Source: a virus
Virus record (IMG/VR): IMGVR_UViG_3300048597_000098
Location: 1-43,574 of that record
Direction: 5' to 3' (one strand)
Length of the DNA stretch: 43,574 bases
The notes below the pieces were generated by a model that was not told the origin of the DNA, ran no database searches, and saw only the letters and a list, made by a program, of their open reading frames with translations. The translations under genes were made by a program, and so were the position numbers. Positions 1 to 43,574 of this stretch are shown here, piece after piece (within the stretch, counting starts at the first letter, position 1; each line of letters opens with the position of its first letter).

Positions 1-16
1 CCTCTCGGGATGATAG

Positions 17-31
17 GGCGACCGGCTCGCC
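17..31. other. Leader hairpin and left-end inverted complement
   Basis: GGCGA (17-21) and TCGCC (27-31) can pair around a five-base loop. Bases 17-28 (GGCGACCGGCTC) are also the exact reverse complement of 43558-43569 at the other end of the window, so on a circular or concatemeric molecule a longer 12-bp stem with a 21-base loop would form across the junction. It lies upstream of the replication operon and could be a terminator for the right-hand genes or a structured leader. No T-tract is present. Confidence 0.4.
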
Positions 32-56
32 TTCGGGCTATTAGAGGGGACATTTC

Positions 57-2030
57 TTGTCATCTGAAACCGACTCCAACCCACGCCTTGCTGCGGCGCT
101 GGCTTATGCTGCGCGGGGCTGGCCGGTGTTCCCCTGCCTGCCGCGGCTCAAGGTTCCGGCAACGCAAAACGGCTGGATCGACGCCAGCACGGATCCCGAC
201 AAACTGCGCGCCTGGTGGCGGGTAAACCCCAACTATAACGTGGCAATCGCCACTGGCCCGGCTAACCTGTTCGTCGTTGACGTTGACCCCAAGGGCCGGG
301 ACGCATGGGTGGAGATGCTGGAGAGCGACCCCGACTTGCGCGCTCTTGTCGGGCAATCCGCGACGGTCGAGACACCCCGCGGTGGCGTCCACGTCTATAT
401 GGAAGGTCCAGGCCCTACCAGCGCGTCCAAATTGGCGCCGGGGATAGACACCCGCGGCGAACGTGGATACGTGCTGGCCACGCCTTCCTATGTCGATGAC
501 GGCAAATCCAAGGGCCACTATAGCGGGACGCCGCACACTGGCACGCTGCTGCATGCCTATCGACCGTTTCTCGACAAACTAGCAAAGCCCATAGTGGAGC
601 GTGTCGCGCCGGTCATCCCCGATGCCGAAAAGGTTTGGGACGCACCAGAGACAATCACGCGGGCAACCGCCTGGCTGGAAGGGCTCGCGCGTAACGGCGA
701 CGTGGCGGTTGAAGGCGCCGGCGGGGACCAGCGCACTTATGAAGTGTGCTGTAAGCTGCTGGAGATGGCCATTACGCCAGAGAAGGCGCACAGCCTGCTG
801 GTCGAACTGTGGAACCCCCATTGCGCGCCGCCTTGGGATAGCGCCGAACTGCTCGACAAGATCCGCAACGCCTGGAAGTATGGCCAAGAGACGAAGGGCG
901 GCAAGGCCGAGCGACCGCTTGAGTCGGAGTTCGCGCACCTGCTGACCGACGACGCGCCCGAGATCACGCCAGAGATGGCAGAGGTTCACGAGGCGCAGAA
1001 AGCCCGCTACAAGGTCAAAACCTATGGCGAGGCGATGACCAACAGGAAGCCGCTGGAATGGATCATCCCCGACTTTCTGCCGCGCAAGGGCATTGGGATC
1101 CTGTTTGGTCAGCCTGAAACGCTCAAGACGTTTCTGCTCCTCGACCTGGCCTTGTCGATTGCCACCGGCTACGGGCCGAATTGGTGGGAAGGCGAACGTG
1201 AGCCGCAGCAGGTTCTGTTCCTCGCAGGCGAATCGCCCGACGCGCTCTTGACCAAGCGCGTGCCGGCGTGGCTGGCCATGCACCTGAGCCCCCATCTCTA
1301 CCCCCTCGTGCGCGACAACCTGCTTGTGGTCGAGGGCGTGCCGCCACTCGAAATGTTCGACCACTACACCGGCATCTTGGGCGAGATTCGCGGCCGGGGC
1401 TTCAAGCCCGTTCTGGCCGTGGTCGATACCTTGACTCGTGCAATGGCCGGCAAGGACGAGAACAGCGCCAAGGACGCGACCTGGACGACGATGAAGCTGG
1501 AATGGCTGTCGCGGGAACTGAACGCCTTTGTCATCGCTATCCACCACAGCGGCAAGGACGTGACTCGTGGCGCGCGTGGTTCGAGCGTGTGGCTTGGCAA
1601 CACGGATTTCATGCTGGAGGCCGAGCGGCCGAGCCCGTCTCAACTCTCGATCCTCGTCCACCTGAGGAAGCTGAAAGAGGGCGGCAAGACCGATCTGCCG
1701 TTGAAGTTCGACGGGGCCATTCATGGCGAGGCGCCGGCATTGACGCGGGATTGGGATTTCGCGCCGGTTACGGAACTGCCCGCCAGTGTCAAGCACGACA
1801 CGGAGGAGTGGATCCAGCCCGAAGCCTTGGCCGAAATACTGGCGAAGGGGCCGTTGACGACTGAACATTTAAGGGATAGCCTCGCAATTCGATTCGGCGT
1901 CGAGAAGCGAATCATCGGCAAGAAGCTGCATGATGTGAAGCGCGGCCGATACAAAGCCTGGGTGCCGGAAGGCGACATCTGGCGCATACCCGCCACGCAT
2001 CCGGCTGCGATTAAAGAGGAGGAGTTTTGA
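57..2030 (+). CDS. Primase-polymerase / replicative helicase fusion
   Basis: Bifunctional replication protein of 657 residues. Residues about 10-190 resemble the bifunctional primase-polymerase (PrimPol) N-terminal domain, with catalytic acidic pair D75 and D77 in VVDVD. The central part is a RepA/RecA-like ATPase: Walker A GQPETLKT at residues 351-358 and Walker B LAVVDT with D457, followed by an IHHSGKD loop and RGSS, as in phage RepA-type helicases. The C-terminus (about 580-657) looks like a small winged-helix region. It probably primes DNA synthesis and unwinds the fork for the phage polymerase at 7927. The start is TTG at 57, chosen because GAGGGGA sits about 7 bases upstream; no ATG fits the conserved N-terminus. 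It is the first gene of the rightward replication operon and abuts the next gene through TGATG. Family assignment is by motif only but fairly secure. Confidence 0.88.
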   Translation: MSSETDSNPRLAAALAYAARGWPVFPCLPRLKVPATQNGWIDASTDPDKLRAWWRVNPNYNVAIATGPANLFVVDVDPKGRDAWVEMLESDPDLRALVGQSATVETPRGGVHVYMEGPGPTSASKLAPGIDTRGERGYVLATPSYVDDGKSKGHYSGTPHTGTLLHAYRPFLDKLAKPIVERVAPVIPDAEKVWDAPETITRATAWLEGLARNGDVAVEGAGGDQRTYEVCCKLLEMAITPEKAHSLLVELWNPHCAPPWDSAELLDKIRNAWKYGQETKGGKAERPLESEFAHLLTDDAPEITPEMAEVHEAQKARYKVKTYGEAMTNRKPLEWIIPDFLPRKGIGILFGQPETLKTFLLLDLALSIATGYGPNWWEGEREPQQVLFLAGESPDALLTKRVPAWLAMHLSPHLYPLVRDNLLVVEGVPPLEMFDHYTGILGEIRGRGFKPVLAVVDTLTRAMAGKDENSAKDATWTTMKLEWLSRELNAFVIAIHHSGKDVTRGARGSSVWLGNTDFMLEAERPSPSQLSILVHLRKLKEGGKTDLPLKFDGAIHGEAPALTRDWDFAPVTELPASVKHDTEEWIQPEALAEILAKGPLTTEHLRDSLAIRFGVEKRIIGKKLHDVKRGRYKAWVPEGDIWRIPATHPAAIKEEEF

Positions 2031-2527
2031 TGCAGTGGCGAGTTTGCCCCGGTTTTCCGAGTTACGCGGTATCTTCCACCGGACGGATAATTCGAGTTCT
2101 ACCCGCACGTAACCGGGCTGCTTGGCAGGAAGTGCAACCGGCCAGTGACCCGGATGGATACTCGCGCGTCTGGCTCTGCCGCGACGGCGGTGTCTTTGCT
2201 CGGCGTGTGCAGCGGCTAGTGTGCGAGGCTTTTCACGGCCCGCCGCCTTCTCGGTTCCACGAGGCCGCGCATAACGATGGCACCCGGTCTAACAACGCGG
2301 CGGAAAATCTACGGTGGGCTACTCCCTCTGAAAACCAAAGGGATCGTGTTCGGCACGGCACCGGCACCGCAGGAGAAAGCAACCCCCGCGCCAAACTCAC
2401 AGAAGATGATGTCCGGATTATCCGACTTGCCCGTGACAGCGGGCACAGCATAGCGCGCGACTATGGGGTGACGCCGGGTTTGATTAGCCAGATTCGCCGC
2501 CGGAAAATCTGGCGTGACGTAGCATGA
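2030..2527 (+). CDS. HNH homing-type endonuclease (NUMOD4 + HNH)
   Basis: About 165 residues. The N-terminus (WRVCPGFPSYAVSSTGRI) matches the NUMOD4 DNA-binding motif. The middle holds an HNH-type core with AHNDGTRSNN and the ENLRWATPSENQRD signature, and the C-terminus a helix-turn-helix-like segment (SIARDYGVTPGLISQIRRRK). Such free-standing endonucleases cut DNA at specific sites and spread by homing. Start ATG at 2030 has AGAGGAGG a few bases upstream; an in-frame TTG at 2027 is the alternative. It overlaps the primase gene by one base and the helicase gene by four, so it is inserted without breaking the operon. It is a likely mobile passenger. Confidence 0.88.
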   Translation: MQWRVCPGFPSYAVSSTGRIIRVLPARNRAAWQEVQPASDPDGYSRVWLCRDGGVFARRVQRLVCEAFHGPPPSRFHEAAHNDGTRSNNAAENLRWATPSENQRDRVRHGTGTAGESNPRAKLTEDDVRIIRLARDSGHSIARDYGVTPGLISQIRRRKIWRDVA

Positions 2528-4158
2528 TCGTCGATTTTACGGGACGGGATTACTTGCTCTCCTTTCCCCGCGACAGCGCGGAGATGGACGCGCAGGAAGC
2601 GATGGTCGAGCGCGGCATGGATTTCAGCCGGCCGGACAGCACGCCGCATACCGCGGTATTCTACAGTTCCGACCCGTGGCCGGTGGCCGACCTGATCGCG
2701 CACGCTACGCCAAGGGCCAAAGCTGCCCTGCAACCCATCTCCGACCGCATCACGCTGTCACAGGCGCCCGATAGTGGCCGGCACTTCAAGATGCCAATGG
2801 ACCGGGAACTGTGGGGCTTCCAGAAGGCCAGCCTCGATTACGTCTTGCATCGCAATCAGGGGCTCATTGCCGACGCCCCAGGATTGGGCAAGACGCCGAT
2901 GGCAATCGTCTATGCCAACGAGATTGCGGCAAAGCGGGTGCTGGTCATCTGCCCGGCTGCGATCCGGCGCCAGTGGATGACGAAGATCAAGGAATGGTCA
3001 ACGATGCAATGGCCGTTCCTGATTTACCCGGTGTTCAACTCGAAGAACGGCATCCACCCCCACGCGGAGTGGACGGTGATGTCCTTTGCGCTGGCCCGCA
3101 ATCCGGCGCTGGTGGCGGCAATCGGCCAGACGCGCTATGACCTTGTTATCATTGATGAATCGCACGTGCTAAAAGACCCTGAAGCCAGCCAGACGAAAGC
3201 CATCTACGGCCAGGCTGACGGGCTCTACCACTGGAAGCGCGGGCAGGAGCCGCTGCCGAGCATCGCCAGTCGTTGCGCGCATATCCTGTGCCTCTCGGGG
3301 ACACCAATAGTCAATCGCCCGCTGGAGGCTTACACGACCTCGCGCGCCTTGTGCTGGGATGCTATCGACTATTTGAGCCTCGACCGTTTCCGGCAGCGTT
3401 ACAATCCACAGAAAACCCTCATGCTGGGCGGCGGTAAGCGGGCGCTGGACGAAAAGGTCGGCCGGGTTCGGGATCTTGGCAACCGGATGAGGGGGATGTT
3501 CATGGCCCGCCATGCCAAGCGGGACGTGATGACCCAGCTAAAAACCCCGCGCTATGAAGTGGTGCAGATGGAGGAGACGGGCGAAGTCAAGGCGGCTTTG
3601 CGGTCGGAGAGCCTGTTGGGCCTCGACCTCGATGTGCTCCAGACGACGAACGATTACGACATTCTCGGACATATTGCGCAGGTTCGCAGGGAGATGGGGA
3701 TTGCGCTGGCGCCGCAGGGTGCCGATTATGCCGCGATGCTTCTGGACGGCGGCGAGGAAAAGATCGTGCTGTTCGGCTGGCACATCGAGGTTCTGGACAT
3801 TCTGCAAGCCAAATTGCAGAAGTATGGCGTGCTGCGGATCGACGGCTCGACAAGCGCCAACCGCCGGCAGCATTATGTCGATACCTTTCAGAAAGACCCG
3901 ACGATGCGCGTGATGCTCGGGAACATTCAGAGCATGGGGACGGGGGTGGACGGGTTGCAGCACGTCGCCACCCATGTAGTGCTGGTTGAACCTAGCTGGA
4001 CCCCCGGAGAGAACCAGCAAGCGGTGGATCGCCTCGACCGCGGCGGACAGACCGGCCACGTCCATGCTGACTTCCTCGTCGCGCCAGGCTCGATCAGTGA
4101 GAAGATTCTCGTGGCCGCGCTGGAGAAGGCCAATACAATCCACAAAGTTCTGGGGTGA
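2524..4158 (+). CDS. SNF2/DEAD-like DNA helicase
   Basis: Superfamily 2 helicase of 544 residues. N-terminal RecA lobe: Walker A APGLGKT with K123-T124, DESH box D211-H214, and motif III LSGTP near residue 258. C-terminal lobe: LRIDGSTSANRR, then motif V region MGTGVDGLQ, and motif VI QAVDRLDRGGQTG with the Q..DR..R.GQ pattern typical of SNF2 proteins. It is shorter than cellular SNF2 remodellers and close to the phage versions. The likely role is DNA translocation or branch migration during replication and recombination. ATG at 2524 overlaps the preceding stop (ATGA). HNH genes lie on both sides. Confidence 0.9.
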   Translation: MIVDFTGRDYLLSFPRDSAEMDAQEAMVERGMDFSRPDSTPHTAVFYSSDPWPVADLIAHATPRAKAALQPISDRITLSQAPDSGRHFKMPMDRELWGFQKASLDYVLHRNQGLIADAPGLGKTPMAIVYANEIAAKRVLVICPAAIRRQWMTKIKEWSTMQWPFLIYPVFNSKNGIHPHAEWTVMSFALARNPALVAAIGQTRYDLVIIDESHVLKDPEASQTKAIYGQADGLYHWKRGQEPLPSIASRCAHILCLSGTPIVNRPLEAYTTSRALCWDAIDYLSLDRFRQRYNPQKTLMLGGGKRALDEKVGRVRDLGNRMRGMFMARHAKRDVMTQLKTPRYEVVQMEETGEVKAALRSESLLGLDLDVLQTTNDYDILGHIAQVRREMGIALAPQGADYAAMLLDGGEEKIVLFGWHIEVLDILQAKLQKYGVLRIDGSTSANRRQHYVDTFQKDPTMRVMLGNIQSMGTGVDGLQHVATHVVLVEPSWTPGENQQAVDRLDRGGQTGHVHADFLVAPGSISEKILVAALEKANTIHKVLG

Positions 4159-4161
4159 CGT

Positions 4162-4671
4162 ATGTTTGTGAAGGTTGATATTGGGGAAGCAAAACGAGTT
4201 TTTGAATACGATCCCGAAACGGGCGTTTTTACTCGGAAGGTGAAAACCTGCAACCGGGTGAAAATTGGCGACGTGGCGGGAACCATTTGCCCGGTTTACG
4301 GTTACCGCGTTTTATATGTTGGGGGCCAGCGTATACGTGCTTCACGGCTCGCTTGGGCTTTTATGACCGGCGAGTTTCCCGCGGTGTTCATCGACCACAT
4401 AAACCGGAACCCCGCTGATGATCGTTGGGCCAATCTCCGATTAGCCGACAGGTCACAAAACGCGGCCAACATGAGCGTAAACCGGAACAACAGGGTGGGG
4501 TGCAAGGGGGTTGTCGAAATTAAGCCTGGCAAGTTCCGTGCTACCGTGCATGTTCGCGGGGCGTCACGTTTTCTCGGGGTTTTCGGCACCAGAGAAGAAG
4601 CGCAAGCCGCGTATCTAGCGGGGGCAACTCAAGGTTTCGGCCGTTACGCCACGAAGGGGGAGCGGCCATGA
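4162..4671 (+). CDS. HNH endonuclease with AP2-type DNA-binding domain
   Basis: 169 residues. The N-terminal half has the HNH pattern seen in phage homing endonucleases (FEYDPETGVFTRK, then RASRLAWAFMTGEFP, FIDHINRNPADDRWANLR). The C-terminal half (VGCKGVVEIKPGKFRATV, then FLGVFGTREEAQAAY) matches an AP2/ERF-like DNA-binding domain, a common partner of phage HNH domains. Base composition is noticeably more AT-rich than the flanking genes, suggesting recent acquisition. It begins three bases after the helicase stop and overlaps the next gene by four bases. It is probably a second selfish nuclease at the same locus. Confidence 0.88.
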   Translation: MFVKVDIGEAKRVFEYDPETGVFTRKVKTCNRVKIGDVAGTICPVYGYRVLYVGGQRIRASRLAWAFMTGEFPAVFIDHINRNPADDRWANLRLADRSQNAANMSVNRNNRVGCKGVVEIKPGKFRATVHVRGASRFLGVFGTREEAQAAYLAGATQGFGRYATKGERP

Positions 4672-4886
4672 CGACCCCCAGAAAAGGACGCCCGCCGATT
4701 ACCTGGACGGCGCCGATGGACTCCAAGCTGCGTGAGATGCGCGAGCAAGGCCGAGGCTATGGCACCATCGCTGCCAAGATCGGCGTTCATCACTACGTGG
4801 TCGAGAAGCGCGTGAAGGAACTCGGACTGCCGACCTGGGGCAGAAGCGGTGGCCATCGCCAGCGCGGCCCGCGTAAAACCGCTTGA
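4668..4886 (+). CDS. Small helix-turn-helix DNA-binding protein
   Basis: 72 residues, basic. Residues about 15-55 (REMREQGRGYGTIAAKIG, then HHYVVEKRVKELGL) form a plausible helix-turn-helix of the GcrA/resolvase kind, with basic flanks (RKGRPP at the N-terminus, HRQRGPRKTA at the C-terminus). It could be a phage regulator or a DNA architectural protein; the target is unknown. ATG at 4668 overlaps the preceding TGA. Its own stop codon lies inside the CTTGAC -35 box of the next candidate promoter. Confidence 0.7.
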   Translation: MTTPRKGRPPITWTAPMDSKLREMREQGRGYGTIAAKIGVHHYVVEKRVKELGLPTWGRSGGHRQRGPRKTA

Positions 4887-4911
4887 CCGACTCGCAACGA
4901 CTTTCCTACAA
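4882..4911 (+). promoter_or_regulatory. Candidate promoter before the 4941 gene
   Basis: CTTGAC at 4882-4887 and CTACAA at 4906-4911, spacing 18. This resembles the alphaproteobacterial sigma-70 form CTTGAC-N17-CTATAT. It lies in a 54-base gap, the first real gap in the replication operon, so it could give extra transcription of the nuclease, SSB and polymerase genes. Assigned by motif only. Confidence 0.4.
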
Positions 4912-4940
4912 CAAACCATAAATAGCAGAGGAGACGACAG

Positions 4941-5681
4941 ATGAAGATTCGTTTGGAAGAATACACTGGCTGCACGCGGGTTCGACTCGCGGTGGATGAT
5001 GCGCCGATGACGGCGGTTCGCGGGCTGGTGGAAGCCTTTACCCGCGCGCTCGATGAAGTGAAGGACCGCCAGAGCGAGGAGCCGAGCACTTCTCCCGGCG
5101 CGTTCGTGTTCGACATGACCGGTAAGACGACGACCTTCTACGGCGACATCGGTGCGGAGCCTGACCTGGCGCCATTTGAACCCGAACCCGCTGCCGCCGA
5201 CGCCCCCAAGAAGCGCGGTCGCCCGAAGAAGGCTGATGCGCCGGCCACGGCCGAAGTCGAGATGCTGGCCGAGACGCAGCCGAACCGCGAGGCGATGGCC
5301 GAGAATATGCACGGTGCGGTCGAACAGCTTCCGCCTGCGGCAGAAGAACCTGCGGTGGGGGCGCCCCCTTTGGGTCTTTCGACGGCATCCGAGACGGCGA
5401 GCGAATCAGCCTCGACTTCGGAGATGGTCGAGGACCCCAAGGATTCTACGTCTGGCTCCACTGACGACCTTCCCGACGCGGAAGTGACCGATTCGGAACT
5501 GCAACGCTTTTGCGCGAAGCTGGCGCAGCATTTCGGCACGCCGCAGACGGTGTTCGATCTGGCCGGCAAGTTCACGCCGGAAGGTGCGGTCGCCAGGCCG
5601 ACGAATATCCGCGACAACAATGCGCGGTGGGCGTTCATTCGCGCCGCCGAAGCACAGAGCGGCTTGCGATTCCATGGGTGA
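4941..5681 (+). CDS. Acidic protein with AT-hook-like motif, function unknown
   Basis: 246 residues. Residues about 1-60 form a small folded domain (MKIRLEEYTGCTRVRL, then AVRGLVEAFTRALDEV). The middle is low-complexity and rich in A, E, P, S and T, with an AT-hook-like KKRGRPKK near residues 90-97. The last ~65 residues (SELQRFCAKLAQHFG onward) look folded again and end with IRDNNARWAFIRAAEAQ. A good Shine-Dalgarno (AGAGGAGACGACAG) precedes ATG at 4941. It overlaps the Fe-S nuclease gene by eight bases, so a role in recombination or DNA binding is plausible, but I do not recognise the family. Confidence 0.65.
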   Translation: MKIRLEEYTGCTRVRLAVDDAPMTAVRGLVEAFTRALDEVKDRQSEEPSTSPGAFVFDMTGKTTTFYGDIGAEPDLAPFEPEPAAADAPKKRGRPKKADAPATAEVEMLAETQPNREAMAENMHGAVEQLPPAAEEPAVGAPPLGLSTASETASESASTSEMVEDPKDSTSGSTDDLPDAEVTDSELQRFCAKLAQHFGTPQTVFDLAGKFTPEGAVARPTNIRDNNARWAFIRAAEAQSGLRFHG

Positions 5682-6840
5682 GCATAGCCCCCTCGGGGCA
5701 TCCGGCGCTGCGCGATGGTTGGCCTGCCCGCCATCGTTCGGGCTGATCCAGCGCACCGGAGCGCAGGACAACGAAAGCGAGCACGCCGCGCTCGGCACCG
5801 CGGCTCACAAGCTGGCCGATATGTGTCTGCAATCCGGCAAGGATGCGTGGGAATACACCGGCCAGGTCATCGACGGCTTCACGGTCGGCAACGATGACGG
5901 CCAGATCGAGCCCGATGCGGTGCAGGTGTATCTCAACTACGTTCGGCCGTTGGCGGAAGCCGCCGACCGTTCCGCCAGCGAACTGCGGCTCGGGACGAAG
6001 TGGAAGCCACACCCGCTGTACGGCGGCACGGCTGACTTCGTGGCGGTCATGGGCGATTGCCTGCACGTCGTCGATTACAAGCACGGCGCTGGGCTCGGTG
6101 TCGATCCGGTCGGCAACCCCCAGCTACAATATTACGCCATCGGGGCGTTCAAGGAGATGGCCGACCATCTGCCGGATACGGCCGGCGTGGTCATGACCAT
6201 CGTGCAACCTCGTTTCACTGGCGCACCGCCGATCAAGACGTGGACGATCACGGTTGGGGAGTTGCGCGCCTGGAGCCGGGACGTGATGGTGCCGGGGATG
6301 CTGACCGCCGAAGCGCACGCAAGTGCTGGGCTCGCGGCTATCCACTACCAAACCGGCGAGCACTGTCGCTTCTGTCCGGCGATCCTCGATTGTCCGAAGC
6401 AACGGCAGGATTTCGACGCCATGACGAAGGATGCAGGCAAGATGACGGACGACGAACTCGACTCGCTCTATCCGAAGGCCGCGACGGTCAAGATGTTCAT
6501 CAAGGCGATGGAGACGCGCCTGATGGCCCGGCTGACGGAGGGTGCGACGCTCACGAACGTCAAGCTGGTCAGCAAGCGCGCTGCCTCTCGCGTCTGGAAG
6601 GACGGCGTGGAGGAGAAGATGGTCGCTGAGTTGGGCGAGGACGCCTACAGCAAGAAACTGCTTTCGCCGGCCGAGGCCGAGAAACTGTCGCAGAAGTGGA
6701 AGGCTTTTGTGGCAGAAAACGCTTTCCTTCCGCCGGCAACTGGCTACAATCTCGCGTTGGCAACCGATTCGGCCCCTGCGGCTAACCCGGCTGCCGACCT
6801 GACACGCCAGTTTGCCCATTATCAACACACAGGAGAATGA
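5674..6840 (+). CDS. RecB/Cas4-like Fe-S nuclease (DUF2800 type)
   Basis: 388 residues, PD-(D/E)XK nuclease of the RecB/Cas4 group, typical of phage DUF2800 proteins. Visible motifs: GTAAH with H45, GGTADFV with D121, DYKHG with D134 and K136, and PQLQYY near 149-154. One Cys near the N-terminus (C18) plus C231-x2-C234-x5-C240 would give the four ligands of a [4Fe-4S] cluster as in AddB and Cas4. The expected activity is ssDNA exonuclease in phage recombination or DNA processing. ATG at 5674 starts just inside the upstream gene. It is followed directly by the SSB gene, the usual pairing. Confidence 0.85.
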   Translation: MGEHSPLGASGAARWLACPPSFGLIQRTGAQDNESEHAALGTAAHKLADMCLQSGKDAWEYTGQVIDGFTVGNDDGQIEPDAVQVYLNYVRPLAEAADRSASELRLGTKWKPHPLYGGTADFVAVMGDCLHVVDYKHGAGLGVDPVGNPQLQYYAIGAFKEMADHLPDTAGVVMTIVQPRFTGAPPIKTWTITVGELRAWSRDVMVPGMLTAEAHASAGLAAIHYQTGEHCRFCPAILDCPKQRQDFDAMTKDAGKMTDDELDSLYPKAATVKMFIKAMETRLMARLTEGATLTNVKLVSKRAASRVWKDGVEEKMVAELGEDAYSKKLLSPAEAEKLSQKWKAFVAENAFLPPATGYNLALATDSAPAANPAADLTRQFAHYQHTGE

Positions 6841-6841
6841 G

Positions 6842-7618
6842 ATGACGACCAAGAACAAGTATTACGATTACACGCTTCGCCAGCCGGCTCGCGGCCTCTA
6901 CATCAATCTCGTGGACGCCACCAAGGCGGCCGAGGACGCGCCGACCAAATACAGCGTCATGCTCGGTCTGGAGAAGGAGGACGCGGACAACCTGTTCGCC
7001 CTCGAAGCGGCTGCCATCAAGGAACGCTACGGCACCTTCACGAAGCCGGACGATTATCAGCTTTGCGTCGTGTCCGGCGCCAAGGCAGCGGAAAAGGCTC
7101 TCGCCAGTGCGGCGCTCAATGCGCGCGGCAAGGACGAGGAAACGGCGTTTAAGATCAAGGAACGGGCTCAGGCTCGCGCCGATCTGGTCAGCGGTTACGC
7201 CGGCATCTTGACGGCTTCGAGCCGCACGGCCTTTCACGACCGTTTCCTCGACCGTTACCTGATGGACCTGACCGCGAAGGAACGCGAATCGGCCGACAAG
7301 TATGGCTTCCGCCTGGCTGTTCTCGCCAAGCCCAAGCCCATCGTGCTGGACACGCAACTGATGTTCGTCGAACACCGCGACAAGTTCTACCGCGGCGCCT
7401 ATTATGGCGGCACGTTCAAGCTGTCGCCGTGGGATCGCAAGAAGGCCGACGACAAGGATGGCGTGACGGCCTATCTCGGCAACATGATCTTCGTGAAGGG
7501 CGGCGAACGCCTCGCCGGCGGCGCCAAGCCGATCGAGGACGAGTTCGGCCACTATCAGGGCATGGCGACCGACTACAGCCCGTCCGAAGCCGCCAAGTTC
7601 GACGACGTTCCGTTCTGA
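6842..7618 (+). CDS. Enc34-type single-stranded DNA-binding protein (DUF2815)
   Basis: 258 residues. The N-terminus (MTTKNKYYDYTLRQPARGLY, then INLVDATKAAEDAPTKYSV) and the tail ending FDDVPF match the DUF2815 family, whose Enc34 phage member binds ssDNA through an OB-like fold. The acidic C-terminus ending in an aromatic residue is typical of SSB proteins that recruit partners. It should coat ssDNA at the fork and work with the polymerase and Fe-S nuclease. ATG at 6842 has AGGAGA about 6 bases upstream. A strong hairpin terminator follows, as expected for a gene expressed at a higher level than its neighbours. Confidence 0.88.
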   Translation: MTTKNKYYDYTLRQPARGLYINLVDATKAAEDAPTKYSVMLGLEKEDADNLFALEAAAIKERYGTFTKPDDYQLCVVSGAKAAEKALASAALNARGKDEETAFKIKERAQARADLVSGYAGILTASSRTAFHDRFLDRYLMDLTAKERESADKYGFRLAVLAKPKPIVLDTQLMFVEHRDKFYRGAYYGGTFKLSPWDRKKADDKDGVTAYLGNMIFVKGGERLAGGAKPIEDEFGHYQGMATDYSPSEAAKFDDVPF

Positions 7619-7631
7619 GGTTCGTCGCGCA

Positions 7632-7665
7632 GGGGGAGGGACGGCGAACCCCTCCCCCACTTTTT
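7632..7665 (+). terminator. Rho-independent terminator after SSB gene
   Basis: A perfect 9-bp stem GGGGGAGGG (7632-7640) / CCCTCCCCC (7650-7658) with a nine-base loop is followed by TTTTT at 7661-7665. It ends 14 bases before the next gene, so it is probably a partial terminator. A near-identical stem follows the coat protein gene on the other strand. Confidence 0.85.
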
Positions 7666-7678
7666 GAGGAGATATTTT

Positions 7679-7927
7679 ATGCCTTGTGGCCCCGCTACCG
7701 TCTTGGGCGGTTTGCCTGTTGTAGCTGACGTTTGGTTTTCTGGACCCGACTACTACGGAGAGTATGACTGCGGCGTCAACGCGCTTTACTGGATGAAGCG
7801 CGATGGTAGCAAGGGCAAGGAACTCAGCCAGCGGGTCATGGACCGCATCGAGAAGCGCGACCCTTATTGGGACGCTAACGTGACTGAGCAGGTATCCGTT
7901 TATTTGGCATACGGTCAGGACGATTAA
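7679..7927 (+). CDS. Small protein of unknown function
   Basis: 82 residues, no family recognised. It starts MPCGPATVLGGLPVVADVWF and has many aromatic residues (YYGEY, YWMKRDG, DPYWD). ATG at 7679 is preferred because GAGGA lies 8 bases upstream; an in-frame TTG at 7664 would place the start inside the terminator tract. It overlaps the polymerase gene by one base (TAATG), suggesting translational coupling. Confidence 0.7.
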   Translation: MPCGPATVLGGLPVVADVWFSGPDYYGEYDCGVNALYWMKRDGSKGKELSQRVMDRIEKRDPYWDANVTEQVSVYLAYGQDD

Positions 7928-9864
7928 TGCCGACGACGGTGATATGTGATTTCGAGACGGCCTCGTGCGCCGATCTGAACAAGGTCGGCGCTTGGCGCTA
8001 CGCCGAGGATGTCTCGACGCAAATCCTTTGCCTTGGCTACAAGGTCGTGACGGACGGTGTGCCGGAGCAGACTGTCGTTCTTACCGAGCGGGAAATTATC
8101 GCCAAAACCGACCGGCTTTTCGGTCTTTCTTCCCGACCGGGAATAATCTTTGCCGCGCACAACGCACAGTTCGAGCAAGCCATCTGGCGGCACATCATGG
8201 TCAAGCAATTTGGCTGGCCCGAGATGCCGCCCGAACGCTGGCACGATACGATGGCGGTCGCGGCGCGCAAGACACTGCCGATGTCTCTGGACAAGGTAGG
8301 CGAAGTCCTAGGCCTCTCTGTCCAGAAGGACCGGGAAGGCCACCGGCTTATGATGCAGATGTGCAAGCCGAACAAGGACGGCTATTTCGATCATGCGCCG
8401 GAAAAGATGGCTCGGCTCCTACAATACAACCGTGGAGACGTTGACACCCAATACGAACTGCACAAGCGGTTGGGTGGGCTCGGGCCGGAGGAGCGGCGGG
8501 TCTGGATACAGGACCAAGTTGCCAACCAGCGCGGCATCCTCGTGGACGTTCCCTACGTCGAACAATGCATGGCTCTCCTTACGGAAGCCCGCGGCCCGTT
8601 AGAACAAGTGTTCAAACAACTGACCGGCCTGAACCCGACGCAACGAGGCAAAATACTCGACTGGATACGCGAGCAGGGCGTGGAAATGCCCGACCTTCGC
8701 AAAGCCACACTGGACGCGATGCTTGACCCCGAGAACGAAATCGACGGCGTTGACGATCTGCCGCATCAGGTTTTGCGCGCTATCGAGATTCGCCGCATCC
8801 TCGCCAGTTCGAGCGTGGCCAAGCTGGGCCGCATGATCGAGACGGCCAACCTGGATGGCCGTATCCGCGGCACGATGCAATACCACGGCGCCAGAACCGG
8901 CCGCAACGCCGGCAGGTTGGTGCAGCCGTTGAACATGCCTCGCCCGACCGTGAAGGAACTGAGCCAGCGGGAAATCATGGCGCTCATCCGAGCCGGCGAC
9001 ATGGACGCGATCAATGCGGCTTGTGGCAACGCCTACGATGCCGTCATCTCGACCCTTCGCGGCTGTTTCAAACCGGCCCCCGGCCATGTGTTCGCTACCG
9101 GCGACTTCAACGCCATCGAGGCGCGGGTCGTGCTGGCGTTGGCCGGCGAGGTCGAACGCGCGCAATCGTTTGATACCGGCGATCCCTATACCGACATGGG
9201 CTTGAAGGTCGGCACCAATCGCCAAGGTGGGAAAACCATCGTTCTTGGCTTCCAGATGTCGGCGGCAAAGTTCAGCCTCGTGACGAAGCAGCCGCTGGAT
9301 TTCAGCCAGCGCGCGGTGGACGCTTATCGCAAGGACTTTGCGCCACTGGTGCCGAAGCTCTGGTATGGCCTCGACAAAGCCAGCAGCGATGCGGTTTGGT
9401 GCAACGCCAAGAAGGCGTATGAGTATCGTAACATCCGTTACCAACTGCGCGACGATTACCTTGTCTGCACGTTGCCGAGCGGCCGGGAAATCTACTATTT
9501 CCAGCCTCGTCGGGAGCAGGGGACGGTGCCGTGGGATCCCGAGCAAATCAAGCCTGCCTGGAGCTTCCTGAGTTTTCAGGGCAAGCAGGCCAAGCGCAAG
9601 TGGATGTTCGGGGGACTGGCGACCGAGAACGTGGTGCAGGCCACAGCAAGGGATATCATGATCGAGGCGATGTTCCGGGCGGAAGCGGAGAACTTGCCGA
9701 TGGTTTTCACGGTTTACGACGAACTGGTCACTGAGCCACCGGCAACGCGAACGGATGCCGCCGAAATCTTGCGCCAGTGCATGGAAGAACGGTCGGCATG
9801 GGTTCGGGAGTTTAACATCCCCATCCGGGCTGAGTGCGATATTCTCCATGAATACGCCAAGTAG
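7927..9864 (+). CDS. Family A DNA polymerase with 3'-5' exonuclease
   Basis: 645 residues, the phage replicative polymerase. The N-terminal DnaQ-like proofreading domain shows D8 and E10 (CDFET), HNAQFE at 78-83, and Y167...D171. In the polymerase domain, motif A is TGDFNAIEAR with D393 and E398; motif B is R432-QGG-K436 followed by LGFQMS, which lacks the canonical YG ending; motif C is VYDEL with D598-E599, where Tyr replaces the usual His. It has the length and organisation of Enc34/chi-type phage polymerases and no 5'-3' exonuclease domain. It lies between the SSB and resolvase genes. Confidence 0.92.
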   Translation: MPTTVICDFETASCADLNKVGAWRYAEDVSTQILCLGYKVVTDGVPEQTVVLTEREIIAKTDRLFGLSSRPGIIFAAHNAQFEQAIWRHIMVKQFGWPEMPPERWHDTMAVAARKTLPMSLDKVGEVLGLSVQKDREGHRLMMQMCKPNKDGYFDHAPEKMARLLQYNRGDVDTQYELHKRLGGLGPEERRVWIQDQVANQRGILVDVPYVEQCMALLTEARGPLEQVFKQLTGLNPTQRGKILDWIREQGVEMPDLRKATLDAMLDPENEIDGVDDLPHQVLRAIEIRRILASSSVAKLGRMIETANLDGRIRGTMQYHGARTGRNAGRLVQPLNMPRPTVKELSQREIMALIRAGDMDAINAACGNAYDAVISTLRGCFKPAPGHVFATGDFNAIEARVVLALAGEVERAQSFDTGDPYTDMGLKVGTNRQGGKTIVLGFQMSAAKFSLVTKQPLDFSQRAVDAYRKDFAPLVPKLWYGLDKASSDAVWCNAKKAYEYRNIRYQLRDDYLVCTLPSGREIYYFQPRREQGTVPWDPEQIKPAWSFLSFQGKQAKRKWMFGGLATENVVQATARDIMIEAMFRAEAENLPMVFTVYDELVTEPPATRTDAAEILRQCMEERSAWVREFNIPIRAECDILHEYAK

Positions 9865-9865
9865 C

Positions 9866-10321
9866 ATGATCCTCGCTGGCATCGACCCAGGCGTGAACGG
9901 CGCACTGGCGATTTGGGACGGGCATCGCGTGACGTTGCTTGATGTTCCAAAGGTCGGCAACGACCCGGACGAAGCTGCATGGGCGGCATCGTGGAACCGG
10001 GTTCTGCCTTGGGTGGAACACATCTGGATTGAGCAGGTCGGTGCCATGCCGGGCCAAGGCGTCACGAGCATGTTCAACTTCGGCGACCGATTCGGCTTCG
10101 TGAAGGCTCTGGCATACGCCGCTGGCGTATCGGTGTCTTTTGTTCGGCCGAACGTCTGGAAGCAGGCGGTAGGCATCCCGAAGGGCTCGGAGAAGGGCGC
10201 AAGCCGTCTGCGCGCCAGCCAGTTGTTTCCGGCACACGCCGACAAGTGGAAACTGGTCAAGCACGATGGCCGGGCAGAAGCCTTGCTGATTGCGTATTAC
10301 GGGAGTTTGAAATGCGCGTAG
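9866..10321 (+). CDS. RuvC-like Holliday junction resolvase
   Basis: 151 residues with an RNase H-like RuvC fold: GIDPG with D7, WIEQ with E56, and HDGRAEA with D134 and E138 as the likely metal-binding set. It should cut branched intermediates before packaging. ATG at 9866, two bases after the polymerase stop, gives the typical short N-terminus (MILAGIDPG); an upstream ATG at 9848 would add six residues. Neither has a strong Shine-Dalgarno, so coupling to the polymerase gene is likely. Confidence 0.88.
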   Translation: MILAGIDPGVNGALAIWDGHRVTLLDVPKVGNDPDEAAWAASWNRVLPWVEHIWIEQVGAMPGQGVTSMFNFGDRFGFVKALAYAAGVSVSFVRPNVWKQAVGIPKGSEKGASRLRASQLFPAHADKWKLVKHDGRAEALLIAYYGSLKCA

Positions 10322-10998
10322 AGCGGTTCGCTAACGTCGAACTTCGGTTGGGTGATTTTCGGGATTGCTTAGGCCCAGAGGACTATTCGCGGGGGGCTGT
10401 AGTTGTTACTGATCCTCCTTACAACGTCGGGTATCATTACGGCTCTTACGGAGACAATTTGCCAGAGGATTGTTATTGGGACATGCTCATGGCTTTTGGC
10501 CACGTCCCTAGCGTGGTTTTGCATTACCCCGAGGCGCTGTTCCGTTTAGCTTTTGCGAGGGGGCAATTTCCTGAGAAAATGGTCGCCTGGTGTTACAACG
10601 CCAACACCCCGAGACAGTGGCGAGGTATAGCGTGGTTCGGGGTTGAGCCTGATTTTCGTAAGATAGGCCAGCCGTATAAGAACCCTAGCGATAAGCGCGT
10701 GGCCGCTCTTATCGCCCAAGGACGCGAGGCGCGGCTCTACGATTGGTGGGACATTCAGCAAGTGAAGAACGTTAGCGCGGAAAAGACATCCCACCCCTGC
10801 CAAATACCGCTGGAAGTCAAACGCCGAATGGTGGCTATTACTCCGGCTGAGAAAATTATCGACCCCTTTCTGGGCTCGGGGACCACCGCTGCTGCGTGTT
10901 TGCGTGACGGCCGGCCTTTTGTTGGCTGTGAAATGGACGAGTCATACTTCGACCTTTCTTGCCGCCGAATCGAGGCTTTGCTTGAGGAAATGTTTTAA
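10312..10998 (+). CDS. DNA methyltransferase, beta-class (probably N6-adenine)
   Basis: 228 residues. The catalytic motif IV TDPPY is at residues 33-37 and the SAM-binding motif I DPFLGSGTT at 184-192. This order (IV before I) marks the beta class, and DPPY favours adenine-N6 over cytosine-N4. No restriction partner is visible, so it probably protects phage DNA or alters host regulation. ATG at 10312 has GGGAG about 6 bases upstream and overlaps the resolvase by 10 bases. Its composition is more AT-rich than its neighbours, a hint of separate origin. Confidence 0.88.
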   Translation: MRVERFANVELRLGDFRDCLGPEDYSRGAVVVTDPPYNVGYHYGSYGDNLPEDCYWDMLMAFGHVPSVVLHYPEALFRLAFARGQFPEKMVAWCYNANTPRQWRGIAWFGVEPDFRKIGQPYKNPSDKRVAALIAQGREARLYDWWDIQQVKNVSAEKTSHPCQIPLEVKRRMVAITPAEKIIDPFLGSGTTAAACLRDGRPFVGCEMDESYFDLSCRRIEALLEEMF

Positions 10999-11069
10999 AA
11001 GCCGCTTGACCCGCGCGAAGGTCTAAGCCAGCATCCCAACACTGATTCGCTGAAAGAGGAGAAAACTTT

Positions 11070-11327
11070 ATGAGCCGGGATGACCCGCGAGGCGTTCCTT
11101 CGATGTCCGAGGAGGACGCGCTGGATGCAGCCGTGGCCGAAGCCATGCCGATGATAGAGTTCTGGCATCTGGCCGAGGAGAAGTTCGGCGAAGCCTGCAA
11201 GGATGCGCTGATCGAGCATTTCGACGACGACATCTGGACGATCATTCGCCAGTATGCCGATGACGAGGATGTGCGGCGGGAAATCTTCGACGAAATCAAG
11301 ACCTACAAGCTGGAGATGAACAAGTGA
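11070..11327 (+). CDS. Hypothetical acidic protein
   Basis: 85 residues, strongly acidic and predicted mostly helical (MSEEDALDAAVAEAMPMI, then DDDIWTIIRQYADDEDVRRE). AGAGGAG precedes ATG at 11070. It is the first gene of the accessory block and overlaps the next gene by four bases. No family recognised; an acidic helical protein here could mimic nucleic acid, but that is speculation. Confidence 0.7.
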   Translation: MSRDDPRGVPSMSEEDALDAAVAEAMPMIEFWHLAEEKFGEACKDALIEHFDDDIWTIIRQYADDEDVRREIFDEIKTYKLEMNK

Positions 11328-11524
11328 CCAACCCCATTCCCGCGCTTCGGAAGCGCATGGCCAATGGCGAGCCCATCGAGGGCGATCTGGCGTGGTGCCG
11401 GCGCCGCCTGACGGTTCTGGATACATGGCCGGAGCCTTTGAGCCTGGAGCAACACAAGGAGACGGTGCAACTTCGTGAGTGGATCGCCGAATGGCCTGAG
11501 TTTGACCGGGAGGAAGCAGCGTGA
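11324..11524 (+). CDS. Hypothetical protein (GTG start)
   Basis: 66 residues, starting at GTG 11324 in a GTGA overlap with the preceding gene. The sequence is helical and charged (PALRKRMANGEPIEGDLAWC, then EPLSLEQHKETVQLREWI), rich in Trp near its C-terminus. It overlaps the following micro-gene by four bases. No family recognised. Confidence 0.65.
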   Translation: MTNPIPALRKRMANGEPIEGDLAWCRRRLTVLDTWPEPLSLEQHKETVQLREWIAEWPEFDREEAA

Positions 11525-11628
11525 GCGACAACTGGAAAGTTTTTTGGCTGCTGATGTTTTTTGCGTATCAATTTACGCTGATTAACAGGCTCGAACGCAT
11601 CGCTGTCGCTCTGGAGGCGCTGAAATGA
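11521..11628 (+). CDS. 35-residue single-span membrane peptide
   Basis: GTG at 11521 in a GTGA overlap gives 35 residues ending at TGA 11626-11628, which in turn overlaps the next ATG. Residues 5-22 (WKVFWLLMFFAYQFTLIN) form one hydrophobic span, followed by an amphipathic helix (RLERIAVALEALK). Start and stop both fit the operon's overlap pattern exactly, which supports it as a real gene despite its size. Function is unknown. Confidence 0.6.
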   Translation: MSDNWKVFWLLMFFAYQFTLINRLERIAVALEALK

Positions 11629-11876
11629 TTTTCACCCATCCCGAGCTTGACGGCGATTTTCTTATCAAGAAGGTCGAGCGGCATTTGAACGGCGAGACGG
11701 GCGAGCCGTTCCACACGGTGGCGTTTCGGTCGGAGGCCGGCGATCTGGTTGGCGTGCTGTTCGACGCCGAGAAGCACATCGCCATCATCGACCCGGATTT
11801 CCCCAGCTTGCGGTTCCGCGGCGATGACTTCGAGGATGTGCTGCGCCAGGCGATTGCCCAGTGGGAAGATGAATAA
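11625..11876 (+). CDS. Hypothetical protein
   Basis: 83 residues with alternating beta and helix character (MIFTHPELDGDFLIKKVERH, then GDLVGVLFDAEKHIAIIDPD, then DFEDVLRQAIAQWEDE). ATG at 11625 overlaps the membrane peptide stop. No family recognised. Confidence 0.65.
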   Translation: MIFTHPELDGDFLIKKVERHLNGETGEPFHTVAFRSEAGDLVGVLFDAEKHIAIIDPDFPSLRFRGDDFEDVLRQAIAQWEDE

Positions 11877-11953
11877 CCCCTAAGAGGCATTGTGCGAATC
11901 GCTCATGCCGCTCAGGATACGAGTCGCGGGGGACTTTTGCAGAGGAGAGTGTT

Positions 11954-12475
11954 ATGGCCAAGAGAAGTTCAGGCGTTTTTCCCCGTTCCCCGAGGGACCA
12001 CTATCCCACCCCCAAAGCCGCGGTCTTGCCGCTGATCCCGCATCTGACCTCCGACGATTATTGGTTCGTCGAGCCGTGCGCCGGCAGTGGCGATTTGCTC
12101 GACCACCTTTCGGACTTCGGATACATCGGGGTCGGTTCGGACATTGAGCCCGGTCGCGGGGACATTCACAAGCTGGACGCGCTGTTCGACCCGTTGCCGC
12201 CGGGCACGAGGATCACGAACCCGCCTTGGGACCGCACGATACTGCACCCGCTGATCGAAACGTTGAGCGACTACGACAAGACGTGGCTGCTGTTCGACGC
12301 TGATTGGATGCACACGCGCCAGTCGGTGCCGTTCCTGCCCCGGTTGCGGAAGATCGTGAGCGTCGGGAGGGTGAAGTGGATCCCCGGCAGCAAGATGACG
12401 GGCAAGGACAATTGCGCCTGGTATTGCTTCACCAAGCCGAGCGGGGAGCCGGCGCAGTTTTTCGGAAGGATCTGA
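11954..12475 (+). CDS. SAM-dependent methyltransferase-like protein
   Basis: 173 residues. Motif I VEPCAGSGDL at about 39-48 binds SAM, an acidic SDIEPG follows at 62-67, and motif IV NPPW at 89-92 is the catalytic tetrapeptide of amino-group DNA methyltransferases. The order I-IV and the absence of an obvious target-recognition domain suggest a small phage N6-adenine-type enzyme. A good Shine-Dalgarno (AGAGGAGAG) precedes ATG at 11954. It overlaps the next gene by one base. It could also act on RNA or protein; the motif only shows chemistry. Confidence 0.78.
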   Translation: MAKRSSGVFPRSPRDHYPTPKAAVLPLIPHLTSDDYWFVEPCAGSGDLLDHLSDFGYIGVGSDIEPGRGDIHKLDALFDPLPPGTRITNPPWDRTILHPLIETLSDYDKTWLLFDADWMHTRQSVPFLPRLRKIVSVGRVKWIPGSKMTGKDNCAWYCFTKPSGEPAQFFGRI

Positions 12476-12681
12476 TGACCGAGGCTGAACGCAAGGCATG
12501 GGCGGCGGCTTGCAACCGCATCGAGTGGGCTTGCCAAGGCAAAGATGGATTTGACACGAAGCCAAAGGCGGAGCAGGTTATTGAGAGGATGCGGCGGAGG
12601 AGGCACCGATTCGCACCCGGCCCGATCACCGCGTATCGTTGCCCGTATTGCAACAAATGGCACATAGGAGGAAATTCATGA
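12475..12681 (+). CDS. Small basic protein with Cys-rich C-terminus
   Basis: 68 residues: an acidic-basic helical N-terminus (MTEAERKAWAAACNRIEWAC), an Arg-rich stretch (RMRRRRHRF), then CPYCNKWHIG, a half zinc-knuckle with C-x2-C and a nearby His. ATG at 12475 overlaps the preceding TGA by one base. Probably nucleic-acid binding; no family name recognised. Confidence 0.65.
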   Translation: MTEAERKAWAAACNRIEWACQGKDGFDTKPKAEQVIERMRRRRHRFAPGPITAYRCPYCNKWHIGGNS

Positions 12682-13007
12682 CCACCACGAACGTAACCCC
12701 CGAAGTCATCGCAGAGGCGAAGCGGCGGCTCACGACTGAAAACGGAACACTGTATCAGCAATGCGGCAACCTGAATGTCGTCGCCATCCTCGCCGAAGCC
12801 CTCGCATCCCCCGCATGGGTGCCGCCGGTTGATCCGGATTTGGTGCTGGCGCGGTCAGTGCTGGCCGAAATGCACCCTACTTGCGCTCACGCAATCAACT
12901 CGGGCGGTTGGGACGAAGCCCCACCTGTGCGCGAAACGCTTGCAGGCATCAAAGCCGCAGACCGCCGCGCCGGTCGCGCAGCCGAACGCGCCAGAGGAGA
13001 AGCGTGA
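12678..13007 (+). CDS. Hypothetical protein
   Basis: 109 residues, helical, starting MTTTNVTPEVIAEAKRRLTT with a basic, Ala/Arg-rich C-terminus (KAADRRAGRAAERARGEA). TAGGAGGAAATTC is an excellent Shine-Dalgarno for ATG 12678. It overlaps its neighbours by four bases and one base. Not recognised. Confidence 0.65.
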   Translation: MTTTNVTPEVIAEAKRRLTTENGTLYQQCGNLNVVAILAEALASPAWVPPVDPDLVLARSVLAEMHPTCAHAINSGGWDEAPPVRETLAGIKAADRRAGRAAERARGEA

Positions 13008-13909
13008 TGGCGCTCAATGATGAAAGCGAGGGAACAATGACCACCAACCTTGAGGCGCTGAAAGCAACGCTGGCGAAGGCAACGCCAGGGGATTGGGAGC
13101 GCGACAGCGAGAAAGGTGAGAACGCCTATGGTAGCGGCCCTGACTGTGGCGAGAATTACAAGGTTGCCTTGATCGGCGCGGCGGGACCGGATGGCAAATG
13201 GATGACGCTGTTCGACAGCCACAACAGCGATGCCGCCTCAGTCGAAGAAGAATACGACGAAGATGGTTACGGGTATGCGTGGGACGCGGTTGCCGAAGCC
13301 AACGCCGCCGCCATTGTCGCCGCGCACAACGCCCTCCCCGGCCTGATCGCCGAGCATGAGCAAGCCCTGGCGACCATCGCGGCGCTGCGGGGTGAGGTGG
13401 AGCGGCTGCGGGCTATGATAGACGGCCCGCTTGCTGACATTGCGGCTGAGAGAGCGCGGCAAATGTGCGTTGAAGGATGGACGCCAGAACACGACGACGA
13501 TCATAGCCTCGGCGAAGCGGTGGAGCCTTGCCAGTATTGCGGCCCCGGTGTGCGAACCGGCTTGCCGGGCAACGCCTGCGAGAACTGCATGAACACCGGC
13601 GTTCAGATCACCGACTCGGCTACGCTTGAAATCCGCAAGCTGTGGCTAGACAGCCTGCCTTGCAGCGACTTTGGCGACTATACCGAATGGGGCGACTATG
13701 ACGAGGCGCAACAGCGTTCGTTGAGCCGCTTTTTCCGCAGTGTCGCCGCAAGAAACCAGCAAATGCGCGCGCTATTGATGGAAGCAGCGGACGGCGAAAA
13801 TCTTGAAGGTGACGATTTGCGCACACGGCGTGACCGCGTTGTTGCAGCCGACCGCCTCGCCGAAGTCGCCCAGCATCTGCGGGCAGGGATGAAGGAGACG
13901 GGAGAGTGA
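13007..13909 (+). CDS. Ead/Ea22-like fusion protein
   Basis: 300 residues. Residues 15-135 resemble the lambdoid Ead/Ea22-type pattern (LEALKATLAKATPGDW, then EANAAAIVAAHNALPGLI, then a coiled coil LATIAALRGEVERLRAMI). The second half has the common phage signature DIAAERARQMCVEGWTPEHD (144-163), into which a CxxC...CxxC zinc ribbon (CQYC at 175-178, CENC at 191-194) is inserted. It looks like a fusion of two or three phage modules. ATG 13007 overlaps the preceding stop; ATG 13037 is a possible alternative. Function is unknown. Confidence 0.7.
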   Translation: MALNDESEGTMTTNLEALKATLAKATPGDWERDSEKGENAYGSGPDCGENYKVALIGAAGPDGKWMTLFDSHNSDAASVEEEYDEDGYGYAWDAVAEANAAAIVAAHNALPGLIAEHEQALATIAALRGEVERLRAMIDGPLADIAAERARQMCVEGWTPEHDDDHSLGEAVEPCQYCGPGVRTGLPGNACENCMNTGVQITDSATLEIRKLWLDSLPCSDFGDYTEWGDYDEAQQRSLSRFFRSVAARNQQMRALLMEAADGENLEGDDLRTRRDRVVAADRLAEVAQHLRAGMKETGE

Positions 13910-14130
13910 GCGAGTGGTTGATTGAGTGCTGGCCATCGCGACAGGAAGGTGGGCAGCGCGTTGGGACCGGCCCAAGCGGCGTTCGCGTCACCCATGTCCC
14001 GAGCGGCCTACAGGCTGCTTGCGTGACTGATAGAAGCCAATGGCGGAACAAACAGATAGCCGTCGAAATGCTCGAAGCGGCTTTCACGAACCCCCTCTAT
14101 TGCGGCCCGGCACCGGAGAAGATGCCATGA
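13906..14130 (+). CDS. Stand-alone GGQ (RF-1) domain, mini release factor-like
   Basis: 74 residues that align along most of their length with the peptidyl-tRNA hydrolysis domain of class I release factors and ArfB: GGQ at 15-17, SGVRVTHVPSG at 24-34, and DRSQWRNKQIAVEMLEAAF at 42-60, matching the family pattern GGQ-V-x5-S-x-V-R-(I/V)-T-H-x-P-(S/T)-G and RSQ-x2-N-K-x2-A. The codon-recognition domains of RF1/RF2 and the basic C-terminal tail of ArfB are absent. It should be able to enter the ribosomal A site only with help or at vacant mRNA, releasing nascent chains. GTG at 13906 overlaps the previous stop. Domain call is strong, biological role is inference. Confidence 0.8.
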   Translation: MSEWLIECWPSRQEGGQRVGTGPSGVRVTHVPSGLQAACVTDRSQWRNKQIAVEMLEAAFTNPLYCGPAPEKMP

Positions 14131-14510
14131 CCCCCGCCCTTATCGTCGCACTCCAAGACGGCACTGCAACGAACGAGATGCTGGCGGAAAGCCGGGGGTG
14201 GCGGATGCTACCGCCGTTGTATTACTGGCGCTCGCCGGATGGCCGGTCGTGCGACAATCCGCCCGACTACCTTGCTGATCTGCGTCTGACCCTCGCTGAC
14301 ATTGAGGCGAAGGGGTGGAAATGGTGCAAGGCCATGACGGCGTTGCGGGACGGCAGCTTCGCCGGTTTCGAGGTCGAGATTTACACCGCCGACATGATGA
14401 AGCTGCTGGCAGACTGCCAGACGAACGGCACCATTGCCGCTGACCAAGCCGCCCTTAACATCGCCTACGCCAAGGCCCAACTCGCAGAGCAGGAGAACGA
14501 CCGTGGGTGA
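14127..14510 (+). CDS. Hypothetical phage protein
   Basis: 127 residues, starting MTPALIVALQDGTATNEMLA, with many Trp and Tyr residues (RGWRMLPPLYYWRSPDGRSC, GWKWCK) and an alanine-rich helical C-terminus. It resembles small phage proteins that contain a W.W core and an ALN.A C-terminus, but I cannot name a family. Overlaps both neighbours. Confidence 0.6.
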   Translation: MTPALIVALQDGTATNEMLAESRGWRMLPPLYYWRSPDGRSCDNPPDYLADLRLTLADIEAKGWKWCKAMTALRDGSFAGFEVEIYTADMMKLLADCQTNGTIAADQAALNIAYAKAQLAEQENDRG

Positions 14511-14716
14511 ATATGCCAACGACGCGCTGCGCTGGTGGTTCCGGCGCGGGATGTATCACTCGCCGCCCAAGCCCAAGCGCCCCGCAACAGTGGTGACATG
14601 CCGAAGCTGCGGCAAGCCGGACTTGCGTTGGGGCAAAATCAAAGGCGACCGCTGGGCTGTCCACGAAAAGACCGGCGAGCAGCACATTTGCCCGCAACTC
14701 GCAGAGCAGGAGAACG
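14478..14716 (+). repeat. Pair of 22-base direct repeats at two gene junctions
   Basis: An identical 22-base segment occurs at 14478-14499 and 14695-14716. Each copy encodes the end of one protein (QLAEQEN) and carries the AGGAGA ribosome-binding site for the next gene (GTG 14503, ATG 14718). The unit therefore marks a repeated gene boundary. Confidence 0.8.
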
Positions 14717-14721
14717 GATGA
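14503..14721 (+). CDS. Small Cys-rich (zinc-ribbon) protein
   Basis: 72 residues from GTG 14503: VGEYANDALRWWFRRGMYH, then CRSCGKPDLRWG and VHEKTGEQHIC, a likely C-x2-C ... H/C zinc site. This type is frequent among phage early proteins of unknown role. AGGAGA lies 7 bases before the start. It ends with the same QLAEQEN tail as the previous protein because of the 22-base repeat. Confidence 0.65.
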   Translation: MGEYANDALRWWFRRGMYHSPPKPKRPATVVTCRSCGKPDLRWGKIKGDRWAVHEKTGEQHICPQLAEQENG

Positions 14722-14927
14722 TGGCTGACACCACCGACGAGGCGCTGGTTGAGGAACTGGCGCGGGCGGCTCTCGAAGCGGCGTTGTGGCCCGGCGCATG
14801 GGACAAGGCGAGCGAACCAGAGCGCAACCACTATCGCCCGATGGCCCGCGCCATCCTGCCGATCATCCACCGCATCACGATCTACCACGACGGCCGCGAA
14901 GTGGTGACGGAGCCCGCTGAAACGTAG
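14718..14927 (+). CDS. Hypothetical protein, last gene of accessory block
   Basis: 69 residues (MMADTTDEALVEELARAALE, then WPGAWDKASEPERNHYRPMA, IHRITIYHDGREV). Such short helical proteins with the pattern W...ER..YR..A are common in phages but have no assigned function. Starts ATG 14718 or 14721. Convergent with the late operon, 33 bases from the o-spanin stop. Confidence 0.65.
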   Translation: MMADTTDEALVEELARAALEAALWPGAWDKASEPERNHYRPMARAILPIIHRITIYHDGREVVTEPAET

Positions 14928-14936
14928 CGAGCAGTC

Positions 14937-14953
14937 GTCAAGGATTGCTTGAC
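14937..14953. terminator. Short hairpin between convergent operons
   Basis: GTCAAG (14937-14942), loop GATTG, CTTGAC (14948-14953), in the 33-base gap between the rightward accessory operon and the leftward late operon. No T-tract follows on either strand, so it is only a weak candidate for a bidirectional terminator. Confidence 0.3.
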
Positions 14954-14960
14954 ACCTGCC

Positions 14961-15188
14961 TCACTTCGGCCACGCCTCCCGCGCCAACTCCACCCGTGAG
15001 CGACAGTCAGCATAGGCCTCGATAACCGTCACGCCCCAGACAGCCATCGAACCATCGCCTAGCAACGGCAGATCGGTGCAGCCCTCGCTAACCCTTGCGG
15101 GCGGTGGCGGTATTGTTGGCAGCCCGGATGGCTTCGTCGAGCAACTGGCGAGTGCCAGAGTCAGGACAGGCAGGATCACGAGGCGCAT
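14961..15188 (-). CDS. o-spanin (Rz1-like lipoprotein)
   Basis: 75 residues: a short signal peptide ending in a lipobox LALASC (C16 becomes the lipidated residue), then a proline-rich segment (PTIPPPPARV). This is the outer-membrane subunit of the spanin pair that fuses inner and outer membranes in the last step of lysis. The gene starts 101 bases inside the i-spanin gene in another reading frame, the classical overlapping Rz/Rz1 arrangement. ATG at 15188. It is the last gene of the late operon. Confidence 0.85.
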   Translation of the reverse strand: MRLVILPVLTLALASCSTKPSGLPTIPPPPARVSEGCTDLPLLGDGSMAVWGVTVIEAYADCRSRVELAREAWPK

Positions 15189-15441
15189 TTGCGGCCCTTT
15201 CTTTGAGCGGTCGGAACTTGCTGGCGTTGGCAGACTGGCGCGACACATCGGCAGCGTGCGCAGCTACCCAATCGTCCTGCATCGCCTTGGTGGCGGCCGC
15301 AGCGGCTTCAACGGCCTCTTGCGTGGCTTTGTCGTAGCCCGCCTGATAGCGACCATTACCCCAGACAGTAACGGCGATACCGACCGCGATAACGGCCAGA
15401 GCGCCCGCGATGTATTTCCAATACGCGAGAAGGAAGGTCAC
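15088..15441 (-). CDS. i-spanin (Rz-like)
   Basis: 117 residues: N-terminal membrane anchor (YWKYIAGALAVIAVGIAVTV) followed by an alanine-rich, coiled-coil-prone periplasmic part (KATQEAVEAAAAATKAMQDD). It should span the periplasm and pair with the overlapping lipoprotein. GTG at 15441 overlaps the preceding stop (GTGA) and has GGAGGA six bases upstream; an upstream in-frame GTG at 15456 is less likely. Gene order holin, Rz, Rz1 supports the call. Confidence 0.82.
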   Translation of the reverse strand: MTFLLAYWKYIAGALAVIAVGIAVTVWGNGRYQAGYDKATQEAVEAAAAATKAMQDDWVAAHAADVSRQSANASKFRPLKERAANAPRDPACPDSGTRQLLDEAIRAANNTATARKG

Positions 15442-15620
15442 TTCTTGTCCTCCCACAGGAACAGCGCGACGAAGATGGGAATGGCGATCCCGCGCATAAC
15501 GTCGGCAATGTCGGCACGATCAAGAGGCAGCGCGAACGACCAGGCGATAAGCCCGAGCGAGATGACCACGCCGGCAATCGTGGTGTGTTCGCCCAAGCGA
15601 GCCCGGATATACTTCATCAT
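15438..15620 (-). CDS. Small two-span membrane protein, holin candidate
   Basis: 60 residues with two hydrophobic segments (TTIAGVVISLGLIAWSFAL and MRGIAIPIFVALFLW) and charged ends (MMKYIRARLG, EDKK). Position between endolysin and spanins and the topology fit a class II holin or pinholin. A SAR endolysin upstream makes a pinholin particularly plausible. ATG at 15620 overlaps the endolysin stop. Confidence 0.65.
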   Translation of the reverse strand: MMKYIRARLGEHTTIAGVVISLGLIAWSFALPLDRADIADVMRGIAIPIFVALFLWEDKK

Positions 15621-16102
15621 GCCGCCACCCCCGTCAGACACAGCTTGCGTTCGTCGATCCGGCGATTGGTCAGACCGCGCACAACCCGCCCGCCGGCTCG
15701 GTTCCACAGCAGATAGGCGTCGCAGCCTTCCTTGAACTTGCCGGCGTTGAACCGTCGTGCGGCCGTCGAACGGCAGTAGGCATTGACGCCAATGTTGTAG
15801 GAGAGCAGCATTGCTGACGCGAGCATCTCGGGCTTCTGGCTGGCGAGAACCGGCGTGCAGCGCAGAACCCCCGCGCCGAAGTCCTGGTTGAGCGAGCGGA
15901 TCGCCATATCGCGGCACTCGGCCGGGGAATACTCGCGCATCTCGACCCGCGTTTCGCCGTAGCAAACCGTGGCGACGCCAACGATGTCCACGTAGGGCTT
16001 CGTCTCAAGCCCTTCCCACTTCTGGATATGGGGGAACGCAATTGCCGCGGCGATAGCCAGCGTGCCGGCGGCGCCTGCTGCGCGGGTGCGGTTCGTGGTC
16101 AC
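15617..16102 (-). CDS. SAR endolysin, glycoside hydrolase family 24 lysozyme
   Basis: 161 residues. The catalytic triad pattern E-x8-D-x5-T is exact: E30, D39 and T45 in KWEGLETKPYVDIVGVATVC. It cleaves peptidoglycan glycan strands as T4/P21-type lysozymes do. Residues 8-24 (AGAAGTLAIAAAIAF) form a weakly hydrophobic Ala/Gly-rich segment with no signal-peptidase site, typical of a signal-anchor-release domain, so export would use host Sec and activation would follow membrane depolarisation. GTG at 16102 overlaps the DUF3310 stop; GGAGAG lies upstream. Confidence 0.88.
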   Translation of the reverse strand: MTTNRTRAAGAAGTLAIAAAIAFPHIQKWEGLETKPYVDIVGVATVCYGETRVEMREYSPAECRDMAIRSLNQDFGAGVLRCTPVLASQKPEMLASAMLLSYNIGVNAYCRSTAARRFNAGKFKEGCDAYLLWNRAGGRVVRGLTNRRIDERKLCLTGVAA

Positions 16103-16308
16103 TTCCGGCTCTCCAACTCAATCAGCAGTTCGAGATAATGCTTGGCCTTCTCCAGATCCGCCGCGCCGCCTTTGGTGCGCCAGCGGGTCACATACTTGAC
16201 GACATTGCCCTCGCAGAAGCCGAGGTCATTGGCGTGAATGAACTCGACCGGCTGGATGGCGCGCTCTTTGTAGTGGTCGCCATTGACCTGCTTATCGAGC
16301 GCGCTCAT
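16099..16308 (-). CDS. DUF3310 protein
   Basis: 69 residues matching the phage DUF3310 family: VNGDHYKERAIQPVEFI at 8-24, then GNVVKYVTRWRTKGG and LEKAKHYLELLIEL. This family is often labelled nucleotide kinase-like in phage annotation, but its biochemical role is not settled. It is usually an early gene; here it sits in the late lysis block, directly upstream of the endolysin and coupled to it by overlap. ATG at 16308. Confidence 0.82.
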   Translation of the reverse strand: MSALDKQVNGDHYKERAIQPVEFIHANDLGFCEGNVVKYVTRWRTKGGAADLEKAKHYLELLIELESRK

Positions 16309-16460
16309 TTCCGGCCTTTCGCGTCGTTCAACTCCCACTCGACCATCTTGCGCTTGGGCGCGAACAGCCGGCGGATGTTGTCGGTTTCGCGGGCTATCAT
16401 AGCCGACTCGGCCTCATCGAGCAATCGCAGGGCTTCTTCGGCTTTTTCGAGACGTGTCAT
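16305..16460 (-). CDS. 51-residue helical protein
   Basis: 51 residues, highly charged and helical (MTRLEKAEEALRLLDEAESA, then RLFAPKRKMVEWELNDAKGR). ATG at 16460 overlaps the metallophosphoesterase stop and its own stop overlaps the DUF3310 start (ATGA at both junctions), which supports a real coupled gene. No family recognised. Confidence 0.6.
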   Translation of the reverse strand: MTRLEKAEEALRLLDEAESAMIARETDNIRRLFAPKRKMVEWELNDAKGRK

Positions 16461-17503
16461 AGACCGAGCCGGCTCCGCTTAAAGGTCAGGAACTCCGCGG
16501 CTTCTTGAACGTCGTCGAAAGCCCGGACTTTCGGCGCCATGCCAAGCCGCGGCGTGACGATGGTGACGACTGAGCGGCCATCGCGCTGTTCGGTAAACTG
16601 GCCCTTTAGCGCGTAATCGTCGCTGTCCTTGTAGCCTCTGGCGCGGATCATACACGCTCGCCGGCCGCCCGGCAGTTCGACATCGCCCATAGCAAAAGTG
16701 TGAATGTGGAACGCGGCGTAGATGTCGGCTTCTTCGTCCATCATGGCGGCGCGCTTGAGGCCGTGCAGTTCGTTGTAGATCGACGAGCCCTTGAAATTGT
16801 GCCTCGCCCATGCGGTTGCTACCCCGCCGCACGGCGAGACGATTTTCAGCTTGGCGTCCCAGTCCCGCATCAGCACGCGGTTGGTGTTCATGCCCTCAAA
16901 GATTCGCTTGCCGTAGTTCCAGGTGTCGTGGTTGCCGAGCAGCCAGATAAGCCAGTTGACGCCCAAATCTTTGAGCGCCCATTCAACCAGTTCCCATCCT
17001 TCCGACGCGGTGGCTGACTGTTCGGCATACAGGCGCTCCAGCTTGCCAACCCAATTGTTGATGCTGTCCCCGCCATTGGCGCCATACATGCCCTCGGTTG
17101 TGGCCACGGTGCGGGCGTCGCGCTCGAAGGCGTTGAGGTCGCAGAATGGGTCGTCAAGGTGAGGATCGCCGAACCAACAGATGCCGTATGGGCCGTCGAT
17201 AGGAACCCGGATTGTTTGCCACGCCTGCGCGCGGGCATGAGCGATGCGAAGCGCATTGCGCTGCTTCATTGTCGCTAGGCGCTCGGAGAATGGCAGGTCG
17301 GCCGGAGGAAGCGGCTCAATCATCGCCGCGTCGTCGGCATATGGGGCCACCGGGTCTAGACCCCCGGCGCGCTTGAGAACCTTCGTGACATAGTTGCGAT
17401 GGCAGCCAAGCAGGTCGGCAACTTTCGTCCGACTCTTGTGTTCTCCAAAGGCTTCAAGGATGGCTTCGTCGCTCGGCACGCTGTCCGTGTATTGATTACC
17501 CAC
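16457..17503 (-). CDS. Metallophosphoesterase with N-terminal HTH
   Basis: 348 residues. Residues about 10-48 form a Fis/homeodomain-like helix-turn-helix (EAFGEHKSRTKVADLLG, then CHRNYVTKVLKRAGG). Residues 105-300 are a calcineurin-like phosphoesterase: D113-x-H115 (GDPHLDD), G145-D146, GNHD at 190-193, H235, and H266-x-H268. All metal ligands look present, so it should be an active phosphodiesterase or phosphatase on nucleic acid or nucleotides. Its place between ejection proteins and endolysin is unusual. GTG at 17503. Confidence 0.85.
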   Translation of the reverse strand: MGNQYTDSVPSDEAILEAFGEHKSRTKVADLLGCHRNYVTKVLKRAGGLDPVAPYADDAAMIEPLPPADLPFSERLATMKQRNALRIAHARAQAWQTIRVPIDGPYGICWFGDPHLDDPFCDLNAFERDARTVATTEGMYGANGGDSINNWVGKLERLYAEQSATASEGWELVEWALKDLGVNWLIWLLGNHDTWNYGKRIFEGMNTNRVLMRDWDAKLKIVSPCGGVATAWARHNFKGSSIYNELHGLKRAAMMDEEADIYAAFHIHTFAMGDVELPGGRRACMIRARGYKDSDDYALKGQFTEQRDGRSVVTIVTPRLGMAPKVRAFDDVQEAAEFLTFKRSRLGL

Positions 17504-17506
17504 GGG

Positions 17507-17770
17507 CTATTTCCAATGCGCTAGGAACCAGTTAAGCCAAGCCATACCTATGGCGCCTAGTCCGGTCAAGGCAAAACCCAAGAGTTTGCCTGTGCGCTTC
17601 CATGTCGCAAGTTGCTCGGCGTGGCCGCCATCGCCGTGAACAGTCTCGTCGATCTTGTCGATCTTTTCTTCCATGCGTTCTTGGTTTTTGAGCACGGCTT
17701 CCATTCGCTCCGTCAGCATGGCGACTGCGGCGATTATTTCCTCGTGGCGAACGGCAGGCTGGCCAGTCAT
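17507..17770 (-). CDS. Coiled-coil plus C-terminal membrane span protein
   Basis: 87 residues. Residues 8-50 are a charged coiled coil (VAMLTERMEAVLKNQERMEE, then KIDKIDETV); residues 66-83 are a single membrane span (GFALTGLGAIGMAWLNWF). This topology resembles XhlA-type holin-associated proteins, so it may be part of the lysis system. ATG at 17770 overlaps the preceding stop. Confidence 0.7.
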   Translation of the reverse strand: MTGQPAVRHEEIIAAVAMLTERMEAVLKNQERMEEKIDKIDETVHGDGGHAEQLATWKRTGKLLGFALTGLGAIGMAWLNWFLAHWK

Positions 17771-17928
17771 GCTTTCCACTCGACGTTGCAGGTTTCGCGC
17801 CACGGCTGGCACTTCTTGGGCGGGTTGACCTTCTTCGCCACCGCGTCAAATGACGCGAGCGCCAGCACCAGAAGGCACGCCAGCGCGACAAAGAAAATGG
17901 CCAGAAGCAGCCGGATGGTTACGGTCAT
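17767..17928 (-). CDS. 53-residue membrane-anchored or exported protein
   Basis: 53 residues: a strong hydrophobic N-terminus (MTVTIRLLLAIFFVALACLL, VLALASF) and a short polar tail with two cysteines (KKCQPWRETC). ATG at 17928 overlaps the ejection protein stop, and its own stop overlaps the next start (ATGA). It may be a membrane peptide of the lysis or injection machinery; family unknown. Confidence 0.62.
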   Translation of the reverse strand: MTVTIRLLLAIFFVALACLLVLALASFDAVAKKVNPPKKCQPWRETCNVEWKA

Positions 17929-19835
17929 TGGGGCGGCTTCCGGTCAGCGGTCGCCAGTGTGTTCGCCGTGCTGATAAAGGCCCCCTGCACGAGTTCCCGC
18001 ACACCATTGCGCGGAAGCCCTGCACGTTCGAGAAGTTCAATAGCTCGGTCGCGACGACCCGGCTCAAGCAGATCCTCCGCAAGACGGTTGGCGGCACCGC
18101 GACCTACGCCAAGGCGCGCGATAAGGCTGTTGGCCATCGACGCCTTGAACGCGCCACCCGCTCCGAACCCGAGGCCGATAATCGCGTCCGTCATGCCTTC
18201 GACATTGTTGAGGATCGAATCCATCTTTTCAGGCGGGATGCGAGCCATCGCGCCAAGGCTGTCGATGGCCTGCCGCTGCGCCGTGGCGAACGCAATGAGG
18301 TCGTCGGCTTCCTGCGCCGGCAGAGCCGCCCGAAGCTGGTCTTGAAAAGCCGGATTGGTCTGCAACTCGCGGGCGAGAGCGTAAGACTCGCGCGGGTTGC
18401 CCGCAGCGCGGTCAATCAGGGCCGAGCGCGTCCCCGGAGCGACGCCAGGAGCCTGTGCCGGGCGAAGGTTGGCAATCGTATCGACCACTTCGCCCGAGCG
18501 CGTGCCGGGCGTGCCTGCCTGCCGACCAACTTCGGTGCCTTCGGTAAAAGCCCGGTTGGCCGCGCTGACTGCGCGGGCCTGGTTCAACGCTGGCGCCACG
18601 TTGCCGATGATGGCGTCCAGTTCGGCAACGATGTCCTCGTATGCCCGGCCCGAGTTGGTGCGCTCTTTGTTGAAACGGTCGAGAGCCCGGCGAATCGTCA
18701 CGAGGTCGCCGCCGGTCAGCGCGTTCTGTTCAAACCGTTCGCTGATTTTGTCGCGGGTCGCCTTGGGGAGAGTGACATACGGGAGGATTTCAGTTTCCAG
18801 AACCGCGCGATCCACGCCAACGATAGGGAACGTCGTGTTTTCCACCGCGCCATAGTTCAAGCGGTCATCGGCTTTGCGGATGGCTTTGGCGCGTTCCGGG
18901 CCGATAGCTGCACCGCCCGCGCTGGCCTGCGACGAGAGTTCGGACGGCAAACTGGTCAGGTCGGCTTCCTGCATAGCCAGAACACGCGCACGAGCGTCGC
19001 GCGAACGGCTGACCGGCACAGTAAACCTCTGGGCTTCGTCGGGCGTCAGGATGTCCGAGAGGCGCGCACCGCGACCTGTGGCCCGCTGAAAGTCAGCCGC
19101 GCGGGCTCGCAACGCAGCATAATCAAGACCAGAAGCCCGAATAGCATCGTCGGCCGCGGTCTGGTCGATTGCGCCATTGATACGGCGGCCGAGGGGCAGC
19201 GGCGTGGCCTGCACAACCCGGCGTGCCAGAGCCGCGACAGGTGCCGCTGCGCTGCCAACAACCGCGCCGATAAGCGCGTCCTCACCAAGAGTGTCCGTGC
19301 GGTTGTCCGGGCCGTTGGCGCCGGAACCCGAAATTGCGTTCATGGCCGCGCCGGTTCCCGCGCCAACAAGCATCTGTCTCGGTATGCCCGCGACCCGTCC
19401 GGCAATTCCGGCCGGCACAAGCATACCGCCCAAAATCCCCAGCACTTCGCCAGTCGCGCGAGCGTTCGGGTCGTCAGCAGCGCGCAAAGCGGCGTTCTCG
19501 GCCATAAGCTGATCATACTCAGGCCCGGAAATCGCGCCGGCTTCGATGGCCGAACCGATTTCGTCGGCGTAATTGAGCAGCATCGTGTCGCCAAAGCCGC
19601 GCAATGCCGCCATTGTATCGGGACGGCGTTGGGCTTCGGGCAAAGCGTTCACGTCCACGCGAAGCGGTTGCGAGGGCGGCTCGCTGGCCGAAGGAATTTC
19701 CGCAGTCGTGACTGGCTCAACCCCACCGAACTGTTGCGCGGCGAACGCGGCTACCTGTTCATCGGTGGCGTCATCCGGGCCTTCGATGTCGTAGATGGTG
19801 CCGTCCGGCGCTTGAACAGAGTAGATGGTCGGCAT
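17925..19835 (-). CDS. Probable ejection / internal virion protein (large)
   Basis: 636 residues, predicted soluble with long helices and Ala/Gly-rich hydrophobic stretches. It starts with a small domain frequent in phage injected proteins (MPTIYSVQAPDGTIYDIEGP, then DDATDEQVAAFAAQQFGG). A glycine-rich membrane-active-looking region (VLGILGGMLVPAGIAGRVAG) near residues 150-170 fits a protein that enters the cell envelope. It takes the position of P22 ejection genes after the tail genes. Identity with a specific P22 protein (gp16/gp20) cannot be shown by eye. Confidence 0.6.
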   Translation of the reverse strand: MPTIYSVQAPDGTIYDIEGPDDATDEQVAAFAAQQFGGVEPVTTAEIPSASEPPSQPLRVDVNALPEAQRRPDTMAALRGFGDTMLLNYADEIGSAIEAGAISGPEYDQLMAENAALRAADDPNARATGEVLGILGGMLVPAGIAGRVAGIPRQMLVGAGTGAAMNAISGSGANGPDNRTDTLGEDALIGAVVGSAAAPVAALARRVVQATPLPLGRRINGAIDQTAADDAIRASGLDYAALRARAADFQRATGRGARLSDILTPDEAQRFTVPVSRSRDARARVLAMQEADLTSLPSELSSQASAGGAAIGPERAKAIRKADDRLNYGAVENTTFPIVGVDRAVLETEILPYVTLPKATRDKISERFEQNALTGGDLVTIRRALDRFNKERTNSGRAYEDIVAELDAIIGNVAPALNQARAVSAANRAFTEGTEVGRQAGTPGTRSGEVVDTIANLRPAQAPGVAPGTRSALIDRAAGNPRESYALARELQTNPAFQDQLRAALPAQEADDLIAFATAQRQAIDSLGAMARIPPEKMDSILNNVEGMTDAIIGLGFGAGGAFKASMANSLIARLGVGRGAANRLAEDLLEPGRRDRAIELLERAGLPRNGVRELVQGAFISTANTLATADRKPPQ

Positions 19836-21031
19836 TACTGCGGCTTCCGCTTTCCGACGACCTTGAAGCCGCCAGAAGCAGCCGGAGCCGGTGCAGCCGC
19901 AGGACGACCTCCACCACCAAGATAGCGACGCTCGATGGCGTCGAGGGTGGCTGACACGGCTTCAAAGCTGCGGGTCGGGTTCGTGACCTGATCCTGCAAC
20001 AGGCGCATTTCAGGAATGGAGTTCACCTGTGCGGCGGTCATGCCGGTGGCCTGCTTGACCTGCTGCATGAGCGCGGGCAGCGCCGAAGCAAGCTGGTCGC
20101 GGATAGTCTGCGCTTCCGTGCCGAGCGCGCCGCTGACCAACTGGCCTACGTCCGAATTGGCAGCGCGTGCGCGGAGATTGGCGACTACCCCCGCTTTCGG
20201 GCTGACCATGCCGCCTTCTCGGTTGAGTTGTTCGTAGAGCGAGCGGATGTCCTGAATCGTGCTGCCCAACGCGCCACCCTTTGCGGGCGAGGCCGAAGCC
20301 GTTGTGACCTTTCCGGTGGCCAAGAACTCGGCATACGCTTGGTCGCCAAGGCGCTGGCGGATGGCTTCGGCGCGACGCTCAAACGCCGACATTTCGGGAG
20401 CGCCGCCGGAAGCAGCAGGCGGAGCCGCCATGACCACATTGGGGTTGCGGGGGTCCGAAGCGTCCACGAGGCCAACGCCCGGAACCGACCGGAGAACCGG
20501 AGCCGGCGCACCTCGCACCATATCCCGAGCCTGCGCCAGAGCTTCCTGCGGCGACAAACCTTGGTCTTGCAAAGCGCGCACCGTATATTGAAAATCCGAA
20601 ACGCTACCGGGGTTCTGCGGCTTCGGCGTCAGTTCCGTGACCGCCTTGAAATACTCGACCGGCGCGATAGTGGCGAACCGCTTGGTGGCTTCGGGGTCGT
20701 TCGGGTTCAGCAGAAAGTTTGCGAACGCGCTTTCCTTTTCCCGGCCGAGTTCTTCTTCCTGCTGCGCCTGAAAGTCGCGTTCCTGCTGACGCAACGAAGC
20801 GGCATACATCGGCTCACCCCCGCCGAGAACGGTCAGAATGTCGGCAATCGTGCCGACTGTGTTGCGAACGCCCTTGGGCTTCTGAAACGTCGCGCGCTGT
20901 TGCGGCATGACCTGAGAAGCCGCAGCGGGCGGCGTGCGGCCGGCAAGCGCGTTGGCTTCCGGGGTCAGCAGCGGGTCATAGGCGTTTGGCACCTGCGCGC
21001 CGCCCATTAGGATGCTGGCAAAGCCCGCCAT
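19835..21031 (-). CDS. Probable ejection / internal virion protein
   Basis: About 398 residues, low in Cys, rich in Ala, Gln and Pro, with long helical segments (SLRQQERDFQAQQEEELGRE; LYEQLNREGG) and a Pro/Ala linker before the basic C-terminus (VVGKRKPQ). This composition is usual for phage proteins ejected with DNA. Start is taken as ATG 21031, overlapping the upstream stop by one base; GTG 21034 is an alternative. Specific function is inferred from position. Confidence 0.55.
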   Translation of the reverse strand: MAGFASILMGGAQVPNAYDPLLTPEANALAGRTPPAAASQVMPQQRATFQKPKGVRNTVGTIADILTVLGGGEPMYAASLRQQERDFQAQQEEELGREKESAFANFLLNPNDPEATKRFATIAPVEYFKAVTELTPKPQNPGSVSDFQYTVRALQDQGLSPQEALAQARDMVRGAPAPVLRSVPGVGLVDASDPRNPNVVMAAPPAASGGAPEMSAFERRAEAIRQRLGDQAYAEFLATGKVTTASASPAKGGALGSTIQDIRSLYEQLNREGGMVSPKAGVVANLRARAANSDVGQLVSGALGTEAQTIRDQLASALPALMQQVKQATGMTAAQVNSIPEMRLLQDQVTNPTRSFEAVSATLDAIERRYLGGGGRPAAAPAPAASGGFKVVGKRKPQ

Positions 21032-21699
21032 CACAGCGCCTCGTAAACGACGGTGGCGAAACCCTTAATCGTCGGGCCAAGCGCGTGCGGTCGCAATTCA
21101 GCGACTTCATCGGCCATGACGCCAACGGTAGGCTTGTCGTCCCACTTGTAGCGGAACGAGTAGATACCGAGACCGTCCGGTTCGCGCTCCAGCAGAACGA
21201 TGTCGTCTTTGAGGCGACGGTCTGACGCTGCTGCGGCCAAGCCGATAGCCTGACCGAGTTGCTTGCCAAAGCCCTCCTGCGCGCCGCGCTGCACCTGGCC
21301 AGCGCCCGCGATGGTGTTCAGCACATTCTGGCCTCCGCCAAGCTGCGCCTGCGAGACGTTCATGCGCTGGCCGAGCCAGTTAGCGAAGTTCTGCTGCGCC
21401 AACTGGCCACCGCGATCCGCCAGACCGCGCACAGTCGAGCCCGACGCCAGCAAACCGCGTGCGGCGTTGGAGCCGGTCACGCCGCGCATGGCCTCGTCAA
21501 AAATGTTGTTGTAGCCTGTCGAAGCCGTGTATTCGCTGAAACCTTGGCCGCTGTCTCGACCGCTCAGAATGTCGGCAAGGCTATTAAGCCCGCGCTGACC
21601 TCCGGTGATTAGATCACGAGCAACCGGTGTGTAGGTTCTGGAAATCATCGGATAAGCAAGGTTCTTGCTTTCCGCTGGCTTGCCCTTGAGGAAACTCAT
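21031..21699 (-). CDS. Virion protein with C-terminal S74-type intramolecular chaperone
   Basis: 222 residues. The last ~60 residues match the intramolecular chaperone of endosialidase (peptidase S74): SDRRLKDDI, then YSFRYKWDD, then GVMADEVAELRPHAL. The Ser and Lys of SDRRLK are the usual self-cleavage dyad. The N-terminal 150 residues are glycine-, glutamine- and asparagine-rich and presumably trimerise. Usually this chaperone ends tail spikes, so here it may assemble a small tail or injection component. ATG at 21699 lies 86 bases inside the upstream gene. Confidence 0.7.
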   Translation of the reverse strand: MSFLKGKPAESKNLAYPMISRTYTPVARDLITGGQRGLNSLADILSGRDSGQGFSEYTASTGYNNIFDEAMRGVTGSNAARGLLASGSTVRGLADRGGQLAQQNFANWLGQRMNVSQAQLGGGQNVLNTIAGAGQVQRGAQEGFGKQLGQAIGLAAAASDRRLKDDIVLLEREPDGLGIYSFRYKWDDKPTVGVMADEVAELRPHALGPTIKGFATVVYEAL

Positions 21700-22108
21700 G
21701 CCGCGCCTCAAAATCTTGGCGAGTCATCGAGAAAACCTCGAAATCGCCGTATTCTGGTGAAGTGATAATCCCTTGGGATCGGCCACCGACCTGTCGGGAA
21801 AACCATCGAGCGGCGCGCTTGTGCGCGGGCGTATGTCCTACGACAACGCGGGCACCTTCTTCTTCGTATAGATGGCGTAGAAAGTCAATACCTACGCGCA
21901 GGGCAGTTCTGCCGCGGTCGCGCAGCAACCAATGGATTTCAAAGGTCTTGTCGGCCCATTCGGTTGCGAGAAAGATGTTGCTGCCATCTGTCAGCACAAG
22001 GGCCTTTTCGCACCATTCGGCAGCGTCGAACTGCGGCCCGAGAAGATCGGCCATGTCGGGTTCTGCCAGCCGGGCTTCCAGTTCCTCGACTGTGGCCTGG
22101 CGAATCAC
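21614..22108 (-). CDS. GNAT acetyltransferase-like protein
   Basis: 164 residues from GTG 22108, which overlaps the fibre stop (GTGA). The pattern VIRQATVEELEARL ... EIHWLLRDRGRTALRVGIDF ... VVVGHTPAHKRAARWFSRQV resembles phage GNAT-like proteins, including the small T7 gp13 group associated with internal virion protein assembly. Acetyl-CoA binding residues are not obvious, so it may be structural only. Its 3' end overlaps the S74-chaperone gene by 86 bases in another frame. Confidence 0.6.
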   Translation of the reverse strand: MIRQATVEELEARLAEPDMADLLGPQFDAAEWCEKALVLTDGSNIFLATEWADKTFEIHWLLRDRGRTALRVGIDFLRHLYEEEGARVVVGHTPAHKRAARWFSRQVGGRSQGIITSPEYGDFEVFSMTRQDFEARHEFPQGQASGKQEPCLSDDFQNLHTGCS

Positions 22109-23475
22109 GACAGCGCGATGTCCGGCGGGTTGCTGGCGTCGATTCGCCAATAGGGGACAAGGGCAAAATGGGTGTTGCCTGCCCCACTGGCGCACCCTGC
22201 CCAGAACCCAACTTGGTCGAGAGAACCACCCGCAAGCGTCAAATACGCCCCTAGGGTTGTTCCTGCGAAAGTCCCCCAATTCGCACCGTCAAGGCTGTAG
22301 TAAGGTGTGACCGCGCCGCCGGCTGCGACATGGACAGCCAGATAGAAGCTGGTGAACACGCGGGTCACGCCAGAGCCCAACGCTTGCGACGAAACAGAGC
22401 CGGCGAAAGCGTTAACATCCGTCCAGTTCTGGAGATACACGGTTTCGTCGGCGCCGTTGCGGTAGATCATCAGACAGCGCCCGTTAGACGAGTTCCGCAA
22501 ACAGATGCCCGAAAAGAACTCTGCGGTAGAGCCTTGCCGAAAGCCGGTGAACCGGACGGTCGCGGTGAACGGCAAACTAGGCGTGGTTTGCAGGGACGCA
22601 GCGGCCCGGCCGGAAGCCCCGGCGTCAACGCGAAACCTCAGACCCTTTCCGGCTGCCGTGGTTTTTGTGAGCGTGGCGGTTGCCGCAACTACATCAGTAG
22701 GCAACCCGGATGTGGTCGGGGGATTATAGGCGAACTCTCCGAAAGCTGTGCCGCCGGAAGCCCCAGGGATCGTGATAATGGCTTCGCCGCTGCCAGCGTC
22801 GGTAACGGTCACGCCGGCACCGGCAAAATTCAGGCCCGTTGCAGATGCGACAACGGTCGTCCCCTCGTCCTCGACACGAATTGACCCGCCGCTCGAACCA
22901 TTGGCCGCTGCGGTCAAACGACCTTGCGCGTCAACCGTAATGTTCGCATTGGTGTAGGAACCCGGAGTAACGGCGGTGTTGGCAAGACCAATCGTGCCGC
23001 TGATATTGATTGTCCCGCCGGTCAGCCCGGTGCCGGCGGTAATGCCCGTAACCGTGCCTGAACCCGCAGCGGTAGCCCAAGAAGTCGTCGAACCATTCGT
23101 GGTCAGAAACTTCCCGCTCTGGCCGGTCTGAGACGGCACGAGAGCGTTGAACGCTGCTGTTGCGGTCGTCTGGCCAGTGCCGCCGTTGGCGATAGCCAGC
23201 GTGCCGCCAAGTGTGATCGTGCCGCTTGTGGTAATCGGGCTCCCCGTGACCGACAAGCCCGTTGTGCCACCCGAAACGGCCACGCTAGTTACCGTGCCGC
23301 TACCGCCGCCCCCGCCACCTACTGCGACCCAGGCCGTGCCATCCCAAACAGACAGGACATCGGTATCGGTGGCATAATAGAACGGGCTCACGCCTGACGC
23401 GACGTTTGGCGTCACCGGACGCGCAGCCGCAAGACCGTTGCCGATGTAGTCCTTGATGAGCGCGGAAAAAGCCAT
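22105..23475 (-). CDS. Tail fibre protein
   Basis: 456 residues. Residues about 45-200 are Gly/Thr/Ser-rich beta-repeat sequence including IANGGTGQTTATAAFNAL, a hallmark of phage fibres, and GTVTGITAGTGLTGGTINI. The C-terminal ~200 residues (VDAGASGRAAASLQTTPSLP ... YLQNWTDVNAFAG ... YYSLDGANWGTFAG) look like a concanavalin-like beta-sandwich that could bind host sugars. It is likely the receptor-binding fibre. ATG at 23475. Confidence 0.78.
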   Translation of the reverse strand: MAFSALIKDYIGNGLAAARPVTPNVASGVSPFYYATDTDVLSVWDGTAWVAVGGGGGGSGTVTSVAVSGGTTGLSVTGSPITTSGTITLGGTLAIANGGTGQTTATAAFNALVPSQTGQSGKFLTTNGSTTSWATAAGSGTVTGITAGTGLTGGTINISGTIGLANTAVTPGSYTNANITVDAQGRLTAAANGSSGGSIRVEDEGTTVVASATGLNFAGAGVTVTDAGSGEAIITIPGASGGTAFGEFAYNPPTTSGLPTDVVAATATLTKTTAAGKGLRFRVDAGASGRAAASLQTTPSLPFTATVRFTGFRQGSTAEFFSGICLRNSSNGRCLMIYRNGADETVYLQNWTDVNAFAGSVSSQALGSGVTRVFTSFYLAVHVAAGGAVTPYYSLDGANWGTFAGTTLGAYLTLAGGSLDQVGFWAGCASGAGNTHFALVPYWRIDASNPPDIALS

Positions 23476-23479
23476 CGTC

Positions 23480-23866
23480 CTACCCTATCTGAACCATGAT
23501 GCACTGGCCGTCGCCGGTTGCCACCAGTTCTGGACCCGGTGTAGCGCCCGTCACGAGCGGCGCGTAAACGGCGTTGGCCGGGCTCGGCAACCAGTCCATA
23601 GCATAGTTGCCGGGGCCAGTCTTGGTAAGAACTTCGCCCGTGTCGCCCCCCGGAGGGACAGCCGACGCCTGCAAGCCATCGACCTCTGTCGCCACGAAGT
23701 CGATCTGGTTTTGGAGCGCCGTCAGGTCGGTAGTCGCGCTCGATTCGTTGCTGTTGAGCTTTTGGAGAAGCTGGATGAACTGCAACGTCGGCATACCCGT
23801 TTCCGGGTTTACGATGGGGGTCTGATAGTTGAGCGGCGCTACGTTCTGGCGCGGAGGAATCGTCAT
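23480..23866 (-). CDS. Tail needle/fibre-adaptor-like protein
   Basis: 128 residues. The N-terminal pattern NPETGMPTLQFIQLLQKLNS, followed by a heptad-like helix (LTALQNQIDFVATEVDGLQA) and a Gly/Thr-rich end (GEVLTKTGPGNYAMDW), is common in short phage proteins next to fibre genes. It may be a trimeric coiled-coil needle or fibre connector; position after the gp10-like genes would match P22 gp26, though sequence identity is not shown. Confidence 0.55.
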   Translation of the reverse strand: MTIPPRQNVAPLNYQTPIVNPETGMPTLQFIQLLQKLNSNESSATTDLTALQNQIDFVATEVDGLQASAVPPGGDTGEVLTKTGPGNYAMDWLPSPANAVYAPLVTGATPGPELVATGDGQCIMVQIG

Positions 23867-25707
23867 TGCCCGTCGCCTGCTTCAACTGTCACGTCCACGC
23901 CGTCGATGCGCGCGGTGGCGCCCCAATCAGTGAACCTGAACAGCCGGCCCGGTGCGCGCATGACACCCAGCGACCGCCATCGGATCTGCTGATAAGTCTC
24001 ACCGGGCGAGACAGCGACTTGTCCGCGGGAGACCCACGTCTTGCCGTAATCGTCGGACGTTTCTAGTTCCATCGTGGAGCCAAGAGTTGTGCCAACGGGT
24101 TCCCCGACGTTGATAGTTGCCGCGACAAGCGAGTTGCGCGCAGCCTGGCGAGAACGAGCCGGAACACCGCCGAGAACACGGCGGGGAAACTCCTGCTGAG
24201 TGGGCGGATCAGACGTAGTGTCATCAAGGCCGCTGTTCGGATCAAGCGTCCACAGGATGCCGTCCGTATCGTCTCCGGCAACGATGTTGCTGGTTGCGCC
24301 GCCGGCATAGTTATCTTGCGACATCCCAAGCCAGTTAAAGCCTTGGTGCGCCCGCCACTTGCTTTGGTCTCGCGTCGTCCACCGTGACCATTGCTGAGAC
24401 GCGAGGTCGTAAACAAGGGTCATCTGCGCGCCAAGGCGATTTACATAAAACTCGTGGTTATCGAGCGTAAAGCCCCAGCTACGGAGAACCGGATTGCCAG
24501 CAGAGGCGTTGGGTTCGGGATTTGGCGCAGGATCAGGCACCGGGTCGCCACCAGACGACAACCGCCACATCCGTTCGCCGCCAATGTCGAGACCGTAGTG
24601 CCGCCCTTCCGGGTCGCGGTAATACCAGCCGATGTAAAACGGGTTCTGGCCAAGTGGCGAGGCAAACGTGCTGCCTTCGAGGATAAAGGATTCGTAGGTT
24701 TCCCACTCGCGGTCAACAACAAGCACCTTGAACGGCTTGTCGAGCGTGTCGGGGTTGCTGCCGGGGATGGTGAGCCAGAACACAGTCTGGTTGCCGAGAA
24801 CCGCGACTTTATAGGGGACCGCTCGGTCGGCAAGGTGCGCCGCGTAGGCTTCTTGGTCGTCGGGGTCGCTAAATTCCGGGACTCCGTAAGACAGCCACGC
24901 GCTCGCAGCTTGACCCCAAAACGACCGCCGCCAGTTTATAATGCGGGGAAAAATTTGGGTCGGAGCCGGCAGGTTGAAGGTGTAGTTTTCAATATACGTC
25001 CAATAGGTCAGCCCGGTGCCGCCAGTCGAGACGTTCGTGTAAACCTCGTGCTCCTCGCCAAAATTCCACCCGGCCTGAGACAACGGAAAAGCCGCATGGC
25101 TCGAAACCAGGCCGTTGAGGCTAACCGACGCACACAGCATTGAGGCGTTGGCGTCCTCTGAGGCGTAGAGAAAGTTGAAAAAGCCGGGTGTGCCAGTCGT
25201 AACGGTCTGGATGCCGCCGAACGGGTATCGGGTCACGAAGTTCCGGTTGGCCCACCCTTGAATCTGGGTTGTGAAATTGACAGTGAACACGTTGGACGGT
25301 TCTTCAACGCGCGCCGCAACAGTGAAATCTACGTCGCCGATCAGCGAAAAAGTATATATTTGGTCGGGCGGGTCGGACGGGGACAGGACAGCCACCGTGC
25401 GGAGGTCGTAATTGATGAACCGCTTGCGGAGGAAAACCGATACCGCCGATTCCTCGATGGCGCCAAGCGTCCAATACAACCCCTTCGGCTGCAAGTCCGT
25501 GCCATACCAGATGTAGCCGCGGTCGGTGGCAACTGTCGTTGTTTCCAGAGCCGTGCCGACATACAAGCCGGCGTCGTCCGTAACCTGCGGGAGCAGCATG
25601 GACTCGTTAAAGAACTGATATACGGTCTCGTCACCCGGAAGCTGACCCGGCGCTACCGGCCGTAGCGTGACAGTCGGGCCCACTTTGGTGAGGAGACGAG
25701 TCGTCAT
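23863..25707 (-). CDS. Large virion-associated protein, unknown
   Basis: 614 residues, beta-rich with many aromatic and Gly/Asp turns (YIWYGTDLQPKGLYWTLG, DREWETYESFILEGSTF, NHEFYVNRLGAQMTLVYDLA). The repeated W/Y-rich blades and the WTTRDQSKWRAHQGFNWLG segment suggest a beta-propeller like that of the neighbouring gp10-type protein. A tail-hub or stabilisation role is inferred from position. It overlaps the needle-like gene by four bases. Confidence 0.55.
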   Translation of the reverse strand: MTTRLLTKVGPTVTLRPVAPGQLPGDETVYQFFNESMLLPQVTDDAGLYVGTALETTTVATDRGYIWYGTDLQPKGLYWTLGAIEESAVSVFLRKRFINYDLRTVAVLSPSDPPDQIYTFSLIGDVDFTVAARVEEPSNVFTVNFTTQIQGWANRNFVTRYPFGGIQTVTTGTPGFFNFLYASEDANASMLCASVSLNGLVSSHAAFPLSQAGWNFGEEHEVYTNVSTGGTGLTYWTYIENYTFNLPAPTQIFPRIINWRRSFWGQAASAWLSYGVPEFSDPDDQEAYAAHLADRAVPYKVAVLGNQTVFWLTIPGSNPDTLDKPFKVLVVDREWETYESFILEGSTFASPLGQNPFYIGWYYRDPEGRHYGLDIGGERMWRLSSGGDPVPDPAPNPEPNASAGNPVLRSWGFTLDNHEFYVNRLGAQMTLVYDLASQQWSRWTTRDQSKWRAHQGFNWLGMSQDNYAGGATSNIVAGDDTDGILWTLDPNSGLDDTTSDPPTQQEFPRRVLGGVPARSRQAARNSLVAATINVGEPVGTTLGSTMELETSDDYGKTWVSRGQVAVSPGETYQQIRWRSLGVMRAPGRLFRFTDWGATARIDGVDVTVEAGDGQ

Positions 25708-25708
25708 A

Positions 25709-26965
25709 TCAGGCGCCCCAAATCGCCAAAGCTTCGCGGTTACGCTCAGCCACGCTCGGGTCGCTTATAATCTGGCTCTGGCCTCCGCGCAGGGCAAAAG
25801 TCGTGCCTTCGCGGTCAGTCACATAAACCGTATCGCCAACCTGCACGTCAGTTCCCTCGATAATGCCTCGGTCGAACAACTGGCCCTGCGTGCGAAGGAA
25901 CGGCGTAATGACATCGCCAGTCGGATACCATGCCTCGGTCGTGTTGGTGCCAAACAGCCAAATCTGGTCGCCAACCGTGCGAACGGAGTGCAACGGATCG
26001 GGAGCGCGTTCTGCCGTCGCAAAGTTAAGAGGGCGGATAAAGGTTTCACCTGGTTCGATCCAGAAGAACCGGCCGACAAAGCCGGGATCCGGCGCGACCA
26101 CCACGATGATGTAGCCCGCGATGAACGCTACCGCGATAGCCTTGAGACCGTCCGGCACGTCGATGATTTCCAGACTGGCCCCGCCCCCGCCTGACAGAGA
26201 CGGGCCTCCCCAAGAAAGTCCAGCACCCGTCGTGGTCGTCACGACGGTATCGCCGCCGGCGCCGGGGTCTAGCGCCTGCACCTTAAGGGTAGAAGTCGTG
26301 AAAGACCGAGCCCGCGCGTCGGGGCTGGCGATCAGCGCGGTTGAATACACCACCCCGGCGTTGCCTGTGCCGTTGATGGCTTGGAACATGTTGCCAAACG
26401 AGTCTGTGGTCGTGGCTTCAATCTTGACCAACCAGGGGTCAGTGACGGAGCCGTCCGGGGTGCCGGCATTTACGTCGCCGCTCGTCCACTGGTAGAAGAA
26501 CGAACCGATCTGGACGACATCACCACTGACCATCGCCCCCGTCAAGGTGCCGAGAGAATAGGAGTTTTCGAGATAAAGCCAGAGGGCGTTGCCGTCAGCG
26601 AGAAACAGGAACTCGGGCGTAGAGCCGATTGCCGCCGTCGCGGCCATACGAACAAAAGCCTGCGGGTTGGTGGCCAGCAGGCCCGTGCCGATAAGCGTGT
26701 CGCTGTTGTCTCGGTCCACGCGATACAGCGCGCCGCCCGAGACAGCAAACAGGGCATCGCTAAAACTACCCGGTTGGCTGTATATGCCCTGAATCGGGCC
26801 AGTGCCGATACGCTTCCACTGGCGCAGCGCCGGCCGTGCAAGAAGGCTTGCGCCCTCGACTTGATTAGTCGGCGCCTGTTCAAAATAGCGGTTAAGGACG
26901 GGAACTTGGGGCTGCTTGGCAACAAGTCGCTGCCAGTCGGAAGTTCCTAGAGGGAGCGTTACCAC
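25709..26965 (-). CDS. Packaged DNA stabilisation protein (P22 gp10-like)
   Basis: 418 residues. The start NRYFEQAPTNQVEGASLLAR and later ALYRVDR, FLFLADGNALWLY, VFIAGYIIVV-like blades match the P22 gp10 family, a hexameric tail protein that plugs the portal vertex after packaging. The length is close to P22 gp10 (about 470). GTG at 26965 overlaps the upstream gene by seven bases. Position after the gp4-like gene is the P22 order. Confidence 0.78.
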   Translation of the reverse strand: MVTLPLGTSDWQRLVAKQPQVPVLNRYFEQAPTNQVEGASLLARPALRQWKRIGTGPIQGIYSQPGSFSDALFAVSGGALYRVDRDNSDTLIGTGLLATNPQAFVRMAATAAIGSTPEFLFLADGNALWLYLENSYSLGTLTGAMVSGDVVQIGSFFYQWTSGDVNAGTPDGSVTDPWLVKIEATTTDSFGNMFQAINGTGNAGVVYSTALIASPDARARSFTTSTLKVQALDPGAGGDTVVTTTTGAGLSWGGPSLSGGGGASLEIIDVPDGLKAIAVAFIAGYIIVVVAPDPGFVGRFFWIEPGETFIRPLNFATAERAPDPLHSVRTVGDQIWLFGTNTTEAWYPTGDVITPFLRTQGQLFDRGIIEGTDVQVGDTVYVTDREGTTFALRGGQSQIISDPSVAERNREALAIWGA

Positions 26966-27747
26966 CCGCGCGCCCCCGTGGGGAAGCCAACCGGGTCATA
27001 CGCCTGGCTCGACTGCGGGAGATTTTGCCCCCCGAAGTTCGTTACCGCGCGCTGGGTATAACGCTGCTTGCAACGCTTCAACAGGCGCTCGTAGATGAAC
27101 AGTGTGCCTTCGTTCGGCTTCAACTGGTCGAGGGCCGTCAAGCGAATGGCCGTGCCGGACACAATCAAATCGTCGAACTCGGACGGCAGCGGAACAGTGT
27201 CAGTCAGCGTCAGGTCGGTAAGCGGAATCCAGCCTCCAAGGTCGGCGCGGTAGAACAACTCCTGCGGCGTCACCGGGCTCGTCAGAACAAGAGTCGAGGC
27301 GCTGCCGATCTTCCGGCCGTTGCCGTTGAGCGTAAGCGTGGCGGTCGATCCGGTGTCGGCGATGCCGATACGCGCGCCATCGCTCGGATATTCCGGCAGG
27401 TAGACGGTCGTGGCCGTCGTGCCTTTCCAGAGGATGCGAACATTCTGCGGCACTGTGATGTCGCCCGACGTGGTGTCAAAGCCGGGGTTTTGCGGAAGCT
27501 GGTCGAACGACGAAAGGTTGCCGGGGTAATCGAGAACGATTGCCTGCGACGGGTTATTCGTGGCTCGCTGCGTCTGCGGAACCTGCACATCGAAAATGAC
27601 TTCGCCAATCTCGGCGCCGAACAGCGAACCGAGGAAGCCATTGAGGCGCGTCAGACCTTCTTCGAGCTCCGTCGCGTCGGGGGCTTCCCCCTTGGCTTTG
27701 ATGCTTGCTTCGCGGTATGCGCGGGCAATGGCTTCCGACGCCAACAT
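26959..27747 (-). CDS. Head-to-tail connector (P22 gp4-like) with inserted domain
   Basis: 262 residues. The N-terminus (AIARAYREASIKAKGEAP, LEEGLTRLNGFLGSLFG) and C-terminal part (LPSEFDDLIVSGTAIRLTAL, then a helix ending in SQAYDPVGFPTGARGW) fit P22 gp4-type tail accessory factors, which bind the portal ring. At residues ~85-180 a beta-rich insert (ITVPQNVRILWKGTTATTVY ... IADTGSTATLTLNGNGRKI) accounts for the excess over the 166 residues of P22 gp4. ATG at 27747 overlaps the upstream stop. Confidence 0.72.
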   Translation of the reverse strand: MLASEAIARAYREASIKAKGEAPDATELEEGLTRLNGFLGSLFGAEIGEVIFDVQVPQTQRATNNPSQAIVLDYPGNLSSFDQLPQNPGFDTTSGDITVPQNVRILWKGTTATTVYLPEYPSDGARIGIADTGSTATLTLNGNGRKIGSASTLVLTSPVTPQELFYRADLGGWIPLTDLTLTDTVPLPSEFDDLIVSGTAIRLTALDQLKPNEGTLFIYERLLKRCKQRYTQRAVTNFGGQNLPQSSQAYDPVGFPTGARGW

Positions 27748-27890
27748 CAGAATTCTTCTTCGTCGGCCGGCGGCTTTGGGGTCGTGGTCCAGCCCTTCGG
27801 GATGTCGTCGCCCCCTTCAAAAATGGCGGCTTCGCCCTTCGGGCCGTAATACCATGCGGGCCAGTCCTGGGGGATGTATTGCTCCGACAT
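27747..27890 (-). CDS. 47-residue small virion-region protein
   Basis: 47 residues: MSEQYIPQDWPAWYYGPKGE, then AAIFEGGDDIPKGW, with an acidic end. This WPAW(Y)YGP.GE.A.F....D.P.GW pattern recurs in small phage proteins next to head-tail genes. AGGAGAG precedes ATG at 27890 and its stop overlaps the gp4-like start (ATGA). Function unknown. Confidence 0.7.
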   Translation of the reverse strand: MSEQYIPQDWPAWYYGPKGEAAIFEGGDDIPKGWTTTPKPPADEEEF

Positions 27891-27941
27891 TTGGCTCTCC
27901 TTTTCGCGCGACCTTAGCCGAAAGTCCGGCCGGTGGCAACA

Positions 27942-29087
27942 TTACAACCCGAGAAGGGTTTTGACTTCTTGCCCAACGGCGGCGCCCATAGCCGCGTAAA
28001 CCGGCGCTCTTGGGTGCAGGGTATCAAACATGTTGCCCGCACCAGCCAAGCCGCCGTAAGTGGCGGGGTTCGCCGCGCCGGATAGGCCTGAGTCGAACAA
28101 AAGTTGCGGGGTGTTGATCAGCGGCACGCCGGGGTTGGCCGTCGCCAACTCTTGATACGCGGTCAAAACCGCAGCCTGTGACCAAGCGTCGTCTGTCGTG
28201 TTGTAGGTCTGAATCGGGTTGGGCACGACAAGGAGGGCTTTACCGCCGTTTTCGAGAGCCTTGCTGATAATCAACTGCATGTTCGTTTTGAACTGCGCTA
28301 TCGTCGTGCCCGGTTGGCGGTAATCATTGATACCGAGGTTGATGACGGTTACATCCGGTTGAATCGTGCCAATGCCGTTCAGCATACGAATAAGCGAGCC
28401 AGTGTCCGTCCAGTTTAGAGAAGTAAAATTCCTCATCCCGGCGTTCATGACCAAGATAGACGGCACGGCAGAATTGTAAGACGCCATCGCGTAAGGGAAA
28501 TACGACTGACCGGCGTTGCGGTCGATCTCAAACGTATGCACCCCTAGAGGAACGGTCAAAGTCTGGCGAAACGAACGTTCAGTGGCGTTGTTGTTTGAAA
28601 AGGTAAAAGTGTCTGTGCCGTCAACAACAACTCTGTAAGAACCCCCGGTGGAAATTTGGTATGTCCACATCTCCAGCGTATCCATCGGAGCCGGTGGGTT
28701 GTAGCCAAGAACGCGAGTTGTCGTCGTAATGCTGACAAAAATAGGGCCTCCCGGCACGCTACCGAGAGTGCCGCTTGTAACGAGGCTCGTTGCCCGCACG
28801 ATCTGGGGATTGTATTCGGTCCATCCTGGTATGGCGCGGGTGTTGTTGTTGTCGCTGTTAAAGGTGTCGGTAACGGCCGGGATGCCCTCGGCGTTGAGCC
28901 AAGCGGCAGCCTGCATCGGAAAGCTGAGTGGCCGAGCGCCAGTGACTTCGGGAAAGGCCCCTGTTCCGTTGCCCGCGCCGACGCCAACGGTCGTGCTGTC
29001 ACCAACAAACAGCACAATTTTGTTTTCGGTCAGCGGATTAGCCGGCGCACCGTCCGAATCGCCGCCGATCCACGTAGCGATGCTCAT
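27942..29087 (-). CDS. SGNH/GDSL hydrolase (tail-associated esterase)
   Basis: 381 residues. Catalytic blocks of the SGNH family: GDST with nucleophile S31, GIND with N254-D255, and DTLHP with D355 and H358. A beta-rich insert (about 110-215, e.g. TYQISTGGSYRVVVDGTDTF) splits the hydrolase fold between blocks I and III. Such phage enzymes de-O-acetylate host surface polysaccharide. The N-terminus MSIATWIG is nearly the same as that of the 36-residue protein at 30373-30483. AT-richer than its neighbours. Confidence 0.87.
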   Translation of the reverse strand: MSIATWIGGDSDGAPANPLTENKIVLFVGDSTTVGVGAGNGTGAFPEVTGARPLSFPMQAAAWLNAEGIPAVTDTFNSDNNNTRAIPGWTEYNPQIVRATSLVTSGTLGSVPGGPIFVSITTTTRVLGYNPPAPMDTLEMWTYQISTGGSYRVVVDGTDTFTFSNNNATERSFRQTLTVPLGVHTFEIDRNAGQSYFPYAMASYNSAVPSILVMNAGMRNFTSLNWTDTGSLIRMLNGIGTIQPDVTVINLGINDYRQPGTTIAQFKTNMQLIISKALENGGKALLVVPNPIQTYNTTDDAWSQAAVLTAYQELATANPGVPLINTPQLLFDSGLSGAANPATYGGLAGAGNMFDTLHPRAPVYAAMGAAVGQEVKTLLGL

Positions 29088-29108
29088 GTCAGTTTGACCT
29101 CCTGAGCA

Positions 29109-30368
29109 TCAATCGACGTGGCAGACAATACTGCCGATGTCTATGGCAACCGCAAGCAAAGTTGCGTTGTTCGTGCGCCAATTTCGAAACCCGAGAACCG
29201 TGGAAACCGCAGGAAGGGTTGTGCCAGGGGTCGTGTTGGTAATGAACCCTTCAGCTACATCATTGGTGTTGAGGCGCGTCACCCGGTAGCCAATTCTGGT
29301 GTTATCCGAGGCGCTGCTGAACAGCATCAGTTCATACCAGTCAGCAGACAGAGTGCCCGCGGGGAAAGACGCCCCGAGGTTAATCGGCGTCTGCGCCACC
29401 GAGCCACCGAACACGATATGCAGGTTTGACGAAGTGGAAAGCTGCGCGATGCCGATAGAATCGGTGAGCGTGCTAGGCTCGACGTTTGACAACGCCGCTA
29501 CCGAAGTGGACAAGCCAACAAACATGCGAGCGCCGGCTACGGTGGCTGGATCGCTAACGCCAAAGCGAGCCAGATAGAGAAACCCGCCCAGTCCCGAACC
29601 GTTGCCGATGAAGAACTGCCGCTGACCCGCGGTGTTCATGAACGGGCCAGCCAAAGCAGCCGCAGTCGCCGCAGATACCCAACCAACGCGGCTTTGGCGC
29701 GTGAAATAGTTGGTGGATACCGCGCTACGAGCGGTAGCGGTGCCTGTGACCGACGCCGCAGCCGTGCCGGGAAACGGCGCAATGGTCGTCGCCCCGTTCT
29801 GGCCCAGCCAGCCGAAAACACGGCCTCGCCCGAGGAGCGGCTGGATGTGCTGAGACCACGGGCCGGAAGCAGTCAGGAACGGCATCGTCAGGCCGGCGTG
29901 AGTTACCGCGCCCAATGAATAAGTGCCTACAGCCGGACTCGGAACCGGAGCATTGCTCAGATTGATAGGGTTGATAGCCGTCTTGTCGGCTTTGTCGGTG
30001 TCAAGTTCGTTGAGCGCCGCTTGCACATCGCCAGCCGCGATACCGCCGGCCGGAACATTGCCGACTTCGGCCGCGGTGACGGGGAAGTCCCCCAAATACT
30101 CCCAAGTCGTGCCGTTACTGTAGTAAGCCCCTTTGGTGCGGCGGTTGACCAACCACACGCCAGTCGATTGAAGAACCCACCAACGCTGCCCTGTAACGGT
30201 CGCGGGCGCCGGAAGATCGGCGAACGTGTTGACCGTCCCCACACCGACGCCAACCCCTACGGCGGCGATGTCGTCAATCAGCCCCTTTAGGGCAGCGTTG
30301 GTGAGCGCGCGGCTCGGCGTCCCCCCGGTCGGAACCGCGCTATCAATATCCGCTGGAGTGACAGGCAT
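29109..30368 (-). CDS. Fibre or spike-like virion protein
   Basis: 419 residues. The N-terminal ~150 residues have fibre features (NTFADLPAPATVTGQRWWVL, YYSNGTTWEYLGDFPVTAAE, AAGDVQAALNELDTDKAD), the rest is beta-rich (FMNTAGQRQFFIGNGSGLGG; GFRNWRTNNATLLAVAIDIG). Similar N-terminal modules occur in tail fibres of many phages. It lies between coat and connector genes, together with the esterase, so both probably form one adsorption apparatus. Confidence 0.65.
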   Translation of the reverse strand: MPVTPADIDSAVPTGGTPSRALTNAALKGLIDDIAAVGVGVGVGTVNTFADLPAPATVTGQRWWVLQSTGVWLVNRRTKGAYYSNGTTWEYLGDFPVTAAEVGNVPAGGIAAGDVQAALNELDTDKADKTAINPINLSNAPVPSPAVGTYSLGAVTHAGLTMPFLTASGPWSQHIQPLLGRGRVFGWLGQNGATTIAPFPGTAAASVTGTATARSAVSTNYFTRQSRVGWVSAATAAALAGPFMNTAGQRQFFIGNGSGLGGFLYLARFGVSDPATVAGARMFVGLSTSVAALSNVEPSTLTDSIGIAQLSTSSNLHIVFGGSVAQTPINLGASFPAGTLSADWYELMLFSSASDNTRIGYRVTRLNTNDVAEGFITNTTPGTTLPAVSTVLGFRNWRTNNATLLAVAIDIGSIVCHVD

Positions 30369-30372
30369 GAAA

Positions 30373-30483
30373 CTAAATCCAGAAGATGCCAGCGTCCCAT
30401 GTCGTGAGAGCGTCCCACGTCACTCCAACCGGCGGTGGGGGCGAACCCCCGAATACCGACCCTATCCAGGTCGAGATGCTCAC
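30373..30483 (-). CDS. 36-residue protein with MSISTWIG start
   Basis: GTG at 30483 overlaps the upstream stop (GTGA) and runs to TAG at 30373. The protein starts MSISTWIGSVFGGSPPPPVG and ends WDAGIFWI. The first eight residues match the esterase N-terminus (MSIATWIG) with one substitution, and a Pro stretch and Trp-rich tail follow. It could be a small virion anchoring peptide or the remnant of a replaced fibre gene. Confidence 0.55.
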   Translation of the reverse strand: MSISTWIGSVFGGSPPPPVGVTWDALTTWDAGIFWI

Positions 30484-30731
30484 GTCAAGAGCGTTCCGCT
30501 CGCGCCGCCGGCCAGAGTGACCGTGCCGCCGATGGTGTTCAGCAGAAGCGGAAGCGGCACATACTGGCCCGCCGCGCACGGGAAGGCGTTGACTTCGACC
30601 GTGCCATCAGCGTCCGTAACCGTGATGGTGCCAGCCGTAACAGCGAGAAAACCGCCAAGCTGGGAACCCGTGATCGTGAACGTCGCGTTGACGCCCATCG
30701 GGTTGGCTGTATAGCGTTCTTTGTAATTCAC
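30480..30731 (-). CDS. Small beta-rich head or decoration protein candidate
   Basis: 83 residues from GTG 30731, with AGAGGA eight bases upstream. The sequence is almost entirely short beta strands with Gly/Thr turns (FTITGSQLGGFLAVTAGTIT, VTDADGTVEV, TLAGGASGTLL). Position directly after coat and its terminator suggests a head decoration or fibre base protein, but there is no recognised family. Confidence 0.58.
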   Translation of the reverse strand: MNYKERYTANPMGVNATFTITGSQLGGFLAVTAGTITVTDADGTVEVNAFPCAAGQYVPLPLLLNTIGGTVTLAGGASGTLLT

Positions 30732-30756
30732 CGCGGTATCCTCTCAACGGAATTGG

Positions 30757-30782
30757 TGGGGGAGGCTGCGACCCCTCCCCCA
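30757..30782 (-). terminator. Hairpin after coat protein gene
   Basis: On the minus strand TGGGGGAGG (30782-30774), loop of eight bases, CCTCCCCCA (30765-30757): a perfect 9-bp stem starting seven bases after the coat stop. There is no T-run after it, so it is likely an attenuator or mRNA-stabilising hairpin which keeps coat expression above that of downstream tail genes. Confidence 0.7.
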
Positions 30783-30788
30783 ACCTTA

Positions 30789-32093
30789 TCACGCACCGTT
30801 GATGCGGACAACCCGGCGACGGTCGCGGACGTTGAAGTTGACCGCCACGTCGAACCGGACGTTATGCTGGCCGGTCGCGCCGTCCGACCACTTCCACATA
30901 CGCACGCTGAGCGGGATCTTGCTCAGGCTGCGGCGCATGGCCGTGTCGCTGTCCGGCATGACGAGCGGGACAGTGTTGGCGACAATCGCCTGCTTCTGGA
31001 TGATGAAGCGGGGAACGAAGGTCGTCGAGGCCGCACCAACGAAGGTAAGCTGGGCGTTGTCGGCCGGCGCTGCGGTCACGGTGGCGTGCGCGGTGTTGAT
31101 GCGAATGTTGTTGCCCGAACCCGAACCCGGAACGATGATCGCCGGGAAGATGCGGAGCGTGACGTTGCCGGCAACACCAGTGGCCGCTTCGATGACCGTG
31201 AACTGCTGGAGACGACCGAGCGAAGCCTGCTTGCGGTTGTCGTAGGCAAAGACACCGGCGATGGTGAACACGTCACCGGCCACGAAGGTCTGGGTCGTCG
31301 CGCCGTCGCAAATCAGGGTCTGCGACATATAGCGACCCGGAGCCGAGGAGATGGCCACGTCGGCGTAGTTCACGTTCTGGTTGGCACCATTGACGAGAAT
31401 GGTGGCGGTCGCGGTGCGCGAGCCGGTCGTCAGCGCAGCAAGCTGCTGCGTGAAGGCGGTCGGAACACCGTCGATCATGCCGCTGAAACCGCGACGGAAC
31501 GCAGCTTCGGCCATGCCGTCGGTCGAAGGCTGGGTGTTGATGACGGTGTTGCCCAGCGCCTGGCGGTCGGCCGGAGCCAGCGCAGCGCGAAGGTCGGTCA
31601 TCTCGACGCCTTCTTCCATCAGGCGGGTGCAGCCCGACGCGAAGTCGTTGTAGGTGGCGACGTTGTTGCCCGGCGTGCCCAGCCAGTTGTTCGAGGCGAA
31701 CGCGCAGGTGCGCATGGCATCGGCGTCGATCTGCTCGGCGAGGTTGGTCGCTGCGTTCTTGATGGCTTCGGATTCACGAGCCGAACCGAGGTCACGAACC
31801 TTGGCGAAGTCGGCGAACGCCATGTCCACCGTGTAAACTTCGCTGACGGCGAACTGCTCCGAACCGAACACCGAAGCCTGGAGGCCACCGGAAAGATCGG
31901 CAACGGCGCCGCTGGTCTTGCGAACAGCGTAACGCGGGCCGACCTGCTCCGAAACCTGGAGACGGTTGCGCGGGTCGAACTCGCCGTCATACTGCTTCCA
32001 GGTCAGCAGGTCAGCCGACACAAGGTTGTTCTGGAAGGTCGCGGCGAAGGCGTTGAGAACCAGTTTACTCTGGTCAGAAGTCACAACCGACAT
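30789..32093 (-). CDS. Major capsid protein (P22 coat-like)
   Basis: 434 residues, close to the 430 of P22 coat. The P22-type HK97 fold pattern is visible: N-arm (LVLNAFAATFQNNLVSADLL), then FGSEQFAVSEVYTVDMAFAD, the long helix (SEAIKNAATNLAEQIDADAM) and the C-terminal FDVAVNFNVRDRRRVVRING. Position between scaffold and a hairpin terminator agrees. It forms the icosahedral shell around the scaffold. Confidence 0.88.
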   Translation of the reverse strand: MSVVTSDQSKLVLNAFAATFQNNLVSADLLTWKQYDGEFDPRNRLQVSEQVGPRYAVRKTSGAVADLSGGLQASVFGSEQFAVSEVYTVDMAFADFAKVRDLGSARESEAIKNAATNLAEQIDADAMRTCAFASNNWLGTPGNNVATYNDFASGCTRLMEEGVEMTDLRAALAPADRQALGNTVINTQPSTDGMAEAAFRRGFSGMIDGVPTAFTQQLAALTTGSRTATATILVNGANQNVNYADVAISSAPGRYMSQTLICDGATTQTFVAGDVFTIAGVFAYDNRKQASLGRLQQFTVIEAATGVAGNVTLRIFPAIIVPGSGSGNNIRINTAHATVTAAPADNAQLTFVGAASTTFVPRFIIQKQAIVANTVPLVMPDSDTAMRRSLSKIPLSVRMWKWSDGATGQHNVRFDVAVNFNVRDRRRVVRINGA

Positions 32094-32116
32094 TGGTTTA
32101 GTCTCCGAAGCTGGGC

Positions 32117-33010
32117 CTAGGCCCGTTTAAAAAACTTCCTCGAAAATGCGTCGAGGTCATCCGTATCGTCCGGCACCGTTGCCCGACTGCCTGACCCGCG
32201 AACGGATTGCATGGGCTCTGGAGCCTGTGTGACCTTGCGGGGAGGGGGTGCGGCCGTCTTGACCTCGAACCTCGCCAACCACAAAGCCTGCTTTGCCAGT
32301 GGTTGCCGGAACAGATCGGCGGCTTCCTCGGGATTGCTGGCCAGATGGTAAAATGCCTCGGCAGCAACGTCAGAGTCGGCGATGACCTGAGCGGCCTCCT
32401 TCGAGATGCCGGCCAGAGCCCCGCTCAGAACAACCTCGTCGAAGTCGTCGAACTTTGCTCGGCCAACGGTCTGGATGGCGTTTGCTTTTTCTTGGAGTGC
32501 AGCGACTTCGCGCTGGGCAGCTTGGGCCTGCTGCGCGGCTTCATTCTGTTTCGCCAGTTCCTCACGGAACGCTGCGAGTTCGACTTTGGCCTCGAACTTG
32601 GCCGTATCGCGCATGAACTGCGGGTCGAGTTCCCCATACCGATAATTTTCGGGATTTGGGGCTTCCGACGCCGTATCATTACCCTTTTCGGGCTTTTCCG
32701 TCAAGGGGGCAGCTTCGGCTGGCTTCTGCGCGGCCTTGAGGGCTTCGAGTTCGCGGCGGAACTGCTCACGCTCGTAGGTCAGCTTCTTGATGCGATCCGC
32801 GGTGGAACGGCCCTTCTTGGGCTGTTCTTCGGTCTTTTCGGCCGTTTCGTCTGCCTCGGGAGCGTCCTCGGGCGTCCCCGACTCTTCGACAGGCGCTTCC
32901 TCCTCGGGAGCCGGTTCAGGAGTCGGTGTGACGGTTTCGACCGGCGCATCGCCGCCATTCATGGTGGCGATAAAGTCGTCTAGGTTGCTCGTGTCCTCAG
33001 GCATCGTCAT
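32117..33010 (-). CDS. Scaffold protein
   Basis: 297 residues, very acidic and Pro/Glu-rich N-terminus (PTPEPAPEEEAPVEESGTPE), central coiled coil (YEREQFRRELEALKAAQK; FREELAKQNEAAQQAQAAQR), and a basic C-terminus (DAFSRKFFKRA) that could bind coat, as in P22 gp8 (303 residues). It lies between portal and coat, the scaffold position. ATG at 33010 has AGGAGA upstream; ATG 33004 is an alternative. It overlaps the portal stop. Confidence 0.82.
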   Translation of the reverse strand: MTMPEDTSNLDDFIATMNGGDAPVETVTPTPEPAPEEEAPVEESGTPEDAPEADETAEKTEEQPKKGRSTADRIKKLTYEREQFRRELEALKAAQKPAEAAPLTEKPEKGNDTASEAPNPENYRYGELDPQFMRDTAKFEAKVELAAFREELAKQNEAAQQAQAAQREVAALQEKANAIQTVGRAKFDDFDEVVLSGALAGISKEAAQVIADSDVAAEAFYHLASNPEEAADLFRQPLAKQALWLARFEVKTAAPPPRKVTQAPEPMQSVRGSGSRATVPDDTDDLDAFSRKFFKRA

Positions 33011-35048
33011 TCTCGTCTCCTGTCGCAGTTTCGGAATCGGCGGCGATGGCCGTCTCGACGACTCTCAGGCGAGCCTGAAAATCGCGGTCGAGATTCTTGC
33101 CCGCCACATCGGCAGCGCGAGCCTCGGCGTTCGACATTTCAGCCGCAGCAGCCGCCATGAGTTGCTGCGCGCGAGCGTCGCTTTCGCGAGCCTTGGCTTT
33201 CTTGACCTCGATGTCAGCCATTGCGTCCTCCAGTTGGACGCGCTCGGCAATCATCTGCTTCTGCTGCATCTGCTGACGCTGGGCCTTCATTTCCGGCGTC
33301 ATCTCGTCCTCGGGAACGTCGATACCGAGAGTCTGACGCGCACGATCCGCCCACTTGTCAGCACCCGGCCAATCCTGGCCCTCGGCGAGAAGATCGACGA
33401 ACTTGAGGGCTTCCGGCCCGATGGCGTTGGCGAACGCGGTCATCTGCTCGGCCGCAAGCTGGCGCTTCGTGATGGTGCTGGGGCCGGTCGAAACCGACAC
33501 GCCATACTTGCCAATCGTCACGTCCGTATTCGGGTCAAGCGGGTCGTTGATGACGATTTCTGCGGCCTTGTTGTCATCGCCCATGATGACCAGAACGCGC
33601 GTCGAATCGTAAATCGTCGGGATAAGCTCGTTGATGACCTTCGCGCACTCCTCGTCGGCCATGCGCATCCGGTCGCGGTAGTGGTAGCTGCCAAGGTCGG
33701 CCATTGCCTGCCGCTCTTGGATCGCCTTGCCGGACACCTCGTTCGACTTCTGGCCGAGAGTGGCTTCGTGGATGTTGGAAACGTCGCGGATGTCTTGTTC
33801 CGCCGCCGCGGCCTGTTGCAGCAGACCGGCGTCCATCGGGGTCGGCGGGATACGCTCGGGCTTGACGCCTTCCGCGTTGAACATCAGCAGCGGGTCGTCG
33901 GAAAGGTGGCTGTTGCGCCAATCCTTCTCGTAACCGCTCACGGCGTCCTTGGTGGCGATCCACTTGTTGCGCGGCGCTGCCACCAGCCCTTCGGCGATGA
34001 CCGAGCGATAGTAGTTATTGAGGCGCACGGGGTCCTTGAGGAACCGCACCAGCCCCCAGCGGTAAACCTTGGCGCCGTTGCGGAGTTCCCAGCCCGGCAC
34101 GAAAAACACCGGAACGCGGCTGATAGGCAGGTCATACGGCCCGTCGAGAATGGCAGCACCCGAGCACAGATAGCCCTGGCAGAAACGCCGGGGCACGGTG
34201 CGGACATAGGGCTGGCCGTTCGGCCGCATCATGACGACGCCGGCTGCCAGCGCCATCTGGAGTTGCGCGTCGTCAGCGACTTCTTTCGTCGTGCCGTCCT
34301 TAAGGAGAACGAGGGTCTTTTCGCCCTTCTCGATCATGCGCCAATACATGACGACCTTGACGGTATCCTGCCCGAACCACTCGACGTTGCCGTTGTATTG
34401 CGCCGTGGCAAAATCGACTTCCGCAGCCCAAGGGTAGCGCGCCTTGTAAACATGCGTGGGGAGGTCGTCGGCCACCCAGGCGTAGTTGGCATCAGCGCCG
34501 GTCGGTTCGACGGACATTTCATCCTTGACCGCCGCAAGGGGGTCGGCAACCGGCTTGATCTTGATGTCCTGCTCAAACACGTCGTCGCCAGCGTATTCGA
34601 GGCACAGGTGGAACGCACCCATGCCGGCGATCACCTGATACTTGTTGGCCTCGTCGCGGGCAAAATCCGCCGCGGAGTTCTTGTAGATGCTCTTGATGAT
34701 GCCCTGGCGGACTTCGGCGATTTCCTTGGTGCCGCCCTTGTCGGGATACACCCGGATTTCCGTCTCGTTCAGCAGCCGGTTGTTCACGACCTGCCCGACA
34801 TAGGCCGGGAGGTTGTTCTTGCTCAGAACGGGCTTGCCGGCCTTCTCGCGGCGGGCTCGCACCGCGTCGTCCCACTGGCGCCCGTAGGTGAACTCGATGT
34901 CCTCGATGGCAGCGCGGCGGTTGTGGTCGTCGGCGTCGATGGCATGGTCATACCGCTCGCGCATTTCCTTCAAGAACGCTTCGGATGACTCGTAGCCATC
35001 CGGCGTTGCCGGAATCTTGCGCTTCTTGAGGTCGGTGTCGTTCGCCAT
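32997..35048 (-). CDS. Portal protein (P22 gp1-like)
   Basis: 683 residues, near the 725 of P22 portal. Typical signatures: FTYGRQWDDAVRARREKAGK, LSKNNLPAYVGQVVNNRLLN, then the long C-terminal helical barrel (KAQRQQMQQKQMIAERVQLE; DIEVKKAKARESDARAQQLM). It forms the dodecameric DNA entry channel. ATG at 35048 is two bases after the terminase stop; this shorter start is preferred over upstream in-frame codons because the conserved part begins immediately after. Confidence 0.88.
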   Translation of the reverse strand: MANDTDLKKRKIPATPDGYESSEAFLKEMRERYDHAIDADDHNRRAAIEDIEFTYGRQWDDAVRARREKAGKPVLSKNNLPAYVGQVVNNRLLNETEIRVYPDKGGTKEIAEVRQGIIKSIYKNSAADFARDEANKYQVIAGMGAFHLCLEYAGDDVFEQDIKIKPVADPLAAVKDEMSVEPTGADANYAWVADDLPTHVYKARYPWAAEVDFATAQYNGNVEWFGQDTVKVVMYWRMIEKGEKTLVLLKDGTTKEVADDAQLQMALAAGVVMMRPNGQPYVRTVPRRFCQGYLCSGAAILDGPYDLPISRVPVFFVPGWELRNGAKVYRWGLVRFLKDPVRLNNYYRSVIAEGLVAAPRNKWIATKDAVSGYEKDWRNSHLSDDPLLMFNAEGVKPERIPPTPMDAGLLQQAAAAEQDIRDVSNIHEATLGQKSNEVSGKAIQERQAMADLGSYHYRDRMRMADEECAKVINELIPTIYDSTRVLVIMGDDNKAAEIVINDPLDPNTDVTIGKYGVSVSTGPSTITKRQLAAEQMTAFANAIGPEALKFVDLLAEGQDWPGADKWADRARQTLGIDVPEDEMTPEMKAQRQQMQQKQMIAERVQLEDAMADIEVKKAKARESDARAQQLMAAAAAEMSNAEARAADVAGKNLDRDFQARLRVVETAIAADSETATGDENDDA

Positions 35049-35049
35049 G

Positions 35050-36669
35050 CTACCCCATCCAAGAATTCGGACCCGCGTATGACAGGTCGGGTTCATATGT
35101 GACCGGGCGGGCCGGATCGACGCGCTCGGGTTCGCGTTCGCGCTCGGGGAAATACTCCTTGGACGCGAACGTCAATGCCGCAGCATCCCCCAAGTCGGGC
35201 GAACGCAGCCCGGCCTTCTTCATATCAGCCTTCGACATCAAAAGCCAGTCGCCGTTCGTTCGGTGGATTTGCTTGACGCTCACGAGGTCGCTCGAAAGGT
35301 CGTCAATATTGGGAATACTGGCGCAGCCTTCCGAATCTTCCAACCAGTCTTTCAACCTTCCCCACATCTCGGCGCGACGGTTTTCGGGGCCGACCCGCGT
35401 CTTGTTCGCCATCTTCGCTTGTGAGGGTGAGCCAAAAGCAACCGAACGTATCACTGTCGCGTATTTCGGGTCCAGTGACCGCAAGTTGGTTATCAAGTAT
35501 TGCCCGATGTTTCCGCTGTCGATGTTCACGCGGTCGGGTTTGCACGAGTCGATGACTTCTCGAATCCACGCTGTAGCCTCCGCCTGGTTGATCTTGTTGC
35601 GCCACTCGCACTTGGTTATGGCGTTACCGCGGCGATGAACAATGGCGAAACGATCCCCGCCACCGCCAGCAGGGTCAATGCCAATGATAAGGGGACCGGA
35701 CGGTTCAGTATCCCGGCCACGCGCTCGGAGAACAGCGGCCGGGTTGATGAACGTGTCGGTTTCGGTGCTTGACCACGCGTCATCGGGGCAGGTGGGATAC
35801 TCACGGTTGAACCTCGCAAGGCCGAGTTCGGAGACTTTCATCCGGCGCCACATCATTTGGGCGTCCGAGAGGCCATAGGCGGCGGCGATATCGACTTCCG
35901 AGGCGGTCACGTCGTCCGGCGCCGTCGGATCCAGCTTGAAGCCGTCCTTGACCGGGAAATGATACTCTTTCTGGACATACCAGGGGATGAAAACGGATTC
36001 GTAGAGGTCGCCGCCGCTCTGGCCCTTCTGGAACATCTCGAAAAACTTGCCGGTCGGGCCGCCAGAGGTCGATTCGAGGATGATTTCGGTGCCGGGCATG
36101 AGCGCCACGCACTGGACGGACGACGCGAAGTGGCTCTCGGCGTTCATCCAGAACCCGAACTCCGAGCCGTGGAACAAGTTAATGTCGTCTCCGCGGCCAC
36201 CTTCCTGGTTGCCAGCCGTCGCCACGGTGTAGGAGCCTTCGAGGCCCGGAAAAGTCATTTTCTTGGCGTTGTCGGTGCCGACAGCCGGCGCGAAAGGGTT
36301 GTATTTCTGAAACCGCTCGACCATCGAGAACAGCGCCTCGGATGACGCCTTCTCGTGGGAGAGGATATAGACCTTGCGGCCAAAGGTGAGGGCCGCGCGG
36401 TGGTAGAATCGTGCCGCCACGTAGGTCGAGAACCCCTGCCGGCGTCCCTTGAGCCCGACGATACGCACCATTCCGGTGCGGCGTTTCTGGTCCTCAATCG
36501 CCGCATGGAGTTGCAACTGGGCGTCGTTGAACTCCAGCGGGACAAGGTTGCCTTCTTTGTTCAGAATCTTGAGCGCGTCTCGGGCAAAGGTCTGGAGGCC
36601 CGTGTTGGGGTCGCGCCACCGCCGCAGGTTCTCTTTCAGCCGGGCCTGGAGTTCGCTGGCGTCAGCCAT
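35050..36669 (-). CDS. Terminase large subunit
   Basis: 539 residues, DNA-packaging motor and headful nuclease. N-terminal ATPase: variant Walker A KGRRQGFST at 74-82, HGSE at 167-170 as the Walker B/catalytic carboxylate region, coupling motif ESTSGG at 199-204. The C-terminal RNase H-like nuclease shows IIGIDPAGGGGDR, VNIDSGNIGQYL and SPDLGDAAALTF, each carrying a likely metal-binding Asp. The Walker A without canonical GKS is normal for this terminase group. ATG at 36669 overlaps the 64-residue gene. Confidence 0.92.
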   Translation of the reverse strand: MADASELQARLKENLRRWRDPNTGLQTFARDALKILNKEGNLVPLEFNDAQLQLHAAIEDQKRRTGMVRIVGLKGRRQGFSTYVAARFYHRAALTFGRKVYILSHEKASSEALFSMVERFQKYNPFAPAVGTDNAKKMTFPGLEGSYTVATAGNQEGGRGDDINLFHGSEFGFWMNAESHFASSVQCVALMPGTEIILESTSGGPTGKFFEMFQKGQSGGDLYESVFIPWYVQKEYHFPVKDGFKLDPTAPDDVTASEVDIAAAYGLSDAQMMWRRMKVSELGLARFNREYPTCPDDAWSSTETDTFINPAAVLRARGRDTEPSGPLIIGIDPAGGGGDRFAIVHRRGNAITKCEWRNKINQAEATAWIREVIDSCKPDRVNIDSGNIGQYLITNLRSLDPKYATVIRSVAFGSPSQAKMANKTRVGPENRRAEMWGRLKDWLEDSEGCASIPNIDDLSSDLVSVKQIHRTNGDWLLMSKADMKKAGLRSPDLGDAAALTFASKEYFPEREREPERVDPARPVTYEPDLSYAGPNSWMG

Positions 36670-36856
36670 CGGCAGGGGACAGCCGGAAAGCGTCGATGGT
36701 CGCTTGGTTCAGGTTGCCTTCGTTGACCCACGCGATGCTGTATTCGATCCCTCTGCTGAATATCGCGATCCCTACGACGGTAAAAGCCATGCGGGAATCG
36801 CTGTCCACATAAACCTTGTCGCCAATTGCGTGGTCAAACTCAGCAACCCACTTCAT
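36662..36856 (-). CDS. 64-residue beta-barrel-like protein
   Basis: 64 residues with an SH3-like strand pattern (GDKVYVDSDSRMAFTVVGIA, GIEYSIAWVNEGN, QATIDAFRLS). Similar short GDxV...Y.V.W..EG proteins are common near phage packaging genes and remain unnamed. ATG at 36856, four bases after the stop of the previous gene. Confidence 0.65.
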   Translation of the reverse strand: MKWVAEFDHAIGDKVYVDSDSRMAFTVVGIAIFSRGIEYSIAWVNEGNLNQATIDAFRLSPADG

Positions 36857-36860
36857 TAGG

Positions 36861-37103
36861 TCACTTCTTCGGTTCGTGGTAGCCCGAGCGCAGCCGCGCG
36901 TCCTCGAACGGCTCCTCGACGCCGATCTGGCGGGCCGCGTTGTTGGCGAACTTCTTGCCAAAGGTCGCCATGTTGGCGCCAAAGGACTGCTTGTTCGGGT
37001 CGGCGCGGGACGGTGCCGCGGGCTTGTATGCCTGGCCGGCTGACTTCTGCATGGCCTTGACCTTCGCGTCAGCCATTGCCTTTTCCTTGTCGGTCATGCC
37101 CAT
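36861..37103 (-). CDS. Hypothetical basic protein
   Basis: 80 residues, Lys/Ala-rich (MGMTDKEKAMADAKVKAMQK, then KQSFGANMATFGKKFANNAA), probably disordered and basic. ATG at 37103 follows the preceding stop by one base. Located just upstream of the terminase group; role unknown. Confidence 0.6.
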   Translation of the reverse strand: MGMTDKEKAMADAKVKAMQKSAGQAYKPAAPSRADPNKQSFGANMATFGKKFANNAARQIGVEEPFEDARLRSGYHEPKK

Positions 37104-37104
37104 G

Positions 37105-37230
37105 TCAGATTTTCCACTTGTTGAAGATGTGCTCGGCCAGCCAGAACATCCCGGCGCCGATCCCAACCGCCACCGCTACCCCGATGGAGAACGCAATCAG
37201 GCTGAGAAGAACCGCAGCGCCGGTCGTCAT
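37105..37230 (-). CDS. 41-residue single-span membrane protein
   Basis: 41 residues: MTTGAAVLLSLIAFSIGVAV, AVGIGAGMFWLAEHIFNKWK. One long hydrophobic, Gly/Ala-rich span and a basic C-terminus. ATG at 37230 overlaps the preceding 23-residue gene (ATGA). Function unknown. Confidence 0.6.
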   Translation of the reverse strand: MTTGAAVLLSLIAFSIGVAVAVGIGAGMFWLAEHIFNKWKI

Positions 37231-37298
37231 TTCGACCACGCACGATGGAACGCAGCGAAAATGATGCCCGCGATCAGGGTGAGGTCTGCGGGGGTCAT
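37227..37298 (-). CDS. 23-residue micro-gene
   Basis: ATG at 37298 to TGA at 37227 gives MTPADLTLIAGIIFAAFHRA-WSK, a hydrophobic amphipathic peptide. ATGA overlaps on both sides (with 37295 and 37230) make it a good candidate for a translated gene in spite of the length. Confidence 0.5.
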   Translation of the reverse strand: MTPADLTLIAGIIFAAFHRAWSK

Positions 37299-37402
37299 CG
37301 CTTGCACTTCCTCTTTTTGCCGCTGCCATTCTTCTTGCCTGGCTTGGAGGGCATGGCTTTCGGGATGCCGGATTTCGTCGCGGGGGTTTTGGTCTTAGTC
37401 AT
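37295..37402 (-). CDS. Small very basic protein
   Basis: 35 residues from ATG 37402 (39 from ATG 37414): MTKTKTPATKSGIPKAMPSK, ending GSGKKRKCKR. Lys-rich and disordered, suggesting nucleic-acid contact. No Shine-Dalgarno is obvious, so expression probably depends on coupling with the upstream Acb2-like gene. Confidence 0.5.
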   Translation of the reverse strand: MTKTKTPATKSGIPKAMPSKPGKKNGSGKKRKCKR

Positions 37403-37403
37403 T

Positions 37404-37643
37404 TCAACCGACATTGGCCCGAACGGCAGCGTCTTTGGCTTCAAGCAGCTTTCGCAGCGCAACAGTGCGCTCGGCGTTCCGCGGCACCAACGCAATAGTG
37501 CTGCTCGCCAGTTCGTAAAACTTGAACGAGACTACCTGGAGGCGCGGCGGCAGGTGCGCGTAGTGAAAGTAGCGCAAGATGGGGTCGGCAGCGAGTTGCT
37601 CGTCGGTAAAGCCTGCCGGGGCCGAAAAAATCTCGTCGCTCAT
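37404..37643 (-). CDS. Acb2/Tad1-like cyclic-nucleotide sponge candidate
   Basis: 79 residues. Residues 22-77 (ILRYFHYAHLPPRLQVVSF ... KFYELASSTI ... NAERTVALRKLLEAKDAAVR) match the helical-hairpin pattern of the Acb2/Tad1 domain: a first helix after HLPP.LQ.VS, a loop with P..(R/E)ER, and a second helix T.ALRKLLEAKDAAVRA. Proteins of this group bind cyclic oligonucleotide or cADPR signals and so block CBASS or Thoeris defence. A strong Shine-Dalgarno (GAGGAGGA) precedes ATG 37643. It lies in the late operon upstream of the terminase. Call is by pattern memory; ligand is unknown. Confidence 0.68.
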   Translation of the reverse strand: MSDEIFSAPAGFTDEQLAADPILRYFHYAHLPPRLQVVSFKFYELASSTIALVPRNAERTVALRKLLEAKDAAVRANVG

Positions 37644-37981
37644 CAGAAGTCCTCCTCGCTAAAGTCAGCATCCTCGGGTTCGACGACATCGTAACCGGAG
37701 CCTTCCTCCAAATCAAGGGCTTTGACTGCTTCTTCGATTGTGACCTTGCCAGTGACTTCGACCTGGCGGGGGCTGGAGATGATCTTGGTGAACATCTTGG
37801 TGTAAAACTCGCCGGGGTTCTCGTCGGCCCACTCTGCCATGCGAGCAACGCCGCCGATCTGTTCAAATACGGTAAGCACCACCGCCCCGCTGTGCCGGCC
37901 AATGTTGGCGTAGAGCGCCGGGTCAATGGCCGGGGGATTGGCAAGATGCTTGGGCTGCCGTTTGGCGGGCGGGGGAGGCAT
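37643..37981 (-). CDS. Candidate terminase small subunit
   Basis: 112 residues: proline-rich basic N-terminus (MPPPPAKRQPKHLANPP), then a helical core (VFEQIGGVARMAEWADENPG, EFYTKMFTKIISSPRQVEV) and an acidic C-terminus. The segment with GG...MAEWA..NP.EFYTK......P is common in phage proteins encoded just before the large terminase and is often taken as the small subunit. No clear HTH can be seen, so the call is tentative. Confidence 0.5.
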   Translation of the reverse strand: MPPPPAKRQPKHLANPPAIDPALYANIGRHSGAVVLTVFEQIGGVARMAEWADENPGEFYTKMFTKIISSPRQVEVTGKVTIEEAVKALDLEEGSGYDVVEPEDADFSEEDF

Positions 37982-38166
37982 CAGTTGACATCAAAAATAC
38001 GAAACGGCCCCAGCACGAGCCCTGACGGTTCTTCCCGGCCGTCGGGGTAAACCGTCACCAACGTCATGTGGGACTTCTGAACGGTCTTGCCGGCGGCCGT
38101 GGTGATTCGTTCCCCGAGCACTTCCCGGTTGACTACTCGGCCGATTTGGTAGGGTTTAGGGGTCAT
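37981..38166 (-). CDS. Hypothetical 61-residue protein
   Basis: 61 residues, beta-rich (RVVNREVLGERITTAAGKTV, MTLVTVYPDGREEPSGLVLG). ATG at 38166 lies two bases after the upstream stop. No recognised family. Confidence 0.62.
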   Translation of the reverse strand: MTPKPYQIGRVVNREVLGERITTAAGKTVQKSHMTLVTVYPDGREEPSGLVLGPFRIFDVN

Positions 38167-38167
38167 G

Positions 38168-38341
38168 TCAATTCACCGTCGGCTTTTCGGGAGGGGTAGG
38201 GCGCTCGCCGGACAGGGCGTAATGGGTCAGCACATCGCAGACGTTGATGAGGTCGAGGACGCCAAACGCGCACCCGTGGGTAGCCAGCATGTCGAAGGCC
38301 ATGTGCATGAGTTCCACACGCATTTCCGGGTCAGCGTCCAC
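38168..38341 (-). CDS. First gene of the late operon, 57-residue protein
   Basis: 57 residues from GTG 38341: VDADPEMRVELMHMAFDMLA, then CAFGVLDLINVCDVLTHYAL, helical. GTG is chosen because AAAGGAGA (38356-38349) lies seven bases upstream. A longer reading from TTG 38392 would start inside the -35 box of the candidate promoter and is rejected. Function unknown. Confidence 0.6.
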   Translation of the reverse strand: MDADPEMRVELMHMAFDMLATHGCAFGVLDLINVCDVLTHYALSGERPTPPEKPTVN

Positions 38342-38362
38342 GCAGGCATCTCCTTTCTGGCA

Positions 38363-38392
38363 AGTGTAGATTGTCTGGGGTGGGGGTGTCAA
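38363..38392 (-). promoter_or_regulatory. Candidate leftward late promoter
   Basis: On the minus strand TTGACA (38392-38387) and TACACT (38368-38363) with spacing 18; read as the alphaproteobacterial form it is ATTGAC-N18-CTACAC. Transcription would begin near 38356, leaving only a very short leader before the Shine-Dalgarno of the first late gene. It would drive the whole 23-kb operon. Confidence 0.5.
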
Positions 38393-38402
38393 TCGTCTTG
38401 AT

Positions 38403-38446
38403 GTAGTAAAGTGGCTGGGTTTGGGTAAAATTGCGTAGTAAAGTGG
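38403..38446. repeat. Two identical 12-base operator-like repeats
   Basis: GTAGTAAAGTGG occurs at 38403-38414 and again at 38435-38446, 32 bases apart (about three helical turns). On the minus strand both read CCACTTTACTAC and lie 10 and 42 bases upstream of the late -35 box, a position fitting an activator or repressor. An inverted 9-base copy is at 38607-38615. The remaining part of the 38342-38686 gap holds a C-rich stretch (38510-38523) and no supported gene. Confidence 0.6.
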
Positions 38447-38606
38447 TCTGAAATGGCCGGAATTATTTGAGAGCGGCAGGACCGGCCCGCGATGTTCCAG
38501 CCCGAACCTACCCCCCCCCTCCCGCCGAATCGTTCCGGGTCCCTCTTTTGAGTCGCGCTCACATCGACCTGGCCTCGGGATGATCGAGGCTATGCAACGT
38601 CGCTAG

Positions 38607-38643
38607 CTTTACTACTTGACTAGATGCGGCAACATTACTAGAG
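38607..38643 (+). promoter_or_regulatory. Candidate rightward promoter with abutting operator copy
   Basis: CTTGAC (38615-38620), N17, CTAGAG (38638-38643), reading toward the 38687 gene. The -10 is weak. CTTTACTAC at 38607-38615 directly abuts the -35 box, in the same orientation relative to transcription as the two copies upstream of the late promoter. Confidence 0.42.
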
Positions 38644-38686
38644 GGGGGCATGCCCGATTCGCGGCATATCAAGAGGAGTGAGACAG

Positions 38687-38932
38687 ATGGCGATTTTGAA
38701 AGCGAACAAGGCTGGAATGCGTGACCTCTACATTGCGGAACTGCAAGCCCGCTACCCGTTCTACACCGAAGGATCGAGACCGTTGGAAATGGCGCGCAAG
38801 GCCGTGGATGCCGCGCTGGCCGGCAAAATGGAACTTGAGGGGGAGTGCTGGGCACGGGTGCTGGATACATATTCGCTGCCGCGTAACATTACGATGAAAG
38901 CCTTGGCGGCGCTCCCGGAAAGCGCGGCATGA
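38687..38932 (+). CDS. Hypothetical protein
   Basis: 81 residues, helical (MAILKANKAGMRDLYIAELQ, then MARKAVDAALAGKMELEGEC, ITMKALAALP). AGAGGAG sits eight bases before ATG 38687; an upstream in-frame GTG at 38678 lies inside that site and is rejected. First gene of the right-hand rightward cluster; overlaps the next gene (ATGA). Confidence 0.68.
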   Translation: MAILKANKAGMRDLYIAELQARYPFYTEGSRPLEMARKAVDAALAGKMELEGECWARVLDTYSLPRNITMKALAALPESAA

Positions 38933-39120
38933 TCCGGCGCGGCGATTTCGTCGTCATCAAGCCGGAGTTTCAAGACCCCGGCGATGACAAGTATCAATGG
39001 CTGGCTGTTGACGATGAGTCCGCTGGGCGCGTCACCATCTCGCCAGTCGGCACGGGGCTCGCTATCCCGCCGCGCCATGTTGTGCGGGTTTCGATGCTCG
39101 AAAATCAGGAAAGGAATTAG
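38929..39120 (+). CDS. Small beta-rich protein
   Basis: 63 residues, SH3-like: MIRRGDFVVIKPEFQDPGDD, then YQWLAVDDESAGRVTISPVG, PPRHVVRVSMLE. Likely a small nucleic-acid or protein-binding barrel, no named family. ATG overlaps the previous stop. Confidence 0.65.
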   Translation: MIRRGDFVVIKPEFQDPGDDKYQWLAVDDESAGRVTISPVGTGLAIPPRHVVRVSMLENQERN

Positions 39121-39122
39121 AG

Positions 39123-39305
39123 ATGGCTGGAAATGTTGTCTGGGCTGTCAGCTACTATGTTGACGCGGAACGCTATTGGCAATTTGCGGGCGAGGGCTCG
39201 CGGGATTGGGCGCTGGCGCGGGCTGATCTGTTGCGAGCGGCTGGCCATAAGCAAGTCAGGGTCAGGTGGCGCGGGACCGGGGAGCCGATTGCCGCAGTGG
39301 AGTGA
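39123..39305 (+). CDS. Hypothetical protein
   Basis: 60 residues, rich in Trp and Arg (VVWAVSYYVDAERYWQFAGE, then LLRAAGHKQVRVRWRGTGEP). ATG 39123 lies two bases after the previous stop. Not recognised. It ends just before the gene-free inverted-repeat segment. Confidence 0.6.
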   Translation: MAGNVVWAVSYYVDAERYWQFAGEGSRDWALARADLLRAAGHKQVRVRWRGTGEPIAAVE

Positions 39306-39331
39306 CCAGGCCAATCTGACCAGACAGTCAA

Positions 39332-39374
39332 GTTAGGATTCTAACATTCCATCTCACAATGTTAGAATCCTAAC
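39332..39374. repeat. 17-bp perfect inverted repeat
   Basis: GTTAGGATTCTAACATT (39332-39348) and its exact reverse complement (39358-39374), separated by nine bases. Each arm contains a smaller GTTAG-N4-CTAAC palindrome, so the element also holds two operator-like dyads. AT-rich compared with the surroundings. It could be a replication origin component, an operator or a transcript hairpin; no T-tract follows. Confidence 0.85.
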
Positions 39375-39453
39375 ACCCCAACCCTACCTAAGCGCGCCCC
39401 CTACTGATCTGGGCGGAACTTGTGTAGGGAGGGGGTCGGACGGGGCGATGACA

Positions 39454-39504
39454 GTGAAGCATCTCCCTAAAGTAGTGCTCCGGCACTACTTTAGTTTGCT
39501 TCAC
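39454..39504. repeat. Nested 12-bp + 7-bp inverted repeat
   Basis: Inner arms CTAAAGTAGTGC (39467-39478) and GCACTACTTTAG (39483-39494) around the tetraloop TCCG, outer arms GTGAAGC (39454-39460) and GCTTCAC (39498-39504) with a small internal loop. A 19-bp interrupted stem with a stable UUCG-like loop suggests a structured RNA or terminator-like element. Confidence 0.8.
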
Positions 39505-39521
39505 TTGTCAACCCTCTCCGG

Positions 39522-39564
39522 CCTCCCCCACTACACTTAACGTTGCACCCAGATCCGGGGGAGG
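39522..39564. other. Weak hairpin with terminator-like stem
   Basis: CCTCCCCC (39522-39529) and GGGGGAGG (39557-39564) with a 27-base loop; AAAAAAA and CTTTT follow at about 39585-39596. The stem uses the same GGGGGAGG word as the SSB and coat terminators. The loop is long, so function is uncertain. The rest of 39306-39680 holds no supported gene. Confidence 0.35.
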
Positions 39565-39605
39565 GGCCGCTTATCAGGATAGGGCAAAAAAACTTTTCAA
39601 CCGCG

Positions 39606-39634
39606 CTTGACTAGTTGACTAGGAAGCGCATTAT
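39606..39634 (+). promoter_or_regulatory. Candidate promoter with tandem TTGACTAG
   Basis: CTTGAC (39606-39611), N17, CATTAT (39629-39634). TTGACTAG is present twice in tandem (39607-39614, 39615-39622), and once at 38616-38623. GCGCTT/AAGCGC arms (39603-39608, 39624-39629) flank the tandem copies. It would transcribe the 39681 gene and those following. Confidence 0.48.
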
Positions 39635-39680
39635 TCACCCAGCCGATTCGCTGATGGATTGGCTTAGAGGAGCAAGTGAT

Positions 39681-40331
39681 ATGAACAAAGCACCTTACTC
39701 TTTCCCGGAACGCTCGCGCGCAGGCATGATTCGTGCAATCGAGCGCATCGCCAGCCCTTATTATGAGCGCCACACGGGCAGATTCCTGTTTTCGTGGAAC
39801 GTCAAGCTAGGCTATGGCTCGCGATACAACAGCGCCGCCGTCCTGAATCAGTATGCTGATTCGCCGCTTGACTCGGCACTTGACGACGCCTGGCAGGAGG
39901 AATTGGAATCGAATCAGTATCGTTTCGATTGGCTTGTCGAAGTTATGCGCCGCGAGGTGGAAGATTATTCGACGTATCCCGGCACCGACCAAGGCGCCTT
40001 TGAGTTCGCTTTCTGCGGCCGCCAAGGAGGTCACATGTGCCTAGTGTCAGCTTTCGGGCAGGACATGACTGGTGACATTGACGACTTTTGCGCTGCGCTC
40101 GCTGATCCTGAGGAAACGCCGTTTTCTGACTTGCGGCGCCTTTACCGCGCTCTTGTGTGTATGGAGCAGGACTTCTCCCCGTCAAAGGTGCTAGGCGCCT
40201 ATTGCTACGCGCTCGCGTTTCAGCGGTCGCAATGGGAGGAGGAACGGCGCGAGGAGCGCAAAGCGGCTAACGCTGCCACCGCGGCCGAATATGTTGCTTC
40301 CCGCCCCGATATGTATGGAGTCGAAGCATGA
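39681..40331 (+). CDS. Hypothetical 216-residue protein
   Basis: 216 residues. The first half has a mixed fold with many Tyr and Arg (YYERHTGRFLFSWNVKLGYG), the middle is acidic (DSALDDAWQEELESNQYRFD), and a strongly charged helix is near the end (WEEERREERKAANAATAAEY). GAGGAG lies eight bases before ATG 39681. No family recognised. It is the largest gene of the right-hand cluster and may be a host-takeover protein, by position only. Confidence 0.65.
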   Translation: MNKAPYSFPERSRAGMIRAIERIASPYYERHTGRFLFSWNVKLGYGSRYNSAAVLNQYADSPLDSALDDAWQEELESNQYRFDWLVEVMRREVEDYSTYPGTDQGAFEFAFCGRQGGHMCLVSAFGQDMTGDIDDFCAALADPEETPFSDLRRLYRALVCMEQDFSPSKVLGAYCYALAFQRSQWEEERREERKAANAATAAEYVASRPDMYGVEA

Positions 40332-40426
40332 CTCGCCCCGATCATCGCCAGTCTCGCAAGGCCTGGCAACTGGCTCGCAAGAACGCGCGCCGTGTCCGAC
40401 ACTCAAACCGTTGGGAGTTTGTATAA
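40328..40426 (+). CDS. 32-residue basic peptide
   Basis: ATG 40328 overlaps the preceding TGA, and the TAA at 40424-40426 overlaps the next ATG. The product MTRPDHRQSRKAWQLARKNA-RRVRHSNRWEFV is strongly basic, with a likely amphipathic helix, so RNA or DNA binding is possible. Overlaps on both sides support it. Confidence 0.5.
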   Translation: MTRPDHRQSRKAWQLARKNARRVRHSNRWEFV

Positions 40427-40806
40427 TGAACCGCAAGGAATCACTCGCCTGCATCGCCGCTGTTTTCAGCGCCATTGACGGGCCGCAGGACGGCTTTTCA
40501 ACTGTCCGAGACATCCTCTATCGGCTCAACCTGGAAAGCGAGAAACAGCACCGCCGCGGCCGCTATGGCGTGGCAGGCTTGACCGTCCCGCAGGCGGCAA
40601 AGCTCTCTACCATCTGGCACATTGCGCAGGGACTGGAAAAGCCGGATCGTTGGACAATCGACGACATCAACTCTGTCCGGCTGGAAGCCCTCAAGGCGCA
40701 AGCCTATGCGAAGCGACACCGCGCGGAGTTTCTGGCGGCCTTCGAGTCGGCCGGCTATTCCGTCGCGGACGTTCTGGCGCTGGATTATGCGGAGTTGATG
40801 AAATGA
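40426..40806 (+). CDS. Hypothetical protein
   Basis: 126 residues, helical with a possible winged-helix or HTH middle (GFSTVRDILYRLNLESEKQH, TVPQAAKLSTIWHIAQGLEK). ATG 40426 is coupled to the basic peptide (TAATG). Function unknown. Confidence 0.65.
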   Translation: MNRKESLACIAAVFSAIDGPQDGFSTVRDILYRLNLESEKQHRRGRYGVAGLTVPQAAKLSTIWHIAQGLEKPDRWTIDDINSVRLEALKAQAYAKRHRAEFLAAFESAGYSVADVLALDYAELMK

Positions 40807-41243
40807 CCGATCACCTGTCAGACATTCGCAGCGGCCTTGTCAGCCGCACAAACGTCATAGGGCTGCGGAAAGCCCTCAATGCGGAGGCGAGGCGCTACCA
40901 GCGTCTCAGCGTGTCCAGCACGGCCCCCAAGATCAGCGGCGAAGCCTTGGCGGCCTGCGAACACGCCCGAGCGGAGTTCCGACCGCGCGTGTCTCAGGAC
41001 TTGCACGATAGCGGCCTGAAGCTGCTGCGGTCGCCGCGATATCGCAAGCGCCTGGCGCCGGTAGCTGACATTATCGCCGGGATCGAATCGTTTCATCTTG
41101 TCTCTTATGACGCTTTGGGGCGATACGGGGACTACCATGTTCCGGTTTACAAGGCAGTCAGCCCGGCCGGCTCCTTCCTGTTTCGCAACATCCCTTGGCA
41201 ATCCGGCGGCGACGGCCCCGAAATCTTGAAGGTGACACGCTGA
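40803..41243 (+). CDS. Hypothetical protein
   Basis: 146 residues: helical N-terminus (VIGLRKALNAEARRYQRLSV) and a mixed C-terminal part with YDALGRYGDYHVPVYKAVSP. ATG 40803 overlaps the preceding stop, and its TGA overlaps the next ATG. No recognised family. Confidence 0.62.
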   Translation: MTDHLSDIRSGLVSRTNVIGLRKALNAEARRYQRLSVSSTAPKISGEALAACEHARAEFRPRVSQDLHDSGLKLLRSPRYRKRLAPVADIIAGIESFHLVSYDALGRYGDYHVPVYKAVSPAGSFLFRNIPWQSGGDGPEILKVTR

Positions 41244-41566
41244 TGACACTACCCCGCAACATCGGCTATTCCAGCGCCGGCATTGACCTTTCGTTTCGGC
41301 TCAATGGCGTCGGGGTGATGCTGTCAATCGACGACTTGCACGGCCCTGGCGGAGGCTTGGCGTCATGGTTCAACGATTGCCGGGAATTCGGCGCCAAGGT
41401 TCGCAACTTCTCGCCCAGCTTCAACGCCGCTGTTGGCGACCTGCATCACTCCCGCCCTCATCACAAAGCCACCTCCTATGACACGTGGGAGACGCTGGCG
41501 GCGAGGGTGCAGGCAGGCTTGCGACACGCCGCGAACAATACCGCTTTCATCGAGGAGCATAACTAA
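41243..41566 (+). CDS. Hypothetical protein, MTLPR start
   Basis: 107 residues: MTLPRNIGYSSAGIDLSFRL, then VGVMLSIDDLHGPGGG, HHSRPHHKATSYDTWETL. The His-rich HHSRPHH could bind metal. It shares the first five residues, and 16 of 18 bases, with the gene at 42075. Not recognised. Confidence 0.62.
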   Translation: MTLPRNIGYSSAGIDLSFRLNGVGVMLSIDDLHGPGGGLASWFNDCREFGAKVRNFSPSFNAAVGDLHHSRPHHKATSYDTWETLAARVQAGLRHAANNTAFIEEHN

Positions 41567-42078
41567 TGCCTTACGAAATCAAGAACCGCTTTACTGGCGC
41601 CACCATCTACACGGCCGCGGCTGACACGCAACGCGCCGCTATTTTGGAAGCGGCAGCGAGCCGGGCCGACCTGAGCCGGGCCGACCTGAGCCGGGCCGAC
41701 CTGAGCCGGGCCGACCTGAGCCGGGCCGACCTGAGCCGGGCCGACCTGAGCAGGGCCAACCTGAGCAGGGCCAACCTGAGCGGGGCCAACCTGAGCGAGG
41801 CCAACCTGAGCGAGGCCAACCTGAGCGGGGCCAACCTGAGCGGGGTCAAAATTGGTGCTTACGTCGTCGCCCGCAAAGTGGCGCAGTTGCGCCGTGATGA
41901 CGGTTACGAGTTTTTTGGCTTTGCCTTGCGGGACGGCGGGTTGCTGATCCGGGCCGGATGCCAGACGCGCCTGGTAGACGATTACCGCGCGCATGTCGCC
42001 GCCGACTATCCCGGCACTCCGAAAGCGGCCGAGACACTGGCAATCCTGGACTTCATCGAAAAGAGGGCTTCAACATGA
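41566..42078 (+). CDS. Pentapeptide-repeat protein
   Basis: 170 residues. Residues 34-93 are twelve consecutive A(D/N)LSx pentapeptides, which should form a short right-handed beta-helix. Other members of this superfamily mimic DNA (gyrase inhibitors) or serve as interaction modules. The C-terminal ~75 residues (VARKVAQLRRDDGYEFFGFA, then IRAGCQTRLVDDYRAHVAAD, TLAILDFIEKRAS) form a conserved domain seen in phage pentapeptide proteins. ATG 41566 overlaps the preceding stop by one base. Confidence 0.85.
   Translation: MPYEIKNRFTGATIYTAAADTQRAAILEAAASRADLSRADLSRADLSRADLSRADLSRADLSRANLSRANLSGANLSEANLSEANLSGANLSGVKIGAYVVARKVAQLRRDDGYEFFGFALRDGGLLIRAGCQTRLVDDYRAHVAADYPGTPKAAETLAILDFIEKRAST
41665..41844 (+). 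repeat. Tandem array of 15-base units
   Basis: Twelve 15-base units encode the pentapeptides. The first six are identical (GCCGACCTGAGCCGG), the later ones differ by one or a few bases. This points to recent expansion by slippage or unequal exchange. Confidence 0.92.
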
Positions 42079-42398
42079 CACTCCCCCGCGACACATTCCG
42101 CCACATCTACGGCCGGAAGGAAAAGGCTGATCCCGGTCAAGTGCGCTTGCTCGAACGATGGCTGCGCGACACTCTCGCCAGCCTGCCCGGCGAAGGCCCC
42201 TGGACGACACGCGATTTCATCGCCGCGTTGGGGATGGACAGCGAACCGACGCTGGCCAAGACACAATTCAGCCGCGCCTTGTATCATCTTCGCCAGACGG
42301 GCAAAATCGAGGATTGTTACAGCATCGACAACAGCCGCCGCTATATGGGCAACCCGCTCATTCTCTGGCGCCGGCCTATCAATGAAGGGATATTTTGA
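42075..42398 (+). CDS. Hypothetical protein, winged-helix-like
   Basis: 107 residues: MTLPRDTFRHIYGRKEKADP, then LERWLRDTLASLPGEGPWTT, RDFIAALGM, KTQFSRALYHLRQTGKIEDC. The last part is a typical winged-helix helix-wing run (FSRALYHLRQTGKIED), so DNA binding is plausible. ATG 42075 overlaps the preceding stop. Confidence 0.65.
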   Translation: MTLPRDTFRHIYGRKEKADPGQVRLLERWLRDTLASLPGEGPWTTRDFIAALGMDSEPTLAKTQFSRALYHLRQTGKIEDCYSIDNSRRYMGNPLILWRRPINEGIF

Positions 42399-42399
42399 G

Positions 42400-42576
42400 A
42401 TGAGCCGCAAAACCGCGCCTTACGGCACGTATCGGGATTACCCCACAATCAACATCTATCGGCGCGATACCGGCGAATATGTATGCAGCACAAACTGGGC
42501 CAGAACCTGCAAAGAAGCATTGTGGCAGTTTGCTGACACTGACGCGCCCAAGTTTCGCGCGAGGTTTGCCAAGTGA
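42400..42576 (+). CDS. Hypothetical protein
   Basis: 58 residues: MSRKTAPYGTYRDYPTINIY, then RRDTGEYVCSTNWARTCKEA, rich in Arg and Tyr. Start ATG 42400 is preferred as AAGGGA lies about nine bases upstream; ATG 42382 has no such site. Not recognised. Confidence 0.62.
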   Translation: MSRKTAPYGTYRDYPTINIYRRDTGEYVCSTNWARTCKEALWQFADTDAPKFRARFAK

Positions 42577-42722
42577 CCCCGCTAGCCATCACCGGCATTG
42601 CCTGGTTCACTGTCTGCCTTATGGCAATCGGGTGCGCTGGGTCGCCGCTTGCCCGCAAGATCCTGCTGCCCGTTCTGGGGGCGGGGTCGATGCTTCTCAT
42701 TCTTTTGGAGAAAGGGATTTAA
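42573..42722 (+). CDS. 49-residue two-span membrane protein
   Basis: GTG 42573 overlaps the previous stop (GTGA) and reads to TAA 42720-42722. Two hydrophobic segments (LAITGIAWFTVCLMAIGC and ILLPVLGAGSMLLILL) flank a basic loop (SPLARK). It could be a membrane-acting early protein such as a superinfection-exclusion peptide; that is speculation. Confidence 0.6.
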   Translation: MTPLAITGIAWFTVCLMAIGCAGSPLARKILLPVLGAGSMLLILLEKGI

Positions 42723-42724
42723 TT

Positions 42725-43183
42725 ATGGCTGTTCGCCTTCGATCCCGCCTGCCGGTCTTTTACAAGACAGACTCCAGTTACGCCGCGTTCGTGAGCGCCT
42801 GCAAGCGAGCGGGACCGCGTAACCTGGTGGCGGAGATATTGGACCCTCTGAGGATCGCCAGAGATACGGCGCCGGCTGATGTGCAAGCCGCCATAAGGGG
42901 TTTTCAGCGCCGGCCGTGGTATAGCGCCGCGGAACTGGCGCGGCTATGGCCCCTTATCAGCATCGGGATCGCCAGCAAGCACCGGGGGTCAGCGCCAAGC
43001 CCTGCCAGCGTTCACAAGCGCCTTATCGAGTGCGGCCTGCCTCGCCTGCAAAAGTGGGACGGCTCCACACAGTTCATGTTCAATGGCAAGCCCCAGGATT
43101 TTTTTATCGTTGCAGACGTATGGAAAATCGCCGGGCGCCGTTGGACCCAAGCGGATTTTGACCGTGTTATGGTAGGAGAATAG
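42725..43183 (+). CDS. Hypothetical basic protein
   Basis: 152 residues, basic: MAVRLRSRLPVFYKTDSSYA, then AAIRGFQRRPWYSAAELARL, SPASVHKRLIECGLPRLQKW, FIVADVWKIAGRRWTQADFD. The middle looks like an HTH with a basic recognition helix. AAAGGG lies upstream of ATG 42725. Not recognised. Confidence 0.62.
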   Translation: MAVRLRSRLPVFYKTDSSYAAFVSACKRAGPRNLVAEILDPLRIARDTAPADVQAAIRGFQRRPWYSAAELARLWPLISIGIASKHRGSAPSPASVHKRLIECGLPRLQKWDGSTQFMFNGKPQDFFIVADVWKIAGRRWTQADFDRVMVGE

Positions 43184-43184
43184 T

Positions 43185-43502
43185 ATGGCCAAGTTCAAAC
43201 CGGCTACGGCCGAGGAGCATTTGCAGGCGCTCTATGTGGCCGGTGAGGATTGGGCGCAGGACGCGCTAGAGGCGGTGCAGGCAGTTGACAATGCTTGGGA
43301 AGCTATCGACCTTATGGCCGACCTTCGCAGGCTGCTGGAACTGGGCGACCATACCGATTCTTGCGTTATTCTGGCGGAAGTCGAAAAGCGGCTTTGTCGT
43401 ATTGGTGATCTGACAATCGAGCGCGACCGCTTGACCGAGCGAGTCGATGACTTGGAAAGCGACTTAGAGTCGTTTTACGCGGCTCAAAAGGCCGACACTT
43501 GA
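43185..43502 (+). CDS. Hypothetical helical protein
   Basis: 105 residues, acidic and helical, with a C-terminal coiled coil (LTIERDRLTERVDDLESDLE). ATG 43185 lies two bases after the preceding stop, with GTAGGAGAA upstream. Its TGA overlaps the -35 box of the candidate promoter at the end of the window. Confidence 0.66.
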   Translation: MAKFKPATAEEHLQALYVAGEDWAQDALEAVQAVDNAWEAIDLMADLRRLLELGDHTDSCVILAEVEKRLCRIGDLTIERDRLTERVDDLESDLESFYAAQKADT

Positions 43503-43527
43503 CACCTAACCCATAATCGGCGGATAT
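43498..43527 (+). promoter_or_regulatory. Candidate promoter toward the right end
   Basis: CTTGAC at 43498-43503 (TTGACA at 43499) and GGATAT at 43522-43527, spacing 18. It reads off the end of the window. If the genome is circular or circularly permuted, it would drive the replication operon starting at 57 through a structured leader. Confidence 0.45.
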
Positions 43528-43539
43528 TCCCGGCCATCC

Positions 43540-43574
43540 CCGCCCGCGACGGGGCTAGAGCCGGTCGCCTGGTC
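43540..43574. other. Right-end hairpin and inverted complement
   Basis: CCCCG and CGGGG pair around CCCGCGA (about 43538-43554). GAGCCGGTCGCC at 43558-43569 is the exact reverse complement of bases 17-28. Bases 43503-43574 hold no gene. Confidence 0.45.

Follow-up and report, generated by a model that had tools for sequence, protein, structure and literature searches.

A compact phage family of stand-alone class I release factor catalytic domains with a candidate role in ribosome rescue

Introduction

Can a phage protein of 74 residues that carries the GGQ motif of class I release factors (RFs), and little else, release a nascent chain from the ribosome? The question is raised by a gene on the plus strand of a 43,574-base IMG/VR viral contig, the whole of which is referred to here as the window. 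To our knowledge, all characterised bacterial release and rescue factors need a second part, i.e., a decoding domain, a basic tail or a helper, to reach the peptidyl-transferase centre (PTC).

Results

The gene occupies positions 13906..14130 (+), begins with GTG, ends with TGA and is translated as MSEWLIECWPSRQEGGQRVGTGPSGVRVTHVPSGLQAACVTDRSQWRNKQIAVEMLEAAFTNPLYCGPAPEKMP. A Shine-Dalgarno-like AAGGAG, read from the sequence at 13892..13897 (+), lies 8 nt before the GTG at 13906, which overlaps the stop of the upstream open reading frame (13007..13909, +), while the following frame (14127..14510, +) opens with an ATG at 14127 that shares bases with the TGA at 14128-14130. The spacing of AAGGAG and the overlaps at both ends thus make it look like a normal member of a densely packed phage operon, and translational coupling of the upstream frame to the GGQ gene is probable. 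The 300-residue upstream product had no Pfam domain and only weak PHROG matches, to several unknown families; a zinc-finger-like CxxC..CxxC stretch (CQYCGPGVRTGLPGNACENC) was noted in it. No family match was found for the downstream frame, and the possibility that an ArfB-like tail was hidden there was ruled out, as its product is not basic.

The start, the length and the motifs given in the sequence-only reading were borne out by the translation. Thus, GGQ is present at residues 15-17 (GGT GGG CAG, 13948..13956, +), VRVTHVPSG at residues 26-34 and RSQ..NK at residues 43-49; the second includes the HVPSG turn common to RF1 and RF2 (residues 30-34, 13993..14007, +) and the third the SQ..N signature (residues 44-48, 14035..14049, +). 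The extended loop motif described for bacterial RFs, uxGxGGQ (PMC6514570), is replaced by SRQEGGQ, which, like the loop of most relatives, has no Gly two positions before GGQ.

The RF hydrolysis domain claimed in the same reading was recovered in an HMM search with Pfam RF-1 (E 2.2e-11, 44.2 bits against a gathering score of 35). Among the matches listed in a PDB sequence search, RF1 and RF2 chains led, with E down to 1.4e-8, and no ArfB/YaeJ chain appeared. NCBIfam models of RF1 and RF2 covered residues 6-60 only and scored approximately 45 bits versus cut-offs of at least 370, and the release_prfH model scored 41 bits versus a cut-off of 167. The match to PHROG phrog_20323 (E 3e-13) placed residues 2-61 on positions 5-63 of 73.

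The fold predicted by AlphaFold2 with 14 family sequences (pLDDT 82) comprised strands at residues 4-8, 26-30 and 36-39 and a helix at 45-60, the surroundings of GGQ and the C-terminus being modelled less confidently. It matched domain 3 of RF1/RF2, in agreement with the earlier assignment, and the 50 Foldseek matches listed were class I release factors, including mitochondrial RFs, PrfH and C12orf65. The match to 6c4h_v, a 63-residue chain of the PTC region of RF2 (TM 0.69 by target length), indicates that the window protein amounts to the part of a release factor that faces the PTC, with little added.

The earlier statement that codon-recognition domains and a basic tail are missing was also upheld. 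The 74-residue protein has a net charge of about 0 and a single K/R after the last helix, the tail being AFTNPLYCGPAPEKMP, with one K. Similarly, the post-helix tail contained 0-2 K/R in all 14 family sequences tested and total charge was near zero, so that an ArfB-like tail is excluded. Sequence, predicted fold and about 18 relatives together support the view that the window protein is a class I RF catalytic domain standing alone, with neither a decoding module nor an ArfB tail.

Single-protein scans yielded few compact relatives, and profile searches were needed to find them. From profile scans of IMG/VR and one GTDB scan, a separate group of about 18 proteins was defined, 63-86 residues long and essentially confined to phages (L029, L053, L055, L057, L058/L115, L120, L111, L106, L104/L105, L030, L031, L107, L108, L002, L006-L009, L038 and, from a Devosia prophage, L010). 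L029 was 61-65% identical to the window protein, and the identities of the compact set to the window protein were 37-61% in a 20-row alignment representing about 18 distinct phage lineages. Only M1, G15, G16, Q17, S44, Q45, N48 and M55 were invariant in this alignment, with G20, H30, P32, A37 and R43 nearly so. The codons for the GGQ glycines differed synonymously between family members, and close relatives gave dN/dS values of 0.12-0.18, L030/L031 about 0.3 (overall 0.12-0.32); the compact relatives are under purifying selection. The invariance of GGQ, the synonymous variation of its glycine codons and the low dN/dS thus indicate that the motif is maintained by selection. The surrounding loop has been rewritten, from (S/A)GxGGQHVN(K/T)T in cellular RF1/RF2 to WPxRxxGGQHVG in the compact family, with identical spacing in many members; in effect, GxGGQHVN has become xxGGQ.VG.

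Origin from RF1, RF2 or PrfH was not separated in a domain tree of 67 columns. The compact set, excluding the protein of Pseudomonas phage Boevelstad, was compatible with a single clade (p-AU 0.50), which is not thereby proven.

Carriers of the compact gene were mostly unrelated phages. By terminase, the phage nearest to the window was only about 38% identical. A sample of 297 genomes of the Devosia order contained one compact copy, which lies in a Devosia prophage region and is followed by terminase genes; the remaining matches listed were long frames, mostly of 346-406 residues, typical of RF1/RF2. A second search of nearer relatives with a stricter cut-off found the compact form in 1 of 61. 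A chromosomal source of the gene was sought in both sets of genomes, and the sole compact copy was that of the prophage, directly downstream of which is a gene for a NusG N-terminal domain protein (L010:5208-5783).

An all-against-all comparison of neighbours within 4.5-6 kb revealed no conserved partner gene, save in close relatives and among generic phage genes. The compact gene behaves as a single-gene accessory module, and absence of a conserved partner is the expectation for a factor that relies on host machinery. Individual neighbours included a TROVE/Ro60-like gene (L030:4472-5872), which encodes a vWA domain and runs into the start of the compact GGQ gene directly downstream, a YqeY (GatB-like) gene on a 148-kb phage contig (L031:5192-5629) and, beside the RF-1 relative L005, an RNA ligase; in Acinetobacter phage AB1I1T, an RF-1 protein without GGQ (L048:1114-1347) is encoded within a tRNA array. 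These RNA and translation genes favour a role in ribosome rescue, but such signals vary between phages and may be accidental. No RtcB was found among the window proteins scanned.

The description of a minimal phage GGQ protein as unusual proved overstated, as PHROG, RefSeq and UniProt hold phage RF-1 domain proteins of 64-78 residues. Thus, phrog_20323, a family of 73 positions annotated "RF-1 domain peptide chain release factor", was matched by 8 of the 9 compact members scanned, and UniProt A0A6J5NIJ4 is a 72-residue phage protein named "Peptide chain release factor class I/class II". GGQ was absent from half of the phage RF-1 proteins compared (15 of 30, e.g., those of Ac42, KARL-1, AB1I1T, OLIVR5, LPPA15, Vibrio phages and Iggy), in which H.P[ST]G and SQ..N largely persist; the latter signature is invariant in the compact family. 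The RF-1 label by itself is therefore no proof of catalysis, and the domain can take a non-catalytic role.

Four Otagovirus proteins named "peptide chain release factor 1" (L004:2974-3450, L046:1189-1668, L051:1141-1614 and L043:1138-1533) carry GGM in place of GGQ and are fused to the C-terminal domain of ribosomal protein L7/L12, which passed the Pfam cut-off in all but one of them. By sequence, these proteins would represent a natural catalytic-minus, ribosome-linked variant, and the fusion suggests a link to the ribosome also where the catalytic glutamine is missing. Their sister in the tree was the compact GGQ protein of phage Boevelstad (support 97/84, 99/96), which suggests that GGQ loss and domain gain probably occurred on the Otagovirus branch. 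A second phage group of 117-136 residues (Mycobacterium Sebata type; L036, L037, L039 and L064) formed its own clade (support 100/97-99) and has a longer C-terminal part, with GGQ retained in three members and GGS in L036.

No published work on these compact phage proteins came up in literature searches, and the word phage is absent from a survey of RFs (PMC6514570). The RF-1 domain and its stand-alone occurrence in phages are already known. What appears to be new, from comparison of the sequences, is a separate GGQ-keeping, loop-remodelled and tail-less group that was not set apart in the sources searchable.

Discussion

The reading to which we give slightly better than an even chance, from sequence and the predicted fold, is that the window protein is a bare class I RF catalytic domain that would hydrolyse peptidyl-tRNA at the PTC independently of the codon, likely for ribosome rescue. 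Hydrolysis, action on the ribosome and the rescue role are what we infer for it. The GGQ loop would insert into the PTC of the large ribosomal subunit, peptidyl-tRNA would be hydrolysed with no codon read, and any ribosome or tRNA left holding a nascent chain during infection would be set free. Possible causes of such stalls are mRNA decay and the cutting of tRNA or mRNA by host defence nucleases. Delivery might depend on a host partner or an unlinked phage partner, or else the substrate may be one whose A site is open, e.g., split 50S-peptidyl-tRNA. The invariant GGQ of the compact family supports hydrolysis. Replacement of the GxGGQHVN loop residues of cellular RFs argues against this reading. 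Jumbo phages carry PTH2/Pth1 (PMC7824862) and a pelagiphage carries ArfA (PMC12753301), which makes ribosome rescue a plausible phage need.

The first of the alternatives, which we regard as unlikely, is that the protein is a non-catalytic binder of ribosomes or RNA, or a decoy, e.g., for host partners of RFs or for the GGQ methylase PrmC. It draws on the GGQ-less half of the phage RF-1 proteins, in which the other two signatures are retained, and on the fused GGM forms of Otagovirus, but within the compact family GGQ is invariant amid divergence elsewhere; a decoy of the compact type would retain GGQ as well and so stays compatible with the sequence. The evidence for catalysis applies equally to shut-off of host translation, in which host ribosomes would lose their nascent chains non-selectively at an early stage of infection, and the protein's want of a tail or decoding domain to give specificity and its accessory, sporadic distribution accord with this. 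The sequence evidence would fit rescue and host shutdown alike, but non-selective hydrolysis would strike phage translation too, no sequence sign of targeting to host messages was seen and we consider shut-off decidedly unlikely. A Pth-like hydrolase acting off the ribosome on dropped-off peptidyl-tRNA, instead of in the PTC, would accord with the absence of a 30S-binding part from the window protein, but known RFs use their GGQ chemistry in the PTC and we know of no GGQ domain that hydrolyses free peptidyl-tRNA. Even with the precedent of phage-borne Pth2/Pth1 (PMC7824862), this activity is quite improbable. Finally, the short length and sporadic occurrence of the gene would suit a functionless, decayed derivative of a host release factor, but such decay is scarcely credible given dN/dS of 0.12-0.32, invariant catalytic residues, a Shine-Dalgarno-like site, close overlaps with both adjacent genes and the existence of about 18 relatives that are intact in unrelated phages.

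A family of about 70-residue catalytic-only proteins with invariant GGQ and no linked partner raises the question of the minimum needed for peptide release, and of whether phages bring their own ribosome rescue against defences that target translation. The family also carries a warning, in that many phage genes are annotated "peptide chain release factor" without the catalytic motif.

Comparison with known systems places the window protein near several of them. It has the same size as phrog_20323, a stand-alone phage RF-1 domain, but the high scorers of that group examined (Ac42, KARL-1 and AB1I1T) lack the GGQ that the compact family keeps. It aligns without gaps over residues 6-59 with domain 3 of RF1/RF2 (PF00472), sharing GGQ, H.P[ST]G, SQ..N and the fold, whereas domains 1, 2 and 4 and the reading of stop codons are absent. 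The RF domain is also common to PrfH (RF-H), which is found in a conflict and RNA-repair setting (PMC6514570), but neither the decoding-type second domain of PrfH nor its association with RtcB was seen for the window protein. ArfB/YaeJ/ICT1 likewise have the RF catalytic domain without codon recognition and differ in their basic C-terminal helix, which is missing from the near-neutral window protein. As loss of the last 10 residues abolishes YaeJ/ArfB activity (PMC3950681), the bare domain may not reach 70S ribosomes, and its entry route would have to differ, i.e., by way of a partner or of a target with a free A site. C12orf65/mtRF-R, an RF domain without codon-recognition parts, was matched weakly by sequence (E 0.03) and also by fold. 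Its partner is MTRES1 and its target the split large subunit of mitochondrial ribosomes carrying peptidyl-tRNA, and release on intact ribosomes was not seen (PMC8786322). By analogy, mtRF-R may offer a model of action on split large subunits, and it is possible, though doubtful, that the window protein is its bacterial counterpart, a tail-less, codon-independent phage RF that acts on split 50S-peptidyl-tRNA or via a host partner and undoes ribosome jams caused by defence nucleases; if so, it would be the smallest functional release factor known.
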